Shown here piece by piece: positions 1 through 64,000 of a stretch of 64,000 nucleotides of DNA. Numbering within the stretch: the first letter of the stretch is position 1; every line of letters begins with the position of its first letter. Both the position numbers and the translations under genes were made by a program. The notes below the pieces were generated by a model. It saw nothing but the letters and a program-made list of their open reading frames with translations. It was not told where the DNA came from and did not search any database. This DNA comes from Actinomycetota bacterium (GTDB lineage: Bacteria > Actinomycetota > Actinomycetes > Nanopelagicales > Nanopelagicaceae), in assembly GCA_026392935.1 (NCBI GenBank), contig JAPLBE010000016.1:1-64000 (forward strand), in the 5' to 3' direction.

Positions 1-1
1 T

Positions 2-1102
2 ACAACGTCCAAAAAATTGTTGGAAGTTCTTAATCTTTATCGTGAGAATACTGTGAGGAACACACGTTGGCGCTACTCCGATGAGATCGGAAGTCTTCGC
101 TCTAATCTAGCTGAAGTGCAAGCTGAGATGACTTTTATGCCTAATATAAGCAAATACGTCATAGAATCAGGAATTGTTATCGGGGCTTTGCTTTTAAGTG
201 CATTTCAATTCTCAACCCAAGATTCAGTTCATGCTGTAGCTTCGCTAGGAATTTTTATTGCAGCTGGCTCCCGACTCGCACCTGCACTTTTACGCATGCA
301 ACAAGGCGCTATACACATTAGAAATAGTGTAGGTGTGGCAGAACCCACATTAACGTTGCTAAGTGAGCTGGGTCCAACAGGGCAAATTACAAGAAAGACT
401 CCTGATTTTCTCTACAAGGATTTTGTTCCCGAAGTTAAACTCGAGAATATCTCTCTGCGGTATGAAAACCGATCCGAATTTGCTTTAAAAGATGTTTCAC
501 TGAATGTTGCACCGGGGGAGATTGTTGCAATTGTTGGCCCGTCAGGTTCTGGTAAGACCAGTCTAGTAGATGTCCTTCTGGGATCGATTTCACCAACGAT
601 TGGTAAAGTCTTAATCTCAAATAACGAGCCGGCGAGTGCGATTGCCGAGTGGCCGGGTTCCATCGCGTATGTTCCTCAAGATGTATATGTCATTGATGGG
701 ACAGTTAAGGAGAATTTAACGGTCGGAATGCCAGAAGATGATCAAACTTCTACAAGAGTGAACGCTGCAATTGAGATGGCGCAATTGAAAGAGGTCGTGG
801 ATGAACTTCCAGAAGGCCTGAACACCCAAGTCGGCGAGAATGGCGCAAACCTGAGTGGTGGCCAACGACAAAGAATTGGTATAGCTCGCGCTCTGTTTAC
901 TCAGCCAAAACTAATTGTGCTAGATGAGGCTACAAGTGCTCTGGATGCTGAAACCGAGGAAAAAATCTCAAGTTCAGTGCAATCTTTAAGAGCTACACAC
1001 ACATTGATAATCATCGCACACAGATTATCTACTGTTAGAAATGCCGATCTTGTAGTTTACCTAGATAACGGGCAAATCTTGGCTCAGGGATCTTTAATTT
1101 AA
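2..1102 (+). CDS. ABC transporter, fused permease/ATPase, C-terminal part (5' end outside window)
   Basis: The frame is open to the left edge of the window, so the TTG at 17 is not the true start and the protein is cut. What is visible is the end of an exporter membrane domain (hydrophobic stretches around nt 150-290) followed by a complete ATPase domain: Walker A GPSGSGKT near nt 535, signature LSGGQRQRIGIARAL near nt 851, Walker B LIVLDEA near nt 910, and an H-loop IIAHRLST. This is the layout of MsbA/PglK-type half-transporters that flip lipid-linked glycans or lipids. The genes that follow build a CDP-dideoxy sugar, so a glycan flippase role is likely but inferred; a drug or peptide exporter is not excluded. 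Confidence 0.88.
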   Translation, partial: TTSKKLLEVLNLYRENTVRNTRWRYSDEIGSLRSNLAEVQAEMTFMPNISKYVIESGIVIGALLLSAFQFSTQDSVHAVASLGIFIAAGSRLAPALLRMQQGAIHIRNSVGVAEPTLTLLSELGPTGQITRKTPDFLYKDFVPEVKLENISLRYENRSEFALKDVSLNVAPGEIVAIVGPSGSGKTSLVDVLLGSISPTIGKVLISNNEPASAIAEWPGSIAYVPQDVYVIDGTVKENLTVGMPEDDQTSTRVNAAIEMAQLKEVVDELPEGLNTQVGENGANLSGGQRQRIGIARALFTQPKLIVLDEATSALDAETEEKISSSVQSLRATHTLIIIAHRLSTVRNADLVVYLDNGQILAQGSLI

Positions 1103-1150
1103 TGGGCCTGTAAAGTACTATTTTGTACGAGAGAAGAGTCTGAGGTTACG

Positions 1151-2461
1151 ATGAAATCGAAGCGAGAGTCAATCCTTGATTTGACACACGATTTTGCAAA
1201 AGAAGCACTTCAACCTCAACCTTTTGTTCCTGGCGAAACTACCGTACCGGTTTCGGGAAAGGTGCTAACGCCAGAAGATTTTGTCTCCTTGGTTGATTCA
1301 TCACTAGACGGCTGGTTAACCGCTGGTAGATTTACAAAACAATTTGAACGTGAACTTGCGGATTTTGTAGGCACCCGAGATGCACTATTCGTGAATAGTG
1401 GGTCTAGTGCAAACCTGTGTGCACTTAGCGCAATAACTTCACCAAAACTAGGTGATCGAGCCCTGAAGCCAGGAGATGAAGTAGTTACTGTTGCAATGGG
1501 GTTTCCAACCACAGTAAACCCCATAATTCAGAACGGTCTCAGACCTGTTGTTGTCGACGTTGACCTAGATACCCTGGATGCAAATTCAGATTCTTTACGC
1601 GAGGCGATTTCACCTAAGACTAAAGCGATAATGATGGCGCACACTTTGGGAAATCCGTTTGATTTAGATACGGTGCAAGAACTCTGCAAGAATTACAATC
1701 TGTGGTTAATAGAGGATTCGTGCGATGCCCTTGGCTCCACTTACCGTGGTCAAAGAACTGGAAGCTTCGGTGATACAGCCACCGCAAGTTTCTATCCTGC
1801 CCACCACATAACTACAGGCGAAGGCGGTGCGGTATTTGTAAAGTCCCCGCTGGTTAAGAAACAAGTGGAGTCTTTTAGAGACTGGGGTCGTGATTGCTAC
1901 TGTGAAACAGGATGCGATAACACCTGTTTTAAGCGATTTGAATGGCAGCTCGGAGATTTGCCCGAAGGTTATGATCACAAATACATTTACAGCCACATTG
2001 GCTACAACTTAAAGGCGACCGATATGCAAGCCGCCCTTGGAATTTCCCAATTAGCGAAGCTTGAGCATTTCATTTCTAGACGTAGAGAAAATTTCGATTA
2101 CCTGAAGCAAAATTTGGAACTAATTGAGGGAATAAATATTGCAACGGCAACTCCGAATTCAGAGCCATCATGGTTTGGTTGCCCAATCACACTAGACCCA
2201 TCGCATCCTGTTAATCGTGAAGAGTTGCTTAGGTATCTCGAAAAGCGAAAAATTGGTACTCGCCTTCTTTTCGCGGGGAATATTTTGCGACAACCGGCTT
2301 ACAAGAATATTGATTTCAGAGTCGTGGGAGATCTGACAAATACAGATATCGTAATGAGGCGATCATTCTGGGTTGGGGTTTATCCAGGGTTAACCAAGCC
2401 GATGTTGGACTACGTTATCGAGTCCATCTCAGACTTTATATCAGGTAAGTCGAGGGAATAA
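1151..2461 (+). CDS. rfbH: RfbH-type CDP-4-keto-6-deoxy-glucose 3-dehydratase (E1)
   Basis: This is a DegT/DnrJ/EryC1-fold, PMP-dependent enzyme of 436 residues, the usual length for E1 of 3,6-dideoxyhexose synthesis. Two features separate it from ordinary sugar aminotransferases. The position of the PLP-binding lysine reads [11 protein letters not shown], with histidine instead of lysine, as in known RfbH/E1 enzymes. A cysteine cluster [11 protein letters not shown] (near nt 1897-1925) matches the [2Fe-2S] site of E1. It therefore should remove the C3 hydroxyl from CDP-4-keto-6-deoxyglucose with a reductase partner (E3), which is not in the window. It is followed one base later by the 4,6-dehydratase that makes its substrate. 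Confidence 0.9.
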
Positions 2462-2462
2462 C

Positions 2463-3473
2463 GTGCGGTATCTGATAACAGGCCACACGGGATTTAAAGG
2501 TGCCTGGCTTGCAGCAATACTAAAATCCCAAGGACATCAAGTAGTTGGGATTGCCCTTCCAGCCCTCGAGAACTCACTCTATAAACGTGCAGAACTAGCT
2601 GACTTATTCGACGAAGAATTTTTCTTAGACATTCGCGACCGGAACAGCTTCAAAGGTGCAATGAAAAGTGCCCGGGCAGACGTTGCCTTCCACTTAGCTG
2701 CGCAACCACTGGTAAGAGAGTCGTACAAGACCCCCATAGAAACATATGAGACGAATGTGTTGGGAACCTTAAATTTCTTAGACGGAATCAAGTCTTCAGG
2801 AATTAACGCTTCGGTAGTAATCACAACAGACAAAGTTTACAAAAATAAGAATCTGCTTCGTGGGTATACAGAACTTGACGAACTAGGTGGGCATGATCCG
2901 TACAGTTCGTCAAAAGCTGCGGCCGATATCGCCACCCAATCATGGGTTGCCAGTTACGAATGCAAGAATATTTCGATTGCCCGTGCAGGAAATGTTATTG
3001 GTGGAGGCGACTGGGCAGCCGACCGTCTGATTCCCGATTTGGTAACTGCATTTGCTAGCGGATCAACCGCAAAGATCAGGTATCCGAATGCGATTCGGCC
3101 ATGGCAGCATGTTGCAGACTGTCTATCGGGATACCTTGCACTTAGTGATTTGATGCTTAATAAAGGTGTCAGTGGAGAATGGAACTTTGGACCAGCAATC
3201 GACACGGACACGATGGTCTCTAAAGTCGCAGAAATTGCAGCAAATGCTTGGGGCGGCGATGCTTCTTGGGAGCCTGCTGCCGACCTTCAATTACATGAGG
3301 CTGGATATTTGTTGCTCGATTCATCGAAGGCACGCCAGGAATTGAACTGGCAAGACAAACTAGGCTTCGAAGATTCAATTAAGTGGAGCGTTGATTTCTA
3401 CAAATCAGTTTTCAAAGGAGAATCCCCTCGAGATCTCTTGCTCGAGCAGGTAGATCGATTCCTAGCTCTTTAG
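2463..3473 (+). CDS. rfbG: CDP-glucose 4,6-dehydratase
   Basis: Extended short-chain dehydrogenase of 336 residues. The N-terminus MRYLITGHTGFKGAWL carries the NAD-binding GxTGFxG motif, and the catalytic Tyr-x3-Lys is in DPYSSSKAAAD. The RPWQHVADCLSGY segment is typical of RfbG. It converts CDP-glucose to CDP-4-keto-6-deoxyglucose, the substrate of the preceding gene. The start is GTG, one base after the rfbH stop, so the two are translationally close and surely co-transcribed. The glucose-1-phosphate cytidylyltransferase (RfbF) expected for the pathway is not in the window and may lie upstream. Confidence 0.93.
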   Translation: MRYLITGHTGFKGAWLAAILKSQGHQVVGIALPALENSLYKRAELADLFDEEFFLDIRDRNSFKGAMKSARADVAFHLAAQPLVRESYKTPIETYETNVLGTLNFLDGIKSSGINASVVITTDKVYKNKNLLRGYTELDELGGHDPYSSSKAAADIATQSWVASYECKNISIARAGNVIGGGDWAADRLIPDLVTAFASGSTAKIRYPNAIRPWQHVADCLSGYLALSDLMLNKGVSGEWNFGPAIDTDTMVSKVAEIAANAWGGDASWEPAADLQLHEAGYLLLDSSKARQELNWQDKLGFEDSIKWSVDFYKSVFKGESPRDLLLEQVDRFLAL

Positions 3474-3494
3474 CTCCTGGGTAAAATGTCCGTT

Positions 3495-3522
3495 TTGTAC
3501 CCTTCTCGCGACAAACTAGGAT
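3495..3522 (+). promoter_or_regulatory. Candidate promoter of the sigma-factor gene
   Basis: TTGTAC (3495-3500), a 16-base spacer and TAGGAT (3517-3522) form a plausible housekeeping promoter about 75 bases before the GTG at 3598. A bulged inverted repeat (about 3479-3504) overlaps the -35 box and could be the rfbG terminator or an operator. By eye only. Confidence 0.45.
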
Positions 3523-3597
3523 GGGATTCGTAGTAGTGGATAGAGGCAGCGACGGCTGGCTCGGCAAGACCAAACCGGTTAATGAAGGATCAAAAAA

Positions 3598-4941
3598 GTG
3601 GCACTTAGCGTATGGACAGTTGCTGAACTGGGGGCTTTTTACACTGAGCACCGTTCAGAGCTACTCGCGCATGCCAACCGCGTATTGAAGGATTCAGCTA
3701 AAGCAGAAGAAATCACTCAAGACTCTCTTATTAAGTTCATGCTCGCTGCCCCAGAGCTTGAATCAACAGAGCACGCACTCTCTTATCTGCACCGCACTAT
3801 CGAAAACCTCTGCATCGACTACTTCCGCATGGAAGGTCGCCGTCCAAACCTTGTAGTTATCGACGACGCCCAGGCTGAAGTTGAAGCTGCATGGCAGGTA
3901 AATGGCGATCACTCAGAAGTTCTTACTCAGGCAGAAGATGCAGCAATCATCCGCCAGGCACTTGCTCTACTTTCACCAGCAGAGCGCGCAGCACTTGTTA
4001 TGTGGGAGATGGAAGGTCGTTCAACTTCAGAGATCGCAGCAGAGCTTGGAATCAAGGAATCTGCAGTGCGCCACACTGTTTCTCGCGCACGTACTTCACT
4101 TCGGCGCGTACTTTCAGAATTGGTTATCGACGAAGAGCGTGGCCTAACCGCTCTCGACATGCTTTCAACTACCTATAAGAAGGCAGCGGAGCTTGCAGCC
4201 AAATCTTCGAAGGTAGCTCTCTCCTTACTATTGGTCGTTACAGCATTCCTTGGCTTTAACTCAATGACAGGTCGCGAAGGCGCGCTGCCAACCGTGACAA
4301 CACAGGAATCAACTGGTGTAACTGCAGAGGCTGGCTCAACACAGTCAGCGGAAGCAGCAACACCTGCACCATCTATCTCGATGCCAGCTAAGAAATCATC
4401 AACAATGGTTTCTGGTCTATATATCAAGAGCGCAAAGGCAACCTGGCCTGGCCTTGATTCAGAGGGCATCCCAACAGGTTTCACTGTCACAGGTGAGAAC
4501 GGTCCAGCTGGAAGCATCCGCGTAAACCGCAATGCCCCAGTTTCGACCGAAGAAGGAACGATTTTGGCCACCCAGGCCATCACATCTGGGGGTGGACCAA
4601 ACGTAGCGTTCGATCAGATCGTTACAGTCGATGGCAACGGCACAAAGTATGAGGTTGAGTACATTTCTCTCGGAATTAAGGGTGTTTGGGCGGTAGCGGA
4701 AGCTCGCGCCACGAGCGTCGATTTTGAGCGTATGTCCAATGGCCAGTACCTTATGACCGTTACAATTTCCCTAGTCTCAACCCCAACTTCAGAGTTGTCT
4801 ATTGCCGTGGGCAATCGCGGCTATGACATTGTTGGCGCACCTAAGACGATTACAACTCGTCTCTTGCTCAACGCGAGCAAGACCCAAATTTTGGCTCAGG
4901 CAATTTTAATTCCTGAGTCTGGCACTAAGGCAAAGGGCTGA
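3598..4941 (+). CDS. ECF-type sigma factor fused to a transmembrane segment and an exported C-terminal domain
   Basis: The first 180 residues are a sigma-70-family factor: region 2 (about residues 15-85, with HALSYLHRTIENLCIDYFR) and region 4 with a helix-turn-helix (about 122-178, LSPAERAALVMWEMEGRSTS and ESAVRHTVSRAR). Unlike ordinary ECF factors of about 200 residues, it continues through one hydrophobic segment (about 203-220, VALSLLLVVTAFLGF), an Ala/Ser/Thr-rich linker and a 170-residue domain I do not recognise. The topology implies a membrane-tethered sigma factor with its sensor on the outside. The GTG start has little SD. The next gene encodes a secreted S-layer-like protein, so that gene is a natural candidate target, but this is inference. 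Confidence 0.85.
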   Translation: MALSVWTVAELGAFYTEHRSELLAHANRVLKDSAKAEEITQDSLIKFMLAAPELESTEHALSYLHRTIENLCIDYFRMEGRRPNLVVIDDAQAEVEAAWQVNGDHSEVLTQAEDAAIIRQALALLSPAERAALVMWEMEGRSTSEIAAELGIKESAVRHTVSRARTSLRRVLSELVIDEERGLTALDMLSTTYKKAAELAAKSSKVALSLLLVVTAFLGFNSMTGREGALPTVTTQESTGVTAEAGSTQSAEAATPAPSISMPAKKSSTMVSGLYIKSAKATWPGLDSEGIPTGFTVTGENGPAGSIRVNRNAPVSTEEGTILATQAITSGGGPNVAFDQIVTVDGNGTKYEVEYISLGIKGVWAVAEARATSVDFERMSNGQYLMTVTISLVSTPTSELSIAVGNRGYDIVGAPKTITTRLLLNASKTQILAQAILIPESGTKAKG

Positions 4942-4945
4942 TCAC

Positions 4946-5101
4946 GTGAAACTTCAGCTAACAAATAAGTTTCTTCACCGCGTCCGGATACACGGTGGGG
5001 AATTTGATTCATCAGCACGTGCGATGAATCGAGCGGGATTGGGAAACCGGTTCCAAGCCGACCTGCGGAAATTCCGTGGATCGACTATCGAAAGGAAACA
5101 A
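4946..5101 (+). ncRNA. Structured 5' leader of the S-layer-like gene (candidate cis-regulatory RNA)
   Basis: The 160 bases before the S-layer-like start hold nested complementarity. A long-range stem pairs CACGG (4991-4995) and AATTT (5001-5005) with AAATT (5069-5073) and CCGTG (5074-5078). Inside are a perfect 8-bp hairpin (5006-5013 with 5023-5030) and a 6-bp hairpin (5039-5044 with 5051-5056). An upstream hairpin uses 4946-4953 and 4968-4978. The SD AAAGGA (5091-5096) follows directly. The multi-branched layout resembles a riboswitch or an mRNA-stabilising leader. Short segments recall the B12-box or c-di-AMP riboswitch cores, but the match is too weak to name a class. The frame is also open from 4946, but no signal peptide would result from that start. 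Confidence 0.5.
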
Positions 5102-6985
5102 ATGTCTACAAAGACAACTTTCAAGCGCGTAGCGCTTGTTGCTGTTGCAGCTTTGGGTCTTGGTGTTCTTGCGACTGTTCCTTCACAGGCAACAGTTCAG
5201 GCAGGTTCACTAACACTTTCAGCGGCTACATCAACGCAACTAACAAATGAAACCTCAACGGCTTCAGCTGCAGTTGCAACAGTAAGCTTCTTGAACACAA
5301 ATGCAGGAGATACAGTTACTGTAACTGCATACCTCATGTCTGCACCAGCAGGCAATACAGCAAGCCCAACAATGCAACTAACTGAAACAGCTTCAGCCAT
5401 TGTTGCTACTACAACTCCAATTGTGACACCTGTCGCAATTCCTGGCCAAAAAGATGGACTGGGACAAGTTGCTAATGTTTCAGGATCAGCAGCAAATTCA
5501 GCTGTTTCTGCAAAGTTCAGAGTCTACATGCAGAGCGCAACCGTTGCTGGAACGTACGTAGTTAAGCTAGTTCCAGCAGTTGCTGGTGGCGGCGGAGTTA
5601 TCGATACAACTGGTGTCACATTGACAATCACAGTATCAACTAACCCAGCTACAGATACAGTTGCATCTACTGCAACATCAATCCTCACAACTGCTGCTGA
5701 CACAACAACAGCTACAGACGCTGTTGTAACAGCAGTAAAGACAGCAAATACACTGGCAGCAGGCCGCGCAGCGAACATTCGCGTTAGTCTTCTAAATGCA
5801 GCTGGTGTAGCAACTGTCGGTGAGTCTTACACAGCTACTATCGCTGGTCCAGGACTTCTTGGTTCAGAAGCGCTTTCTAACGCACTTGCAGGAAATGCAA
5901 TTGGTCGTGCAATCACTGTTAAGGCAGGTCACATTGTGACTGTGTTCCCAGATGGAGCATCTGGTGTATCAACAATCACAATCTCATCCGCTGCAGGTAA
6001 AGTTCTTGCAACAGAGACTGTAACTTTCTACGGTGATGCAACAACAATCACTACCAAGGTACTGAAGTCAGTTGTTTCAGCAGCTAATGACCAGAATGCA
6101 ATTTTGGTTACACTTGCTGATGCAGCAGGAACTAACGTAACTAACGCAACTACTTTCTACGTAACTTCATCAGATACAACAAAGATCGCTGGAACATACC
6201 AGGCACGATCAAGCGTTGGATATGACTTGAAGAACAACGTAGGCGGAGTTGATCTAGGTGCTGGTTACCTAGTCAAGGTCGACGGTGTTGCAGCTGGTTC
6301 AGCTAACATCACAGTTGGAACTAAGTCATCAGCTACAGCTACAACTGGTATCAACGCAGCACCTGTTGCTATCCGTGTTGGTTCAGTAACACCAGCATCT
6401 GTATCTGTAACACTTGATAAGACTTCATACGCACCAGGCGAAAAGGCAACTCTTACAGTTGTCCTCAAGGACAAAGATGGACTTGAGCTCGCTGACGGTA
6501 CATACCTAAACATCTTCGCTACAGGCGGAATTGTTGCTGACTATTCAATGTCTGGTTCACTCTCAGATACAACAACAGCAACTTCAGTAGATGGTTTCTC
6601 TTCACAGAAGAAGGAATTCACTCTCTACATGCCAAACATCGAAGGTGACGTAACATTCACATGGAAGACAGGCTCAACAGCTTCAGGCACAAACGCTGGT
6701 CTAGCAACAGCTAACCAGGCAGTTGCTGGAAAGATTGTCGCTTCTGTTTCATCTGCTGGAACATCAGCAGCTATTGATGCAGCTAACGAGGCAACAGATG
6801 CAGCTAACGCAGCAACTGATGCAGCACTAGCAGCAGCAGATGCAGCAGATGCAGCAACAGCTGCAGCTGAAGATGCATCAGCAGCGGTAGCTACACTTGC
6901 TAAGTCTGTTAACACAGCACTTAACAACCTCAAGAAGCAGATCACAGCGTTGACTGCTCTTGTTAACAAGCTCCTCAAGCGATAA
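5102..6985 (+). CDS. Secreted S-layer-like surface protein with alanine-rich coiled-coil C-terminus
   Basis: I chose the ATG at 5102 because it has an SD (AAAGGA) and begins a clear Sec signal peptide: MSTKTTFKR, a hydrophobic core, then a cleavage site near SQATVQA. The 627-residue product is rich in Thr, Ser, Ala and Val with beta-rich repeats typical of Ig-like or S-layer domains. Residues about 555-605 form an alanine-rich helix with repeated DAANAATDAA-type units, ending in a basic leucine heptad tail (LTALVNKLLKR) that could be a coiled-coil anchor. Codon use is strongly biased towards a few codons, suggesting high expression. No catalytic motif is seen. The structural role is inferred from composition, leader, terminator and abundance signals. 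Confidence 0.8.
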   Translation: MSTKTTFKRVALVAVAALGLGVLATVPSQATVQAGSLTLSAATSTQLTNETSTASAAVATVSFLNTNAGDTVTVTAYLMSAPAGNTASPTMQLTETASAIVATTTPIVTPVAIPGQKDGLGQVANVSGSAANSAVSAKFRVYMQSATVAGTYVVKLVPAVAGGGGVIDTTGVTLTITVSTNPATDTVASTATSILTTAADTTTATDAVVTAVKTANTLAAGRAANIRVSLLNAAGVATVGESYTATIAGPGLLGSEALSNALAGNAIGRAITVKAGHIVTVFPDGASGVSTITISSAAGKVLATETVTFYGDATTITTKVLKSVVSAANDQNAILVTLADAAGTNVTNATTFYVTSSDTTKIAGTYQARSSVGYDLKNNVGGVDLGAGYLVKVDGVAAGSANITVGTKSSATATTGINAAPVAIRVGSVTPASVSVTLDKTSYAPGEKATLTVVLKDKDGLELADGTYLNIFATGGIVADYSMSGSLSDTTTATSVDGFSSQKKEFTLYMPNIEGDVTFTWKTGSTASGTNAGLATANQAVAGKIVASVSSAGTSAAIDAANEATDAANAATDAALAAADAADAATAAAEDASAAVATLAKSVNTALNNLKKQITALTALVNKLLKR

Positions 6986-7023
6986 TCGCCTAATACGCGA
7001 AAGTCTCTAGAAAAGCTCTAGAA

Positions 7024-7068
7024 CCGAAACCCGGTTCTCCTTCGGGAGAGCCGGGTTTCGGCCTTTCT
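7024..7068 (+). terminator. Strong rho-independent terminator after the S-layer-like gene
   Basis: A GC-rich stem of about 16 bp (7024-7061) around a CTTCGG-type loop is followed by CCTTTCT. It isolates the surface-protein transcript from the next gene. Confidence 0.88.
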
Positions 7069-7073
7069 ATAGT

Positions 7074-7079
7074 TAGGAT
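7074..7079 (+). promoter_or_regulatory. Candidate -10 box for a leaderless transcript
   Basis: TAGGAT lies exactly 6 bases before the ATG at 7086, just beyond the terminator, so transcription may start at the start codon. Confidence 0.4.
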
Positions 7080-7085
7080 TAGGTC

Positions 7086-8786
7086 ATGTTTAACAAGGCA
7101 GCAGAGAAGACTTCGGCGCTAGTTGTGCTCGTTGGAGCGCCGCTAACAACACTTTTCCTTACAACTGGAAGCGTCACCGATCCGGTAAACGCAACTAAGT
7201 TATTCGTTGCAGGCGGGTTTGGCTTTGCCCTCATTTCATTAATTCTTGGGTTTCAGGCGAAAGAGACGATTGCACACTTCAAGGCTTATGTAATTTTCTC
7301 AGGTCTCTTCCTTCTGGCTGCGCTTAACACAGTGATTTCAAGTGGGGCGCCTTTGACGCAGAACCTTTACGGCTCTTATGGCAGAAATACTGGATTTGTT
7401 GCCTACTTAGTACTTACCTTGGCAGCTCTTGGGGTACTCGGACTCAGAGATCGGAACAACTTTAAGAAACTGATCCTTGGTCTTCAATTTGCAGGTGTCG
7501 TAAATGTTCTTTATTGCGCTTGGGTGATTGCTTTTGGAGATTTTCTCTCTTGGAATAATCCATACGGAAACATTCTTGGATTATTTGGCAACCCTAACTT
7601 TATTTCTGCATTCCTTGGAATTTTCATCACAACCATTTTGGCATTTGCAGCCGACAGGAAGGCTTCATGGCGTTATCGCGGAATAGCAACTTTGGTTGGG
7701 CTTATTGCTTTTTATGAAGTTGTTAACTCTAATGCGATTCAGGGAATTGTGGTCACCGCAGGCGGAATCGTGATTGTTGGATTCTTCTTTGTTCGCTCAA
7801 ATATAAAGGCAGCAGCAGTCACTTACTTATACGTTTTATTGGCAGCTGGTGTTGGAATAGCGGCGATACTTGGTGCTTTGCAAAAGGGTCCGTTCTCATT
7901 TGTGTATAAAACTTCTGTCTCACTTCGAGGTGCATATTGGAATGCAGGGGCGAAGATGGGGCTAGATCATCCATTGACTGGCGTGGGCATGGATACTTAC
8001 GGTGATTGGTATCGCAGAGCAAGGTCTGAAAATGCAGCTACGGTTTTACCTGGGCCAAAAACAATTACAAACGCTTCCCACAATGTCGTTTTAGATTTCT
8101 TTGCATACGGTGGGTGGCCGCTTCTTGTCACATATTTAGGATTATTGGTTATCGCAGGAATTGCTGCAGTAAAGATAATTTTGCGTTCTCGCACCTATGA
8201 CCCAATTTTTGTTGCGATGTTTGCTGCGTGGGTTTGTTATTTAACACAGTCACTCATCAGTATTAATCAAATCGGTTTAGCAATTTGGGGTTGGCTATTA
8301 ACAGGCGCACTTGTTGCTTATGAATACGCAACGCGGGAACAGAATGAAGACGTTGCTGTCTCGGCGGGCGGTAAGAAGGGTGGTCGAAAAACTTCTAATT
8401 CAGGCGTAATTTCCCCGCAGCTAGTAGCAGGAATTGGAGTCCTAGTCGGTTCGCTAGTGGCTGTGCCGCCACTAAGCGCCGATATGAAGTGGCGTACAGC
8501 TCTTGATTCTAAAGATGCCAATAAAGTTTTAGCAGCTCTTGAGCCTAGCTATTTGAATCCAAATGATTCAATGCGATTTGCGCAAGCCGCTCAGTTATTT
8601 AATTCTAGCAATCTCAATGATCAGGCAAAAGAAGTAGCTCTTAAGGCAATCGAATTTAACCCTGATTATTTCGATGCATGGAAGATTCTTTACTACTTAC
8701 CTAGTTCAACAACTGAGGAAAAAGCGAAAGCCCTTGACAACATGAAGAGACTTGATCCACGTAATCCGGATGTCCTTGCGCAGTAG
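7086..8786 (+). CDS. O-antigen ligase/polymerase-like membrane protein with C-terminal TPR
   Basis: A 566-residue polytopic protein with roughly 10-12 hydrophobic segments. The conserved Wzy_C/O-antigen ligase loop is seen around residues 300-345, with GVGMDTYGDWYRR and ASHNVVLDFFAYGG, which fits PF04932 family members. After the last membrane segment (about residue 465) there is a soluble tail of two TPR-like helices. Such enzymes join lipid-linked glycan units into chains or attach them to acceptors at the outer face of the membrane. Its neighbours (nucleotide-sugar dehydrogenase, SDR epimerase, and the dideoxy-sugar genes upstream) support surface polysaccharide synthesis. Whether it is a ligase, polymerase or protein O-oligosaccharyltransferase cannot be decided here. 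Confidence 0.82.
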   Translation: MFNKAAEKTSALVVLVGAPLTTLFLTTGSVTDPVNATKLFVAGGFGFALISLILGFQAKETIAHFKAYVIFSGLFLLAALNTVISSGAPLTQNLYGSYGRNTGFVAYLVLTLAALGVLGLRDRNNFKKLILGLQFAGVVNVLYCAWVIAFGDFLSWNNPYGNILGLFGNPNFISAFLGIFITTILAFAADRKASWRYRGIATLVGLIAFYEVVNSNAIQGIVVTAGGIVIVGFFFVRSNIKAAAVTYLYVLLAAGVGIAAILGALQKGPFSFVYKTSVSLRGAYWNAGAKMGLDHPLTGVGMDTYGDWYRRARSENAATVLPGPKTITNASHNVVLDFFAYGGWPLLVTYLGLLVIAGIAAVKIILRSRTYDPIFVAMFAAWVCYLTQSLISINQIGLAIWGWLLTGALVAYEYATREQNEDVAVSAGGKKGGRKTSNSGVISPQLVAGIGVLVGSLVAVPPLSADMKWRTALDSKDANKVLAALEPSYLNPNDSMRFAQAAQLFNSSNLNDQAKEVALKAIEFNPDYFDAWKILYYLPSSTTEEKAKALDNMKRLDPRNPDVLAQ

Positions 8787-9992
8787 ATGAAAGTTTCAGT
8801 AATTGGGCAAGGCTACGTAGGGCTCACCATATCTGCATTTGCCGGTGAGTTCTATGAAGTCATCGGGTTTGATAACAATCAGAAAATTGTTGATCAGCTC
8901 AACCAGGGTGTTTCGCATATTGAGGGCGTTGAGAGTGCGCTTCTAAAGAAGTGGATTAAGGCCGGAAATTATCGCGCAACGACAAACGGTTCGGATATTT
9001 CGGACTCAGATATAGTAGTAATTGCAGTACCAACGCCCCTAACAAAAGATAGAAAACCAGATCTGACTTTTATTGATGCTGCATGCAAGACTGTTGGGGA
9101 GAATTTAAACCAGTCGGCACTCATTATTAATGAATCTACTTCGTTCCCAGGAACAATAAGGGATTACATCAAGCCTGCAATTGAAAAGTATTCGGGTGGG
9201 AAATTCGAGCACCTCTATGCAATTTCACCCGAGAGAGTTGATCCAGGCCGCGGGGATTACAACCAGAAAAATACTCCACGTTTGTACGCAGGTTTAACTC
9301 CTGGGGCATCAGCGAAAACAAAAGAGTTCTACTCAAAATTCTGTGATCAGCTCGTAGAAGTTTCATCTCCAGAGGTGGCAGAAGCGGCAAAGTTATTTGA
9401 AAATACTTTTAGACAGGTAAATATTGCTCTAGTAAATGAGTTCGCCCAGATTGCTAATGCGTTGGGAATCAGCGTCTATGAGACCCTGGATGCCGCAAAT
9501 ACAAAGCCATATGGGTTTATGAAATTTACGCCAAGTGCTGGAGTAGGTGGTCACTGCATTCCGGTGGATCCAACCTACTTGGCCGCCGTAGCTGAAGAAC
9601 GCGGAGTGCCCGCAACATTCATTAAGAGGGCGAATGAAGTTAACTTAGAGATGTCCAAATATGTGGTTGATCGCGTGCAGGCTGACAACGGTGGAACGCT
9701 GCAAGGAAAGAGCGTTCTAGTTGTTGGCGTTGCGTATAAACCAAATGTGGCTGATGTGCGTGAGACCGCGGCAGAGCTTGTGATTGAGCACTTACGCGCA
9801 AGAGGCGCGGTTGTCTCTTGGCACGATGATGTTGTTGGCATTTGGCACGGAGAGAAATCTGCAGATCTATCTGGTGCTGATATTTCAGTGGTGATTACAA
9901 AGCATGATGTAGTTGACGCGAAGGCAATCATGGCAAGTGCGCCATATGTATTTGACACAACAGGGAAATTGCCTCAGGCACACGGCCTGTAA
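8787..9992 (+). CDS. UDP-glucose/GDP-mannose dehydrogenase family nucleotide-sugar dehydrogenase
   Basis: The 401-residue protein has the N-terminal NAD fold (VIGQGYVGLTIS), the central segment LFENTFRQVNIALVNE, the catalytic-cysteine motif GVGGHCIPVDP (Cys about residue 257), and a C-terminal UDP-binding domain beginning VLVVGVAYKPNVADVRE. These enzymes oxidise C6 of a nucleotide sugar in two NAD-dependent steps to a uronic acid. The motif pattern is closer to WecC/UDP-HexNAc dehydrogenases than to Ugd, but the substrate is uncertain. Its ATG directly abuts the stop of the ligase-like gene, indicating one operon. Confidence 0.88.
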   Translation: MKVSVIGQGYVGLTISAFAGEFYEVIGFDNNQKIVDQLNQGVSHIEGVESALLKKWIKAGNYRATTNGSDISDSDIVVIAVPTPLTKDRKPDLTFIDAACKTVGENLNQSALIINESTSFPGTIRDYIKPAIEKYSGGKFEHLYAISPERVDPGRGDYNQKNTPRLYAGLTPGASAKTKEFYSKFCDQLVEVSSPEVAEAAKLFENTFRQVNIALVNEFAQIANALGISVYETLDAANTKPYGFMKFTPSAGVGGHCIPVDPTYLAAVAEERGVPATFIKRANEVNLEMSKYVVDRVQADNGGTLQGKSVLVVGVAYKPNVADVRETAAELVIEHLRARGAVVSWHDDVVGIWHGEKSADLSGADISVVITKHDVVDAKAIMASAPYVFDTTGKLPQAHGL

Positions 9993-9995
9993 TTC

Positions 9996-10949
9996 TTAAT
10001 TTTCTAAGCTTGCTGCAACGCTATCGATAATTGAATCGAGAGTGTGAGTTGGTTGCCAGCCAATCGTTTTTTTAATCTTGGTAATGTCAGGAACTCTTCT
10101 TTGCATATCTTCAAAACCGGCAGGGTAGGCCTCGGTATAAGGGATGTGTTTGATTTCTGATGTTGATTGCGCGCGCTCAATAATCTTTACTGCGAGCTCT
10201 TTAATTGTTATCTCGCCCGCACCGCCGACATTGAAGTAATCACCGATTGTCGAATCTGTATTTGCAAGAGTTAACACAGCACGGATGGCGTCTTCGACAT
10301 GGCAGAAGACGCGAGATTGGCTACCGTCGTCGTAGATGATGATGTCTTCGTTGTTGAGAGCGGCTTGGATAAAGCGAGGGACGACCATTCCGTATTGGCC
10401 AGTTTGGCGTGGGCCGACGGTGTTGAAGAAGCGAACGGTGGTTACTTTGAGGCCGTGGGTTTTGTGGAGAGTGTGGGCGACTGCTTCTTCTAAGGCTTTT
10501 GCATCTGAGTAGGTCCAGCGAATTTTTTGTGGGGCACCAACTACGCGATCTGATTCTTCGTGAAGTGGTTGGTTTGGGTTCTTGCCGTAGATCTCTGAAG
10601 TAGAGGCAATAATTAAACGCTTGTTGTGTTTGGTGGCTGCGTTAAGAACTACTTCAGAACCGTTGAAGTTGCGGTCGATGGATTCGATTGTGTGTTCCAT
10701 GATGTTTTTAACGCCAAGAGCTGCGGCCATATGAAAGACGATGTCGGCTTCTTGTACGAGTTTGTTGACTAGCTCTGCATCGCGGATGTCGCCGTTGTGA
10801 ACGGTGATTTTTCCTTCAAGGTGGGCAATGTTCTTCTGTGATCCCGTGCTCATGTTGTCCAGGATTGTGACGGCATCCCCACGGGCGATTAGGGCATCGG
10901 CTAGGTGAGAGCCGATGAATCCGGCTCCGCCAGTGATGAACGCGCGCAT
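9996..10949 (-). CDS. NAD-dependent epimerase/dehydratase (UDP-sugar SDR)
   Basis: An extended SDR of 317 residues: GGAGFIGSHLADAL at the N-terminus binds NAD, the serine of ASTSEIYG and the Tyr-x3-Lys in WTYSDAKAL form the catalytic set, and FFNTVGPRQ plus SRVFCHVEDAI are typical of UDP-glucose 4-epimerase and UDP-glucuronate decarboxylase relatives. It converges on the nucleotide-sugar dehydrogenase with 3 bases between stops. If that dehydrogenase makes a UDP-uronate, this enzyme could epimerise or decarboxylate it; the precise reaction is not decidable from motifs alone. Confidence 0.85.
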   Translation of the reverse strand: MRAFITGGAGFIGSHLADALIARGDAVTILDNMSTGSQKNIAHLEGKITVHNGDIRDAELVNKLVQEADIVFHMAAALGVKNIMEHTIESIDRNFNGSEVVLNAATKHNKRLIIASTSEIYGKNPNQPLHEESDRVVGAPQKIRWTYSDAKALEEAVAHTLHKTHGLKVTTVRFFNTVGPRQTGQYGMVVPRFIQAALNNEDIIIYDDGSQSRVFCHVEDAIRAVLTLANTDSTIGDYFNVGGAGEITIKELAVKIIERAQSTSEIKHIPYTEAYPAGFEDMQRRVPDITKIKKTIGWQPTHTLDSIIDSVAASLEN

Positions 10950-11026
10950 GGGGTGAGTCTATCTTTCGAGGGTTAGCCTCGGGTTCTTTACAGGTGGTTC
11001 TCAGGTATGTAAGAGATGGTTGGGCC

Positions 11027-12382
11027 ATGAGAAGCGGTGCTGCGACCTTTAGAAAGTATTCATCGGCTGGGGTCGATTGGGCATCGTGGTTTCTGGGTAT
11101 CGGGTTGGGGCTTACTTTGGCGCTGCAGGTTACGACAATGCGACAGAGTGATATCTCATCGGTCTATGCGGTGGTGGCAACTGTTTCGCGGTTAGCGGCG
11201 CTGACTGGAACCTACTTTGCGATTGTTGGCATCTTCTTGGTGGCGCGTATTCCGTGGGTAGAACGCGGAGTTGGGCACGATCGATTGGTGACATGGCATC
11301 GCAAGTTAGGGCCGTGGAGTTTGTATCTCATTGGCGCGCATGTTCTATTTATTTCTTTAAGTTTTGCTGGGCAAGATCAAGTGATGCTTATTGTCGAGCT
11401 GTGGCGGATGCTTACCACCTTCGACTGGATGTGGTTTGCACTCCTTGGTTTTGTATTGATGATTATGGCGGGAGTTACTTCGTATAAGAAAGCTCGCGCC
11501 AAGATGAGTTATGAGACGTGGTGGATTATTCATATCTACACCTACATAGCAATCGCTGCTTCATTTATGCACCAGGTACTTAATGGTCAGATGTTTGTAA
11601 ATCATCCACTCAATCGTCTTTTCTGGACTGCGCTCTACGTTTTGATGGCAGCTGCGATTATTGTCTATCGATTTGGAATTCCGTTGGTGCGCTCGCTTCG
11701 ACATAACTTAGTTGTTGAAAAAGTTGTAATTGAAGGACCTGGGATTGTCTCGATCATCATGAAGGGTCGCAAACTTCATTCGTTGGCGGCAGAAGGCGGA
11801 CAGTTCTTCAGCTGGCGTTTTCTTACCCGTGGCCATGCGCTGATGTCGCATCCATATTCATTATCTGCAGCTCCTACAGAGCATTACTTACGAATTACCG
11901 TTAAGGATCTAGGTGACCACTCTCGCTCAGTTGCGTATTTAAAGAAGGGCACAAGAGTCTTTGTTGAAGGGCCATATGGTGCATTTACAGCAGGGCGCGC
12001 AACAACAAAGCACATAGTTTTAGTAGGTGGTGGCGTGGGAATTACTCCGGTGCGCGCACTGCTTGATGAGTTTAAGAACGGTGTAGAAATTGATCTTTTG
12101 TATCGCGCATCGCGGGAAGAAGATTTAGTACTTCGTGACGAGCTTGATTATTTAGCTGCACACTCTAGCGGCACAATCCGTGTGCATTATTTGGTGGGCT
12201 CACGTAGAGAACATCCAATGGATGCAAAAGCGTTGAAGAAATTAGTGCCGCGGATCTCTGACTCAGATATCTATATCTGTGGCCCTGGTCCCCTTGTAGA
12301 GACCGTTAAAGAGGCTGCAGAAGACCTTGGTGTGCCTAAGAATCGTTTCCACGAAGAAGCCTTTGCTTTCCACTCAGAGTAA
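11027..12382 (+). CDS. Ferric-reductase-like flavocytochrome oxidoreductase
   Basis: I prefer the ATG at 11027 over a GTG at 10994 because the latter sits close to the divergent gene and adds non-conserved residues. The N-terminal half (about residues 20-215) has six hydrophobic segments with histidines in TWHRKLG, GAHVLF and SFMHQV, as in the ferric reductase/NOX transmembrane domain that binds two haems. The C-terminal half has an FAD site (HPYSLSAAP), an NAD(P) site (GGGVGITPVRALL) and a terminal ICGPGPLV. It passes electrons from NAD(P)H across the membrane. The following FMN-binding protein and ApbE transferase are likely partners. Confidence 0.87.
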   Translation: MRSGAATFRKYSSAGVDWASWFLGIGLGLTLALQVTTMRQSDISSVYAVVATVSRLAALTGTYFAIVGIFLVARIPWVERGVGHDRLVTWHRKLGPWSLYLIGAHVLFISLSFAGQDQVMLIVELWRMLTTFDWMWFALLGFVLMIMAGVTSYKKARAKMSYETWWIIHIYTYIAIAASFMHQVLNGQMFVNHPLNRLFWTALYVLMAAAIIVYRFGIPLVRSLRHNLVVEKVVIEGPGIVSIIMKGRKLHSLAAEGGQFFSWRFLTRGHALMSHPYSLSAAPTEHYLRITVKDLGDHSRSVAYLKKGTRVFVEGPYGAFTAGRATTKHIVLVGGGVGITPVRALLDEFKNGVEIDLLYRASREEDLVLRDELDYLAAHSSGTIRVHYLVGSRREHPMDAKALKKLVPRISDSDIYICGPGPLVETVKEAAEDLGVPKNRFHEEAFAFHSE

Positions 12383-12447
12383 AGATTCGTAGCTATGGCG
12401 CAGATGGACCTCAGTGACTTCTCAGGTTGACGCGAGATAGTTCGAAA

Positions 12448-12969
12448 ATGAAACGCGCACTGTTAGTTGCAGGAGGCACCTTAGGCGGCCTTGGGGCTGT
12501 CTTAGCAATCACTCCGCCACAGATTACTTCAACAAGTTCTGTTGGAACTTTGCCAAGTGCGAATCCGGCAGCGCCAGCGCCAAGTGCTGTCGCAACAAAG
12601 AATGCAACGCCAACACAGAAAGCAACTGCTAAAGCGACTGCACAAGCAACGCAAAGTGTGGCCCCTGCACAGACTCAGGCAAGTACATCCTCAAATATTT
12701 CAGGAACATTTACTGGCAACGCGGTTGATGTCGGTTACGGAAATGTGCAAGTAAAGATCACGGTTTCAAATGGCAAGATTACTGATGCGCAAGCAGTGCA
12801 GGCGCCGAGCGGGCGAAATGATCGTTATACAAATATGTCTGTACCAGTACTTCGCCAGCGCACATTGGCTGCGCAGAGTGCAAATATCAATGGCGTATCT
12901 GGAGCTTCTTACACATCTTATGGTTGGTACACATCGCTTACAAGCGCGCTTAAGCAAGCCGGATTGTAA
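12448..12969 (+). CDS. Exported FMN-binding domain protein
   Basis: The ATG at 12448 gives a start followed by a signal or anchor segment (ALLVAGGTLGGLGAVLA). A Pro/Ala/Thr/Gln-rich linker of about 60 residues leads to an FMN-binding domain (about residues 90-173). The motif SGASYTS near residue 152 matches the site where FMN is joined covalently to Ser/Thr by ApbE, and the next gene encodes an ApbE enzyme. The protein is therefore a good candidate for an extracytoplasmic flavoprotein receiving electrons from the preceding flavocytochrome. Confidence 0.85.
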   Translation: MKRALLVAGGTLGGLGAVLAITPPQITSTSSVGTLPSANPAAPAPSAVATKNATPTQKATAKATAQATQSVAPAQTQASTSSNISGTFTGNAVDVGYGNVQVKITVSNGKITDAQAVQAPSGRNDRYTNMSVPVLRQRTLAAQSANINGVSGASYTSYGWYTSLTSALKQAGL

Positions 12970-12978
12970 GTTTCTTTC

Positions 12979-13758
12979 GTGGTTCGCGAACAATATGAGA
13001 TAGAAGTATGGGGAACCATTCTCTATATCGCTGCGATTTCTACGGCGCTAGATAAGTCTGCAATTGATAGCGCAATTGAAGATGTAAAGAATTTTGTATT
13101 CGAAGTCGATGAAGTTTTCTCGACCTATAAGTCTGAATCGGTAATCTCCAAACTTCGTCGAAATGAGATTGAAATCGGCGGGTGCAGTGACGATGTGATT
13201 GAAGTCTGGAACGCGTGTGGCTTTGCACAAGAGTTATCTGATGGCGCATTTAATCCATGGGCCGTTGATGGGGGATTTGATCCATCAGGATATGTAAAAG
13301 GATGGGCCGCAGATCGCGTTGCAGATATGTTGGTTGCTGCCGGAATAGAACACGTGCAAGTAAATGCGGCCGGTGATTTAACGTTGCGCGGTGGCTTCTT
13401 AACACCCGAAGGGGTGCATGAACCGTGGAAAATTGGCGTGGTGAATCCAGATAATCGCCAAGAAGTATTGCGAATATTTGAAGTTACCGATGGGGCTATT
13501 GCTACATCTGGAACATATGAACGCGGTGCGCATATTCTCGATCCACATTCTGGGCTGATTGCAATCGGTGCGAAATCAGCAACAGTAATTGGCCCAGATG
13601 GCGGGTTGGCCGATGCAATGGCTACAGCGTTGATGGTCAGTGGCGATGATGGAGCACAGTGGTTTGGGCGGAATGAGTTGCAGGAGTATTCAGCATGGGT
13701 AATCGACCGTAACAATGGCGGAGCATGGGGCGTAGGGCCCTTAATTACGGCAAGATAG
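12979..13758 (+). CDS. FAD:protein FMN transferase (ApbE family)
   Basis: 259 residues starting at GTG 12979. ApbE hallmarks are present: FSTYKSESVISKLRR near the N-terminus, DPSGYVKGWAAD, VNAAGDL (family form NxGG/AGD) and the Mg-binding HILDPHSG. The enzyme moves FMN from FAD onto a Thr/Ser of a target domain; the flavin-binding protein immediately upstream has that target motif. I see no signal peptide, so it may act in the cytoplasm before export of its target or be secreted by an unusual route. It is shorter than many ApbE proteins, as common in actinobacteria. Confidence 0.87.
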   Translation: MVREQYEIEVWGTILYIAAISTALDKSAIDSAIEDVKNFVFEVDEVFSTYKSESVISKLRRNEIEIGGCSDDVIEVWNACGFAQELSDGAFNPWAVDGGFDPSGYVKGWAADRVADMLVAAGIEHVQVNAAGDLTLRGGFLTPEGVHEPWKIGVVNPDNRQEVLRIFEVTDGAIATSGTYERGAHILDPHSGLIAIGAKSATVIGPDGGLADAMATALMVSGDDGAQWFGRNELQEYSAWVIDRNNGGAWGVGPLITAR

Positions 13759-13809
13759 GCGCGTGGCTGAGACGACGGGTGGATTTACTAGCGAAGGTTT
13801 AACACGGCC

Positions 13810-14718
13810 ATGAGCATCTGGGTCTGCGGTGAAGTACTTATCGATTTGATTCCTAGTGCAGATGGTGTGCGAGTTCCACATGTTGGCGGGGGCCCTGCAA
13901 ATACTGCAAAGGCACTCGCGCGCTTAGGTCATGATGTTCACTTTATTGATGGAATTTCAACTGACGAATACGGTGTTGCTGCGCGCAAAGAGTTACTTGA
14001 TGATGAAGTAACTCTTGATTTGGCGCTGATAAGTGATAAGCCAACGTGTTTGGCGATTATTTCACTGGATGCAAACGGCAGTGCATCGTATGAATTTAAG
14101 ATTGATGGAACGGCCACCTTTGATTTCAATTTGAATTGGTTGCCAGATCCATCTCGATATAAGCCGCAGGTGCTACATATCGGAACCCTTGTCACAGTAA
14201 TTCAGCCGGGTGCTGATGTTTTATATGACTGGGCAATGCAGGTGGCAGAGTTCGCACCAATTGTTTTTGATCCAAATATTCGCCCATCAGTCATGGGAGA
14301 TCATGATCTTTATGAAGCTGCTGTAGAAAAATGGGCAGCACTTTCTTCTGTCATCAAAGTAAGTGATGACGATATGGAATGGCTATATCCAGGTCAGAAC
14401 TATGCAGATGTTGCTAAGCGATGGATTAATGACGGTGCTGCGCTAGTAGTTGTCACTCGCGGATTACACGGCATTATTGGGTTTACTGCAGATGGTGCGG
14501 TTGAAGTAGATGGTGCGAAAATAACTGTGGCAGACACTGTTGGCGCAGGCGATACAGTGGGTGCAATCATTGTTGAAGCGATGGTTGAAAAAGGAATTTT
14601 GGCACTTACCGGCGATGAATTAAAGGCAACTCTGCACCGCGCAGCTGTTGCTGCTGGAATTACATGTTCTCGTAAAGGTGCACAGCCACCGTATAAGCAC
14701 GAACTCAAAAACGTTTAG
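13810..14718 (+). CDS. PfkB-family sugar kinase (fructokinase-like)
   Basis: A 302-residue ribokinase-fold kinase. It begins CGEVLIDLIP, carries the substrate glycines HVGGGPANTAKALARLG (about residues 25-41), and has the PfkB signature 2 with the catalytic Asp in DTVGAGDTVGA (about residues 238-248; phenylalanine-asparagine of the usual GAGDTFNA is replaced). It phosphorylates a sugar, probably fructose by overall similarity. It is followed 12 bases later by an aldose-1-epimerase-like gene, consistent with sugar use. Confidence 0.85.
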   Translation: MSIWVCGEVLIDLIPSADGVRVPHVGGGPANTAKALARLGHDVHFIDGISTDEYGVAARKELLDDEVTLDLALISDKPTCLAIISLDANGSASYEFKIDGTATFDFNLNWLPDPSRYKPQVLHIGTLVTVIQPGADVLYDWAMQVAEFAPIVFDPNIRPSVMGDHDLYEAAVEKWAALSSVIKVSDDDMEWLYPGQNYADVAKRWINDGAALVVVTRGLHGIIGFTADGAVEVDGAKITVADTVGAGDTVGAIIVEAMVEKGILALTGDELKATLHRAAVAAGITCSRKGAQPPYKHELKNV

Positions 14719-14730
14719 AGAAGAGCAGTA

Positions 14731-15495
14731 ATGCAATTTATTGATGATGCAGAATTTCAAGTTGCGATCGACCTTGATGGCGGCGGAAAAATCACGTCAA
14801 TCAAATGGCGCGAGATGGAATTTACCGTTCCCTTTCGTGGCAACGTGCTTACCTCTGGTTGGTATCCAATGGCTCCGTGGGCAGGCCGTGTTCGCGATGG
14901 GTTGATTACTTCGGCATCTGGTGTGGAACATCAACTACCTACAAATATTGATCCCCCACATGCGATTCATGGTTTTGGAATTACCTCTTCGTGGCAAGAA
15001 ATTGGTCCAGGACGATCACTTCTGCATTTACCTAAGCCATATCAAGGTGCAACCGTTGAGCAAACAATTGAAGTCTTAGACGATGCAATTCGTTGGTCAC
15101 TTGAATACGATGACAATGGGTGTGATTTACCTTTCTGGATGGGCATGCACCCGTGGTTTGCTCGCGATCTAGACCGTGGTGGATCTGCAGAGATTGAATT
15201 TAGCGCTGAGAAAATGATGAAGCGCGGATCTGATGGATTACCAACTGGCGAAATCATTTCTCCAACACAACCACCTTGGGATGACGCGTTTACTGAAATT
15301 CGTGGGACACCTGCAGTTGTATGGGAAGACGTTGCACGTATTGATATTGAATCCGATGCGCCATGGTGGGTCGTCTACGATGAAGATTCAGATGGAGTCT
15401 GTATCGAGCCACATACTGCGCCGCCCGATGCTGCCAATCTAGGAATAAGTGGTGAGAACTACATAGAGGCACTCTTTGTTTTCTCAGAAGGATAA
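14731..15495 (+). CDS. Aldose 1-epimerase-like protein (GalM superfamily)
   Basis: 254 residues with the beta-sandwich galactose mutarotase pattern: a central NIDPPHAIHGFG (His of the family), WMGMHPWFARDL (second catalytic His), and CIEPHTAPPDA near the C-terminus with the conserved Glu. It interconverts sugar anomers. It lies between the sugar kinase and the aminotransferase with gaps of 12 and 15 bases, so all three are probably co-transcribed. Confidence 0.85.
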   Translation: MQFIDDAEFQVAIDLDGGGKITSIKWREMEFTVPFRGNVLTSGWYPMAPWAGRVRDGLITSASGVEHQLPTNIDPPHAIHGFGITSSWQEIGPGRSLLHLPKPYQGATVEQTIEVLDDAIRWSLEYDDNGCDLPFWMGMHPWFARDLDRGGSAEIEFSAEKMMKRGSDGLPTGEIISPTQPPWDDAFTEIRGTPAVVWEDVARIDIESDAPWWVVYDEDSDGVCIEPHTAPPDAANLGISGENYIEALFVFSEG

Positions 15496-15510
15496 ATAGA
15501 CTTCGCAACT

Positions 15511-16872
15511 ATGAGCACTCAGATAGATCGACAGCACCTTAAAGCACTTCGCGCAAAGGAAGAACAGCGCTTTCTTGATACACATAAGGAATCAGCTGCG
15601 GCCTTTGAGGATTCTAAGAAGGTAATGCACGAAGGTGTTCCGATGTCATGGATGGCTAAGTGGCCGGGTGCGCATCCTGTTTTTGTGAAAGAAGCCAAAG
15701 GTGCACGATTTACTGATCTTGATGGCCATACATACGTAGATTTTTGTTTAGGTGACACGGGCTCCATGACTGGTCACTCACCAGATGCAACGGTTGCGGC
15801 AATTCGTGAACAAGTGGGTAAAGGCATTACTGCAATGTTGCCAACCGTAGATGCAGCAATTGTTTCAGGGCTGCTTAAAGAACGTTATGGATTACCTAAG
15901 TGGCAATTTACAGTTTCGGCAACGGATGCAAACCGTCACGTTATTCGTTACTCAAGAATGATTACTGGCCGCAGCAAGATTGTTGTTATTGATCGCTGCT
16001 ATCACGGCTCCGTAGATGAAACCTTTGCAACCCTTGATGATGCAGGCTTTACGGTAAAGCGTGAGGGAAATATTGGCGCCCCAGTTGATCTCGATGTCAC
16101 TACGCGTGTTGTTGAATTTAATGATTTAGCTGCGATGGAGAAGGCGCTTGCCCAAGGTGATGTTGCTGCGATTTTGATGGAGCCAGCGATGACAAACATC
16201 GGAATCGTTCTGCCACTCGATGGCTATCTGCAGGGCGTGCAGAATCTTGCCAAGAAGTACGGCACATATTTAATTATTGATGAGACCCACACAATTTCTG
16301 TTGGTCCTGGTGGAATGACAAAGGATCTAGGACTTAAGCCAGATTTCCTCACAATTGGTAAAGCACTTGCCGCGGGCATTCCAACTGGAACGTTTGGAAT
16401 GACTCAAGAGATTGCAGATGCAATTAAGAAAATGGTCGAGCTTGAAATCATTGATCTTGGCGGAATCGGTGGAACTCTTGCGGGTAACGCACTTTCACTC
16501 GCTGCTATGAAGGCAACGTTGACCGATGTTCTGACACCTAAGAATTTTGAAAAGATGATTGCACTCGGTAATCGTTGGTGCGATGGAATTGATGCGGCTA
16601 TTAAGGAATTTGATCTCGATTGGCACTGCAATCGCTTGGGTGCACGTGGTGAATACATTTTCAAGGGCACAGCACCGATTACAGGTAAGCAGGCGGCTGA
16701 ATCAGGTGACTTCGAACTTGAGCGGTACATTCATTTGCGACTGCTGAATGATGGTTATTTGATTACGCCGTTTCACAACATGGCGCTGATGTGTCCTGAT
16801 ACCAGTGAAGCAGATGTAGATGGCCACACAGCAGCGTTTAGAACCATGTGTGCCGAACTAGTTAAAGCCTAG
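15511..16872 (+). CDS. Class III aminotransferase (glutamate-1-semialdehyde aminomutase-like)
   Basis: 453 residues, PLP fold type I. The PLP-binding aspartate is in LIIDETHTI (about residue 255) and the Schiff-base lysine in LTIGKALAAGIPTG (about residue 283). GHSPDATVAAI and CYHGSVDE are typical of the family. It resembles GSA aminomutase but sits beside sugar-use genes rather than haem genes, so the substrate is not clear. Its last 15 bases overlap the convergent GNAT gene. Confidence 0.82.
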   Translation: MSTQIDRQHLKALRAKEEQRFLDTHKESAAAFEDSKKVMHEGVPMSWMAKWPGAHPVFVKEAKGARFTDLDGHTYVDFCLGDTGSMTGHSPDATVAAIREQVGKGITAMLPTVDAAIVSGLLKERYGLPKWQFTVSATDANRHVIRYSRMITGRSKIVVIDRCYHGSVDETFATLDDAGFTVKREGNIGAPVDLDVTTRVVEFNDLAAMEKALAQGDVAAILMEPAMTNIGIVLPLDGYLQGVQNLAKKYGTYLIIDETHTISVGPGGMTKDLGLKPDFLTIGKALAAGIPTGTFGMTQEIADAIKKMVELEIIDLGGIGGTLAGNALSLAAMKATLTDVLTPKNFEKMIALGNRWCDGIDAAIKEFDLDWHCNRLGARGEYIFKGTAPITGKQAAESGDFELERYIHLRLLNDGYLITPFHNMALMCPDTSEADVDGHTAAFRTMCAELVKA

Positions 16873-17331
16873 GGTTGTATACAAACCTTTACCTGCTTCA
16901 TTATCTTCATCTACGTACAACATCGCTTGCTTAATGCCTTTTTCTTTGAGGTAGATCAAACCTTCTATACAGACTGCCTTGCCGATACCTTTGCCTGATT
17001 CCGCTGGATCTACACCGATTACATAGAGCTCGCCAGTGGGGTCTTGGTTAACAAAGTCGCGGTGAATCTTTGTCCAGCAAAAACCAACAATCTTCTCTTT
17101 GTGTACGCATAAGAAAAATCCTGCCGGATCAAACCACGGTTCTTGCATTCTGTTCTCTAAATCGGCCATCGCCCAATTACCTTGGTCGGGGTGTTTGGTA
17201 AAGATGAGGTTGTTTAGTTCAAGCCAGGCTTCCGAGTGAATTTCAGGATCAAAGGTGATGAATTGATAGTTGTGCGGAATATGAGCGATAGGTGCTTCAA
17301 GTGAACGATAGAGCTTAAGAATGTGGCGCAT
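16858..17331 (-). CDS. MshD-like mycothiol synthase, C-terminal GNAT domain only
   Basis: 157 residues that match the catalytic C-terminal domain of mycothiol synthase: FTKHPDQGNW, EPWFDPAGFFL, GFCWTKIH, GELYVIGVDPAESGKGIG (acetyl-CoA loop) and LYVDEDNEAGKGLY. Known MshD proteins are about 300 residues with two tandem GNAT domains. Here the N-terminal domain is absent and the end stops right after LGF. The upstream neighbour is glnR, 3 bases away, so no missing half lies there; the recalled glnR-mshD adjacency in mycobacteria supports the assignment. It should acetylate Cys-GlcN-inositol to give mycothiol if still active. Confidence 0.75.
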   Translation of the reverse strand: MRHILKLYRSLEAPIAHIPHNYQFITFDPEIHSEAWLELNNLIFTKHPDQGNWAMADLENRMQEPWFDPAGFFLCVHKEKIVGFCWTKIHRDFVNQDPTGELYVIGVDPAESGKGIGKAVCIEGLIYLKEKGIKQAMLYVDEDNEAGKGLYTTLGFN

Positions 17332-17334
17332 GAG

Positions 17335-18048
17335 TTAAACGAGTTCGGAAACTGATGATTCCCTGCCACCGGTTTGAACTGTGAAGCGATAACCAACGTT
17401 GCGCACTGTGCCGATGATTGATTCAAACTCAGGACCAAGTTTTGAGCGAAGGCGACGAATATGAACATCTACTGTGCGAGTACCGCCGAAGTAGTCATAG
17501 CCCCAGATTTCTTGCAGCAACTGTGCGCGAGTAAATACGCGGCCTGGGTGTTGCGCAAGGTACTTAAGTAATTCGAACTCTTTAAAAGTTAAATCCAGTG
17601 AAGTGCCTTTGATTTTGGCAGTGTATGTATTCTCATCAATGACAACATCGCCTTGACGAATTTCAGAGGATGTTGGATCTAGTGCTTCAAGGTGCGCAGC
17701 ATGTGCTCCGACTGAAATACGAATACGTGCATCTACTTCGGCAGGACCTGCGGTATCGAGAATGACATCGTTTACTCCCCAGTCTGCAGAGAGTGCGGAT
17801 AATCCACCTTCTGTTGTGATTGCAATGATGGGAGCGCCAACGCCAGTTGTTGCAAGAAGACGAGTAAGTGATTTAGCTGCAGGAAAATCACGACGTGCAT
17901 CGATGAAGACAACATCCATTAGCGGTGAATCGACAAGGACTGATGCTTCAAGTGGCATCACTTTGCAAGTGTGTTGCAGAAGTCCGAGTGCAGGCAGAAC
18001 TTCTGCGCTCGCTCCTTGCGAATTTGTCAGTAGCAACACCTTGGCCAT
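17335..18048 (-). CDS. glnR: GlnR-type nitrogen-response regulator
   Basis: I chose the ATG at 18048, giving 237 residues beginning [12 protein letters not shown], because the longer reading runs through the divergent promoter and gene. The receiver-like domain (1-115) is atypical, as in GlnR, and contains [12 protein letters not shown] and [13 protein letters not shown]. The C-terminal winged helix has [39 protein letters not shown] and [10 protein letters not shown], nearly the actinobacterial GlnR sequence as I remember it. It would control ammonium assimilation and other nitrogen genes. The start is 17 bases from the divergent thioredoxin gene. Confidence 0.9.
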
Positions 18049-18053
18049 TGTGT

Positions 18054-18060
18054 GAGAATA
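18054..18060. promoter_or_regulatory. Overlapping divergent -10 boxes between glnR and the thioredoxin gene
   Basis: The 17-base gap contains GAGAATA. Read on the minus strand, TATTCT (18055-18060) lies 6 bases before the glnR ATG. Read on the plus strand, GAGAAT (18054-18059) lies 6 bases before the GTG at 18066. Both transcripts could be leaderless and would compete for this site. Confidence 0.45.
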
Positions 18061-18065
18061 CTCTT

Positions 18066-18479
18066 GTGAAAACGTATCTTCCACTCGCGATTGTTCTGGT
18101 GCTTGCATCGGCATATGGCTTCTGGTGGAAGCTCTCACGCGGGGCAATACGTTCGAATAAGGCGATTCCTGGCCATCGATTGACTGCAGAAACTCTGGGT
18201 GAAGGCCTTGGATCTCGGGCCACGATGGTGCAGTTCTCTTCTGCGTTCTGCGCTCCATGTCGCGCTACACATTCACTGCTTTCGCAGATGGTTCTTGCCA
18301 TGAACGATGTGAAGCACATTCATATCGATGCTGAATCACATTTGGAACTCGTGCGTCAGTTGGATATCAGATCTACCCCCACAACACTCTTTGTTAACAA
18401 GGATGGAATTGAAGTGGGCCGTGCAGCGGGTACTCCGAAGCGCGAACAAGTGCTGGCTGCGCTTGAAAACATTCGTTAG
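18066..18479 (+). CDS. Membrane-anchored thioredoxin-like protein
   Basis: Start GTG 18066 gives 137 residues with an N-terminal membrane segment ([19 protein letters not shown]), then a thioredoxin fold with active site FCAPCRAT (CxxC about residues 62-65) and the cis-proline region RSTPTTLFV. It would exchange disulphides, probably at the outer face of the membrane. The next gene is DUF4395, which commonly accompanies thioredoxins, and the divergent neighbour is glnR; I recall the same trio in mycobacteria. Confidence 0.85.
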
Positions 18480-18519
18480 TGCGAATTATTCGCAAGTGGT
18501 GTTTTGCAAGGTGATTATC

Positions 18520-18525
18520 TAATCT
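18520..18525 (+). promoter_or_regulatory. Candidate -10 box of the DUF4395 gene
   Basis: TAATCT lies 6 bases before the ATG at 18532, the spacing repeated at many genes in this window. Confidence 0.35.
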
Positions 18526-18531
18526 TCAACC

Positions 18532-18978
18532 ATGTCTGAAGTTCTCGATACCCCAGAAGTACGCAAGATTTATATCGATGCACGTGGCCCACGTTTTGGT
18601 GCAGCCATTACAACAACGGTTCTTGCAATCGCTCTTGTTACTCAAAACGAATTGGTACTTGTCGCTCAAGGAATTGTGTTTCTCATTGGTGCAATCCGCG
18701 GCCCGCAGTTCACTCCATACGGGTTGATCTACAAGAATTTCATTAAGCCACGACTCTCTAAGGAAGCACCGACAGAAGATGTGCGCCCACCAAAGTTTGC
18801 ACAAGCTGTTGGATTTGTATTCGCACTCGTTGGATCAATCGGTGCATTTACTGGAGTGGATGTGCTCTTTACCGTCGCAACTGGTTTTGCTCTCGCAGCA
18901 GCATTCCTAAACTCAGCATTTAATTACTGCTTAGGTTGCGAGATGTACCTATTAATCGTTCGCTTTACATCTAAATAG
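18532..18978 (+). CDS. DUF4395 integral membrane protein
   Basis: 148 residues with four hydrophobic segments and the motifs RGPQFTPYG and, near the C-terminus, FNYCLGCEMY, where two cysteines three residues apart sit at a membrane edge. This pattern is typical of the DUF4395 family, often found next to thioredoxin or rhodanese genes. The CLGC pair could be a redox-active disulphide served by the adjacent thioredoxin; function is otherwise unknown. Confidence 0.82.
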   Translation: MSEVLDTPEVRKIYIDARGPRFGAAITTTVLAIALVTQNELVLVAQGIVFLIGAIRGPQFTPYGLIYKNFIKPRLSKEAPTEDVRPPKFAQAVGFVFALVGSIGAFTGVDVLFTVATGFALAAAFLNSAFNYCLGCEMYLLIVRFTSK

Positions 18979-19010
18979 CGATTCAAGTTCACTTAATCGA
19001 CTAGGGAAAG

Positions 19011-19016
19011 TAGACT
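19011..19016 (+). promoter_or_regulatory. Candidate -10 box of the fur-like gene
   Basis: TAGACT lies 6 bases before the ATG at 19023; TTCACT (18988-18993) is 17 bases upstream as a weak -35 box. Confidence 0.4.
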
Positions 19017-19022
19017 TCACTC

Positions 19023-19430
19023 ATGGCCGGAAAGCACGAGCTCCACGAAAAAGGTTTGCGCCTTACACCTCAGCGCGAACTCGTCCTCTCTGCTGTGCGC
19101 GCACTTGGCCACGCAACTCCTGAAGAAGTTGCAGAGAAAGTTCGTCAGACACATCCTGGAATCAACTTATCTACTGTGTATCGCAACCTTGAAACTCTTG
19201 AAAACGTTGGCCTTGTTCAGCACACACACCTTGGCCACGGTGGCGCGACGTATCACGCAGCCGAAGAGCTCACACATTTACACCTCGTCTGCGGAACCTG
19301 CGGATCAGTTGGCGATGCACCAATCGATGTTGCAGCTAATTTCGTTCAGAATCTCTCAGATGACTATGGATTTAAGACTGATGTCACGCACTTTGCCGTC
19401 TATGGCACTTGTGCAGCCTGCGTAAAATAG
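19023..19430 (+). CDS. Fur-family metal-responsive repressor
   Basis: 135 residues. The winged helix covers about residues 1-80 (LTPQRELVLSAV, INLSTVYRNLETLENVGLV). The dimer and metal domain has the histidine cluster ELTHLHLVCGTCG and a second pair CAACVK at the end, so a structural Zn(Cys)4 site can form. Fur, Zur and peroxide sensors share these features, so the metal is not assigned. Its 3' end nearly touches the ygfZ-like gene. Confidence 0.87.
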   Translation: MAGKHELHEKGLRLTPQRELVLSAVRALGHATPEEVAEKVRQTHPGINLSTVYRNLETLENVGLVQHTHLGHGGATYHAAEELTHLHLVCGTCGSVGDAPIDVAANFVQNLSDDYGFKTDVTHFAVYGTCAACVK

Positions 19431-19435
19431 GTTGC

Positions 19436-20341
19436 ATGACCGCTGTCTATGTTGAAGATGGCCCCGACAAGGGAGCTATCTGGCATTTTGGCGAACCAAA
19501 TAAAGAACAACGCGAACTAGAAGCTGGAAAAGCATGGGCAGATCTTTCGCATTTATCAATCATTGCAGTCTCTGGTGATGATCGCCTGAAATGGTTACAT
19601 GATTTAACAACACAGCATTTATCTGATTTTGGTGTTGGCGTGTGGGCGCCGGCATTGATTCTTGACCCACAAGGACATGTTGAATTCCAATTTTCGTTAG
19701 TCGATGACGGCTCCGCAACTTACTTAGTTATTGATCCGCAGTACGCAGAAACCTTAATCACTTATCTAAACAAGATGCGTTTTATGTTAAAGGTTGAAGT
19801 CCGCGATGCATCATCTGAATTTGCGGTGTTACGCGCGCCGGGTGCTGCTAATGAAGTGGGTGGGCCTTTTGCACTTGTGCCACGAAATGAACTTGAAGAA
19901 ATGAAATCAACCTTTGGTTCAACTGCAATGCAGGTTGGTACATGGGCACTTGATGCAGAACGCGTTGCCGCAGGGCGTCCGCGTCACGGCTTTGATACTG
20001 ATTTCAAATCAATTCCCAATGAACTCGGAATTCTTCATACATCAGTGCACATGAATAAAGGGTGTTACCGAGGGCAAGAGACAGTTGCCAAGATTTATAA
20101 TTTAGGAAAACCACCACGTCGTTTAGTGATGTTGCATCTCGATGGTCATGCAGTGGTTATGCCACCATCAGGCACACCAGTAATGAATGGCGAAGTTCAG
20201 GTGGGCTTTCTTGGCACCGTTGCGCGCCACCATGAACTTGGACCGATCGCACTCGCAGTGGTGAAGAGAAATACACCAGTCGATGCTGAGCTGATGGTTG
20301 AAGGCGTGGCTGCTTCACAACAAATAATTGTGGAGGCATAG
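19436..20341 (+). CDS. ygfZ: YgfZ/GcvT-like folate-binding protein
   Basis: The ATG at 19436 is taken because the upstream alternative overlaps the Fur gene. The 301-residue product has the folate-binding fold of the GcvT family and the diagnostic YgfZ motif KGCYRGQET (about residues 207-215) with the conserved cysteine. YgfZ helps make or repair certain iron-sulphur clusters using tetrahydrofolate. Start of a run of close genes through 23748. Confidence 0.88.
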   Translation: MTAVYVEDGPDKGAIWHFGEPNKEQRELEAGKAWADLSHLSIIAVSGDDRLKWLHDLTTQHLSDFGVGVWAPALILDPQGHVEFQFSLVDDGSATYLVIDPQYAETLITYLNKMRFMLKVEVRDASSEFAVLRAPGAANEVGGPFALVPRNELEEMKSTFGSTAMQVGTWALDAERVAAGRPRHGFDTDFKSIPNELGILHTSVHMNKGCYRGQETVAKIYNLGKPPRRLVMLHLDGHAVVMPPSGTPVMNGEVQVGFLGTVARHHELGPIALAVVKRNTPVDAELMVEGVAASQQIIVEA

Positions 20342-20416
20342 ATGGAATTCCTCGGTCAGGTATTCATCGTTCTGCTTGCGTGCATCGCAATCATGTGGGC
20401 CGTTCGTAAGTTTTAA
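20342..20416 (+). CDS. 24-residue hydrophobic small protein (candidate)
   Basis: An ATG abuts the ygfZ stop with no gap and opens 24 residues: MEFLGQVF, a hydrophobic stretch (IVLLACIAIMW) and a basic end AVRKF. One membrane helix with a positive inside tail is what real small membrane proteins look like, and coupling to the upstream stop would allow translation. No homologue is known to me. Confidence 0.45.
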   Translation: MEFLGQVFIVLLACIAIMWAVRKF

Positions 20417-20432
20417 CAGTTACTCTTAGGCC

Positions 20433-20567
20433 GTGGAGTTCTTTACAACAGTCGTTCTTGCCCTTGTCTCGCTGATTATTGGTATTGGACTCATTGTGTA
20501 TGGCGTCAAGGGACGCAGAGAATCTCAAGCACGCGATGGACGCACATATAAGAGAGGCAGGCTCTAA
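20433..20567 (+). CDS. 44-residue small single-pass membrane protein (candidate)
   Basis: GTG at 20433 gives 44 residues: a membrane segment (VVLALVSLIIGIGLIVYGV) followed by a strongly basic cytoplasmic tail (KGRRESQARDG...YKRGRL). The stop overlaps the ATG of the nitrobindin gene by one base, a sign of translational coupling. Lies directly after a second tiny hydrophobic ORF. Confidence 0.55.
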   Translation: MEFFTTVVLALVSLIIGIGLIVYGVKGRRESQARDGRTYKRGRL

Positions 20568-21067
20568 TGGCCTTCACAATCCCCGAAGGACTTCATCCTG
20601 ATCTCAACCCACTTGCGTGGATGGTCGGAACATGGCGCGGCAAAGGCCGCGGTGAATATCCAACGATTGAAACTTTTGAATACGCACATGAAGTCGTCTT
20701 TAATCATGATGGACGACCATTTCTCAATTACTACTCACGTTCATGGATTATCGATGCAGATGGCGAAATCATTCGTCCAGCTGGATCTGAAGCAGGCTTC
20801 TGGCGGGTAAAGCCAAATAATGTTTTGGAAGTTGTGATTTCACATAACACTGGAATTTCAGAAGGTTGGGTTGGCCAATTTGATGGTCCAAAGATTCAAC
20901 TTGTTATGGATCAAGGGTATTCAGCACCGAGTGCAAAGATTGTTACAGCAGGTGTGCGTTTATACGGACTAGTTGCGGGCGAACTTTTCTTTGCATATGA
21001 CATGGCCGCTGAAGGCCAAGAGTTACAAGCGCATATTTGGTCGACGCTAGAACGTCAGGCTGATTAA
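20567..21067 (+). CDS. Nitrobindin/FABP-family beta-barrel protein (DUF1794)
   Basis: 166 residues. The N-terminus HPDLNPLAWMVGTWRGKGRGEYP is the family hallmark, with the GxWxGxG signature. The central region NYYSRSWIID and a C-terminal barrel strand with HIWSTLER complete the ten-stranded barrel. Bacterial and mycobacterial members bind haem and may isomerise peroxynitrite. The block YgfZ, this gene, GlnR and thioredoxin has a counterpart in mycobacteria as I recall it. Confidence 0.87.
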   Translation: MAFTIPEGLHPDLNPLAWMVGTWRGKGRGEYPTIETFEYAHEVVFNHDGRPFLNYYSRSWIIDADGEIIRPAGSEAGFWRVKPNNVLEVVISHNTGISEGWVGQFDGPKIQLVMDQGYSAPSAKIVTAGVRLYGLVAGELFFAYDMAAEGQELQAHIWSTLERQAD

Positions 21068-21988
21068 ATGAATGATGCGGTGTTGGCTGAATATGTTCGT
21101 GACGGGGTAGTCGAGTCCGTACATCGTGGGTATTTAGTTGCGCTGAACTCTGATGGATCAGTAAATCTTGCACTGGGCACATCTGAACATTTAATTTTTC
21201 CTCGCTCTACTGTTAAATGCATTCAAGGTGCCGCGATGGTGCGCGCTGGCTTGAAGCTAGAGCCACGACTGTTGGCACTTGGTGCATCTAGTCATTCAGG
21301 ATCTGTCGAACATATCTCGGCAGTTCGAGAAATATTGGCGCTAGCCAAGCTTGATGAAAGCGCTTTGCAGTGCATGCTTGATAAGCCACTTGGTGAATTA
21401 GAGCGACGCGCATGGGGTGATGCACCGGCAACTCGCATCGCAATGAATTGCAGTGGCAAGCACGCAGCCATGTTGCTTACTTGTGTCACAAATGGTTGGC
21501 CGATTGAGAATTACTTAGATCCAGCACATCCTTTGCAGGTTGCAATTAAGAATGAGTTAGAAGCACTTGCAGGAGAGTCAATTACACTGACATCAACCGA
21601 TGGCTGCGGTGCGCCTCTGTTTTTGCTCTCTGTTCTTGGTTTGGCGCGGGCAATTCGTGCGGCAACAATTTCTGCTGATCCCGTGTACCAAAGTGTGCTT
21701 GATGCATCCCGTGCATTTCCTGAAATGGTTGCAGGTAAAGGGCGTTTAACAACTCAGATGATTCAAGCTGTCCCTGGTTTGTATATGAAAGATGGTGCAG
21801 AGGCAGTTGAAATTGCATCGATGCCAGATGGACGAACACTTGTGTTTAAAGTTTCCGATGGATCACTTCGACCATTTCGTGTCTTGGTTCATGCAGGGCT
21901 AAAGCGACTTGGCATTGATAGCCCGTACGAGGCTGAAAACGTGCTTGGCGGTGACCGGGTAATCGGGAATATTCGCGCAACGTTCTAA
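21068..21988 (+). CDS. Asparaginase II family protein
   Basis: 306 residues beginning in the base after the previous stop. It shows the family pattern: RSTVKCIQGAAMV with the nucleophile region near residue 42, LGASSHSGS, MNCSGKHAAML, and TDGCGAPLF. This family (distinct from the type I/II enzymes of enteric bacteria) hydrolyses L-asparagine to aspartate and ammonia. It has no signal peptide. GlnR lies 3 kb upstream, so a nitrogen link is plausible but no GlnR site was identified. Confidence 0.85.
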   Translation: MNDAVLAEYVRDGVVESVHRGYLVALNSDGSVNLALGTSEHLIFPRSTVKCIQGAAMVRAGLKLEPRLLALGASSHSGSVEHISAVREILALAKLDESALQCMLDKPLGELERRAWGDAPATRIAMNCSGKHAAMLLTCVTNGWPIENYLDPAHPLQVAIKNELEALAGESITLTSTDGCGAPLFLLSVLGLARAIRAATISADPVYQSVLDASRAFPEMVAGKGRLTTQMIQAVPGLYMKDGAEAVEIASMPDGRTLVFKVSDGSLRPFRVLVHAGLKRLGIDSPYEAENVLGGDRVIGNIRATF

Positions 21989-21995
21989 CTGCGCG

Positions 21996-22001
21996 TACCC
22001 T
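21996..22001 (+). promoter_or_regulatory. Candidate -10 box of mshA
   Basis: TACCCT lies 7 bases before the mshA ATG at 22009. Confidence 0.3.
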
Positions 22002-22008
22002 TTCAACT

Positions 22009-23268
22009 ATGAATTCACGCCGTATCGCCACCTTGATGGTGCATACCTCACCGCTTGATCAAGCGGGTACTGGTGATGCCGGCGGAATGAATATTTATGT
22101 AATTGAAGCGGCGCAGAACATGGCTGCGATGGGTGTGAAGGTAGATATTTTTACTCGTCGCACAGATGCAGATATTGCAGATGTCGTTGAAGTATCGCCA
22201 GGTGTGCGAGTTATTCAATTAAATGTCGGGCCTATTTCTGGTGTAACTAAAGAACAACTTCCTTCGTATATTCCTACACTCAGCGAGGAATTCAAGAAAG
22301 CACTACTTGAAACCAAGTACGACGTTATCCATTCACACTATTGGATCTCTGGAAAAGTTGCGATGCCAGTTGCTAAAGAGCTCAATATTCCTTTGGTACA
22401 TACGATGCATACCATGGCGCGCGTCAAGAATTTGAATCTGGCTGAAGGTGAAATCCCAGAGCCAATGATTCGCGTGCAAGGTGAAACACAAGTAGTTGCA
22501 GCTGCTGATTCATTGATTGCTAATACCGATGCAGAGGCAGCGAGCTTAGTTTCTCTCTATGAAGCCTGCCCGGATAACGTCTCTGTTGTAACTCCTGGCG
22601 TGAATCTCAAAGTATTTACTGCAGGTGCTGGCAAAGCTGCAGCACGTGAATTTGTTGGACTACCTAAGGATTCACACATCATCACTTTTGTAGGTCGCAT
22701 TCAGCCGCATAAAGGCCCAGAAGTTCTTATTCGCTCTGTTGCAGAGATGGTGCATCATTCACCGCATCTGCGTCCAAAGTTGATTACCAACATTATTGGC
22801 GGTGCATCTGGTGCTAACCAATCAGAAGTTGAGCGCCTTAAAGAATTAGTGTCATGGCTGGGTATCGATGATGTAGTTCGCTTTGCACCTCCTGTGCATC
22901 GCGAAGATTTACCGCAGTGGTATCGCGCAGCAGATTTAGTCTGTGTGCCAAGTTATTCTGAAAGCTTTGGACTAGTTGCACTTGAAGCACAAGCATGCGG
23001 AACACCTGTTGTTGCAACAGCTGTCGGTGGATTACGTACTGCGATTGCCGACGGTATCTCTGGCGTACTTGTAGATGGTCACGATCCACGTGCATGGTCA
23101 TCGGTGCTAGCTCGTTTGATTCAAGAACCACAGCGCCGTGTACTGCTTTCAATGGGTGCAATCGAGCATGCGTCGCACTTTGGGTGGGATGCAACATCAC
23201 GTGGAACTCTAGATATCTACGATCGTGTTTTATCAGAACGTCGCGATGCACAGAAGAATATTGGTTAA
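22009..23268 (+). CDS. mshA: D-inositol-3-phosphate glycosyltransferase
   Basis: GT4-family, GT-B fold, 419 residues. The N-terminus has HTSPLDQAGTGDAGGMNIYV, the MshA acceptor/donor loop, and HYWISGKVA. The C-terminal domain has VGRIQPHKGPEVL and the donor-binding ESFGLVALEAQACGTPVVATAVGG. It joins GlcNAc to inositol-3-phosphate, the first step of mycothiol synthesis. Together with the MshD-like gene it shows that mycothiol is the cell's low-molecular-weight thiol. Confidence 0.92.
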   Translation: MNSRRIATLMVHTSPLDQAGTGDAGGMNIYVIEAAQNMAAMGVKVDIFTRRTDADIADVVEVSPGVRVIQLNVGPISGVTKEQLPSYIPTLSEEFKKALLETKYDVIHSHYWISGKVAMPVAKELNIPLVHTMHTMARVKNLNLAEGEIPEPMIRVQGETQVVAAADSLIANTDAEAASLVSLYEACPDNVSVVTPGVNLKVFTAGAGKAAAREFVGLPKDSHIITFVGRIQPHKGPEVLIRSVAEMVHHSPHLRPKLITNIIGGASGANQSEVERLKELVSWLGIDDVVRFAPPVHREDLPQWYRAADLVCVPSYSESFGLVALEAQACGTPVVATAVGGLRTAIADGISGVLVDGHDPRAWSSVLARLIQEPQRRVLLSMGAIEHASHFGWDATSRGTLDIYDRVLSERRDAQKNIG

Positions 23269-23748
23269 ATGGCGCTCGACCCAGCTGCAGTGATTGAGGA
23301 TTTTCTTGAATCCCACGATTTAGATTTCGAACAAAAAGATGCAAAGACTTTCATGGTTACTTTGCCTGGCGAAAAGAAGCAACAGACTCATTGTGCATTG
23401 ATTATTGGCGATCATTCCTTAAGCATTAACGCATTCGTTATTCGTAAGCCTGATACTCACGAGGATGCTGTACATAAATGGTGCATGGCAAAGAATGCAC
23501 AGATGTATGGAGTTGCATTTGCAATCAATGAGCTCGGCGATGTTTATCTAGTTGGTCGCTTGCCACTTGATGCGGTAAATGCAAAAGAGATAGATCGCAT
23601 CATTGGCTCTGTATTACAGTATTCAGATTCATCATTTAATCCACTGCTCGAACTTGGTTTTGCAGATGCAATTCGCCGCGAATGGGCTTGGCGAGTAAAT
23701 CGCGGAGAATCTCTAGCGAATTTGGAAGCATTCGAACATCTGATTTGA
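23269..23748 (+). CDS. YbjN domain-containing protein
   Basis: 159 residues starting in the base after the mshA stop. The fold resembles type III secretion chaperone/YbjN proteins: mixed alpha-beta with FMVTLPGEKKQQTHCALIIG, a conserved LPLDAVNAKEIDRIIG helix, and a C-terminal helix ending EAFEHLI. Actinobacteria often carry this gene between mshA and gpm. Function unknown. Confidence 0.8.
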   Translation: MALDPAAVIEDFLESHDLDFEQKDAKTFMVTLPGEKKQQTHCALIIGDHSLSINAFVIRKPDTHEDAVHKWCMAKNAQMYGVAFAINELGDVYLVGRLPLDAVNAKEIDRIIGSVLQYSDSSFNPLLELGFADAIRREWAWRVNRGESLANLEAFEHLI

Positions 23749-23766
23749 TGTGAGAGAATTCGCTAC

Positions 23767-24516
23767 ATGTCCAACTTCAAACTAATTCTTTTGCGCCATG
23801 GCGAATCCGAATGGAACGCCCTGAATCTCTTTACCGGCTGGGTCGATGTTCGCCTTTCAGCTAAAGGTGAAGCAGAGGCAGCTCGCGGAGGGAAGTTGTT
23901 GGCAGAACGCGGCCTACTGCCCGACATTGTTCACACATCACTTATGCGCCGAGCAATTCATACATCGCAGTTAGCACTCGATGCATGTGATCGTCATTGG
24001 ATTCCAGTAAAGCGCTCTTGGCGCCTAAACGAACGTCATTACGGCGCGCTACAGGGCAAGGACAAGGCTCAGACTTTGGCTGAATACGGTGAAGAACAAT
24101 TCATGTTGTGGCGTCGTTCTTATGACACTCCGCCACCAGTAATTGAAAAAGGTTCAGAGTTTTCGCAAGATGCCGATGTGCGTTATGCAGACTTAGGTTC
24201 AGATCTGCCCATGACAGAGTGCCTTAAAGATGTTGTGATTCGCATGATTCCTTATTGGACCGAATCCATCGTGCCAGAACTCAAAGCAGGCAAGACTGTT
24301 CTTGTGACTGCTCACGGAAATTCATTACGCGCACTTGTTAAGCATCTTGAAGGAATCAGTGATGACGATATTGCTGGGCTTAACATCCCGACAGGCATTC
24401 CGCTTCTCTACGAACTTGGGGCAGATTTAAAGCCGGTTAAAAAAGGTGGAGAGTATTTAGATCCTGCGGCTGCAGCAGATGCGATTAAAGCTGTAGCGAA
24501 TCAGGGCAAGAAGTAA
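23767..24516 (+). CDS. gpmA: 2,3-bisphosphoglycerate-dependent phosphoglycerate mutase
   Basis: 249 residues. The N-terminal [20 protein letters not shown] holds the phospho-histidine (His about residue 10); [18 protein letters not shown] and [17 protein letters not shown] carry the other active-site residues. Glycolytic enzyme converting 3- to 2-phosphoglycerate. A GAGAAT box lies 7 bases before the ATG. Its stop abuts that of the convergent lipoprotein gene with no gap. Confidence 0.95.
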
Positions 24517-25011
24517 TTACTTATTCACATTTGCGTAATCATCGCGCTTATCGCGAATGATTACATTGGCAGTTACTTCACCGGCACGTTCAAATGAAAG
24601 CGTCATAGGAACATTTCGTCCTGGTTCTGCGCCCACTGAATTAAAGACAGCCTTCGAAGTTGCTAGTTCTCCTTCAAAGCGAATTGGTTGATCCTTGATT
24701 AACTCTGTAGTGCCAGTAATTTCAGCACCGACGCCACCGACTGAGATGCCAACTAACGTATCCTTTTGATCTGCCTTATTGAAGAAAGTGCCAACTACAA
24801 CGGCAGAGCCGTCTTCTGTTGCAACAAGAAGTAAGTTGTAAACAGAGATCTTGTTTCCATTTTCATTAATGGTTATTTCTTTGCCATCGGTAACTTGCTT
24901 GATAAGACGTGTTGCTGCGTTAGGGCCGGCACCAGAACATGCTGTTAATGAGAGAGCGAGTGCTGCTGCAGTTAATGCAATTGAAAACTTCTTAATTTCT
25001 GGACGGCGCAT
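24517..25011 (-). CDS. Predicted lipoprotein of unknown function
   Basis: 164 residues with a lipoprotein signal peptide: basic start MRRPEIKK, hydrophobic core, and lipobox LTACSG (Cys about residue 25). The mature part has beta-sheet character (KISVYNLLLVATEDGSAVVVGTFF) without motifs I know. It is expected on the outer face of the membrane. The gene abuts gpmA tail to tail. Confidence 0.72.
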   Translation of the reverse strand: MRRPEIKKFSIALTAAALALSLTACSGAGPNAATRLIKQVTDGKEITINENGNKISVYNLLLVATEDGSAVVVGTFFNKADQKDTLVGISVGGVGAEITGTTELIKDQPIRFEGELATSKAVFNSVGAEPGRNVPMTLSFERAGEVTANVIIRDKRDDYANVNK

Positions 25012-25097
25012 GGGGCAAATTATCTCATGTCAAATTACTGTTATTTAACGCTGGTTTAGGCCCAGTAATCGGGGTTTTCTATGTCGGTGATGGCTGG

Positions 25098-25103
25098 TAG
25101 AAT
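25098..25103 (+). promoter_or_regulatory. Candidate -10 box of the carD operon
   Basis: TAGAAT lies 25 bases before the ATG at 25128, with an SD-like GAAGGG between them. The -35 (TTTTCT, 17 bases upstream) is weak. Confidence 0.4.
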
Positions 25104-25127
25104 TGGTCCTCTATCGAAGGGCAATAC

Positions 25128-25610
25128 ATGACATTCAAGGTCGGCGAAACCGTTGTTTATCCCCACCACGGAGCAGCTCTTATCGAGGCAATTGAAACTC
25201 GAGTAATTAAGGGCGAAGAGAAGACCTACCTAGTTTTGAAGGTTGCTCAAGGCGACCTCACTGTGCGCGTACCTGCAGAGAATGTAGATCTCGTCGGTGT
25301 GCGCGATGTCGTGGATTCAGCTGGCCTAGACCGCGTATTTAACGTACTTCGTCAGCCATATACCGAAGAACCAACAAACTGGTCACGTCGCTATAAGGCA
25401 AACCTCGAAAAGCTTGCATCAGGAGATGTCATTAAGGTCGCAGAGGTTGTACGCGATCTCTACCGTCGCGATCTCGATCGTGGACTCTCTGCTGGTGAAA
25501 AGCGCATGCTCGCCAAGGCGAAGCAGATTCTCGTCTCTGAGCTCGCACTAGCCGAGCGCACAGATGAAGAGAAGGCTGCAACTCTCCTTGACGAGGTTCT
25601 CGCTTCTTAA
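25128..25610 (+). CDS. carD: CarD-family RNA polymerase-binding transcription factor
   Basis: 160 residues. The RNA-polymerase-interacting Tudor-like domain ([20 protein letters not shown], about 1-60) is followed by the C-terminal helical domain with [14 protein letters not shown] and [19 protein letters not shown]. CarD stabilises open complexes, especially at rRNA promoters, and is usually essential in actinobacteria. Here it heads the carD-ispDF-cysS-rlmB cluster. Confidence 0.94.
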
Positions 25611-25629
25611 TTATTAGTAACTCATCCCT

Positions 25630-26751
25630 ATGATCGCCGCAATTATCGCTGCTGCAGGTAGCGGCGAACGTTTCGGTGCATCTATTCCAAAAGCACTAAT
25701 CCAACTTGGTGATCGTTCTCTACTTGAACATGCCGTTTCAGCTATTTCATCTGTTGCAGATCAGATAGTTGTTACCGCACCCGCTGGATATGAAGAACAA
25801 ATTCGTGCACTCGTCGGCGATGGCATCACGGTGGTGACAGGCGGAGTAACACGCTCTGAAAGCGTTCGACTAGGTCTTGCTGCAATTTCTGGTGCCGACT
25901 TTGTATTAGTTCACGATGCGGCGCGTGCGCTCGCATCAAAGGATCTAATTTCTAGAGTTGTAAAGGCTTTGCAGAGTGGCGATGTTGCCGTTATTCCAGG
26001 CCTGCCTGAGGTTGATACCGTCAAAGTTATTGATGCAAACGGTTATGTGAGTGCAACACCTGATCGCGCAACACTTCGAAGAGTGCAGACGCCGCAAGGA
26101 TTTTCGTATTCAGTACTTAAAGATGCACATGCACAACCAGCCGATGCAACAGATGATGCAGCACTTGTTGCCAATGCTGGCCACAAAGTGCGCATTATTG
26201 AAGGCGAAGAACGCGCACTAAAGATTACGACTCCGCAAGATCTTACAGCAGCACTTCAATTTATTGGTTCTGCAGATTCGTTTTCAACGGGTGTCGGTGT
26301 TGATGCACATGCATTTGCTGAAGGTCGTCAATTGTGGCTTGCAGGAATCTTATGGCCTGATGAAGTCGGCGTAGGAGGCCACTCTGATGGCGATGTTGCA
26401 GCACATGCAATCTGTGACGCTCTCTTTGCAGCAACAGGACTCGGAGATCTTGGAAGTAATTTCGGAACATCTCGTCCTGAATATGCCGGAGCATCTGGTG
26501 TCACACTGCTTAAAGAAACTCATTCCGTAATTTCGCGTGCTGGATATTCGATTTCGCATGTATCTGTTCAGATTATTGGAAATCGCCCACGCATCGGCGC
26601 TCGTCGTGCTGAAGCGATTGCAACGATTTCACAAGCACTCGGTGGCGCAGAAGTAGCCATCCTTGCAACGACAACTGATGGCATGGGCCTCACAGGTGAA
26701 GGAAAAGGCATCGCGGCTATCGCATCAGCCCTTGTTATTAAGTCGGCTTAG
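25630..26751 (+). CDS. ispDF: Bifunctional IspD/IspF isoprenoid enzyme
   Basis: 373 residues fusing two MEP-pathway enzymes. Residues 1-215 are the cytidylyltransferase: [29 protein letters not shown]. Residues 217-373 are the cyclodiphosphate synthase: [37 protein letters not shown] and the C-terminal [16 protein letters not shown]. The linker is very short. Mycobacteria keep two separate genes, so the fusion is a compaction. Confidence 0.93.
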
Positions 26752-26757
26752 TTAAAG

Positions 26758-26763
26758 TAGAAT
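26758..26763 (+). promoter_or_regulatory. Candidate internal -10 box before cysS
   Basis: TAGAAT sits 6 bases before the cysS ATG at 26770, in the 18-base gap after ispDF, and could drive a leaderless cysS transcript in addition to operon read-through. Confidence 0.4.
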
Positions 26764-26769
26764 TGTCTA

Positions 26770-28176
26770 ATGAGTTCGCTAGCTTTATATGACACGCTTA
26801 CGCGAACAACCTCCCCATTTGTTCCGCTGAAAAAAGGCGAAGTCGGAATCTATTTGTGTGGGGCAACAGTTCAGGCACCGCCACACATTGGCCATGTGCG
26901 ATCAGGGGTTAACTTCGACATCCTGCGTCGCTGGCTAACCAAGAGCGGATACAACGTCACATTTATTCGTAACGTCACAGATATTGATGACAAGATTTTG
27001 CATAAGGCTGTGCACGAAGAGATGCCTTGGTGGGCAGTTGCTATGAAGTATGAGCGAGCATTTACCGATGCCTACGATGCTTTGAACGTTTTGCCTCCAA
27101 CGTATGAACCACGTGCAACTGGCCATGTCACGCAGATGATTGAACTCATGCAGACTTTGATTGAAAAGGGCGCTGCGTATGCACCAGGTAATGGTGATGT
27201 GTATTTAGAGGTTCGCAAACTTTCTTCTTATTTAACTCTTTCCCGACAGAAGTTAGATGATTTACAACCAGCTGCTGATGCTGATGAGACGTATAAAAAA
27301 GATCCACGAGATTTTGCGTTATGGAAAGCTGCAAAGCCTGGAGATCCTTCATGGCCAACTCCGTGGGGCCCTGGTCGTCCGGGATGGCACCTTGAGTGCT
27401 CTGCGATGGCGCATTCTTATTTGGGTGAAGCATTTGATATTCACGGCGGTGGGTTAGATTTAATTTTCCCTCACCACGAAAATGAAATCGCACAGTCTGA
27501 AGCTGCGGGTTATGCCTTTGCTAAGCGTTGGTTACACAATGCATGGGTTACAGCATCCGGTGAGAAGATGTCGAAGTCGTTAGGCAATTCGTTGCAAGTG
27601 CACGAACTGCTCAAGACTGTGCGTGGAATTGAATTACGTTGGTATTTAGGTTCTGCTCATTACCGTTCGATGCTCGAGTTCTCACACGAAGCACTTGCTG
27701 AATCTGCAACGGCATTTAAGCGCATCGAAGGTTTCCTAATTCGCTCTGTTGAAATTCTTGGTGTGCAGCCAACGCCAACAATCAGCCAGACATTTACTGA
27801 TGCAATGAATGACGATCTAGCTGTTCCAACAGCGTTGGCCTCGATTTCAGAGGCGCTGCGCACGGGAAATACTGCAATTACTGCAGGGGATAAGCCAGTT
27901 ATCGCAAGTGCGGCCAATGAAATTCGTGGCGCTCTAGAAGTACTTGGGTGCGATCCTTTTGATCCAGCATTTGCTGGTGCGGGCGCGAGCGAAGATTTGA
28001 ATTCGGCGCTCGATGGAGTCATTCAATTAGCACTTGCTCAGCGCACTGCAGCACGCGAACGTAAAGATTTTGCAGCATCTGATCAGATTCGTGATGGGCT
28101 TGCAGCACTTGGAATTACTATTGAAGATACAGCTCAAGGGCCACGTTGGTCGATTACTGGAAATGGAAGTAAATAA
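26770..28176 (+). CDS. cysS: Cysteine--tRNA ligase
   Basis: 468 residues, class I synthetase. Zinc and ATP sites are complete: LCGATVQAPPHIGHVRS (Cys and HIGH), GWHLECSAM, GGGLDLIFPHHENE and GEKMSKSLGN. The mycothiol ligase MshC is a close paralogue, but the position between ispDF and rlmB and the full C-terminal anticodon region (ARERKDFAASDQIRDGL) indicate the true CysRS. Confidence 0.94.
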   Translation: MSSLALYDTLTRTTSPFVPLKKGEVGIYLCGATVQAPPHIGHVRSGVNFDILRRWLTKSGYNVTFIRNVTDIDDKILHKAVHEEMPWWAVAMKYERAFTDAYDALNVLPPTYEPRATGHVTQMIELMQTLIEKGAAYAPGNGDVYLEVRKLSSYLTLSRQKLDDLQPAADADETYKKDPRDFALWKAAKPGDPSWPTPWGPGRPGWHLECSAMAHSYLGEAFDIHGGGLDLIFPHHENEIAQSEAAGYAFAKRWLHNAWVTASGEKMSKSLGNSLQVHELLKTVRGIELRWYLGSAHYRSMLEFSHEALAESATAFKRIEGFLIRSVEILGVQPTPTISQTFTDAMNDDLAVPTALASISEALRTGNTAITAGDKPVIASAANEIRGALEVLGCDPFDPAFAGAGASEDLNSALDGVIQLALAQRTAARERKDFAASDQIRDGLAALGITIEDTAQGPRWSITGNGSK

Positions 28177-28178
28177 CG

Positions 28179-29132
28179 ATGGCCGGTAATGCGAAACCAC
28201 GCGGTGCAGTTCGTAAAAATAAAAAAGGTCCAACAGCTGGAACTGGCGGAAACAATAAGCGCCGTCTAGAAGGTAAAGGACCAACACCTAAGGCTGAAGA
28301 CCGTCCGTATCACGCAGCTGCAAAGCGAAAGAAAGCTGCCGAGAAGTCAACGGCCAAGAAGCCTGCAACTGCAGGTCGTAAGTTTTCACGTGGTGATGCG
28401 CCTCGTGGTGAAATCGTTGCAGGTCGTAACGCAGTACTTGAAGCGCTGCGCGAATCGGTACCTGCCACAGAGTTACTTGTTGCACGCAGCATCGATGTAG
28501 ATGATCGCGTTGCAGAGTCGCTGCAAATTGCTTTGAACCACGGGCTATCGATTCGCGAGGCACATCGCGCTGAAGTTGAGGGCATTTCGCCAAATAGCCA
28601 AGGAATCATTCTTGCGATTAAGCCATTTCAGTATTCATCATTTGAAGAGATCACTCAGCGCGCAAAGAATCCGATGTTGCTTGTTGCACTAGATGGCGTG
28701 ACTGACCCTCGTAACTTAGGTGCGATTGTTCGAAGCGCTGCGGCATTTGGTGCATCTGGTGTGTTGATGACAGAACGTCGCGCAGCAGGCATGACAGCAT
28801 CTGCATGGAAATCATCTGCGGGCGCTGCTGCACGTTTGCCGATCGCGCAGGTAACAAACCTTGCTCGCACAATTGATGAGGCAAAGAAATTAGGCTGTTT
28901 TGTTGTTGGCCTTGACGGCGAATCTGATGTAAAAATCAGCGAAATCAAGGTAGCAACCGAGAATTTGATGGTCATTGTTGGCTCTGAAGGCAAAGGACTG
29001 GCACGACTTACTCGCGAAAAGTGCGACTTAGTTGTTTCAATTCCAATCAGCGCATCAACTGAATCACTTAACGCATCTGTTGCAACCTCAATCGCACTCT
29101 ACGCAGTCGATGAGGCGCGTCGTAAGGGATAA
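28179..29132 (+). CDS. rlmB: 23S rRNA 2'-O-methyltransferase, RlmB/TrmH (SpoU) family
   Basis: 317 residues. A basic, disordered N-terminal extension of about 75 residues (rich in Lys/Gly/Ala) precedes an RNA-binding domain (GRNAVLEALRES) and the SPOUT domain with LDGVTDPRNLGAIVRSAAAFG, VGSEGKGLARLTR and IPISASTESLNASVATSIA, the knotted SAM site. It probably methylates G2251 of 23S rRNA. Starts two bases after cysS. Confidence 0.92.
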   Translation: MAGNAKPRGAVRKNKKGPTAGTGGNNKRRLEGKGPTPKAEDRPYHAAAKRKKAAEKSTAKKPATAGRKFSRGDAPRGEIVAGRNAVLEALRESVPATELLVARSIDVDDRVAESLQIALNHGLSIREAHRAEVEGISPNSQGIILAIKPFQYSSFEEITQRAKNPMLLVALDGVTDPRNLGAIVRSAAAFGASGVLMTERRAAGMTASAWKSSAGAAARLPIAQVTNLARTIDEAKKLGCFVVGLDGESDVKISEIKVATENLMVIVGSEGKGLARLTREKCDLVVSIPISASTESLNASVATSIALYAVDEARRKG

Positions 29133-29134
29133 CA

Positions 29135-29911
29135 ATGGCATACCAACGTTTTATCGTCTGCGGCGATTCGTACTCTGAAGGAATGACCGACGAAGTCATT
29201 GATGGGAAATATCGTGGCTGGGCAGATCGCGTTGCAGATGGAATGTCTAAAGCACATTCTAATTTCACGTATGTAAATTTGGCTGTTCGTGGAAAGTTAA
29301 TTGGCCAAGTAGTAAATGATCAAGTTCCGGTAGCTCTTAGTTTTATAACAGGTCCCGAGTCTTTGGTCTCTTTTCACGCTGGCGCAAACGATGCACTGCG
29401 TCCGGGATATCAAGCACACGTTGCAATTAGTTTGTATCAAGGCGCGGTACGAAAGATTGCACAGACAGGCGCGCAGGTCATGCTCTTTACTGTTCTAGAG
29501 CGAACGGGAAATAAAGGTAAGGGCGCTGAAATTTGGGAGAAACGTTTCTCTGAATTCAATAAAGGCGTGCGTGCTGTTGGCGCCGAAGTTGGTGCAATAG
29601 TTGTTGATGCCAATGAAGAACAATTCTTGAGCGACCGCCGTTTCTTAGCGTTCGATCGCCTGCACTTAAATTCAATTGGCCACGAACGTTGCGCGCAGGC
29701 TGTACTTGAAAAGATTGGATTACCTTTTGATTCAGCATGGCGCACGCCGTTGCCTCATGCCAAAAAAACTCCGTGGATAATTGAGAAAGCAATTACAGTT
29801 GTGTGGTTTGTGACATTTGCTCTGCCATGGATATTTCGAAGGCTTCGAGGAAAATCATCAGGCGATGGTCGCAGCGCTAAATATCCAATTCCCACCGCCT
29901 GGCCCATCTAG
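29135..29911 (+). CDS. SGNH/GDSL-type esterase with C-terminal membrane segment
   Basis: 258 residues. The catalytic set is present: GDSYSEG (Ser about residue 9), the oxyanion Asn in HAGANDAL, and FDRLHLNSIGH with the Asp/His pair. A hydrophobic C-terminal stretch (ITVVWFVTFALPWIF) followed by a basic tail suggests membrane attachment from the cytoplasmic side. Acts as an ester hydrolase on an unknown, perhaps lipid, substrate. Last gene of the carD cluster. Confidence 0.83.
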   Translation: MAYQRFIVCGDSYSEGMTDEVIDGKYRGWADRVADGMSKAHSNFTYVNLAVRGKLIGQVVNDQVPVALSFITGPESLVSFHAGANDALRPGYQAHVAISLYQGAVRKIAQTGAQVMLFTVLERTGNKGKGAEIWEKRFSEFNKGVRAVGAEVGAIVVDANEEQFLSDRRFLAFDRLHLNSIGHERCAQAVLEKIGLPFDSAWRTPLPHAKKTPWIIEKAITVVWFVTFALPWIFRRLRGKSSGDGRSAKYPIPTAWPI

Positions 29912-29922
29912 CCCACACGATT

Positions 29923-29950
29923 TTTACAATTGGGCTTTAAATGTCATAAT
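29923..29950 (+). promoter_or_regulatory. Promoter of the tRNA-Thr gene
   Basis: TTTACA (29923-29928), 16 bases, CATAAT (29945-29950), then 14 bases to the tRNA 5' end. Good -35 and -10 matches at the right place. Confidence 0.6.
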
Positions 29951-29964
29951 TACGCCCGCAGTAC

Positions 29965-30039
29965 GCCTCCCTAGCTCAGTGGTAGAGCAGCTCACTTGTA
30001 ATGAGCAGGTCATCCGTTCAATCCGGATGGGGGGCTCCA
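29965..30039 (+). tRNA. tRNA-Thr (anticodon TGT)
   Basis: A full cloverleaf can be drawn: 7-bp acceptor stem (29965-29971 with 30029-30035, one G-T pair), D-arm, anticodon stem GCTCA/TGAGC around CTTGTAA, and T-arm ATCCG/CGGAT with loop TTCAATC. The anticodon TGT reads Thr. CCA is encoded (30037-30039). Confidence 0.95.
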
Positions 30040-30075
30040 GTATTACTCCGTCGCAACACCGAGGAAGGAGTTCAT

Positions 30076-30594
30076 ATGACGCCAAATAATTTCCCTCACG
30101 AAGCATTCGATGATCTCCTGGCTGCAAATGCCGAGTACCAAAAAACTTTTAAATACTCAGAACTCACGGGATCTGCGGCTAAAGGTTTAGCAATTGTCAC
30201 TTGTATGGATTCGCGAATCAATCCACTTTCTGTTGTTGGTATGCGCTCTGGCGATGTCAAAATTCTACGTAATGCTGGTGCGCGAGTAACTGAAGATGTT
30301 TTACGTACTTTAGTTCTTGCAACATATTTGTTAAATGTAAACCGCATTTTGGTGATGCCACACACCGATTGCAAAATGGCAGAAAATGATGAAGCTGATT
30401 TCCATAAATTAATCGATGAGCAATACGGAGTAAATACTTCTAGTTTGGAATTTCGCACTACACGGGATCAGTTAGGTGCACTTGCATCAGATATAAATCG
30501 AATTCGTTCTTACCCTTTGCTACGCGATGGCGTTGTTGTTGCTGGAGCAATTTACGATGTTAAAACTGGAAAAATCACTCCGCACGAAGGCTAG
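30076..30594 (+). CDS. Beta-class carbonic anhydrase
   Basis: The ATG at 30076 is preceded by GAAGGAG at SD distance; a longer reading would run into the tRNA. The 172-residue product has the zinc motifs CMDSRINP and HTDCKM (Cys, Asp, His, Cys) and RNAGARVT. This is the short type-III-like beta enzyme known in mycobacteria (Rv1284 type). It interconverts CO2 and bicarbonate. Confidence 0.9.
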   Translation: MTPNNFPHEAFDDLLAANAEYQKTFKYSELTGSAAKGLAIVTCMDSRINPLSVVGMRSGDVKILRNAGARVTEDVLRTLVLATYLLNVNRILVMPHTDCKMAENDEADFHKLIDEQYGVNTSSLEFRTTRDQLGALASDINRIRSYPLLRDGVVVAGAIYDVKTGKITPHEG

Positions 30595-31367
30595 TTTATG
30601 TTTTTGCGCCTCATAGGCATACGCGTTACTGGATAGCTCAAATCTTCTAAGAACTCTCGAATATGAAGTTGCGCAAGTGCGGGCTTCTCTTTAATGAATC
30701 CGTGCGAAGTTCCGGGAAGAACTGCCAGTTGCCCCAGTGGAATATTCTCAAAGAGTTCGATTGTGTGTGTATGAGCAATGACATCATCATCGCCAGCCAT
30801 CACAAGTACTGGGCATTGAATTGTTGTTAAATCAGAGATTGCAAGATCGGGCTCTGTACGCCAAATAGTGATCATTCTTTCGATTTTCTGCGCCAAGGTT
30901 TCAGGTGCATCAGGTGAAGTTCTGTTGTACTCCTCTTGATCTTCGGCAGAGATGACACCATCAAAATCAGGCAGAGGCAGAGTTCCGCTGTGATGGAAAT
31001 TTGCACCCAGAGTTACAACAGAGCGCACAAGTTCGGGGCGCTTGATTGCAAGAAGAAGAGCGATGATTCCACCGTCGCTATAGCCAATCAGATGCGCAGG
31101 CTCTTTAACAACGGTTTCAAGGTAAGCAATTGCTTCTTTCACTTGATAATCAAAGTGCAAACTTCCAACTCGGTCGCCAGTGAATCCGTGGGCGGTGCGA
31201 TCGTATGCAAAGGGATGAAATTCATCTTCGATAGCAGGCAAAACTTCTGCATCCCAGTGTGATGTTTGGCTGAGTCCGCCATGAAAGATAACAACTGCTT
31301 CCCCGTTGTTATCCCACTCGTAGCAATAAACCTGATGACCGGCTACTTCTATGTATTTCTCGTTCAT
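30591..31367 (-). CDS. Alpha/beta-hydrolase
   Basis: 258 residues with the hydrolase fold: oxyanion FHGGLSQTSHW, nucleophile elbow GYSDGGI (Ser about residue 97), acid in VMAGDDDVIA and catalytic His in PGTSHGF. Substrate unknown. It lies 11 bases downstream of the NDH-2 gene on the same strand and overlaps the carbonic anhydrase end by 4 bases. Confidence 0.85.
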   Translation of the reverse strand: MNEKYIEVAGHQVYCYEWDNNGEAVVIFHGGLSQTSHWDAEVLPAIEDEFHPFAYDRTAHGFTGDRVGSLHFDYQVKEAIAYLETVVKEPAHLIGYSDGGIIALLLAIKRPELVRSVVTLGANFHHSGTLPLPDFDGVISAEDQEEYNRTSPDAPETLAQKIERMITIWRTEPDLAISDLTTIQCPVLVMAGDDDVIAHTHTIELFENIPLGQLAVLPGTSHGFIKEKPALAQLHIREFLEDLSYPVTRMPMRRKNIN

Positions 31368-31378
31368 AGAAAAACAGC

Positions 31379-32611
31379 TTAGAGCGAATCCATGATGTGG
31401 CGATTGCCGCGATCGAAGGTGAGGTAGTTCCAGGTCCAGTCAGCAATCGTGCCAATCTTGTTGCGACCACCTAACAAATAGAAGAGATGTAGGAATAACC
31501 AGGCAAACCATGCAAGTGGACCAGCTAATTTAAATCCACGGAATTCCACAACAGCTTTGTGGCGACCAATTGTTGCCATTGAGCCTTTATCTAAGTATTT
31601 AAATGGCTTGAGCGGTTGCCCGGCATGACGGCGCAAAATTTGTTTTGCAACCCATCGACCTTGCTGCATTGCAACTGGTGCAACCATTGGTAAGAATTTT
31701 CCATCCACGCCTTTTGTGCCATTGATATCGCCGATTGCCCAGATATTTGGATAGTGACTTACTTCTAAATTTTCATCTGTATCAATGCGTGTTCCAGAGA
31801 TTGGAAGATTGAGTAACCCTGCAGTTGGTTCACCTTTTACTCCGGCCGCCCAAATTGTTACTTCTGCAGGAATTGGTTCACCTTCTTTTAGAATGATTTT
31901 TCGAGATTGGATTTCGCGAACAGCAGTATTGGTGCGGACAATAACTCCAAGTTTATTAAGATCAGATTTTGCACGTTCTGATAACTTCTCGCTAAACATC
32001 GGCAAAATTCTTGGGCCGGCTTCAATTAAGTAGATATCAATATGTTCTGCTGCGTGAGCCAGATCATTTTTAAGTGGTCCGCGCTTGAGCTCTGCAAGTG
32101 CACCGGCCATCTCGACACCTGTTGGTCCGCCACCGACGACTGCAATAGAGAGTCGAGTGTCATCATCAAAGCGTGCCAGGTCTTCAAAGCGGCGCATCAC
32201 TTCTGCGCGAATTGTGATTGCTTCGTTCACGCTCTTCATTCCAAGACCGTGTTCGATAACTCCGGGAACTCCAAAGTCTGCAGTGGCAGAACCGAGAGCC
32301 ACGATGAGGTGATCAAATTCAAGATTTTCGGAGGAATCAAGTTTTACGGATTTGTTTTTGTGATCAACAGATATTGGTGAACCCATTCGGAATTTAACGC
32401 CTGAATTTCTCAAGGCACCACGTACTGGATGCACAACATGGTCGGCTGCAAGGCCGGCAGTTGATACCTGATAGAGAAGTGGTAAAAATGTTTGGAAATT
32501 GTGGCGGTCAACGACTGTGACATCGGCCTTTCCAGCCAGTGCTTTGGCAGCACCTAGCCCGCCAAACCCGGCTCCGAGAATGACAACGCGAGGTCGAGTA
32601 GAAGTTGGCAT
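31379..32611 (-). CDS. ndh: Type II NADH dehydrogenase (NDH-2)
   Basis: 410 residues with two dinucleotide folds: FAD (VILGAGFGGLGAAKAL, residues 8-23) and NADH (VVGGGPTGVEMAGALAEL, about 160). The quinone-site region WAAGVKG and NIWAIGDI follow, and a C-terminal hydrophobic amphipathic segment (AWFAWLFLHLFYLLGG) attaches it to the membrane. It feeds NADH electrons to quinone without pumping protons. Confidence 0.92.
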   Translation of the reverse strand: MPTSTRPRVVILGAGFGGLGAAKALAGKADVTVVDRHNFQTFLPLLYQVSTAGLAADHVVHPVRGALRNSGVKFRMGSPISVDHKNKSVKLDSSENLEFDHLIVALGSATADFGVPGVIEHGLGMKSVNEAITIRAEVMRRFEDLARFDDDTRLSIAVVGGGPTGVEMAGALAELKRGPLKNDLAHAAEHIDIYLIEAGPRILPMFSEKLSERAKSDLNKLGVIVRTNTAVREIQSRKIILKEGEPIPAEVTIWAAGVKGEPTAGLLNLPISGTRIDTDENLEVSHYPNIWAIGDINGTKGVDGKFLPMVAPVAMQQGRWVAKQILRRHAGQPLKPFKYLDKGSMATIGRHKAVVEFRGFKLAGPLAWFAWLFLHLFYLLGGRNKIGTIADWTWNYLTFDRGNRHIMDSL

Positions 32612-32617
32612 GGGGTA

Positions 32618-32627
32618 AGTCTAGGCT
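32618..32627. promoter_or_regulatory. Overlapping divergent -10 boxes between ndh and the DUF2867 gene
   Basis: The 23-base gap has TAGACT on the minus strand (32618-32623, 6 bases before the ndh ATG) and TAGGCT on the plus strand (32622-32627, 7 bases before the ATG at 32635). The two boxes share two base pairs, so both genes would be leaderless and mutually exclusive at initiation. Confidence 0.5.
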
Positions 32628-32634
32628 CCGCAGT

Positions 32635-34119
32635 ATGAATATGCAGAATCAAGGACGTATATATCTGGTTACGGGCGCTTCTGGTTACGTTGGTGGGCGC
32701 TTAGTGCGAGATCTCTTGAGTGACTCTAAAAAGGTGCGCGTATTTGTCCGCGATGCAAAGAAAATTCAGGGACAAGGGTGGGCAAAAAACGTTGAAATTG
32801 TTGAAGGTAATGCAACAAAACAAGAAGATCTTGACCGCGCACTTGTAGGAGTTCATACGGCTTACTACTTGCTGCATTCAATTAACGTCGCGACAGATTT
32901 TGAAGATATCGAATCTGCGATGGCGCGCAACTTCGCGCTCGCTTCTGAAAAGGCTAACGTTCAGCAGATCATTTATTTGGGCGGTATTGCAAACGATGAA
33001 AACCGCAGCAGGCACTTAACTTCGCGCATGAATACTGGCACTCAATTAGCCTCAACATCGGTGCCCGTTTTAGAACTTCGGGCCGGAATTATTATTGGGT
33101 CAGGTTCTGCCTCCTTTGAAATGTTGCGTCACTTAACGCATCGACTGCCAATCATGACTACTCCGAAGTGGGTTTCAAATCGCACACAACCTATTGCAAT
33201 TCGCGATGTGCTCTATTACTTACGCAGCGCAGCTAATTTGCCGAAGAGTGAAAATCGCATCTGCGACATTGGCGGTCCAGAAGTTGTCACATACGCCAAA
33301 ATGATGCAGACGTTTTCGAAGTTATCAGGATTGCGCAAGCGAATCATTATTCAAGTTCCTGTACTAACTCCAAAACTTTCTAGTCTCTGGATTGGTTTTG
33401 TGACTCCAGTACCAACGTCACTTGCGAGACCGCTAGTTGAATCACTCATTAGTGAAGTTGTGGCTGATCCACAAAAGAGCATTTCAGAGATCATTCCACT
33501 TCCTCCAGAGGGGCTACTGACTGTTTCACAAGCGATTCAATTAGCACTGACACGAACAGAAGAGAATTCTGTTGATACACGTTGGTCTGATGCCGCCTAC
33601 CCAACAGCTCCGTGGCAGAAAGCACAGAGCGATCCGGACTGGGCTGGAGAGTTAACTCTGAAAGATCATCGTGAAATTACAACTGATGTACCGATAGAAA
33701 AAATCTGGCAACAGATCGAGGGCATTGGTGGAGAACATGGTTGGTTTGGTTCAGGTTGGCTCTGGTACTTGCGCGGATTAATGGATCGTATGGTTGGTGG
33801 TGTTGGACTTCGTCGTGGGCGCCGCGATCCACAATATTTACGTGTGGGCGACAGCTGCGATTTTTGGCGAGTTGAAAATATTGTTAAACAAGAACATCTT
33901 CGTTTATATGCAGAGATGATCTTGCCTGGAAAAGCATGGCTTGAATTTAATCTCGTTGTGAAAGATGGAAAGACCGTTGTTTCTCAGGATGCACTCTTTG
34001 AACCACGTGGTCTCGGTGGACAGATTTATTGGTACATAGTTTCGCCATTTCACTTCTTCATATTTCCAACAATGCTTCGCAACATAATCAAATCTGCGAA
34101 AAAATCTCACACAAATTAA
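32635..34119 (+). CDS. NAD(P)-binding protein with C-terminal DUF2867 domain
   Basis: I start it at ATG 32635 because a TAGGCT box lies 7 bases upstream and the longer reading overlaps ndh. The 494-residue product has an atypical SDR domain (YLVTGASGYVGGRLVRDLL; residues about 1-290) and a DUF2867 domain from about 340 (DVPIEKIWQQIEGIGGEHGW, FEPRGLGGQIYWYIVSPFH). Mycobacteria have similar two-domain proteins. The role is unknown; partnership with ndh in redox metabolism is only suggested by the shared promoter. Confidence 0.83.
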   Translation: MNMQNQGRIYLVTGASGYVGGRLVRDLLSDSKKVRVFVRDAKKIQGQGWAKNVEIVEGNATKQEDLDRALVGVHTAYYLLHSINVATDFEDIESAMARNFALASEKANVQQIIYLGGIANDENRSRHLTSRMNTGTQLASTSVPVLELRAGIIIGSGSASFEMLRHLTHRLPIMTTPKWVSNRTQPIAIRDVLYYLRSAANLPKSENRICDIGGPEVVTYAKMMQTFSKLSGLRKRIIIQVPVLTPKLSSLWIGFVTPVPTSLARPLVESLISEVVADPQKSISEIIPLPPEGLLTVSQAIQLALTRTEENSVDTRWSDAAYPTAPWQKAQSDPDWAGELTLKDHREITTDVPIEKIWQQIEGIGGEHGWFGSGWLWYLRGLMDRMVGGVGLRRGRRDPQYLRVGDSCDFWRVENIVKQEHLRLYAEMILPGKAWLEFNLVVKDGKTVVSQDALFEPRGLGGQIYWYIVSPFHFFIFPTMLRNIIKSAKKSHTN

Positions 34120-34160
34120 TTCAGTGGCCTTAAATCCCACACTTTCACCCTACTCGCGCG

Positions 34161-34166
34161 TAAGAT
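34161..34166 (+). promoter_or_regulatory. Candidate -10 box of the DUF3263 gene
   Basis: TAAGAT lies 7 bases before the ATG at 34174. Confidence 0.4.
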
Positions 34167-34173
34167 TTGGCAT

Positions 34174-34440
34174 ATGTCTGCGCTAGAAAACCCAGAGATT
34201 TCCGGTTCAACATTGACCGACCTCGAATCGCGCATCTTGGAATTCGAACGTAACTGGTGGCGCTTTGCAGGGGCTAAGGAAAGTGCAATTAAAGAGTTAT
34301 TCGATCTTTCGGCCCCTCGTTACTACCAACTGCTCAATGACCTTATTGACCGCGATGATGCCCTCGAGGCCGCCCCAATGCTGGTTAAGCGCCTTCGCCG
34401 CCTGCGCGAAGCTCGCATGCAAGCCCGTTCAGCCCGCTAA
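34174..34440 (+). CDS. DUF3263 family protein
   Basis: 88 residues, typical family length. Conserved features are ILEFERNWWRFAGAKESAIK, FDLSAPRYYQLLNDLID and a basic C-terminus with KRLRRLREAR. The central helix pair looks like a small winged-helix or HTH DNA-binding domain. Restricted to actinobacteria as far as I know; function unknown. Confidence 0.85.
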   Translation: MSALENPEISGSTLTDLESRILEFERNWWRFAGAKESAIKELFDLSAPRYYQLLNDLIDRDDALEAAPMLVKRLRRLREARMQARSAR

Positions 34441-34474
34441 AAACCCCAGTTCCACCCCCAGCAGCCCTCTCGTT

Positions 34475-34503
34475 TTGCGAGCGGGAATAAGACCGTCTAG
34501 ATT
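34475..34503 (+). promoter_or_regulatory. groEL promoter
   Basis: TTGCGA (34475-34480), 17-base spacer, TAGATT (34498-34503). The CIRCE operator begins 5 bases later and so covers the transcription start. Confidence 0.6.
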
Positions 34504-34508
34504 TGGCG

Positions 34509-34535
34509 TTAGCACTCGAGGGTCGAGAGTGATAA
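34509..34535 (+). promoter_or_regulatory. CIRCE operator (HrcA binding site)
   Basis: TTAGCACTC, nine bases, GAGTGATAA. One base departs from the consensus GAGTGCTAA half. Its position on the groEL start point indicates HrcA heat-shock repression. Confidence 0.88.
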
Positions 34536-34569
34536 TTCATAAATCGGCCCAGGTTCGATCTATCACTAG

Positions 34570-36204
<1,635 letters not shown>

Positions 36205-36224
36205 AGTCCCGCGTAAATAGTTAC

Positions 36225-36262
36225 GAAGGCCCTCGAGATTAACGTCTCGGGGGCCTTCTGCT
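36225..36262 (+). terminator. Rho-independent terminator of groEL
   Basis: Stem of about 13 bp (36225-36237 with 36246-36258, one G-T pair), loop ATTAACGT, followed by TGCTTT. Confidence 0.85.
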
Positions 36263-36263
36263 T

Positions 36264-36269
36264 TACGAT
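36264..36269 (+). promoter_or_regulatory. Candidate -10 box of the DUF3027 gene
   Basis: TACGAT lies 6 bases before the ATG at 36276, immediately beyond the groEL terminator, again the leaderless spacing. Confidence 0.4.
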
Positions 36270-36275
36270 TAGAAC

Positions 36276-36938
36276 ATGAAGATATTCGACGCAGAATCCG
36301 TTGCACGCGATGCCGCATTGGCAGATGCTGAATTCGCAACACAGGTCGGCGACTTTGTCTCAGTTGATTACGATGATGATAATCGCGTAGCTACATATTT
36401 ATTTGCAGCTGACATCGCGGGATACCGCGGATGGCGCTGGTGCATCACTGTTGCAAAAGTCGATGCAGATGCAACGCCAACTGTCTGCGACGTAGTTATC
36501 TTGCCTGGCCCAGAATCACTTCTGGCACCAGATCACATTCAGTATATGGATCGCATTCAACCTGAAGACATCACACCAGGTGTAATCGTTCCAAGTATTT
36601 TGGAAGATACTCGCCTTGTTCCAGGCGTTAATGCACTCGCTCAAGATGAAGATCTTGATGCAACTGAAGTTTTCGATTTAGGTTTAATGCGCCCACGTGT
36701 TCTTTCAATCGAAGGTCGCGATCAAGCAAGTAAGCGTTGGTATCTCGGTGATCGCGGTCCCAACACTCCACTTGCACAAGGTGCACCAAAGCCATGCGCG
36801 TCATGCGGATTCTTTATTCCTATCGCTGGCTCACTTCGATCAGCTTTTGGTGTCTGCGCAAATGCAATTGCACCAGATGATGCTCGCGTTGTTTCAGTCG
36901 ACCATGGCTGCGGCGCACACAGCGAAGCGACCTTGTGA
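36276..36938 (+). CDS. DUF3027 family protein
   Basis: 220 residues. The family segments are GYRGWRWCITVAKVD, PGPESLLAPDHIQYMDRIQPED and a cysteine motif CASCGFFIPIAGSLRSAFGVC, then VDHGCGAHSE; the four cysteines could bind zinc. Actinobacteria-specific, near cspA-type and serC genes as in mycobacteria. The last 18 bases of the gene are the first part of a 36-bp tandem repeat, so its final residues (SEATL) belong to that repeat. Confidence 0.85.
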   Translation: MKIFDAESVARDAALADAEFATQVGDFVSVDYDDDNRVATYLFAADIAGYRGWRWCITVAKVDADATPTVCDVVILPGPESLLAPDHIQYMDRIQPEDITPGVIVPSILEDTRLVPGVNALAQDEDLDATEVFDLGLMRPRVLSIEGRDQASKRWYLGDRGPNTPLAQGAPKPCASCGFFIPIAGSLRSAFGVCANAIAPDDARVVSVDHGCGAHSEATL

Positions 36939-37013
36939 AGCCGAGCAAGAAGAACTAGCGAAGCGACCTTGTGAAGCCGAGCAAGAAGAACTAGCGAAGC
37001 GACCCTGTAAGCG
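36921..37013 (+). repeat. 36-bp tandem repeat, about 2.6 copies, covering the 3' end of the DUF3027 gene
   Basis: Copies start at 36921, 36957 and 36993; the first two are identical over 36 bases and the third is partial (about 21 bases, one or two changes). Each complete copy holds the same TGA that ends the DUF3027 gene. The repeat is in intergenic sequence after that stop. Confidence 0.93.
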
Positions 37014-37116
37014 TAAAACTAGGTCGCAAGGCCACCACTTTCTAGGATAAATTAGCCCCCTGTCCGAATCCCCCGGCTACTAAACGAGTACCGTAAGAAT
37101 TTAAGGAGTACGTGCA

Positions 37117-37500
37117 ATGCCTACAGGAAAAGTTAAATGGTTTTCCCTTGAAAAAGGTTTTGGCTTCATTGCATCTGATGAAGGCGAAGATGTTTATCTC
37201 GCCTCCTCTGCACTTCCTGAGGGTGTTGCAACGGTAAAACCTGGAACAAAGCTTGAGTTCAGCGTTATCGATTCACGCAAGGGACCACAAGCAATGTCAG
37301 TGCACATCATTGATGCACCAGTTTCACTTGCTGAAAATTCACGCGTTAACAATGATGATCTCGCTGCGATGATTGAAGACACAATCAAGATTCTTGATCG
37401 CGTTGGAAATGGTCTTCGTCAGGGACGTCATCCATCAGGTGCTGAAGCAGAGCGCCTTGGTCGCGTACTTCGCGGAATCGCATCCCAGCTCGAGGCATAA
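37117..37500 (+). CDS. Cold-shock domain protein with C-terminal helical extension
   Basis: 127 residues. The cold-shock domain (1-66) begins GKVKWFSLEKGFGFIASDEGEDVYL, the RNP1-type motif (KGFGFI) intact; the second motif is DVYLASS rather than the usual VFVH, so nucleic-acid contact differs. A 60-residue extension (DLAAMIEDTIKILDRVG and AERLGRVLRGIASQLEA) follows, absent from the classic 67-residue CspA. It is known from other actinobacteria. SD AAGGAG lies 7 bases before the ATG. Confidence 0.9.
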   Translation: MPTGKVKWFSLEKGFGFIASDEGEDVYLASSALPEGVATVKPGTKLEFSVIDSRKGPQAMSVHIIDAPVSLAENSRVNNDDLAAMIEDTIKILDRVGNGLRQGRHPSGAEAERLGRVLRGIASQLEA

Positions 37501-37509
37501 CCTCAAGCG

Positions 37510-37698
37510 CTAAATACTGCTACGTCCGTTTCGACGTATCGAGTAACGAATACCAATTACGCCTAATGCGGCGCCAACAGCGCATGTCCAAATAATTTTA
37601 GAATCTGCATCCATCGCCGCTGCGACAGCTCCGGCTACCAACCACGCAATTGAACCCAGCGCGATAGAAACGACTACGGTCTTTATATTGCTCGCCAT
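37510..37698 (-). CDS. Small two-helix membrane protein, DUF2530-like
   Basis: 62 residues with two hydrophobic segments (VVVSIALGSIAWLVAGAVA and WTCAVGAALGVIGIRY) joined by a short DADSK loop, and a basic tail RRNGRSS. This matches the DUF2530 pattern as I remember it; function unknown. It ends 9 bases from the convergent cold-shock gene. Confidence 0.6.
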   Translation of the reverse strand: MASNIKTVVVSIALGSIAWLVAGAVAAAMDADSKIIWTCAVGAALGVIGIRYSIRRNGRSSI

Positions 37699-37713
37699 GG
37701 TTAAAGCCTAACG

Positions 37714-37806
37714 CTAACTACCCAGAAAAATAATAAGGATCAGGCCCACCAAGGTGAGCGCTGTGATGAGTCGTCTACTTTTGAAGTTCAATTTCTTGCT
37801 CCACAT
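37714..37806 (-). CDS. 30-residue small membrane ORF overlapping the MFS gene end (candidate)
   Basis: ATG at 37806 inside the end of the MFS gene, another frame, opens 30 residues: basic start (MWSKKLNFKSRR), one hydrophobic helix (LITALTLVGLILIIFLG), stop at 37714. The basic-then-helix layout is plausible for a real small membrane protein, but the overlap and small size leave doubt. Confidence 0.35.
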   Translation of the reverse strand: MWSKKLNFKSRRLITALTLVGLILIIFLGS

Positions 37807-38944
37807 GCGAAGGAATCAATTGGATTACGAGTAATGAGATAAGAATCAAAACTGGAACCATCAGGTAAGCACGAGAAATCCCAAGATGGTCTCCAAGAAG
37901 TCCCAGTACAAACGGCGACAAGCCAATTGCAAAACCTGCTGCGAGTGAACTCTTACCCATAGATAAATCAGGGCGGCCATCACTGAGACCAATAAGTCGC
38001 AGTGATGTAAGTGTGAACTGACTTGATACACCAATTCCAGTTACTAACAGTGCTAGGAAACTTATTATCAGATTATGTGAGAACCAGAGAACTATAAATC
38101 CAAGTAACTGGGTGAATATATAAATCTTTATTTGTAAATCAATCTCGATATTCTTAAGGATGGTAGGCCCAAACCAGCGACCTAAAGCCATTCCAGAGCC
38201 GAATGCCACAACAACAAGAGTAGAAATTGCGGGGGAAGCACCTGTTCGATCCAAAATTAGTGCTGCAGCCCAAAATGAAATTGCAAACTCTGTTGCGATA
38301 CTGCAGAAGAATCCAAATAAAGAGATCCAGAAGTGCGTCGAGAGTTTTCCACCCTGTGGTCCTTCTTCGCTAGGAACGTGCTCAACTTCATTCTTATTTC
38401 TACGAAAGAAAAAGAGATAGAGAGCAAAGGGGAGAAGTGCCAGGATTCCTATGCGCCAGAATTCACGGAAACTATCGGCAATTAATCCAACTGTAAGAGT
38501 TCCGAGAACAAAACTTACAGACCCAATCGCATTTGCCTTTGTCACCATGTATGCAGCATTTTTTCCGTAATGCGCAGTCAGCGATGTAACAAAGTTATTG
38601 ATGACAACTGATACACCAAATCCTGCAAATAGCGCGGCGAGAATGGTTAATTGAACTGGTTTAGATGCCACAAAGATAATCACACCGAAAGAGAAAATTC
38701 CCAAGCCAATCCAACCGGTGCGAGATCTACCAAATTTATGTACGAGGGGTGAGTTTGCGTATCCAGCAAGAATTGCTGCAACACCCATCGATGTTCCGTG
38801 TAGTCCCGCGACTGTCAGCGAAGTATTTTGGTCAGCACGTAATAGAGCCTGAGATGGACCAAATGCACCGAGGAAGAACGTGACGCACGAGCTCTGCAGT
38901 GCGATTAGCCAGAAATAGGAATCGCGCTTAACTTTATGGGGCAT
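37775..38944 (-). CDS. Major facilitator superfamily transporter
   Basis: 389 residues with about 12 hydrophobic segments. MFS-type charged loops occur after segment 2 (NSPLVHKFGRSRTGW) and in the middle loop (FFRRNKNEVEHVPSEEG). The substrate is not evident. It starts 3 bases from the serC stop on the same strand and may share its transcript. Confidence 0.8.
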   Translation of the reverse strand: MPHKVKRDSYFWLIALQSSCVTFFLGAFGPSQALLRADQNTSLTVAGLHGTSMGVAAILAGYANSPLVHKFGRSRTGWIGLGIFSFGVIIFVASKPVQLTILAALFAGFGVSVVINNFVTSLTAHYGKNAAYMVTKANAIGSVSFVLGTLTVGLIADSFREFWRIGILALLPFALYLFFFRRNKNEVEHVPSEEGPQGGKLSTHFWISLFGFFCSIATEFAISFWAAALILDRTGASPAISTLVVVAFGSGMALGRWFGPTILKNIEIDLQIKIYIFTQLLGFIVLWFSHNLIISFLALLVTGIGVSSQFTLTSLRLIGLSDGRPDLSMGKSSLAAGFAIGLSPFVLGLLGDHLGISRAYLMVPVLILISLLVIQLIPSHVEQEIELQK

Positions 38945-38947
38945 TGA

Positions 38948-40078
<1,131 letters not shown>

Positions 40079-40750
40079 CTAAGGGTAGTAGCGACCTACT
40101 TCCCAATCGGAAGTGGTGTTACTCCGCTCATAGCGCAAACGATCATGCAGTCTGGAATACCGGCCTTGCCAAAACTCGATTGCAATTGGTGTGACGCGAT
40201 AGCCACCCCAATGCGGCGGGCATGGAACAACAGAACCTTCGGGCCACTTTTCTGCAGCCCCTTGATATCGCTGCTCTAACTCTTCGCGAGTTGCAAGGGG
40301 TGCGGATTGCGCAGATGCCCAAGCACCAATTTGTGATCCCCATGGTCTTGTTGCAAAGTAATCATCAGATTCTGCGCGAGATATTTTTTCAGCAAATCCG
40401 CTAATCGAAACTTGTCTCTCCATTGCATACCAAGGGAATAACAAAGTGACTTGCGCGTTTAATTCGATTGCTTGTGCTTTACGAGATCCGTAATTTGTGA
40501 AGAAAGTAAATCCACCTTCTGAAACATCTTTGAGCAAAACAGTTCGCGTCGTAATTGCATCAGCACCCTGCCTATCTGTTCCAAGCGTGGAAAGCACCAT
40601 TGCATTGGCTTCAACAATGAAGTCGTTAGCAGCAGCTTCCGTGAGCCATTGATGAAAAGCAGCGAAGGGATCGGTGGGCAATGATTCGAGGCCGACTTCA
40701 CCATAAGACCGGCGCATCGCTCGAATCGCATCCCGTTGGATTTCGCTCAT
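40079..40750 (-). CDS. pdxH: Pyridoxamine/pyridoxine 5'-phosphate oxidase
   Basis: The ATG at 40750 (MSEIQRDAIRAMRRSYGEVGL) is taken as start; the longer reading has poor similarity. About 223 residues. FMN and substrate sites: ANAMVLSTLGTDRQ, TRTVLLKDV, FFTNYGSRKAQAIELN, MERQVSISG and the C-terminal GYRVTPIAIEFWQGR...HDRLRYER with the conserved RLHDR. Final step of PLP synthesis. Adjacent to serC, whose product class is also PLP-dependent. Confidence 0.93.
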   Translation of the reverse strand: MSEIQRDAIRAMRRSYGEVGLESLPTDPFAAFHQWLTEAAANDFIVEANAMVLSTLGTDRQGADAITTRTVLLKDVSEGGFTFFTNYGSRKAQAIELNAQVTLLFPWYAMERQVSISGFAEKISRAESDDYFATRPWGSQIGAWASAQSAPLATREELEQRYQGAAEKWPEGSVVPCPPHWGGYRVTPIAIEFWQGRYSRLHDRLRYERSNTTSDWEVGRYYP

Positions 40751-40859
40751 GGATGTATCGAACCTCACTTTCCTTATGAGTGCATCCCCATGACCTGTGG
40801 TGGTCAGCACCCCTGCGCACGGTGCAGAATTAGCCGCAGGATTACAAGAGGAGAACACC

Positions 40860-41975
40860 GTGTCAGATGATTTCAAACCAGGTCTTGAAGGCGTAATTGC
40901 ATTCGAATCAGAGATTGCAGAGCCAGATAAAGAAGGTAGTGCTCTTCGTTACCGCGGTGTTGATATCGATGATCTTGTAGGACGCGTTTCATTTGGAAAC
41001 GTGTGGGGACTTCTCGTTGATGATGAGTTTAATCCAGGACTACCTAATGCTGAACCATTCCCACTTCCAGTTCACTCTGGTGATGTGCGCGTTGATATTC
41101 AATCTGCGATTGCAATGCTTGCACCATCGTGGGGATTCAAACCAATTTTAGATATTTCAGATGAAGAAGCGCGCAGCAACCTGGCACGTACATCTGTGAT
41201 GGTTCTTTCCTATCTTGCACAATCTGCTCGCGGAATCTTTGCAAATCCTGTATCAGAGGCAGCAGTTGATAAGGCGCATACTGTTGTAGAGCGCATGATG
41301 ATTCGTTGGCGCGGAGAGCCAGATCCAGCACATGTTCGCGCAATTGATGCCTACTTTGTGTCAGCTGCAGAGCACGGAATGAATGCTTCAACATTTACAG
41401 GTCGCGTTATCGCATCAACTGGTGCAGATGTTTGTGCAGCGTTATCTGGCGCAATCGGTGCGATGTCAGGTCCACTTCACGGTGGAGCTCCTTCACGCGT
41501 TCTTCACATGATTGAAGAAGTTGAAAAGACAGGTAATGCAGAAGCTTATGTAAGGGGAATCCTTGATCGTAAAGAACGTCTTATGGGATTTGGTCACCGT
41601 GTATATCGCGCAGAAGATCCACGCGCTCGCACACTTCGTCGCACAGCAAAAGAACTTAACGCACCACGTTATGCCGTTGCTGAAGCTCTCGAAAAGGCTG
41701 CGCTTAAAGAACTTCACGAGCGTCAACCAGATCGCGTTCTCGAAACAAACGTTGAATTCTGGGCTGCAATCATTCTTGATTTTGCAGAAGTACCAGCTCC
41801 ACTATTTACTTCAATGTTTACAGCTGCTCGTACAGCGGGCTGGTCTGCACACATTCTTGAGCAAAAGCGCACCGGTCGCTTGATTCGTCCGTCAGCTCGT
41901 TACGTCGGAAAGGCTCCTCGCAAGCCTGAAGATGTTAAGGGCTGGGATGCAACTGTCGAACAGCTTCACAAGTAA
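40860..41975 (+). CDS. citA: Citrate synthase
   Basis: The GTG at 40860 has an SD AGGAG at the right distance, giving 371 residues; a longer reading begins in the pdxH region. Catalytic motifs are GPLHGGAPSRVL (His), GFGHRVYRAEDPRA (His and Arg) and the aspartate in LDFAEVPAPLFTSMF. Compact form as in the second citrate synthase of mycobacteria. TCA-cycle entry enzyme. Confidence 0.93.
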   Translation: MSDDFKPGLEGVIAFESEIAEPDKEGSALRYRGVDIDDLVGRVSFGNVWGLLVDDEFNPGLPNAEPFPLPVHSGDVRVDIQSAIAMLAPSWGFKPILDISDEEARSNLARTSVMVLSYLAQSARGIFANPVSEAAVDKAHTVVERMMIRWRGEPDPAHVRAIDAYFVSAAEHGMNASTFTGRVIASTGADVCAALSGAIGAMSGPLHGGAPSRVLHMIEEVEKTGNAEAYVRGILDRKERLMGFGHRVYRAEDPRARTLRRTAKELNAPRYAVAEALEKAALKELHERQPDRVLETNVEFWAAIILDFAEVPAPLFTSMFTAARTAGWSAHILEQKRTGRLIRPSARYVGKAPRKPEDVKGWDATVEQLHK

Positions 41976-41987
41976 CCACCAGTTGTC

Positions 41988-43352
41988 ATGACACAGCGAA
42001 ACATCATTTGGTTTCGCCGCGATCTGCGCATTGGCGATCACCCAGCGCTGCTGGAGGCAATAAAAGGTAGTGATGAAGTTGTCCCACTTTTTATTCTTGA
42101 TAAAGCTCAAATTGCTGAAGCCGGTGAAAAGTTACTTGCTTACATGGGGCAATCTCTTCGCGCACTCGATGAATCTCTAGGGAACACACTTCACATCATT
42201 GAAGGCGATCAAGTTGAAGTGCTTAAAGAACTTATCGCACGTTATGACGTTAAAGAAGTTCATATCTCAGATGAATACGAACGCTATGGCGCAGCACGTG
42301 ATGCACGAGTTGAGGCTGCGGGAATTCCACTTATTCGCACCGGTAGTCCCTACGCTGTAAAGCCTGGCCGCGTATTGAAGCCAAGTGATGCGACTCCGTA
42401 TCGCGTCTACACACCTTTTTATCGCGCATGGCGCACACATGGATGGCGCGCACCTGCAGAGACTCCTAAAAATATAAAGGCACCAACGCCACCGGCCGAA
42501 TATCGAAAGTTTCCAGATTTTCCAATGCCGAAAGGCGTTGAGGTAATTGCAGCAGGAGAAGCTGCAGCGCTGCGTCGTTTTAAAGAGTTTACAAAAAAAG
42601 GTTTAGATAGCTACGACGAGAATCGAAATTTTGCAAGCATTGATGGCACTTCTAAGATGAGTACTTATCTGAAGTTTGGCGAGATTCATCCGCGTACTTT
42701 GTTAGCTGGATTAGACGAGAGCAAAGCACACGACACATTCCGTAAAGAGATTGCTTGGCGTGAGTTCTATGCAGATGTGCTTTTTAATAATCCACACACT
42801 GATACTGATTACTACTCGGCCAAGTTCAAAGAGATGCGATATGACAAGCCAGGTAAACAATTTGATGCATGGTGTGCTGGTAAGACGGGCTACCCATTTG
42901 TAGATGCAGCTATGCGCCAACTTGTGCAAGAAGGATGGATGCACAATCGCACGCGCATGGTTGTTGCTTCCTTTCTCGTCAAAGATCTTCACCTCGAATG
43001 GCAACTAGGTGAACGCTTCTTCGCTCAGCATTTAGTTGATTATGACGTGGCATCAAATGCTCACGGTTGGCAGTGGACAGCGGGCACAGGAACAGATGCA
43101 TCCCCTTATTACCGAGTCTTTAACCCCATCGAACAAGGTCGTAGATTTGATGAAAGTGGGGCGTACATTCGCAAATATGTTGCAGAACTGGCCCACTTAA
43201 GTGCTGCGGAGATACACGAACCATGGCTCTTTCTTGACGGATACTCACACGGTTATTCAGAGAGAATTGTTGATCACGCAGTAGAAAGAATTGAATCGTT
43301 AGAACGGCTTAAGGAAATTAAAGCCGATAAACCCGAAAAGCCATCTGCGTAA
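41988..43352 (+). CDS. phr: Deoxyribodipyrimidine photolyase (cryptochrome/photolyase family)
   Basis: 454 residues. The N-terminal antenna domain (NIIWFRRDLRIGDHPALLEA) and the FAD domain with KEIAWREFYADVLF, AAMRQLVQEGWMHNRTRM and DYDVASNAHGWQWTAGTGTD are all present, and the C-terminal RVFNPIEQGRRFD is intact. Repairs UV-made pyrimidine dimers with blue light, suited to a surface-water organism. It starts 12 bases after citA. Confidence 0.94.
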   Translation: MTQRNIIWFRRDLRIGDHPALLEAIKGSDEVVPLFILDKAQIAEAGEKLLAYMGQSLRALDESLGNTLHIIEGDQVEVLKELIARYDVKEVHISDEYERYGAARDARVEAAGIPLIRTGSPYAVKPGRVLKPSDATPYRVYTPFYRAWRTHGWRAPAETPKNIKAPTPPAEYRKFPDFPMPKGVEVIAAGEAAALRRFKEFTKKGLDSYDENRNFASIDGTSKMSTYLKFGEIHPRTLLAGLDESKAHDTFRKEIAWREFYADVLFNNPHTDTDYYSAKFKEMRYDKPGKQFDAWCAGKTGYPFVDAAMRQLVQEGWMHNRTRMVVASFLVKDLHLEWQLGERFFAQHLVDYDVASNAHGWQWTAGTGTDASPYYRVFNPIEQGRRFDESGAYIRKYVAELAHLSAAEIHEPWLFLDGYSHGYSERIVDHAVERIESLERLKEIKADKPEKPSA

Positions 43353-43395
43353 AATTAGTTTTTGCAGAGAATAGTATTTGCAAATTATTAGCAAC

Positions 43396-43424
43396 TTTAC
43401 ATTTGATTTCCCGGACTTTATCTT
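43396..43424 (+). promoter_or_regulatory. Promoter of the cysteine leader peptide and sulfur operon
   Basis: TTTACA (43396-43401), exactly 17 bases, TATCTT (43419-43424), then 6 bases to the ATG at 43431. One of the best promoters in the window; initiation would fall at or next to that ATG, so the small ORF would be leaderless. Confidence 0.65.
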
Positions 43425-43430
43425 TTCCCC

Positions 43431-43490
43431 ATGTTATTTACAAAACGCCGCGTCATTGATTTCTGCCGCGTAAACAACACAAGCTGCTGA
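43431..43490 (+). CDS. Leader peptide with cysteine codons (putative cysteine-responsive attenuator)
   Basis: A 19-residue ORF: MLFTKRRVIDFCRVNNTSC. The basic RR, the acidic residue, CR and a terminal cysteine match the family of short leader peptides that actinobacteria place before sulphur-assimilation genes, where ribosome stalling or passage at cysteine codons sets expression. The ATG is at the predicted transcription start (leaderless), and the next gene in the operon is an exported rhodanese 62 bases downstream, with its own SD (AAAGGA). The stretch between contains a T-rich tract (43512-43519) that might take part in attenuation. Peptide homology is recalled, not searched. Confidence 0.75.
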   Translation: MLFTKRRVIDFCRVNNTSC

Positions 43491-43552
43491 TCTTTACTGC
43501 CTCCGACTTAGTTTTTTAATTTCACTTCCAACTACTCATTCAAAGGATAAAA

Positions 43553-44503
43553 ATGTTAATTTCAAGAAAAATAATCGTAGGAACAGCAGTTGCTGGTCTC
43601 CTTGCAACAACTGGAGTTTTCCCCGCGGAAGCTCGACCAAAGAATCAAGCACGCGCAGTTGCTCAACCAACATGGCTTGAGCAGAACATCGATAATCCAA
43701 ATGTTCGCATCATTGAAGTAAGCACCGAACCAGGTGTGTACGAGCGCGGACACATTAAGAATTCAGTGAATTTTGTCTGGCATACAGATCTCGTCGACAC
43801 TGTAAATCGCGACATCATCAGCCAAGAGAATTTCACAGCACTTGCTCGCAAAGCTGGAATCAATGAAAACACAACAGTGGTTCTGTATGGTGATAAAAAC
43901 AACTGGTTTGCAGCATGGGGTGCGTGGATCTTTAACGTGTACGGACAGAAAGATGTTCGAGTACTTGATGGCGGGCGCGTGAAGTGGGAGAAAGATGGAC
44001 GCGCTCTCACAACGGCTGTACCGACATTTAAAGCTGGAAATTTCTCAGCAAATAACGCAGATAAGAATCTTCGCGCTGGCTTGATCAAGGATGTTCTACC
44101 TGCTGCAAAGAAGACCAAGACTGCAACACTCATTGATATTCGTTCAGCGGATGAGTACAGCGGAAAGATCTTTGCACCTGCAGGTTTCCAAGAGACAGCA
44201 GTTCGCGCAGGACATATCCCTGGTGCAATTAACGTACCTTGGGGTCAGAATGTAAATGCTGATGGAACATTTAAAACAGTTGAAGAACTGAAGAAGTTGT
44301 ATGCCGATAAGGGTGTAACTGGTTCAGATCAGATTATTACTTACTGCCGTATCGGTGAGCGTTCTTCACTTACTTGGTTCGTGCTCAGCGAAATTCTTGG
44401 CTTCCAAAAGGTAAAAAATTATGACGGTTCATGGACAGAATATGGAAACTCTATCGGTTCACCAATTAACAACCCTTCCAAAACAATTTGGGGAGCTGCG
44501 TAA
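43553..44503 (+). CDS. Exported rhodanese (thiosulfate/mercaptopyruvate sulfurtransferase)
   Basis: 316 residues. A signal peptide (MLISRKIIVGTAVAGLLATTGVF, cleavage near EAR) precedes two rhodanese domains. The active-site loop of the second domain is YCRIGERSS (Cys about residue 265), and the CRxGxR form is more like thiosulfate-type enzymes. The first domain has GDKNNWFAAWGAW and is inactive, as usual. Works at the outside of the cell, most likely with the thiosulfate transporter encoded next (they overlap by 16 bases). Confidence 0.9.
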   Translation: MLISRKIIVGTAVAGLLATTGVFPAEARPKNQARAVAQPTWLEQNIDNPNVRIIEVSTEPGVYERGHIKNSVNFVWHTDLVDTVNRDIISQENFTALARKAGINENTTVVLYGDKNNWFAAWGAWIFNVYGQKDVRVLDGGRVKWEKDGRALTTAVPTFKAGNFSANNADKNLRAGLIKDVLPAAKKTKTATLIDIRSADEYSGKIFAPAGFQETAVRAGHIPGAINVPWGQNVNADGTFKTVEELKKLYADKGVTGSDQIITYCRIGERSSLTWFVLSEILGFQKVKNYDGSWTEYGNSIGSPINNPSKTIWGAA

Positions 44504-45747
44504 TTAACAACTCAGAGCAGTCACAACAGGGTCTCGGTACTTCCGAGGCCCTGTTGCCTGCTTGGAACAAAACGCAGAAGATTCGTACCGCAATCTCTCT
44601 CGTTATTGTCACTGCACTTTTTGTCTTAGCTTTCATTCTCTCTTCCGGCACAAATGCCGGCACTGCACCCGTTTCACTTCTCTTGGGTGCAGGACTTGGA
44701 TTATTGCTGGAGCGAGGACGTTTCTGCTTCTTCTGTATTTTCAGAGATGGTATTGAAGATAAAAACACAACACCTTTTCTTTCAGTCTTAACTGCCATCG
44801 CCACCGGTTCAATTGGCTACGCAGTTATTTTCGGACAATTTTTACCTGACACCACATCAGATCGACTTCCACCTGCGGCGCATATTGGCCCAGTTAGTTG
44901 GGTACTTGCACTAAGTGCATTTGCTTTTGGCATAGGAATGGCACTCTCAGGTGCATGCATTAGTGGACATTTATACAGATTAGGTCAGGGATACTTGCGC
45001 GCAATTCCTGCACTGATCGGAACACTCATCGGATTCGTTCTCGCATTTCTTACCTGGAATTGGTTTTACTTACACGCAATTGCCGATGCGCCAAAAATCT
45101 GGTTACCGCATTATGTGGGATATTCGGGATCATTGCTGATTACCTTTGCTGCGTTATTGGCCATAGCAGTATTTGCTATCCGTTTTGGAAAGAATTCTGA
45201 GCCAGTTACATCAGTACTCACTGGCAAGATTTCATTGGTCAACACCTTTAAGCGCTTGCTTGTCGAACGCTGGAGCCCGCTGATTACAGGTGGGTTAGTA
45301 GGAATTATTGGCATGATTGCTTATCTTCGGGTTGAACCACTCGGTGTTACTCGTCAATTGAGCACTCAAGCACGGACGCTAATGTCAGAGAACAAAATTG
45401 GACCTGAATCAATTTTAGGGTTGGATCGTTTGGCTGGCTGTGTTGCAGTTGTTTCAGAGACAATTACAAATAATGGTTGGTTGATCCTTGGGCTCGTTAC
45501 TGCATCATTTGCTGCAGCTTTTGCAGGAGGCCGATTCAAATTCACCCCGCTGACGATTAAGAATTCCTCAACAGCTCTTGTCGGTGGAGTTCTTCTTGGA
45601 TGGGGCTCGATGACATCACTGGGTTGCACTATTGGTGTTTTGCTTTCAGGAACCCAAGCATTTGCACTCTCTGGGTGGGTATTTTTCCTCTTTGTATTCC
45701 TTGGCAGCTGGGTAGGAATCAAGGCGAAGCTACATAAGTTTGGTTGA
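44488..45747 (+). CDS. YeeE/YedE (TsuA-like) thiosulfate uptake transporter
   Basis: 419 residues beginning at TTG 44488, which overlaps the end of the rhodanese gene by 16 bases; a later start is possible since the first 30 residues are not hydrophobic. About ten membrane segments. Three conserved cysteine motifs fit thiosulfate-transport YeeE proteins: RGRFCFFCIFRDG, GACISGHLYRLGQG and MTSLGCTIGVLLSG. Known relatives import thiosulfate or sulfur through cysteine relays. Overlaps the convergent GGDEF gene end by 18 bases. Confidence 0.85.
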   Translation: MGSCVINNSEQSQQGLGTSEALLPAWNKTQKIRTAISLVIVTALFVLAFILSSGTNAGTAPVSLLLGAGLGLLLERGRFCFFCIFRDGIEDKNTTPFLSVLTAIATGSIGYAVIFGQFLPDTTSDRLPPAAHIGPVSWVLALSAFAFGIGMALSGACISGHLYRLGQGYLRAIPALIGTLIGFVLAFLTWNWFYLHAIADAPKIWLPHYVGYSGSLLITFAALLAIAVFAIRFGKNSEPVTSVLTGKISLVNTFKRLLVERWSPLITGGLVGIIGMIAYLRVEPLGVTRQLSTQARTLMSENKIGPESILGLDRLAGCVAVVSETITNNGWLILGLVTASFAAAFAGGRFKFTPLTIKNSSTALVGGVLLGWGSMTSLGCTIGVLLSGTQAFALSGWVFFLFVFLGSWVGIKAKLHKFG

Positions 45748-47112
45748 TGCGGAAGTCACAACTCCTTCACCATTTCTTTTTGCCTCATACATCGCAGCAT
45801 CTGCACGTTCTAGCAAGTTAGCTTCACCATTGTTATGTGCGTGTCCAATACTCACTCCAATTGTGATTGGCACACCGCGAATCATGAATGGATAGGTAAG
45901 AGTTGCTTGCAGCGCATATGCTGCTTCAAGCGTCTGTTCGTAGTTTCCATTAATCAGGACACCGAATTCATCTCCGCCGAGTCGCGCTAAGACCGAACCA
46001 GTTGGAAGTGAGCGGCTGAATCTTTGCGACACTTGCCGCAAAATTTGATCTCCTATTTCATGACCGTAGTTGTCATTAACAGGTTTGAATTTATTGAGAT
46101 CAAGTAAGAGTAGGGCGCCTTCAGTCTTTGAAAATGTGGCAAGTTCTGCAACCAATCTTCTTCTATTGGGTAGCCCGGTAAGTTCATCAGTACGAGCTAA
46201 AACCTTTTCTTCACCCAAAGTTTTTGCTTGCCTAATCACAATTGTCATACGTATAAATGCCAGGAAGAGGGTTGCAATTGTGGGAATCAAAATGTATATC
46301 GAGAAAATTCCAGGTTTAAGAGCGCTCAGTGCAAGCAAAGTAGGGCTGATAAATATTGAGAGTGCGATAAAGACCGGATGAATCGAAATCTCAGTGTCAC
46401 TTTTGTTCTGTGCGCTGGAAAATGTGAGCGCGATGGCGACGATTCCAAGCAACCACCCATCATCAATGAGCTGACCAAAGATGTATTTGTTGTTGACAGT
46501 AAGCCATAGGTAGAGCAGATCGAAGGCCCCAAAGATGGTAATTCCCAGAAATAGAATTAGTACGCGGCTTTGAACTTTATGCGTGACCAGCGATATCAGA
46601 GCGATTGTGACCAAGATGAGATCAAAGATGGGAAATAACAGAGCAAAGAATTGATCTTTCACGCTGACAATGGAGTCAGGAAAAACCCGCGACAAAAACA
46701 GTGCAGTTGCTATCGCTGAAATTCCAAGTGCAAAGATAAATGCATCGAGTAGTTCAAGCGGATTTAATTTCCGCCCTCTAGTGAGCGCTCTCGGAATTGC
46801 TGCGAGAAGTAGTGGATAGAAGATTGCATAGCTAAGTTGAGCGATGAAAGCACTCTCTAGTGGGAGCTCCCGAAAGTCACTAATGCTGTTTATCAAGGAT
46901 CCAAATCCCCAAAATCCAATTGCTAGAGATGCTGTGGCAATTGCGACGGGATCATTACTTAAGGGAGCTTGTGTGATCGCAATAATTGCGGCAATCCAAA
47001 TAGCGTTGTAGAGAACGAGATCTAGGAGAAATGATTCATGCGTGTTAAGCAGCTTAATTGATACATGAATGAGCAAAAGTGAGATTGGTAGAAATCTGAA
47101 AAAGCGATACAC
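45730..47112 (-). CDS. Membrane GGDEF-domain diguanylate cyclase
   Basis: 460 residues. About nine hydrophobic segments (residues 5-295) form an N-terminal sensor region, then a GGDEF domain (about 300-457): DELTGLPNRRRLV, NDNYGHEIGDQIL and the active-site LGGDEFGVLI. The conserved RxxD inhibitory site is not obvious. No EAL domain, so it should make c-di-GMP. I do not know the sensed signal. Confidence 0.88.
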   Translation of the reverse strand: MYRFFRFLPISLLLIHVSIKLLNTHESFLLDLVLYNAIWIAAIIAITQAPLSNDPVAIATASLAIGFWGFGSLINSISDFRELPLESAFIAQLSYAIFYPLLLAAIPRALTRGRKLNPLELLDAFIFALGISAIATALFLSRVFPDSIVSVKDQFFALLFPIFDLILVTIALISLVTHKVQSRVLILFLGITIFGAFDLLYLWLTVNNKYIFGQLIDDGWLLGIVAIALTFSSAQNKSDTEISIHPVFIALSIFISPTLLALSALKPGIFSIYILIPTIATLFLAFIRMTIVIRQAKTLGEEKVLARTDELTGLPNRRRLVAELATFSKTEGALLLLDLNKFKPVNDNYGHEIGDQILRQVSQRFSRSLPTGSVLARLGGDEFGVLINGNYEQTLEAAYALQATLTYPFMIRGVPITIGVSIGHAHNNGEANLLERADAAMYEAKRNGEGVVTSASTKLM

Positions 47113-47125
47113 CTAATGATTAAAT

Positions 47126-47164
47126 ACCTAAGGCCTCCCCAGTTATATAGGGGAAGCCTTAGGT
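47126..47164 (-). terminator. Terminator after the secreted coiled-coil gene (minus strand)
   Basis: Long inverted repeat ACCTAAGGC...GCCTTAGGT with one mismatch inside the stem and an AT-rich loop. Read on the minus strand it is followed by ATTTAAT, and it lies just beyond the end of the gene at 47200. Confidence 0.75.
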
Positions 47165-47199
47165 GTAAAGCGAGAATCTGTAAAAGCTACTGAGAGGCT

Positions 47200-47805
47200 T
47201 TAGTAGCCCTTCTTGCAGAGAAGAGATGCAGAAGCTTTTGCATCATCCACGCTTGCTTTAAAAGTTGCAGGAGCTGAAGAAAGTAGAGCCTTCTTTGCCT
47301 CAAGATCTTTCACCTGCGCCGAAAGCTTTGATTTAGAACCGCTCAAAACAAGAACTGCATTCGCAAGCTTTGAAAGTGCAGCAGCAAGTGCCTGTTTTTC
47401 AGATTGTATGGTCGAAGCATTCATGGACGCTTGTGATTTAGTTACCTGCGCGCGGGCGCTGTCGTATGCAGTGGTTACATTTGCAAGAGCAGCTACTGCT
47501 TTCTGATAGTCCGCATCGAGCTCGGCAAGTTGCTCAGAAACATTTCCAACACTTGCTCTCGTCTTAACTGCACCGCTATATTGCTGAAGAGCGGTAACAC
47601 ACTCTGCTGATAACCATGTGAGCTTTGAATTCTTGACCAACGTGTTCTTCGCGCATCTGTACTTAAAGCCAGAGACTGTTGTTGTTGCATTGAGCTTTGA
47701 GCACGCAGTGCCATTACTGATTTTCGCTGCAGAGGCAGGCGATGCAGTAAAAGCACCTGCAATAAGAGCAGTGGAAAGTAGAGCGATAGCAATCTTGCGT
47801 GACAT
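47200..47805 (-). CDS. Secreted protein with coiled-coil region, unknown function
   Basis: 201 residues: signal peptide MSRKIAIALLSTALIAGAFT with cleavage near ASA, then a short Cys-containing head (GTACSKLNATTTV...CAKNT, ...LSAECV), and a long alpha-helical part (about 70-170) of Ala, Gln, Lys and Leu with coiled-coil spacing. Four cysteines may form disulphides. Conserved actinobacterial surface proteins have this layout; no function is assigned. Confidence 0.75.
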   Translation of the reverse strand: MSRKIAIALLSTALIAGAFTASPASAAKISNGTACSKLNATTTVSGFKYRCAKNTLVKNSKLTWLSAECVTALQQYSGAVKTRASVGNVSEQLAELDADYQKAVAALANVTTAYDSARAQVTKSQASMNASTIQSEKQALAAALSKLANAVLVLSGSKSKLSAQVKDLEAKKALLSSAPATFKASVDDAKASASLLCKKGY

Positions 47806-47929
47806 GAAAACCCCCGTTGGATACCCGGCTATGGTAGCGAGGAGTTTTGAAATTTACGCGTGAACTAGCCGGTATGGATATGGAAAATCGTGTGAATTTG
47901 CATCCCAAATATCAGTGTATGATTAGGTC

Positions 47930-48078
47930 ATCGACGCATCCGCATCGATGTGTTTCCCCCCAAAGTGAGCCACAAGGCCACTTACTTGCGAGTCTTATCA
48001 AGACCCTGATGACCCTAGTTCTACTAGCTGGTCGATCTAACCGAGACGCGCTTGTCGTCTCGATTGGTATCTATTTTC
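47930..48078 (+). promoter_or_regulatory. Leader region of the helicase gene with two hairpins
   Basis: The 273-base gap before 48079 holds a TATGAT-like box near 47926, then CATCGA/TCGATG (6 bp, about 47930-47951) and, just before the gene, a perfect 7-bp hairpin CGAGACG/CGTCTCG (about 48042-48062). A long 5' leader is common for cold-inducible DEAD-box genes; function here is inferred. Confidence 0.4.
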
Positions 48079-50220
48079 ATGTCTCTACAAACACGTACTG
48101 CCGCGCCCGGAAAAGCTCGTCGCGCGGCCCAAGGAAAACCCCGTCACACATCAGCACAGAAGGCTGCGCGTAAAGCCGTTGTTTCTAAGCCTGCTGCTCG
48201 CGGTACTGCAAAGAGAAGCGCGCCAGCAAAGGCCGCAGCTTCTGCAGCTCCACAAACAAAGCGGTATTCAGATCGCGAAGTTGTTACGAAGAAGGAAGTT
48301 CGTTTAGCTGATCGTTCAAAGCTACGCGCACAACGTTTCCAAGAGCGCACTGCTTCAAAGTCAAAGAATATTGAAGGCGCACCAAAAGGAAATCCAAAGC
48401 AGAGCCGCGAAGAACGTACTTTCACTAAACCAGTTAAAGCGTTTAAGCCAGCAGGAACAAAACCAACTTTAGGCCGCGCATCAAGTGCTAAGCCACAATC
48501 ACGCGCTGCAAAATTTGTTGAAGATCGCACAGAGCGCGCTTCACGCCCTTTCCGTCCGGATCGTCCAGAGCGTCCAACGCGTCCAGCGCAATCTGATACT
48601 CGTCCAACGAATCGTCGCGAAGCAGTGAAAGCAAAAATTGCTCGTTCAGAAGATGGTCGTCCAAACTTTATTCCGCAGAAGCGCGAAAAGTTTAATCCGA
48701 GTGCACCACGTAAAGCAGCACCACGTAAGTCTGCAGTTGTTCGTGATGAAGAAACTTCACAACGTCCAGCTCGTGACCGTCGCAATGATTCACCTGCTTA
48801 TGCACGTGATGATCGACGCGCATCGAAGACTCATTCAAATGCTGCAACAGATTTCGGTGCAGATGATAATTACATTTCAGTAAATCTTGCAGATGCAAAT
48901 CTCATTGAAGCTACTCCACTGAGTGAAGTAACAACAACTTTCCGCGATCTTGGAATTGCTCCAGCACTTGCAAACGCACTCAATGCACAAGGAATCACAC
49001 ATCCATTCCCTATTCAGATTGCGACTCTGCCAGATGCACTTGCCGGCCACGATATTTTAGGCCGCGGACAAACTGGATCAGGTAAAACACTTGCTTTCAG
49101 CCTTGCGCTACTCACAAATATCAGCGACAAAGTTGCTCGCCCACACAAGCCATTGGCTTTGATTCTTACTCCTACTCGCGAACTTGCACAGCAAATCGAC
49201 GAAGTCCTTCGTCCGCTTGCACGCGCTGTTGGCCACGAATCAGTTGTTATTGCTGGCGGAATGCCTTATGCAAAGCAGATCACTGCAATGCGCAAAGCAA
49301 CTGCGATCTTGGTTGCAACACCTGGTCGTCTCATTGACTTGCTCAACAAGAATGAAGTTCAGCTTGATCAATTGCAGATTACTGTTCTTGATGAAGCAGA
49401 CCAGATGGCAGATATGGGATTCCTTCCAGTCGTTAAGGAAATTCTTGATCAAGCTAATCTCGATGGTCAGCGTCTTCTATTCTCAGCAACTCTCGATCGT
49501 GGAGTCGATTCATTGGTACGTCAGTACCTTAAGAATCCAAAGACTCACTCATTGCAAAATGATCGCGCTTCAGTTTCAACTATGGAGCACCACGTTTTGC
49601 AGATGCACCCTGGCGATAAAGATGACATCACTTCACAAATTGCTGCACGTAACGGCAAAACAATTCTCTTCGTTAAGACTCAGCGCGGTGCAGATCGTCT
49701 TGCTGACAAGCTTGCTAACGCAGGTGTACCAGTTGGCGCACTTCACGGTGGAAAGTCACAAGCGGTTCGTACTCGCACACTTGCACTCTTTAAGGAACAA
49801 GATAATTCAGCTCTTGTTGCAACAGATGTTGCAGCTCGCGGAATCCACGTAGATGGCATTTCACTTGTTGTTCACGTTGATCTTCCACAAGATCACAAAG
49901 ATTATTTACACCGCTCTGGTCGTACAGCTCGTGCTGGCGAGTCAGGAACTGTCGTAACTCTTTCATCATCAAAGAATTCACGAGCAGTATCAGGACTTCT
50001 CTCACGCGCAGGTGTGACACCTAAATTCCATGATGTTCGTCCGTTGGATGAAAAGTTAATGGTTATTACTGGTGCTCAAGAGCCAACAGGTGTTCCTTAT
50101 ATTCCACCTATCGTTGAACGTAAGAGCCCACAAGGTGGATCACGTTCTGGTGGCGCAAGCCGTCGCGGTGGTAGCAAAACTGGTGGATACCGTGGTGGCA
50201 ATAGCCGCCGTGGCCGCTAA
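48079..50220 (+). CDS. DEAD-box RNA helicase with long basic N-terminal extension
   Basis: 713 residues from ATG 48079. The first ~265 residues are Arg/Lys/Pro/Ala/Ser-rich and disordered, with no known domain. The core follows: Q motif and Walker A GRGQTGSGKT (about residue 340), TPTRELAQQ, ATPGRLID, DEADQMADMG, SATLD, and the HRSGRTARAG motif VI, then a glycine/arginine-rich tail. RNA unwinding in ribosome assembly or cold adaptation is likely. The extension is unusually long and could mediate RNA binding or condensate formation. Confidence 0.92.
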   Translation: MSLQTRTAAPGKARRAAQGKPRHTSAQKAARKAVVSKPAARGTAKRSAPAKAAASAAPQTKRYSDREVVTKKEVRLADRSKLRAQRFQERTASKSKNIEGAPKGNPKQSREERTFTKPVKAFKPAGTKPTLGRASSAKPQSRAAKFVEDRTERASRPFRPDRPERPTRPAQSDTRPTNRREAVKAKIARSEDGRPNFIPQKREKFNPSAPRKAAPRKSAVVRDEETSQRPARDRRNDSPAYARDDRRASKTHSNAATDFGADDNYISVNLADANLIEATPLSEVTTTFRDLGIAPALANALNAQGITHPFPIQIATLPDALAGHDILGRGQTGSGKTLAFSLALLTNISDKVARPHKPLALILTPTRELAQQIDEVLRPLARAVGHESVVIAGGMPYAKQITAMRKATAILVATPGRLIDLLNKNEVQLDQLQITVLDEADQMADMGFLPVVKEILDQANLDGQRLLFSATLDRGVDSLVRQYLKNPKTHSLQNDRASVSTMEHHVLQMHPGDKDDITSQIAARNGKTILFVKTQRGADRLADKLANAGVPVGALHGGKSQAVRTRTLALFKEQDNSALVATDVAARGIHVDGISLVVHVDLPQDHKDYLHRSGRTARAGESGTVVTLSSSKNSRAVSGLLSRAGVTPKFHDVRPLDEKLMVITGAQEPTGVPYIPPIVERKSPQGGSRSGGASRRGGSKTGGYRGGNSRRGR

Positions 50221-50985
50221 CTAGCGCTGCTTCTTCCTTATATTCATTCCTATTTGGCGTACAAATTTACGTGGAGCAATTGAAATAATTGCAACAAGGA
50301 GTCTGTATTGCCAACCAGGGATGCTCACTGGTTTATTTGATTGAGCATCTTTCCATGACTGTGCGACTAATTCATCAGAGTTCAGCCACATAAAATTTGG
50401 TAGGCCCTTCATCTTCATACGTCCGCGCTGATGAAATTCTGTTCGAGTAAATCCTGGGCAGAGCGCCGAAACTTTCACTCCAGTCCCGGCAAGTTCTGTA
50501 TGCAGAGATTCAGAGAGCACTGTCAGGTAAGACTTTGAAGCGCTATATGTTCCACCAGCAATAAAGCTCGCAACCGATGAAACATTAATAATCGTTCCGG
50601 ATTTACGTTCTTTCATCTTTGGAATAGCAACGTGCATAAGACGCATCGGAGTCCGGACCAAGACATCAAGCAACTCTTGTTCTACATCGAGCTGACTGAC
50701 AGAGAATGCCTTATTAATGCCAAATCCAGCATTGTTAATCAGAACTTCGATATCAAATTCACGCAGATAATCTTCAACAGATTTACATCCAGCATCTGTT
50801 GAAAGATCTGCTGGAAGTACAAATGTCTGCACACCATACTTCTCACGCAAAGATGCGGCTCGCTCATGTAAACGAGCCTCATCTCGCGCAACGAGAGCGA
50901 TGTTGTATCCCTTAGAGGCAAGCAAGCGGGTGAAACTTTCACCAATTCCGACAGTTGCACCCGTTACTAACGCCCACTGAGCCAA
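50221..50985 (-). CDS. Short-chain dehydrogenase/reductase
   Basis: 254 residues of the classical SDR fold: TGATVGIGESFTRLLA (NAD(P) site), NNAGFGI, SSVASF with the catalytic Ser, and YSASKSYL (Tyr/Lys). Directly abuts both its neighbours: the helicase stop and, on its own strand, the saccharopine-dehydrogenase-like gene (0 bases). Substrate unknown. Confidence 0.87.
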   Translation of the reverse strand: MAQWALVTGATVGIGESFTRLLASKGYNIALVARDEARLHERAASLREKYGVQTFVLPADLSTDAGCKSVEDYLREFDIEVLINNAGFGINKAFSVSQLDVEQELLDVLVRTPMRLMHVAIPKMKERKSGTIINVSSVASFIAGGTYSASKSYLTVLSESLHTELAGTGVKVSALCPGFTRTEFHQRGRMKMKGLPNFMWLNSDELVAQSWKDAQSNKPVSIPGWQYRLLVAIISIAPRKFVRQIGMNIRKKQR

Positions 50986-52212
50986 TTAAATCTCGATTCC
51001 ATTTGTATCTTCTTCACGTATGTGCCAAGAAGATCCGTACTCCTCAATTAAATCAAGGAAAGGCTTCGCTGTGAACCACTCTGGACCTGAAATACCTTCG
51101 GGCTTCCAAGTTCCGTTGGCGATGAGTTCCATTGCAATAAGCGGATTGATAGCTGTTTGCCACACAACTGCTTGGTTACCGTAATTCGCCATTGACCATT
51201 TGTTATCTACTACGTTGTAGATATAGACAGCACGTGGTTTACCCGATTTATCTAGACCTTTTACAAGAGTTCCTGCACAAGTTTTTCCACGCATAAGATC
51301 ACCGATTGTGGCTGGATCAGGAAGAATTGAAGCGAGTAAGTCACGCGGAGAAATCTCGACGTTTCCAACTTTCACTTTCTCTTTCTTATCCATTCCCAAG
51401 ATATGAATAGTTTTGAGTGTCTCAATAAATTGAGCGCCCAATCCATACTTAAAGCGAACTTGCTTTGCCTTGACTTTCATTGGAATCAACACAACTTCTT
51501 CGTGTTCAACATTGACGCACTCGACTGGTCCGATACCTTCTGGGAAATCAAATGTTTCTAGTTCGCTAAACGGTTCAGTTGTGTACCAACCGCGACCTTC
51601 TTCAAAGATCAAAGGCGGGTTGAGACATTCTTCAATTGTTGTCCAAATAGAAAATGATGGAGCAAAATCAAAACCATCCACAGTTAAGTTCGATCCATCC
51701 ATGACTGCCAAGTAATCAATGCGTGAGAAAAGTTCGTCGTGGGCATATCGAGCAAAGACATCGCTCATACCTGGTTCGATTCCCATACCTACAACTGCAT
51801 AGATACCTGAATCTTTCCAATTCTTTTCGCGAGCAAATTGTTCGTCACCCAATTTGATTCCTGGTGTATTCATTGGATCTGTTGGATGCGGCTTTGACAG
51901 TGACATCGCCATATCCATGTAATTAACTTTTTCTTCCTCGCATGCAAGAAAGATTGGCATTACGAAACGCGGATCTACCGCGTTCACGACAATATCGGGA
52001 GCTGCTTTACGAATGAGAGCGCGAATATCGTTCACATCAGAGGCATCCACCTCCTCCGCAGAGAATCGTGGGTCATTTACCTTTGTTACGGCTGCTTGAG
52101 CTCGTGACAGACTGCGATCTGCAAGGACCATCGAGGTAATAAATGGTCTACGTGATGCGATATTTGCGATTGCACTGCCAACTCCGCCTGCGCCGATAAC
52201 GAGCGCTTTCAT
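50986..52212 (-). CDS. Saccharopine dehydrogenase family protein (carboxynorspermidine dehydrogenase-like)
   Basis: 408 residues: GAGGVGSAIANIASRR at the NAD(P) site, a family core VNYMDMAMSLSKPHP, MGIEPGMSDVFARYAH and a C-terminal domain. The PGMSDVFARY pattern is closer to carboxy(nor)spermidine dehydrogenase (polyamine synthesis) than to lysine catabolism, but the exact reaction is inferred. The SDR gene follows directly with no gap. Confidence 0.82.
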   Translation of the reverse strand: MKALVIGAGGVGSAIANIASRRPFITSMVLADRSLSRAQAAVTKVNDPRFSAEEVDASDVNDIRALIRKAAPDIVVNAVDPRFVMPIFLACEEEKVNYMDMAMSLSKPHPTDPMNTPGIKLGDEQFAREKNWKDSGIYAVVGMGIEPGMSDVFARYAHDELFSRIDYLAVMDGSNLTVDGFDFAPSFSIWTTIEECLNPPLIFEEGRGWYTTEPFSELETFDFPEGIGPVECVNVEHEEVVLIPMKVKAKQVRFKYGLGAQFIETLKTIHILGMDKKEKVKVGNVEISPRDLLASILPDPATIGDLMRGKTCAGTLVKGLDKSGKPRAVYIYNVVDNKWSMANYGNQAVVWQTAINPLIAMELIANGTWKPEGISGPEWFTAKPFLDLIEEYGSSWHIREEDTNGIEI

Positions 52213-52320
52213 GGGTGGCCTCTCATAGTTGTTCTAACGCACTTCGTGTAAGTGTGTTTAGGGAAGGTTAGCCGTACCGATAACCTTTGCCAAGCATCAC
52301 GCACTAGTGATGATGCCCAC

Positions 52321-52396
52321 GTCCCCGTAGCTCAGTGGATAGAGCAACCGCCTCCTAAGCGGTAGGTCGCAGGTTCAACTCCCGCCGGGGACACCA
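52321..52396 (+). tRNA. tRNA-Arg (anticodon CCT)
   Basis: Acceptor GTCCCCG/CGGGGAC, D-arm, anticodon stem ACCGC/GCGGT with loop CTCCTAA (anticodon CCT), T-arm with an A-C mismatch (GCAGG/CCCGC), discriminator A, CCA encoded. The mismatch in the T-stem is unusual but the fold is otherwise good. Confidence 0.92.
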
Positions 52397-52400
52397 GTAT

Positions 52401-53294
52401 CTATTTCACATTATGCGAATACAACTGTGCGCTGACCGACAATAAAGATTCGATCTTCTGCAAAACAACTGTGCGCTGACCGACAATAAAGATTCGATCT
52501 TCTGCAAATAACTTCACTGCGCGAGCAAGTACGCGACGTTCAATATCGCGGCCACGAGCAATCATTTCTTCAGGTGTTGCAGAGTGGTTAATGTGTGCGA
52601 CGTCTTGTTCAATGATTGGACCTTCATCAAGATCAGCCGTCACAAAGTGTGCAGTTGCACCAATGATTTTTACACCGCGATCATGAGCTTGATGGTAAGG
52701 CTTGGCACCTTTAAATCCAGGTAAGAAAGAGTGATGGATGTTAATGATTTTGCCAGGCATGGCAGCACAGAATTCCTTTGAAAGAATCTGCATATAGCGA
52801 GCGAGAACAACAAAATCTATTTTCAGCTCAGCAATCTTTGCGAGCATTAATTTCTCTTGCTCGGCCTTATTCGCAGAGTTAACTGGGGTGTAAAGGAATG
52901 GAATTCCATGGGATTCAACGAGTGACTTCAGATCTTCGCGGTTTGAGATAACGAGTGGGATTTCGATCGGTAGTTCGCCGAGCTCAAGTAAGTACATCAA
53001 GTCGCGTAAGCAGTGGCTCTCTTTAGTAACAAGAACTAGCGCACGAGGCTTTTGATCAGTTGGACGAATATGAAGTGCAGGAGAGAATTTTCCAAGTCCT
53101 TCATTGAGGCTTTTTTGTGCAGCATCTAAACCTTGTGCTGTCTCAAAGCGGGTGCGCATAACGAAGGTATTTGTTGAGTTATCTGTAAATTGCTGGTTCT
53201 CAATAATGTTTCCGCCACAGCCCAAGACCGCGGTGGTCATCGCGTGAACGATTCCAGGCTGATCAGCACATTGCAGAGAAGCGATGAGATCCAT
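52401..53294 (-). CDS. purU: Formyltetrahydrofolate deformylase with a duplicated, frameshifted C-terminus
   Basis: 297 residues. ACT domain first (LIASLQCADQPGIVHAMT), then the hydrolase domain with the catalytic region MQILSKEF, INIHHSFLPGFKGAKPYHQA and TADLDEGPIIEQD. It hydrolyses 10-formyl-THF to formate and THF. The normal protein should end ...GQRTVV plus a few residues; here a 44-bp direct duplication throws the frame, replacing the end with LQKIESLLSVSAQLYSHNVK. The catalytic core is untouched, so activity may survive. Confidence 0.92.
   Translation of the reverse strand: MDLIASLQCADQPGIVHAMTTAVLGCGGNIIENQQFTDNSTNTFVMRTRFETAQGLDAAQKSLNEGLGKFSPALHIRPTDQKPRALVLVTKESHCLRDLMYLLELGELPIEIPLVISNREDLKSLVESHGIPFLYTPVNSANKAEQEKLMLAKIAELKIDFVVLARYMQILSKEFCAAMPGKIINIHHSFLPGFKGAKPYHQAHDRGVKIIGATAHFVTADLDEGPIIEQDVAHINHSATPEEMIARGRDIERRVLARAVKLFAEDRIFIVGQRTVVLQKIESLLSVSAQLYSHNVK
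52421..52508 (-). repeat. 44-bp perfect direct repeat at the purU 3' end
   Basis: Copies 52421-52464 and 52465-52508 are identical. The length is not a multiple of three. Removing one copy restores an in-frame ending ...TVVFA and a stop near 52412. Confidence 0.95.
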
Positions 53295-53313
53295 GGTTAA
53301 AGAGTAAAGGAAA

Positions 53314-55419
53314 CTAGTGGGTAATAGTAAATCGCTGCATCCACTTTGGGGCCCACCAGTTACGTTCTCCGAAGAGACGCATTAATGCAGGCACGAGAAG
53401 TGCACGAACAATTGTTGCATCGAGAATTACAGCGAGGGCAACACCAAAGCCCATCGATTTAATCGATGTAACACCACTCGTTACAAATGCTGCGAAGACC
53501 ACTGCAAGGATGAGTGCGGCTGCTGTAATTATTCGAGCAGAACGTTGAAGTCCTGTTGCTACTGATTCAATATTTGATTTGCCCATTAGGTGCTCTTCGC
53601 GGATGCGAGAGAGTAGGAATAGTTCGTAGTCCATAGAAAGTCCGAACACAACGACGGCAATCAGAATAACGATGGATGTATCTAACGTTCCGGTAAGTGT
53701 GAATGATCCGACTAGCCATTGCAAGTGGCCATCAATGAATACCCAGGTGAGTACACCCATTGTTGCCGCGAGCGAAAGAACGTTTAGCAGAACTGCTTTG
53801 ATAGGCAAGATGATTGATCCTGTAAATATAAATATCAATACAAATACGCTGAGTGCAATCCATCCGAGCGCCCATGGAAGAGTAGATGAAATACCATCTT
53901 GTGAGTCAGCGTAGTCAGCGGCAACGCCACCAATTAATGTGCCTGCAGGTGCTTTCACATCCCGAAGATCGTGAATTAACTGCTGTGCTGCAGGAGTTCT
54001 TGGCAGCATTGTTTGATAAGCAACTACTCGCACATCATTACCAATTACTTGCGCAGGGAGAACACTAAGAATTCCAGATACCTTTGAAAGTTTTTCAGAG
54101 TATGCAGCGATTTCATCTAGTTTTGAACTTCCGTCGAAAACGATGATTTCAACAGGATTTCCAGTCTGTCCCGGGAATCGCTGATCTTGTAGGGCAGTTG
54201 CAATTGCAGCTGGATTAGATGCAGGCAACATTCGTGAGTCACCTTGAGCAAACTTAATATTCTGCACGGGTGCAGCCATGATTCCCAAAACGATAAGTGA
54301 AAGGATTACAACTGCGGCTGGGCGCTTCATTACTAAGCGAGCCGTATCTGCCCAACGACCATCTTCTTTTGGAGTAATTGCAGATTTGCGTATGACACCC
54401 TTATCAATTTTGCTCCCAGCAATTGCCAGAATAGGTGGCAGACCAAAGATTGCACCCACTACAGCGAGTGCAACTACAGAAACACCCGCGTATCCAAATG
54501 ATTTCAAGAATGGCAGTGGGAAGAATGTTAAGGAAACCATCGTCACAAGAACTGTTAAACCAGAATAGAAAACAGTCTTACCAGCAGTTCGCATCGTTGT
54601 AACTACAGCATCCTCGACGCTCTTTCCGTGATGAATCTCTTCACGGAAGCGATTGACCATAAGAAGGGCATAGTCGATTCCAAGTCCTAACCCCATGCCC
54701 GTTGTCAGGTTAAGTGCGTACACGCTGACATCGGTAAAAAGTGAAATGAGGTAAAGAACGAAGAAAGCTCCAAGAATCGCGGCAACGCCAACAATGAGTG
54801 GCATAGCAGAGGCAGCAAGTGCGCCAAATACAAAAGCAAGAAGGATAAAAGTAAGCGGGATGGAGATAAATTCAGCGAGTTTGAGATCCGAAGAAATCTT
54901 CTCTGTAATCGCATTTCCAACAACTCCGACACCACCGGCATAGAGAGTTAAACCATCAATTTTTCCGTCGTACTTTTTCTGGAAAATTGAACCAAGATCT
55001 TGGCTCTTGGGAGAGAACGCTTCGCCTTCGCCGTAGATAAGAACGTATGCCGCTTTTCCGTCACTTGATTTCAGTGTTGGTTCTCCGTTGGAACTCCAGA
55101 ATGAGAGTGTCTTAGTGACACCTTCTTCTTTGCCCATCTTCGCCTCGAGCTCGAGTGCTTTGCGCGTGACTTCAGAATCAGTAACTTGAGTATCGCCAGA
55201 GTCGATTACTACGACCACTGAAGGATCTTCAACTTTTAATTCATCTCGGAGGTATTCATATACTTTGAATGAATCACTATTTGGGTCTGAGTATCCACCT
55301 GAATCAAGTCTGCTAAAAATCAATGAACCAACGGTTCCAGCCACCAAGATTCCGATGATAAAGAGTGCAACTGCGCTCTTTCGGCGGCGAACTAGAACAT
55401 GACCAAGACGCTCAAACAT
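53314..55419 (-). CDS. MMPL/RND-family membrane transporter
   Basis: 701 residues with the MMPL architecture: one N-terminal membrane segment, a 140-residue outer domain, five segments, a loop, a second outer domain and five final segments. GMGLGLGIDYALLMVNRF and VVFGLSMDYELFLLSRI are the signature repeats with the proton-relay Asp and Tyr. Such proteins export lipids or hydrophobic molecules. Substrate unknown. Confidence 0.88.
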   Translation of the reverse strand: MFERLGHVLVRRRKSAVALFIIGILVAGTVGSLIFSRLDSGGYSDPNSDSFKVYEYLRDELKVEDPSVVVVIDSGDTQVTDSEVTRKALELEAKMGKEEGVTKTLSFWSSNGEPTLKSSDGKAAYVLIYGEGEAFSPKSQDLGSIFQKKYDGKIDGLTLYAGGVGVVGNAITEKISSDLKLAEFISIPLTFILLAFVFGALAASAMPLIVGVAAILGAFFVLYLISLFTDVSVYALNLTTGMGLGLGIDYALLMVNRFREEIHHGKSVEDAVVTTMRTAGKTVFYSGLTVLVTMVSLTFFPLPFLKSFGYAGVSVVALAVVGAIFGLPPILAIAGSKIDKGVIRKSAITPKEDGRWADTARLVMKRPAAVVILSLIVLGIMAAPVQNIKFAQGDSRMLPASNPAAIATALQDQRFPGQTGNPVEIIVFDGSSKLDEIAAYSEKLSKVSGILSVLPAQVIGNDVRVVAYQTMLPRTPAAQQLIHDLRDVKAPAGTLIGGVAADYADSQDGISSTLPWALGWIALSVFVLIFIFTGSIILPIKAVLLNVLSLAATMGVLTWVFIDGHLQWLVGSFTLTGTLDTSIVILIAVVVFGLSMDYELFLLSRIREEHLMGKSNIESVATGLQRSARIITAAALILAVVFAAFVTSGVTSIKSMGFGVALAVILDATIVRALLVPALMRLFGERNWWAPKWMQRFTITH

Positions 55420-55478
55420 AGATATAAGTATGTAGGATTACATTCTCAACTTCTAATTTGGGGCGGATGTGATTACGC

Positions 55479-55595
55479 ATGAGTGATGTGTTTCCTGCAA
55501 CAACTGACGATGAACGAGACCCACGTGAAGACCAAAAAGAAGATCGACGACGCGAGGAAGAAATAAAGGGGGATAAGCCCCCCCATCACGATTAA
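55479..55595 (+). CDS. 38-residue highly charged small ORF (candidate)
   Basis: ATG 55479 opens 38 residues rich in Asp, Glu, Arg and Lys (DDERDPREDQKEDRRREEE), with no membrane or cysteine motif. No clear SD. Its end overlaps a hairpin that looks like the terminator of the opposite-strand FmdB gene, so it may be chance. Confidence 0.3.
   Translation: MSDVFPATTDDERDPREDQKEDRRREEEIKGDKPPHHD
55560..55584 (-). terminator. Terminator of the FmdB-family gene
   Basis: Read on the minus strand: GGGGG, a 5-base loop, CCCCC, then TTTATTT, located 15 bases beyond the gene stop at 55599. Confidence 0.7.
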
Positions 55596-55598
55596 GAA

Positions 55599-55823
55599 TT
55601 ATTCGGAAGAAGCCGAGGGTTTTGATTCGGTAACAGCTGCAGGTTTTGCGACAGAATCTGTTTTATAAAAACCAGATCCTTTAAAAACTACACCAACAGA
55701 TGAATACACCTTGCGAATTTCACCCTTGCACTCAGGGCACTCGGCCAGTGGTTCTTCAGAGAAACTCTGGAACGCCTCGAAGGCATGGTCGCAGGCGTTG
55801 CATAGGTATTGGTATGTAGGCAA
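55599..55823 (-). CDS. FmdB-family zinc-ribbon protein
   Basis: 74 residues beginning MPTYQYLCNACDHAFEAFQ, with CNAC and CPECK forming the zinc ribbon, and then VFKGSGFYKTDS typical of the family. The last 20 residues are Ser/Ala/Pro rich. Small regulatory or scaffold protein of unknown partner; mycobacteria have an equivalent next to the 5-FTHF cyclo-ligase, which is also 3.6 kb away here. Confidence 0.88.
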   Translation of the reverse strand: MPTYQYLCNACDHAFEAFQSFSEEPLAECPECKGEIRKVYSSVGVVFKGSGFYKTDSVAKPAAVTESKPSASSE

Positions 55824-55924
55824 TGTGAGACCTTTCTCAAGAGGAGTATCTATGCCTAAGTCTAAAGAAGTGAGACGATAGGCGCGAATCCACCGGATTC
55901 ATAAGCGCAAAGGAGATGTACGTA

Positions 55925-56446
55925 ATGAAGCGAATCACGGCCGTCGCTCTGATAGCTGGGCTATTTCTGCTTAATCCAGTGGCTGTATTCGCAAACACTC
56001 TCGTATCTACTACTCCTGTCGCAGGTGAAACACTTCAAAGTGCGCCGAGTGCAATCACTATCACCACTGAAACCATTCTTATGGATGCCGGTAGCGAAGT
56101 TACTGTTACGGATCCGACTGGCGCTCGCGTAGATGACGGCGCACTTACTATCGATGCCGAGAGTGCTGTTATTGGGTTAAAACCTTTAGTGAAGACCGGC
56201 TTCTATACAGTCAACTATTCTTTACTTGCAGAAAATGATATTCCGCTTGTTGGAAGATTTACATTTAACTTTGCAGAACCAACTGTTGTTGCAACTGTAG
56301 CTCCAGAGCCAACTCAGAGTCAGGCCCCAACTTCCTCGGGAAATAATGCAGGCACGACTATTTTCGTTCTTGGGCTATTGCTTGCAGCACTTGTTGTCAC
56401 AGTTGCTCTTGCACGATATGCCCGGAAGATTTTTAAGGAAAGATGA
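55925..56446 (+). CDS. CopC-domain exported protein with C-terminal anchor
   Basis: The ATG at 55925 has an SD AGGAG 9 bases upstream; the in-frame ATG at 55916 abuts that SD and is unlikely. About 173 residues. A signal peptide (ITAVALIAGLFLLNPVAVFA) is followed by the CopC beta-domain (TLVSTTPVAGETLQSAPSAITI; the first copper-ligand His of CopC is replaced), a Pro/Thr linker, and a membrane anchor (TTIFVLGLLLAALVVTVALA). Overlaps the next ATG by 4 bases. Confidence 0.85.
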   Translation: MKRITAVALIAGLFLLNPVAVFANTLVSTTPVAGETLQSAPSAITITTETILMDAGSEVTVTDPTGARVDDGALTIDAESAVIGLKPLVKTGFYTVNYSLLAENDIPLVGRFTFNFAEPTVVATVAPEPTQSQAPTSSGNNAGTTIFVLGLLLAALVVTVALARYARKIFKER

Positions 56447-58293
56447 GTTTACTTACCACCGTAAATAAATTTCTTTTAATTCTCTCTTCATTTACCTCAA
56501 TTGGAGTGCTCCTTTCCTTTGCATTTTTGCTCATTGAGAGTGAAGGCAAACTTCAAAATTCTGCAGAGAAGCTACGCAAGATTGGTTTTCTCTCGACGCT
56601 TATGTGGGCAGGAACCAGCCTGCTGCAAATCATTCTTACACTTGCCAACATTCTAGATTCAAAAATTTCTGGTGCTTTAGATGCAACTACCCTTAAGTCA
56701 TTTGTACTTCAAATAGATTTAGGTAGGTTTCTGTTAGCCCAATTTATTATTGCCATCGTTATTGTTTTTGCAGTTACTTTTGTGCGAACAGCACTTCAAT
56801 CAATCATCGCTTTGGGGCTCGCGCTTCTTGGATTGATTGCTCCTGTATTTCAAAGCCATTCAGCATCAGCAGGATCGCACTCACTCGCAATCGGATCACT
56901 CATTGTCCACGTAATTGCCTTGGCGCTATGGGTAGGTGGCGTACTTGCAGTTACTTTTCTTTCTACCCACGATAAAGATGCTGCACTTGCACGTTTTAGT
57001 CAGCTTGCTTTATGGGCTGCCATCGCAGTTGTTGCCAGTGGAATTGCCAACGCTTGGTCAAGACTGAACTTTTCCGAAGCATGGAATACGGAGTATGCCT
57101 CAATAGTTTTAGCAAAATCCATCCTTACTTCAGTTCTCATTGTGATTGGTTATTTCAACCGTAAGCACCTAAAGAATGCACAAGGCTCACGCACTAGATT
57201 CGTTATTCAACTAATTGCAGGCGAAGCTTTAGTGATGATTTCTATTGTCTTACTTGGTAGCTGGTTATCAAATACTCAACCACCAACTCGTGCGGAAGTT
57301 GCAATTGATCCAGCAACATCAATTGTTGGACTCTCTGCGCCAGCGGCACCAACACTTGCTCGCATACTCACGGCATATAACCCAGATGCGCTCGTGATTG
57401 CCCTACTTGTCACCTTTGTGTCTCTGTACATTAAAGGCGTTGCAGTTCTGAAAAAGCGTGGTGATGCCTGGCCTGTCGGTAGAACAATTGCCTTTGCACT
57501 TGGGATCGCATCAATTGATTTGGCTACCAGTGGTGGCTTGGGCGTTTACGCACTTTTCTCTTTCCAGTATCACATGATTGCTCACATGATTCTTGGAATG
57601 GTTGCACCAATCGGTTTGGTACTTGGTGCGCCAATAACTTTGGCACTTCGGACACTGCCACAAGGAAGAACTCCAACAGAACGCGGCGTTCGTGGCTCAT
57701 TACTTGCACTTTTGCATTCAAGGTATTCAGTGATTCTTACAAATCCAGTTGTGGCATTAGCCTTATTTGATGGCTCTTTGTTCGTTCTCTATTTCACAAA
57801 TCTATTTGGAAACTTAATGCAGAGTCATGTGGGCCACTTATTTATGAATGTGCACTTCTTACTTGCAGGTTTTCTTTTCTTCCACGTAATTATTGGAATA
57901 GATCCAAATCCACGTCGAATTCCACATTTGGTTCGAATTGTGATGCTCTTTGCTGCAATGAGCATTCATGCATTCTTTGCAATCGCACTGCTATCAACGT
58001 CAACGTTGATTGATAACGGCTACTACCAAACCATTAAAACTCCGTGGGTTACAGATTTGTTAGCAGACCAGCATGCAGCTGGATCAATTGCGTGGGCAAT
58101 GGGTGAAGTCCCTATCATTTTGGCTCTCACCGCGACTTTTATTCAGTGGATGCGCGATGATTCTCGCGAAGCCAAGCGCATCGACCGTAATGAATCCCGA
58201 AAAGCGGCCATGGGTGAACCTGATGAGCTTGCTGATTACAATAATTATCTGAGTAAGTTGCAACAGCGCGATGAGAAAGAAGGAAGACAATGA
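56443..58293 (+). CDS. CopD-CtaG fusion membrane protein (copper uptake / cytochrome oxidase assembly)
   Basis: 616 residues with two membrane bundles. The first part (about 1-275) resembles CopD, with histidines in SLIVHVIALALWVGGV and FNRKHL. The second (about 300-580) is the CtaG/caa3 assembly type, with FQYHMIAHMILGMVAP, SHVGHLFMNVHFLLAGFLFFHVI and SIHAFFAIALL. The two domains usually act in delivering copper to cytochrome c oxidase. Translationally coupled to CopC (ATGA overlap) and to the next gene (ATGA overlap). Confidence 0.88.
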   Translation: MSLLTTVNKFLLILSSFTSIGVLLSFAFLLIESEGKLQNSAEKLRKIGFLSTLMWAGTSLLQIILTLANILDSKISGALDATTLKSFVLQIDLGRFLLAQFIIAIVIVFAVTFVRTALQSIIALGLALLGLIAPVFQSHSASAGSHSLAIGSLIVHVIALALWVGGVLAVTFLSTHDKDAALARFSQLALWAAIAVVASGIANAWSRLNFSEAWNTEYASIVLAKSILTSVLIVIGYFNRKHLKNAQGSRTRFVIQLIAGEALVMISIVLLGSWLSNTQPPTRAEVAIDPATSIVGLSAPAAPTLARILTAYNPDALVIALLVTFVSLYIKGVAVLKKRGDAWPVGRTIAFALGIASIDLATSGGLGVYALFSFQYHMIAHMILGMVAPIGLVLGAPITLALRTLPQGRTPTERGVRGSLLALLHSRYSVILTNPVVALALFDGSLFVLYFTNLFGNLMQSHVGHLFMNVHFLLAGFLFFHVIIGIDPNPRRIPHLVRIVMLFAAMSIHAFFAIALLSTSTLIDNGYYQTIKTPWVTDLLADQHAAGSIAWAMGEVPIILALTATFIQWMRDDSREAKRIDRNESRKAAMGEPDELADYNNYLSKLQQRDEKEGRQ

Positions 58294-59435
58294 GTCTTGA
58301 GGATGTTTTTACGCTCCCTTCAGAGTACAACGACCTTCGCGACAGCTTGCGCGCACTTGCTGATAAAGAAATCGCACCCTTTGCACATGCAGTTGATGAA
58401 GAGCACCGATACCCACAAGAGGCACATAACGCGCTAGTGAAAGCAGGACTGTTTGCAGCGCACGTACCTACAGAATTTGGTGGCGATGGTGCAGATGCAC
58501 TTGCAACGTGCATCATTATTGAAGAAGTAGCGCGTGTATGTGCATCTTCTTCACTCATTCCCGCAGTAAACAAATTAGGTTCACTTCCTCTAATCCTGGG
58601 TGGAAATAAGGAGCAGAAAGAACGTTGGCTTCGCCCTCTTGCTCAAGGTAAAGGTTTCTCTTACTGCCTCTCTGAATCAGAGGCGGGTTCAGATGCATCT
58701 GCACTGAAAACTAAAGCTGAACGCAAAGGCGATGGCTGGGTAATCAATGGCAGCAAGAAGTGGATTTCAAATGCAGGTGAATCCGAGTTTTATACAGTCA
58801 TTGCACAAACAGATCCTTCCCTGGGATCAAAAGGAATAACAGCTTTTGTTCTTGAAAAATCAGATTCCGGAGTTTCATTTGGGAGTCCAGAAAAGAAGAT
58901 GGGCTTTCGTGGTTCACCGACTCGTGAAGTTTATTTCGACAATGTAGAAATCTCTGACGATCGCAGAATCAGCGAAGTCGGAAAAGGCTTCGCATTGGCG
59001 ATGGACACACTTGATCACACTCGTATCACGATTGCAGCACAAGCACTTGGAATCGCACAGGGAGCTTTTGAAGTAGCAAAAAAGTATTCGCACGAACGTA
59101 AGCAATTTGGGAAAGAGATTTTTGACTTCCAGGGTGTGCAATTTATGTTAGCTGATATGGCAATTAGCATTGAAGCAGCACGCCAACTTACATATGCCGC
59201 CGCTGCAAAGAGTGAACGTGGCGATAAAGATCTACGATTCTTCTCTGCAGCGAGCAAAACATACGCAACTGATGTCGCTATGCAAGTAACCACCGATGCT
59301 GTGCAGGTTCTTGGTGGCTACGGGTATGTATCTGATTATCCAGTTGAGCGAATGATGCGAGATGCGAAACTAACTCAGATTTATGAAGGCACTAATCAGA
59401 TTCAACGCATCGTGATAGCGCGTAACCTTCCTTAA
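58290..59435 (+). CDS. Acyl-CoA dehydrogenase
   Basis: 381 residues of the standard family. FAD and substrate segments: SYCLSESEAGSDASALKTKA, GWVINGSKKWISNAGE, HTRITIAAQALGIAQGAFE, and the catalytic Glu in QIYEGTNQIQRIVIARNL. It removes two hydrogens from acyl-CoA for beta-oxidation or branched-chain catabolism; chain length is not deducible. Overlaps the copper gene end by 4 bases (ATGA), odd company for a metabolic enzyme. Confidence 0.93.
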   Translation: MSLEDVFTLPSEYNDLRDSLRALADKEIAPFAHAVDEEHRYPQEAHNALVKAGLFAAHVPTEFGGDGADALATCIIIEEVARVCASSSLIPAVNKLGSLPLILGGNKEQKERWLRPLAQGKGFSYCLSESEAGSDASALKTKAERKGDGWVINGSKKWISNAGESEFYTVIAQTDPSLGSKGITAFVLEKSDSGVSFGSPEKKMGFRGSPTREVYFDNVEISDDRRISEVGKGFALAMDTLDHTRITIAAQALGIAQGAFEVAKKYSHERKQFGKEIFDFQGVQFMLADMAISIEAARQLTYAAAAKSERGDKDLRFFSAASKTYATDVAMQVTTDAVQVLGGYGYVSDYPVERMMRDAKLTQIYEGTNQIQRIVIARNLP

Positions 59436-59445
59436 TTTGCACTAA

Positions 59446-59994
59446 TCAATTCTTAAAACGAATAACTAAATCGGGTGTAGCCGCTGCATTCAGTGGAATA
59501 TCCCAAACCTCTCTCGGTAAATCTTCGCTAGAAATTTCATCGGGGTGAATCAGTCCAATTGACCACGCATGCAATTGTGGAAGAGCCCGGTCGTAATAGC
59601 CGCCGCCTTGTCCAAGTCTGTATCCACTTCTATCTATTCGAAGTGCGGGGACAATCACACAATCAATAGTGGAAAGATCAGAGATGGGGTTGCCGGTGGG
59701 TTCTTTTATTTTTTTCTTAAGTGAAAGTGATTCAAGTGTTCCATCCCACGCAACCCACTCAAGTCCGTCCTCATTAATTCTAGGAAGAACAAGAGTTTTC
59801 TTTTTGTGAATTAAAGTGGCATTGAGTAATGACGTATCCGGTTCGTGGTCATAAGAAATGTAACTAGCGATTACTCGGGCGTTAACTAATTCGGGTGCGT
59901 CTGCAAGAAATTCAAAAGAGTGTTCTAAGTAACGTTCTGTGCGCTCACGACGATACCGGGTGCGAAGTTCAGCTTTTTCGTTGCTGCTACCCAT
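59446..59994 (-). CDS. 5-formyltetrahydrofolate cyclo-ligase
   Basis: 182 residues. ATP site near the N-terminus (KAELRTRYRRERTE), SYISYDHEPDT, and the GLGQGGGYYDR loop (here RLGQGGGYYDRALPQL) with the catalytic region. Converts 5-formyl-THF to 5,10-methenyl-THF. Divergent from the MoeA-like gene, as in mycobacteria, where a UTP-glucose-1-phosphate uridylyltransferase lies between; that gene is missing here. Confidence 0.9.
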   Translation of the reverse strand: MGSSNEKAELRTRYRRERTERYLEHSFEFLADAPELVNARVIASYISYDHEPDTSLLNATLIHKKKTLVLPRINEDGLEWVAWDGTLESLSLKKKIKEPTGNPISDLSTIDCVIVPALRIDRSGYRLGQGGGYYDRALPQLHAWSIGLIHPDEISSEDLPREVWDIPLNAAATPDLVIRFKN

Positions 59995-60039
59995 TGAAAT
60001 CCCCTAGAAATTAGCGTCGTACAAGTAAGGTTAGCGATT

Positions 60040-60951
60040 ATGTCAGAACGTGCGCGTGTAGATGAAGTATTGACCTCACTCTTAGAACTTTGCCGCCCGC
60101 TCGAACCTTTTGATATGCCATTACTCGACGCCCATGATGCAACTCTCGCTGAAGATGTTTATGCAGGCGAACGATTGGTGATGAAAGCTGGAAGCCGGAT
60201 TCGCTCAACTCAAATTGGTCTTGCAGCCTCTATCGGACTCGATCACTTACCTACACGTCCACATCCACGCGTAGTTGTTATCTCTGCCGGGCCAGATCTC
60301 GTCGAACCTGGCATTCCGCTCAAACCTGAAGAAGAGTACGAAACTAATTCGTGGCTGCTAACTACTGCGGTACGCGAAGTTGGCGCGGTTGCATATCGCG
60401 TTCACTCAATTCCTGATGATGAGAATCAACTTCAAAGTGTGATTGAAGATCAACTTGTGCGCGCAGACCTCATTATTATCAGCGGTGAGCGTCATGATGA
60501 TTCCTTTGATTTGATTACTAGAACTCTCGAAAAAATGGGAGAGATTAAGACCGTTGAAATTTCAATTGAATCAAGTGGAAGACATAATTTTGGAACTATA
60601 GGTCCCGACAAGACTCCGGTAGTTACGCTTCCTGGAGACCCAATCGCTGCCTATATTTCATTTGAGTTGTTGGTTCGCCCAATGATTCGCACGATGTTAG
60701 GTACTGCAACAATTCACCGCCCATCTGTAAAGGCAAAACTTGAGAAAGCGGTAACTTCAAAGAGCGGGGTTCGCTCTTATGTACGAGCAATACTGAGTGA
60801 GGATGGAAAATCTGTCACTCCACTGAGTTCCCAAGATGAGCAAGCAACCCTTTCAGATGCTAATTCACTCATTGCTGTTGGAGAGAACGATACAAAGCTT
60901 GCAGCTGGCGAAGTCGTCACCGTTGTAGTCCTAGAGCGTCGCTATATTTAA
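60040..60951 (+). CDS. MoeA/gephyrin-like protein, shortened, probable Glp homologue
   Basis: 303 residues against about 400 for MoeA. The N-terminal region lacks the MDGYAV segment entirely; the molybdopterin-binding domain is there but altered (SAGPDLVEPG instead of STGDEL; LPGDPIAAYISFELLVRP instead of LPGNPVSA). C-terminal barrel about 230-303. These losses argue against normal molybdate insertion. Corynebacteria have a MoeA-like Glp at this locus that works in cell division with a membrane receptor, GlpR; the neighbours here fit that layout. Confidence 0.75.
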   Translation: MSERARVDEVLTSLLELCRPLEPFDMPLLDAHDATLAEDVYAGERLVMKAGSRIRSTQIGLAASIGLDHLPTRPHPRVVVISAGPDLVEPGIPLKPEEEYETNSWLLTTAVREVGAVAYRVHSIPDDENQLQSVIEDQLVRADLIIISGERHDDSFDLITRTLEKMGEIKTVEISIESSGRHNFGTIGPDKTPVVTLPGDPIAAYISFELLVRPMIRTMLGTATIHRPSVKAKLEKAVTSKSGVRSYVRAILSEDGKSVTPLSSQDEQATLSDANSLIAVGENDTKLAAGEVVTVVVLERRYI

Positions 60952-60961
60952 GGCGCACTAG

Positions 60962-61537
60962 ATGTCGCCAACTGTGTTACTTGGAACAGAAATAATCTTG
61001 CGCCCTATGCGCTATCGAGATCGCAAGAAATGGAATCGAGTTCGCGTAGAAAATAGGGAGTGGCTCACACCGTGGGAGGCAACGCTTCCCACGATTCCAG
61101 TTGGAAATCCGGCCCACGAAAGCGGAGACCCTCGGCCTACTTTTTTCGAAATGGTTGGAAACCTCAAGCAAGAGGCGAAAGCTGGTCGCTCGTACTCATT
61201 TCTTATCTGGAAAGATGCAAATCTCGTTGGCCAAATCACGATGGGCGGCGTTATGTTCGGGGCGATGCGCGGGGCGCATATCGGGTATTGGATTGATCGC
61301 AATTTTGCTAATCGTGGGTATACAACTGAGGCGGTAAAACTCGTCTCTGAGTTTGGATTTCATCAACTTGGGCTGCACAGAATTGAAATAAATATTCGCC
61401 CAGAAAATGATGCATCATGCAGAGTTGCTGAAAAGGCCGGTTTTGAATTTGAAGGCTTCAGAAAAGGCTATTTACATATCGATGGGGCTTGGCGAGACCA
61501 TAAGTGTTTTGTAAAGACCAATGAATTAATTCAGTAA
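60962..61537 (+). CDS. GNAT acetyltransferase, RimJ/RimL type
   Basis: 191 residues. Segment GAHIGYWIDRNFANRGYTTEAVKLV forms the acetyl-CoA pyrophosphate loop and LHRIEINIRPENDASCRVAEKAGFEFEG the family's C-terminal signature. Acetylates protein N-termini or small molecules. It lies 10 bases after the MoeA-like gene. Confidence 0.87.
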   Translation: MSPTVLLGTEIILRPMRYRDRKKWNRVRVENREWLTPWEATLPTIPVGNPAHESGDPRPTFFEMVGNLKQEAKAGRSYSFLIWKDANLVGQITMGGVMFGAMRGAHIGYWIDRNFANRGYTTEAVKLVSEFGFHQLGLHRIEINIRPENDASCRVAEKAGFEFEGFRKGYLHIDGAWRDHKCFVKTNELIQ

Positions 61538-61591
61538 ACCCCCCTTGAAATCCACAAGTAATTAGTGCTCGCCCTCTAACCTTGACCCATC

Positions 61592-62383
61592 ATGGCTTCA
61601 GGAATTATCTATCTAGCGATTATTGGCATGTGGGTTGCCTATTTTCTGCCTCGCTGGGTACATAACAAAAATGAATTCTCAGGAAAAAGCGTCGAGAGAT
61701 ATAAAAGTGCGCTTCGGGTTGTAGCAAGCAGTACACCCGGTGCAAATGTTGGTACTGGTGTTATCTACACAGATGTTGATCGTGCAGGACGTGTTGCACA
61801 ACAACTTATGCGTCGTCGAATTATCTTCGCAATCATTTTTATTTCATTCATTCTCACAACGGTAGGTGCAATTATGCAAACAATCGCTTATGCAGCTGTT
61901 GCAATTCCTGTAACTGCGCTACTTCTATACATCGCACATGTGCGGCGACAGTCGAACAGCGAAAAGATTCAACGTCGACGTGTTGATCAACTACATAAGA
62001 CGACTGAAGGTATTTCACACACCAATCTCTCTGAAGTTCTCACGACCAAAAATTCTGAAGCTCGCGTCAATAATGATCACTGGATTCCGTTTGCAGAACG
62101 AGAACTCACTGGCGTAACTCTTCTTCCTAAAGGAACTGCGCAAGCACGATCAGAGTGGCAACCAAATGACATTCCGGTTCCAACGTATGTCAACGCTCCT
62201 AAAGCCGTTGCATCAAAGAGAGTTATTGATTTAACTGAACCCGGTAGATGGACAGAGGAACAAGAGCGTCTGGAACGCGAAGCACTTGCAGCGGCTGCAC
62301 CATCACGCGATGAAATCTTTGACCAGCAACTTGCAGATGAAGCTGTTCAACGACTTCGCGATATGCGCGCAGCAAACGAGTAA
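61592..62383 (+). CDS. Membrane protein with cytoplasmic tail, GlpR-like (candidate divisome receptor)
   Basis: 263 residues. One membrane segment at the N-terminus (IIYLAIIGMWVAYFLPRWV), a charged loop (KNEFSGKSVERYKSALRV), two more segments (FAIIFISFILTTVGAIM and AYAAVAIPVTALLLYIA), then a 145-residue charged tail. The combination with a preceding MoeA-like gene and GNAT is the gephyrin-like receptor context described in corynebacteria. Sequence alone does not prove the role. Confidence 0.72.
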   Translation: MASGIIYLAIIGMWVAYFLPRWVHNKNEFSGKSVERYKSALRVVASSTPGANVGTGVIYTDVDRAGRVAQQLMRRRIIFAIIFISFILTTVGAIMQTIAYAAVAIPVTALLLYIAHVRRQSNSEKIQRRRVDQLHKTTEGISHTNLSEVLTTKNSEARVNNDHWIPFAERELTGVTLLPKGTAQARSEWQPNDIPVPTYVNAPKAVASKRVIDLTEPGRWTEEQERLEREALAAAAPSRDEIFDQQLADEAVQRLRDMRAANE

Positions 62384-62391
62384 CTAGCTAA

Positions 62392-63687
62392 TTAAATCCA
62401 GCTTGGGAACCACATTCTGTTCTGCCATGCCTCGTAGGTAATGACTTCACCCAAATAAATGGGTAAGAAGTAGACGAAGTTTAAGAAAAGCAGAATAAAG
62501 AGTGCGCCAAGCACTATCTCCCCGCTTCTTTTAAAGGTACTAAGAACCATCCGTGCAGCGAATACGAGCGCCAAGATTAAGAATGGCTCAAAGATAATTG
62601 AATAGAAGTTAAAGACCGTTCTCTGTTGGAAGAAGAACCACGGTAAATAACCAGCGCACATTCCAGCAATGATGATGGTCTTTGCGGGATCTACTTGTTT
62701 CTGCACGAGTGCACGAATCCACATACCGAGAACAAATGCGAGTGCAATTGTTCCAAGCCACCACAACAGCGGCGTTCCTAGCGCTATAACTTCTTGAGAA
62801 CAAGAATCTGCACCGCATCCTTGCGGTGATTTGTAGTAGAAAGAAGTTGGTCTACCCATGATCAACCAACTCCAGGGATTTGCAGCGTAATTATGTTTCT
62901 CAGTTAATCCAGTATGAAAATTAAGCATCTGCTGGTGATAAGTGATAAATGAAGAGAAAGTGCTAGAAGATAAATCTCGCGCCCACCCACGGTTACTGGC
63001 AAACCAACCAGTCCACGAAGTGATGTAGACAGCGATAGGAATGAAACCAAATTGTAAGAATCGCTCAATAGTTGGACGAATCAAATTCTTTCCAGTGTGA
63101 TGTGTGAACGCTCTATATAAAGCAATCCCACCAAATACAAAGATAAAATAGATTGCACTCCATTTGGTCGCCATGGCCAATCCCAGTGCAAATCCTGTCA
63201 GCCAGTAATTTCTTGAAAGAAAGAAATAGGTAGCAATCAAAATGAAGAATGTAAGAAAGTTATCTAACAGTGCAGTACGAGAATGGACCAGTGCTAATCC
63301 ATCGATAGCCATAAGAGCACTAGCTAACCCAGTCAAAAGTGAATCTCTAAAGAGCTTATGCGCGATAAGTGCAATCAATAGAATCATGAGTGAACCTACT
63401 AGTGCAGTCGTAAATCGCCATCCAAAGGAGTCGTCACCAAAAACTTTTATACCTGCAGCAATCATCCATTTACCTAGTGGTGGATGAACTACAAATTCTG
63501 ATTGTGCACCTGATACTTCTACCCCGTACTTCAATAGATCGCGAGCACCATCTACGTAATACACCTCGTCGAAGATGAGAGTCTTAATTGAGCCGAGATT
63601 GTTTAATCTGAGCAAGAAAGAGATAGTCGCAATTGCAATGGGAGCGATCGCAGCAATCATGCGTAAAGAATATGGGAGTATTCGCAT
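62392..63687 (-). CDS. Protein O-mannosyltransferase-like glycosyltransferase (PMT/GT39 family)
   Basis: 431 residues, about 11 membrane segments. The first outer loop has FDEVYYVDGARDLLKYG with the catalytic Asp-Glu, then HPPLGKWMIAAG and GWRFTTAL. The C-terminal half has WLIMGRPTSFYYKSPQGC. In actinobacteria the family transfers mannose from polyprenyl-phosphate-mannose to exported proteins. Start codon abuts that of the divergent rsmI gene. Confidence 0.88.
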   Translation of the reverse strand: MRILPYSLRMIAAIAPIAIATISFLLRLNNLGSIKTLIFDEVYYVDGARDLLKYGVEVSGAQSEFVVHPPLGKWMIAAGIKVFGDDSFGWRFTTALVGSLMILLIALIAHKLFRDSLLTGLASALMAIDGLALVHSRTALLDNFLTFFILIATYFFLSRNYWLTGFALGLAMATKWSAIYFIFVFGGIALYRAFTHHTGKNLIRPTIERFLQFGFIPIAVYITSWTGWFASNRGWARDLSSSTFSSFITYHQQMLNFHTGLTEKHNYAANPWSWLIMGRPTSFYYKSPQGCGADSCSQEVIALGTPLLWWLGTIALAFVLGMWIRALVQKQVDPAKTIIIAGMCAGYLPWFFFQQRTVFNFYSIIFEPFLILALVFAARMVLSTFKRSGEIVLGALFILLFLNFVYFLPIYLGEVITYEAWQNRMWFPSWI

Positions 63688-64000
63688 ATGGCCCTAGTTC
63701 TCGCAGCGACTCCGCTGGGAAATCCTCTTGATGCGAGCTCTCGCCTCAAGCGGGCAATTGAATCTGCAGACATTATTGCAGCAGAAGATTCACGACGGTT
63801 TCATCGACTTGCATCTGATTTAGAAGTAACTTTTACTGCGCGCATCATTTCTTTCTTTGAAGGAAATGAAACAGATCGCACTCAAGAAATATTGAAGCTA
63901 TTACGTGCAGGTAAGGAAGTTCTAGTAGTTACAGATGCAGGTATGCCAACAATTAGCGATCCAGGATTTCGGTTGATGCGAGATGCGATTGCAGAGAAAA
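63688..64000 (+). CDS. rsmI: 16S rRNA 2'-O-methyltransferase RsmI, 5' part (cut by the window)
   Basis: 104 codons to the right edge. MALVLAATPLGNPLDASSRL begins the tetrapyrrole methylase fold, with AAEDSRRFHRLASDL, SFFEGNE, VVTDAGMPTISDPGFRLM. This is RsmI, which methylates C1402 of 16S rRNA. The ATG starts in the base after the complement of the PMT start codon; the two share the palindrome CATATG. Confidence 0.92.
   Translation, partial: MALVLAATPLGNPLDASSRLKRAIESADIIAAEDSRRFHRLASDLEVTFTARIISFFEGNETDRTQEILKLLRAGKEVLVVTDAGMPTISDPGFRLMRDAIAEK

Follow-up and report, generated by a model that had tools for sequence, protein, structure and literature searches.

Organization of the rhodanese-transporter locus

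On the forward strand of the window (the whole stretch of DNA analyzed, 64,000 nucleotides long), a pair of promoter hexamers is followed by a 19-codon open reading frame (ORF), a G-poor spacer, a rhodanese gene, and a YeeE/YedE-type transporter gene. The order of promoter, ATG, 19-codon ORF, rhodanese, and transporter had been claimed in an earlier note, and direct reading of the sequence bore it out (Table 1). The ORF has just two Cys residues, the 12th and the 19th, and no Cys run. The promoter had been called clear; the hexamers and their 17-nt spacing are there, but by itself the promoter is at chance level (1 in our scan versus 0.7 ± 0.7 in shuffles). A −10-like hexamer as good as this one, 5 to 9 nt 5′ of an ATG, was found at 0.6% of the 2,153 ATGs on both strands of the window. 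We infer that transcription starts at 43431. No intrinsic terminator was found in the spacer, and no known RNA family was found at 43300 to 43700.

TABLE 1 Features of the window and their coordinates
Feature	Position	Strand	Remarks
Exact dyad TGCGAATTATTCGCA	18480-18494		Upstream of the DUF4395/Nur-like pair; sole exact match in the 1.35-Mb assembly
DUF4395 protein	18532-18978	+	PF14340, E 2.9e-43
Fur-family regulator, Nur-like	19023-19430	+	Closest solved structure 3EYY
15-bp dyad TGCAAATTATTAGCA, putative Nur/Fur-family operator	43379-43393		Ends 2 bp before the −35 hexamer
−35 hexamer TTTACA	43396-43401	+	Read directly; TTTAC(A/T) at the same place in many relatives
−10 hexamer TATCTT	43419-43424	+	17-bp spacing; 6 nt (TTCCCC) upstream of the small ORF's ATG
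Leader peptide ORF, 19 codons, MLFTKRRVIDFCRVNNTSC	43431-43490	+	ATG at 43431; stop TGA
Spacer, 62 nt	43491-43552	+	G-poor, C over G; includes the rhodanese Shine-Dalgarno sequence AAAGGA at 43542-43547
Two-domain thiosulfate sulfurtransferase (rhodanese)	43553-44503	+	Active-site loop CRIGERSS; N-terminal signal-like segment by eye
YeeE/YedE (TsuA-type) transporter	44503-45747	+	AUU at 44503-44505 is the probable start codon and overlaps the stop of the rhodanese gene

Conservation and coding selection of the leader ORF

The decisive evidence for the leader ORF is comparative. The earlier note named lack of conservation of the ORF among relatives as grounds for refutation, and this did not occur: counting the window, all 24 same-genus loci for which upstream sequence exists have the ORF ahead of the rhodanese ortholog (24 of 24; a 25th locus, L025, lies at a contig end without such sequence and was dropped). 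When genome contigs were scanned, the leader was present at all 28 loci with a rhodanese at least 69% identical and at none of the 52 loci with a rhodanese at most 67% identical, two of the 52 having less than 350 nt upstream; the same-genus set and the scanned set share genomes. One same-genus locus, L026, has the leader together with a rhodanese that is 58% identical. Elsewhere in the 734 kb of scanned loci, the leader pattern occurred once.

Over the 15-codon core, pN/pS was 0.235 in frame versus 1.53 and 1.59 for the two alternative frames, as calculated from 29 distinct sequences out of 34 loci, a set in which at least one genome appears twice (L010 and L038); within the window clade the value was 0.149. 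The core, KRR-x-[IV]-D...R...C, is present in the window and its relatives and under selection at the peptide level. K, R, R, D, R, and the last C were invariant in 31 of 31 distinct cores, found by search patterns that partly required the core (the pattern for same-genus loci required only [RK]R, 1 or 2 residues, and D). The middle Cys was replaced by G or A in 10 of the 31. Start contexts and lengths of the leader vary between loci while the core remains the same. Together, these comparisons support the view that the ORF is genuine and translated and that its product is an actinobacterial-type leader peptide ending in cysteine.

Relation to cysteine leaders and mode of initiation

Mycobacterial leaders of the Ms5788A type contain a run of cysteine codons, and in a mycobacterial relative sequestration of the start site is reported to be relieved by a paused ribosome. 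The window leader is like the Ms5788A leader in ending with Cys, in having the KRR-x-[IV]-D core and a leaderless start, and in its place before a rhodanese gene, which in mycobacteria is of the CysA type. It is unlike that leader in that its two Cys codons stand apart rather than in a run, in fronting a rhodanese-YeeE pair, in having close relatives led by a Shine-Dalgarno (SD) sequence, and in having no predicted start-site fold. The NCBIfam model for Ms5788A (NF042933) scored the ORF plus two upstream codons at 22.5 bits (E 6.6e-5), below the curated cut-off of 45; two canonical leaders of the same genus scored 24.4 and 24.9 bits, and three leaders from other families scored 48.5 (above the cut-off), 44.4, and 38.5 bits. 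With the putative leader peptide domain cis_reg_atten (NF042934), the window leader has a short basic motif in common, and its score of 14 bits (E 0.029) lies under the cut-off of 27 bits.

A profile of rhodanese-operon leaders matched 117 of 199 relatives at an E value of 0.05 or better. At 19 of the 20 matched loci that were inspected, the leader is followed by a CysA-type rhodanese gene, a DUF4395-like gene, or both (the 20th is cut at a contig end), and 13 of the 17 canonical leaders listed have one Cys. The same profile gave one clear match in the window's genome, the window's own leader (E 5e-13); two further matches had E values above 1 and were taken as noise. The earlier note's claim that mycobacteria use leaderless cysteine-rich short ORFs as attenuators of sulfur operons fits one study, which names a small, cysteine-rich ORF ahead of cysA2 as a candidate (PMC4633059).

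Leaderless initiation, another claim of that note, holds for the window, where the −10 hexamer lies 6 nt 5′ of the ATG. It does not hold as a conserved trait: because the peptide is SD-led at 20 of the 34 loci aligned, among them that of 'Ca. Planktophila versatilis' (L053), leaderlessness does not define these leaders. L026 was classed as leaderless by eye (an ATG five codons upstream, with TAACTT 6 nt before it) rather than by initiation score. The window's transporter and photolyase are 97% and 98% identical to those of its sister locus L042, yet grouping of the two rhodaneses was rejected (p-AU 1e-4), so one of the two loci probably had its rhodanese gene replaced. Because of this conflict, changes of initiation mode were read on the transporter tree (three changes) as well as on the rhodanese tree (four changes); the peptide was kept through them.

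A Nur-box-like dyad and a shared control-region layout

The dyad beside the −35 hexamer matches TGCRAATNATTYGCA with one mismatch. The published box of Streptomyces Nur is tTGCaa-N5-ttGCAA (PMC3919588). Among the 34 leader regions, window included, 28 have the dyad with at most two mismatches and 6 with at least three. Two sites in the genome have one mismatch, the rhodanese-operon promoter and a site within a coding ORF. With up to two mismatches, the genome has 42 sites versus 11 for the reversed pattern; 36 of these lie inside ORFs of 60 to 70 amino acids or more, and a wide dyad regulon was therefore rejected. The six sites outside such ORFs are those at 18480 and 43379, a perfect dyad (TGCAAACGGTTTGCA) directly upstream of a gene for a CbiM metal transporter (PF01891, E 1.4e-58), and three that stand at other genes (C17:143505, C18:39161, and C19:89032). 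The site at C19:89032, TGAAAATCATTTTCA, resembles another Fur-family box and is near the genome's second Fur gene. A looser pattern, which first surfaced the CbiM site, was too weak (134 hits versus 61 reversed).

Compared with solved Fur proteins, the Nur-like protein matched 3EYY, which we take to be Streptomyces coelicolor Nur, at an E value of 3.8e-45 and the next at 1.4e-15. Of the presumably functional His residues 33, 70, 72, 86, and 126 of 3EYY, all align with His except His 86, which aligns with Leu. The genome also contains a nickel superoxide dismutase (SOD). Nur represses nickel uptake, and the dyad before the CbiM gene therefore fits Nur. Relative to Streptomyces Nur (PMC3919588), the regulator is alike in its closest solved structure, in the fit of the dyad to the box, and in the dyad preceding a CbiM gene; it is unlike in that its likely targets here include a sulfur operon and its own locus. 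We regard the dyad adjoining the −35 hexamer as the probable binding site of a Nur-like repressor.

In other members of the genus, the DUF4395 gene follows a related (canonical) leader peptide. The window's DUF4395 gene is without that leader and has TAATCT 6 nt before its own ATG. In every one of the 19 canonical leader loci sampled within the genus, a dyad with up to three mismatches lies 37 to 38 nt before the start, and in the window's rhodanese operon it lies 37 nt before the leader start. The dyad-promoter-leader layout is common to the rhodanese-YeeE locus and the genus's DUF4395 (and CysA-type rhodanese) locus, and rhodanese-transporter pairs in other phyla were found without a leader. 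Because the layout is the same, the control region was probably copied onto the rhodanese-transporter pair, which suggests the capture of a cassette.

Gene products and sulfur metabolism

The gene identities proposed in the earlier note were supported: the rhodanese is of the thiosulfate type, and equivalents of the three TsuA transport cysteines (C22, C91, and C293) align in the transporter. The rhodanese is probably exported. Transporter scores were below the curated TsuA scores (72.8 of 645 bits for NF041049 and 74.6 of 400 bits for NF052577). Translation of the transporter probably starts at the AUU, conserved in a 51-locus comparison set that holds many genomes twice, and an SD-like GGGGAG lies upstream at 44490 to 44495. 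A −1 frameshift joining the two genes was set aside because the transporter frame in L016, L017, and L022 opens only 1 to 4 nt before the rhodanese stop. Conserved noncanonical start codons are described for sigR (GTC) and infC (ATT/ATC) (PMC5472188); the start here is alike in kind but, as AUU or AUC, overlaps the stop of an operon partner.

Thiosulfate uptake by TsuA in Escherichia coli needs TsuB (PMC11073785). The window transporter is like that TsuA/YeeE protein in its Sulf_transp family and three transport cysteines and unlike the TsuA/TsuB system in that no TsuB-type protein was found and the partner is a probably exported rhodanese. A search of the genome, which is 96% complete, detected 11 of 14 control families but no member of the TusA/TsuB family (PF01206). 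The module had also been described as self-contained, and this does not stand: the partner needed by E. coli TsuA was not found, and the Nur-box-like dyad adjoins the −35 hexamer, with the sole exact genome copy preceding the Nur-like gene. A search for the CysH/CysD family (PF01507) found none in the genome and detected 14 of 14 control families, which argues for a need for reduced sulfur, as the earlier note supposed; this agrees with the need published for acI (PMC5301498).

Proposed control of the operon

The 19-codon ORF is best read as a leader that responds to cysteine. The leader would be a translated regulatory peptide related to the Ms5788A-type cysteine leaders of actinobacteria. 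Under a shortage of charged cysteine tRNA, the ribosome would most likely pause at the Cys codons, chiefly at the invariant final codon next to the stop; the pause would lead to more of the rhodanese (probably exported) and the YeeE-type transporter. These would bring sulfane sulfur or thiosulfate into a cell unable to reduce sulfate. For the readout, we favor a paused ribosome that would guard the G-poor spacer from Rho-dependent termination rather than expose the start site by unfolding, because folding lends no support to a hidden rhodanese start in the window. C minus G was +0.16 in 34 spacers, which are related sequences, and +0.02 in the upstream regions of 19 mechanical ORFs used as controls; YC dinucleotides were not enriched in the spacers (p 0.82); by composition, the G-poor spacer might suit Rho. 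The Nur-like repressor on the dyad would probably form a second, transcriptional gate, and the dyad, promoter, and leader, laid out as at the DUF4395 (and CysA-type rhodanese) locus, would probably have been copied onto the rhodanese-transporter pair. Against this explanation stand the two Cys codons without a run, the single Cys of most canonical leaders listed, the Ms5788A score below the cut-off, the window's lack of folding, the six leader regions with poorly matching dyads, the three dyad sites at other genes, and the failure to find TsuB. We consider the explanation as a whole fairly probable.

The pause could instead be set by the nascent chain, with KRR-x-I-D-x-x-R...C acting in the exit tunnel and the number of Cys codons being secondary. 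The six invariant residues beside a replaceable middle Cys, the single Cys of most canonical leaders listed, and the retention of the peptide across initiation modes would all fit, but the last Cys is invariant as well, the search patterns required part of the core, and basic residues could be conserved for other reasons. A study of the mycobacterial member (Canestrari, 2020) is also reportedly titled as polycysteine attenuation, and we regard this sensor as unlikely. A paused ribosome might also melt an mRNA structure in which the rhodanese start is buried, as reported for the mycobacterial relative. Among the 32 loci with an SD at the assigned start (that is, leaving out L042 and L057), mean SD accessibility rose from 0.24 to 0.32 under a simulated pause, and five loci (L004, L006, L015, L016, and L026) gained at least 0.2. 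However, start-site accessibility in the window was unchanged (0.42 to 0.44), SD accessibility at L012 dropped from 0.32 to 0.03, mean MFE z was −0.15 over the 32 loci, and the spacers differ in sequence and length (62 to 97 nt among 24 loci). The window leader folds less than its own shuffles (z +2.33). Folding thus lends no support to the mycobacterial structural mechanism in the window, and we find this alternative quite unlikely.

The Nur-like repressor could be the main control, with the leader merely bringing ribosomes (coupling) and sensing no cysteine. The constant distance between dyad and leaderless start at the two loci of the genus is in its favor, as are the Nur-like gene, the nickel SOD, and the dyad before the CbiM gene. 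For coupling, however, an ORF could do without conserved Cys and KRR residues, and the six regions whose dyads have at least three mismatches retain the leader, which makes this reading highly doubtful. The idea that a conserved element of DNA or RNA merely happens to contain the ORF by chance is almost certainly wrong: promoter and operator sequence do lie in the region, but selection is confined to the one frame, and the core stays the same across distinct start contexts and lengths.

Among the matches listed in our literature search, none dealt, by title and start of abstract, with control of this operon. The cysteine-pausing leader would extend the mycobacterial kind of cysteine leader to a new operon, with a leader start that switches between leaderless and SD-led while the peptide is kept and with a likely metal-regulator gate added. 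A bolder reading, which we think unlikely, is a portable nascent-peptide sensor rather than a simple series of hungry codons; in acI bacteria a Nur-operator-promoter-leader cassette would have been copied from the DUF4395-cysA2 locus onto a rhodanese-transporter pair known from other phyla, kept its peptide while it changed its initiation mode at least three times, and placed nickel and cysteine gates before an AUU-throttled transporter. If that reading is true, the two initiation modes in close relatives would be a natural experiment on leaderless-mRNA attenuators. The host is a dominant lake bacterium unable to use sulfate, and the analysis offers a concrete explanation, open to testing, for the way in which these cells may sense their sulfur supply.

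The small ORF is a conserved leader peptide

The window's genome is actinobacterial (1.35 Mb, 96% complete), and its named relatives include "Candidatus Planktophila," which we take to belong to the acI lineage. An earlier note on this DNA had read the 19-codon ORF upstream of the rhodanese and YeeE transporter genes as a cysteine-responsive leader whose start codon is also its transcription start. The small ORF is a real leader, ordinary in kind and new in its setting. Its conservation held among relatives: it lay 5' of the orthologous rhodanese gene in 24 of 24 same-genus loci having upstream sequence, and pN/pS of its 15-codon core was 0.235 in frame (0.149 for the window clade alone) versus 1.53 and 1.59 out of frame. 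A scan of genome contigs found it in 28/28 loci with rhodanese identity of ≥69% and in 0/52 with identity of ≤67%, two of the 52 having <350 nt of upstream sequence. At L026, a locus from the window's genus, the ORF was present despite a rhodanese identity of 58%.

Features of the leader-rhodanese-transporter region
Feature	Position	Description
Nur-box-like dyad (putative operator)	43379-43393	TGCAAATTATTAGCA; right end 2 bp 5' of the -35 hexamer
Leader promoter and start	43396 (TTTACA) to ATG at 43431	TTTACA, 17 nt, TATCTT, TTCCCC, ATG; read from sequence
Leader ORF	43431-43490	19 codons; MLFTKRRVIDFCRVNNTSC; read from sequence
Spacer, leader ORF to rhodanese gene		62 nt
Two-domain rhodanese gene	43553-44503	nearest solved structures named thiosulfate sulfurtransferases; CRIGERSS loop retained; N-terminal signal-like segment (by eye)
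Probable transporter start codon (AUU)	44503-44505	overlaps the rhodanese stop
Sulf_transp/YeeE transporter gene	end at 45747
GGDEF-type protein gene (domain by eye)	45730-47112	opposite strand; overlaps the transporter 3' end and closes the operon

The ORF resembles the NCBIfam Ms5788A leader (E value, 6.6e-5) at half of the curated cutoff score. A profile built from these leaders matched in 117 of 199 relatives, and a DUF4395-like gene and/or a CysA-type rhodanese gene lay 3' of the matched leader in 19 of the 20 loci read. The order of this canonical locus in the genus is leader, DUF4395 gene, in some members a CysA-type rhodanese gene and a DUF1416-like gene, then a Fur-family gene and a YgfZ-like gene (the DUF1416 and YgfZ labels are our presumption). 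Mycobacterial leaders carry cysteine runs, unlike the canonical leaders here, 13 of 17 of which (those listed from L144-L162) have a single Cys codon.

The canonical locus of the window's genome (18480-19430) retains the DUF4395 and Fur genes; no leader was detected there, and the CysA-type rhodanese of other genus members was absent. The DUF4395 gene is itself leaderless, with its own ATG at the place where the leader's ATG would be. The most economical explanation is that the rhodanese-transporter pair received a copy of the canonical locus's control region; in Chloroflexota, Acidovorax, and others, the pair occurs without the leader. Between the window and L042, from a sister genome, the rhodanese (5001-5933 in L042) is only 79% identical and the flanking proteins are 97 to 98% identical; the rhodanese gene alone was probably swapped by allelic replacement.

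Initiation mode has switched while the peptide was kept

The 34 aligned loci comprised 14 leaderless starts (-10 hexamer ending 6 to 7 nt 5' of the start, Shine-Dalgarno [SD] match of ≤3 nt; L026 assigned by eye) and 20 SD-led starts (SD match of ≥4 nt without a good hexamer nearby). The leaderless arrangement proposed earlier thus stands for the window (TATCTT, 6 nt, ATG) and fails for the 20 SD-led loci. On the transporter tree, the leaderless window and L042 (pair support, 100/100) are nested among SD-led relatives, joining SD-led L006 to L008 with support of 95/93, and therefore the peptide was retained while the initiation mode changed. This switch, one of three mode changes on the tree, was unexpected. 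The window has 28 nt less than L006 between TATCTTTTCCC and the ATG, with the SD among the missing bases; from the tree, we infer a deletion. Canonical leaders were found in 37 of 40 further sampled loci, with the hexamer 6 to 7 nt 5' of the start in 37/37, although starts were picked to favor this reading and 3 of the 37 also had a 4-nt SD match. The background rate of such hexamers is 3 to 6% in the genus and 1 to 1.5% in other families.

Candidate control mechanisms

The best-supported trigger would be cysteine shortage, with a ribosome pausing at the leader's last Cys codon, because of the family resemblance and the unvaried last Cys. In mycobacteria, the paused ribosome uncovers a hidden start site. 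Folding lent that route no support here: the window leader RNA was less folded than its shuffled versions (z, +2.33), z averaged -0.15 across 32 loci, and a simulated pause left start-site accessibility the same in the window, although 5/32 loci gained at least 0.2. The spacers are G-poor (C minus G of +0.16, compared with +0.02 for 19 control regions). Such a composition would fit Rho-dependent termination; we treat this as a lead only, since the loci are related and YC dinucleotides were not enriched in the spacers.

A Nur gate probably acts on the leader promoter as a second layer, judging from the dyad. A dyad with ≤2 mismatches to TGCRAATNATTYGCA was found in 28 of 34 leader regions. Across the whole genome, this pattern matched exactly once, 5' of the DUF4395-Fur pair in the window, and twice with a single mismatch, at the leader promoter and at a site within a coding ORF. 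Sites with ≤2 mismatches numbered 42, versus 11 with the reversed pattern; all 42 were read, and 6 lay outside ORFs, including the perfect dyad near the CbiM-type gene described below. Dyads stood 37 to 38 nt 5' of the start in 19/19 canonical leader loci of the genus (≤3 mismatches) and at 37 nt in the window. Among leader loci of other families, 16/18 had no dyad (6 to 7 mismatches) and 2 had it at 71 nt. The same arrangement directly precedes the DUF4395 gene in the window and in three loci of the genus that lack the canonical leader. The closest solved structure to the paired Fur protein was 3EYY (E value, 3.8e-45; next, 1.4e-15), presumably Streptomyces Nur. The window dyad fits the published Streptomyces Nur box, tTGCaa-N5-ttGCAA, and Nur represses nickel-uptake genes (PMC3919588). 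A nickel SOD is encoded in the window's genome. A perfect dyad, TGCAAACGGTTTGCA (L173, 1502-1516; G000:C18:62178-62192), ends 16 nt 5' of the ATG of a gene for a CbiM-type metal transporter, and that gene is a likely target of Nur. The sequence TGAAAATCATTTTCA (L237; G000:C19:89032-89046), which lies outside ORFs and ∼0.8 kb away from the second Fur-family gene of the genome, is perhaps a second Fur-family box.

Transporter start and sulfur uptake

An AUU or AUC overlaps the rhodanese stop (e.g., UAAUU) at 49 of 51 junctions (L002 to L059; many genomes counted twice), and the other two have UUG overlapping UGA. No in-frame AUG, GUG, or UUG occurs from -20 to +60 at 19/51 junctions, AUG occupies exactly the AUU position in L062 and L064, which are more distant homologues, and the window's UUG at 44488 is not conserved. 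AUU is therefore the probable start codon of the transporter gene.

No PF01507 proteins (CysH/CysD) and no TusA/TsuB family protein were found in the window's genome. The transporter retains the three TsuA cysteines, so the operon likely imports sulfane sulfur or thiosulfate, and the rhodanese perhaps stands in for the missing TusA/TsuB partner. More widely, a YeeE transporter lay near such a rhodanese in 51 of 52 loci (L060 to L111), and this widespread pair may be a TsuB-independent sulfur-uptake unit.
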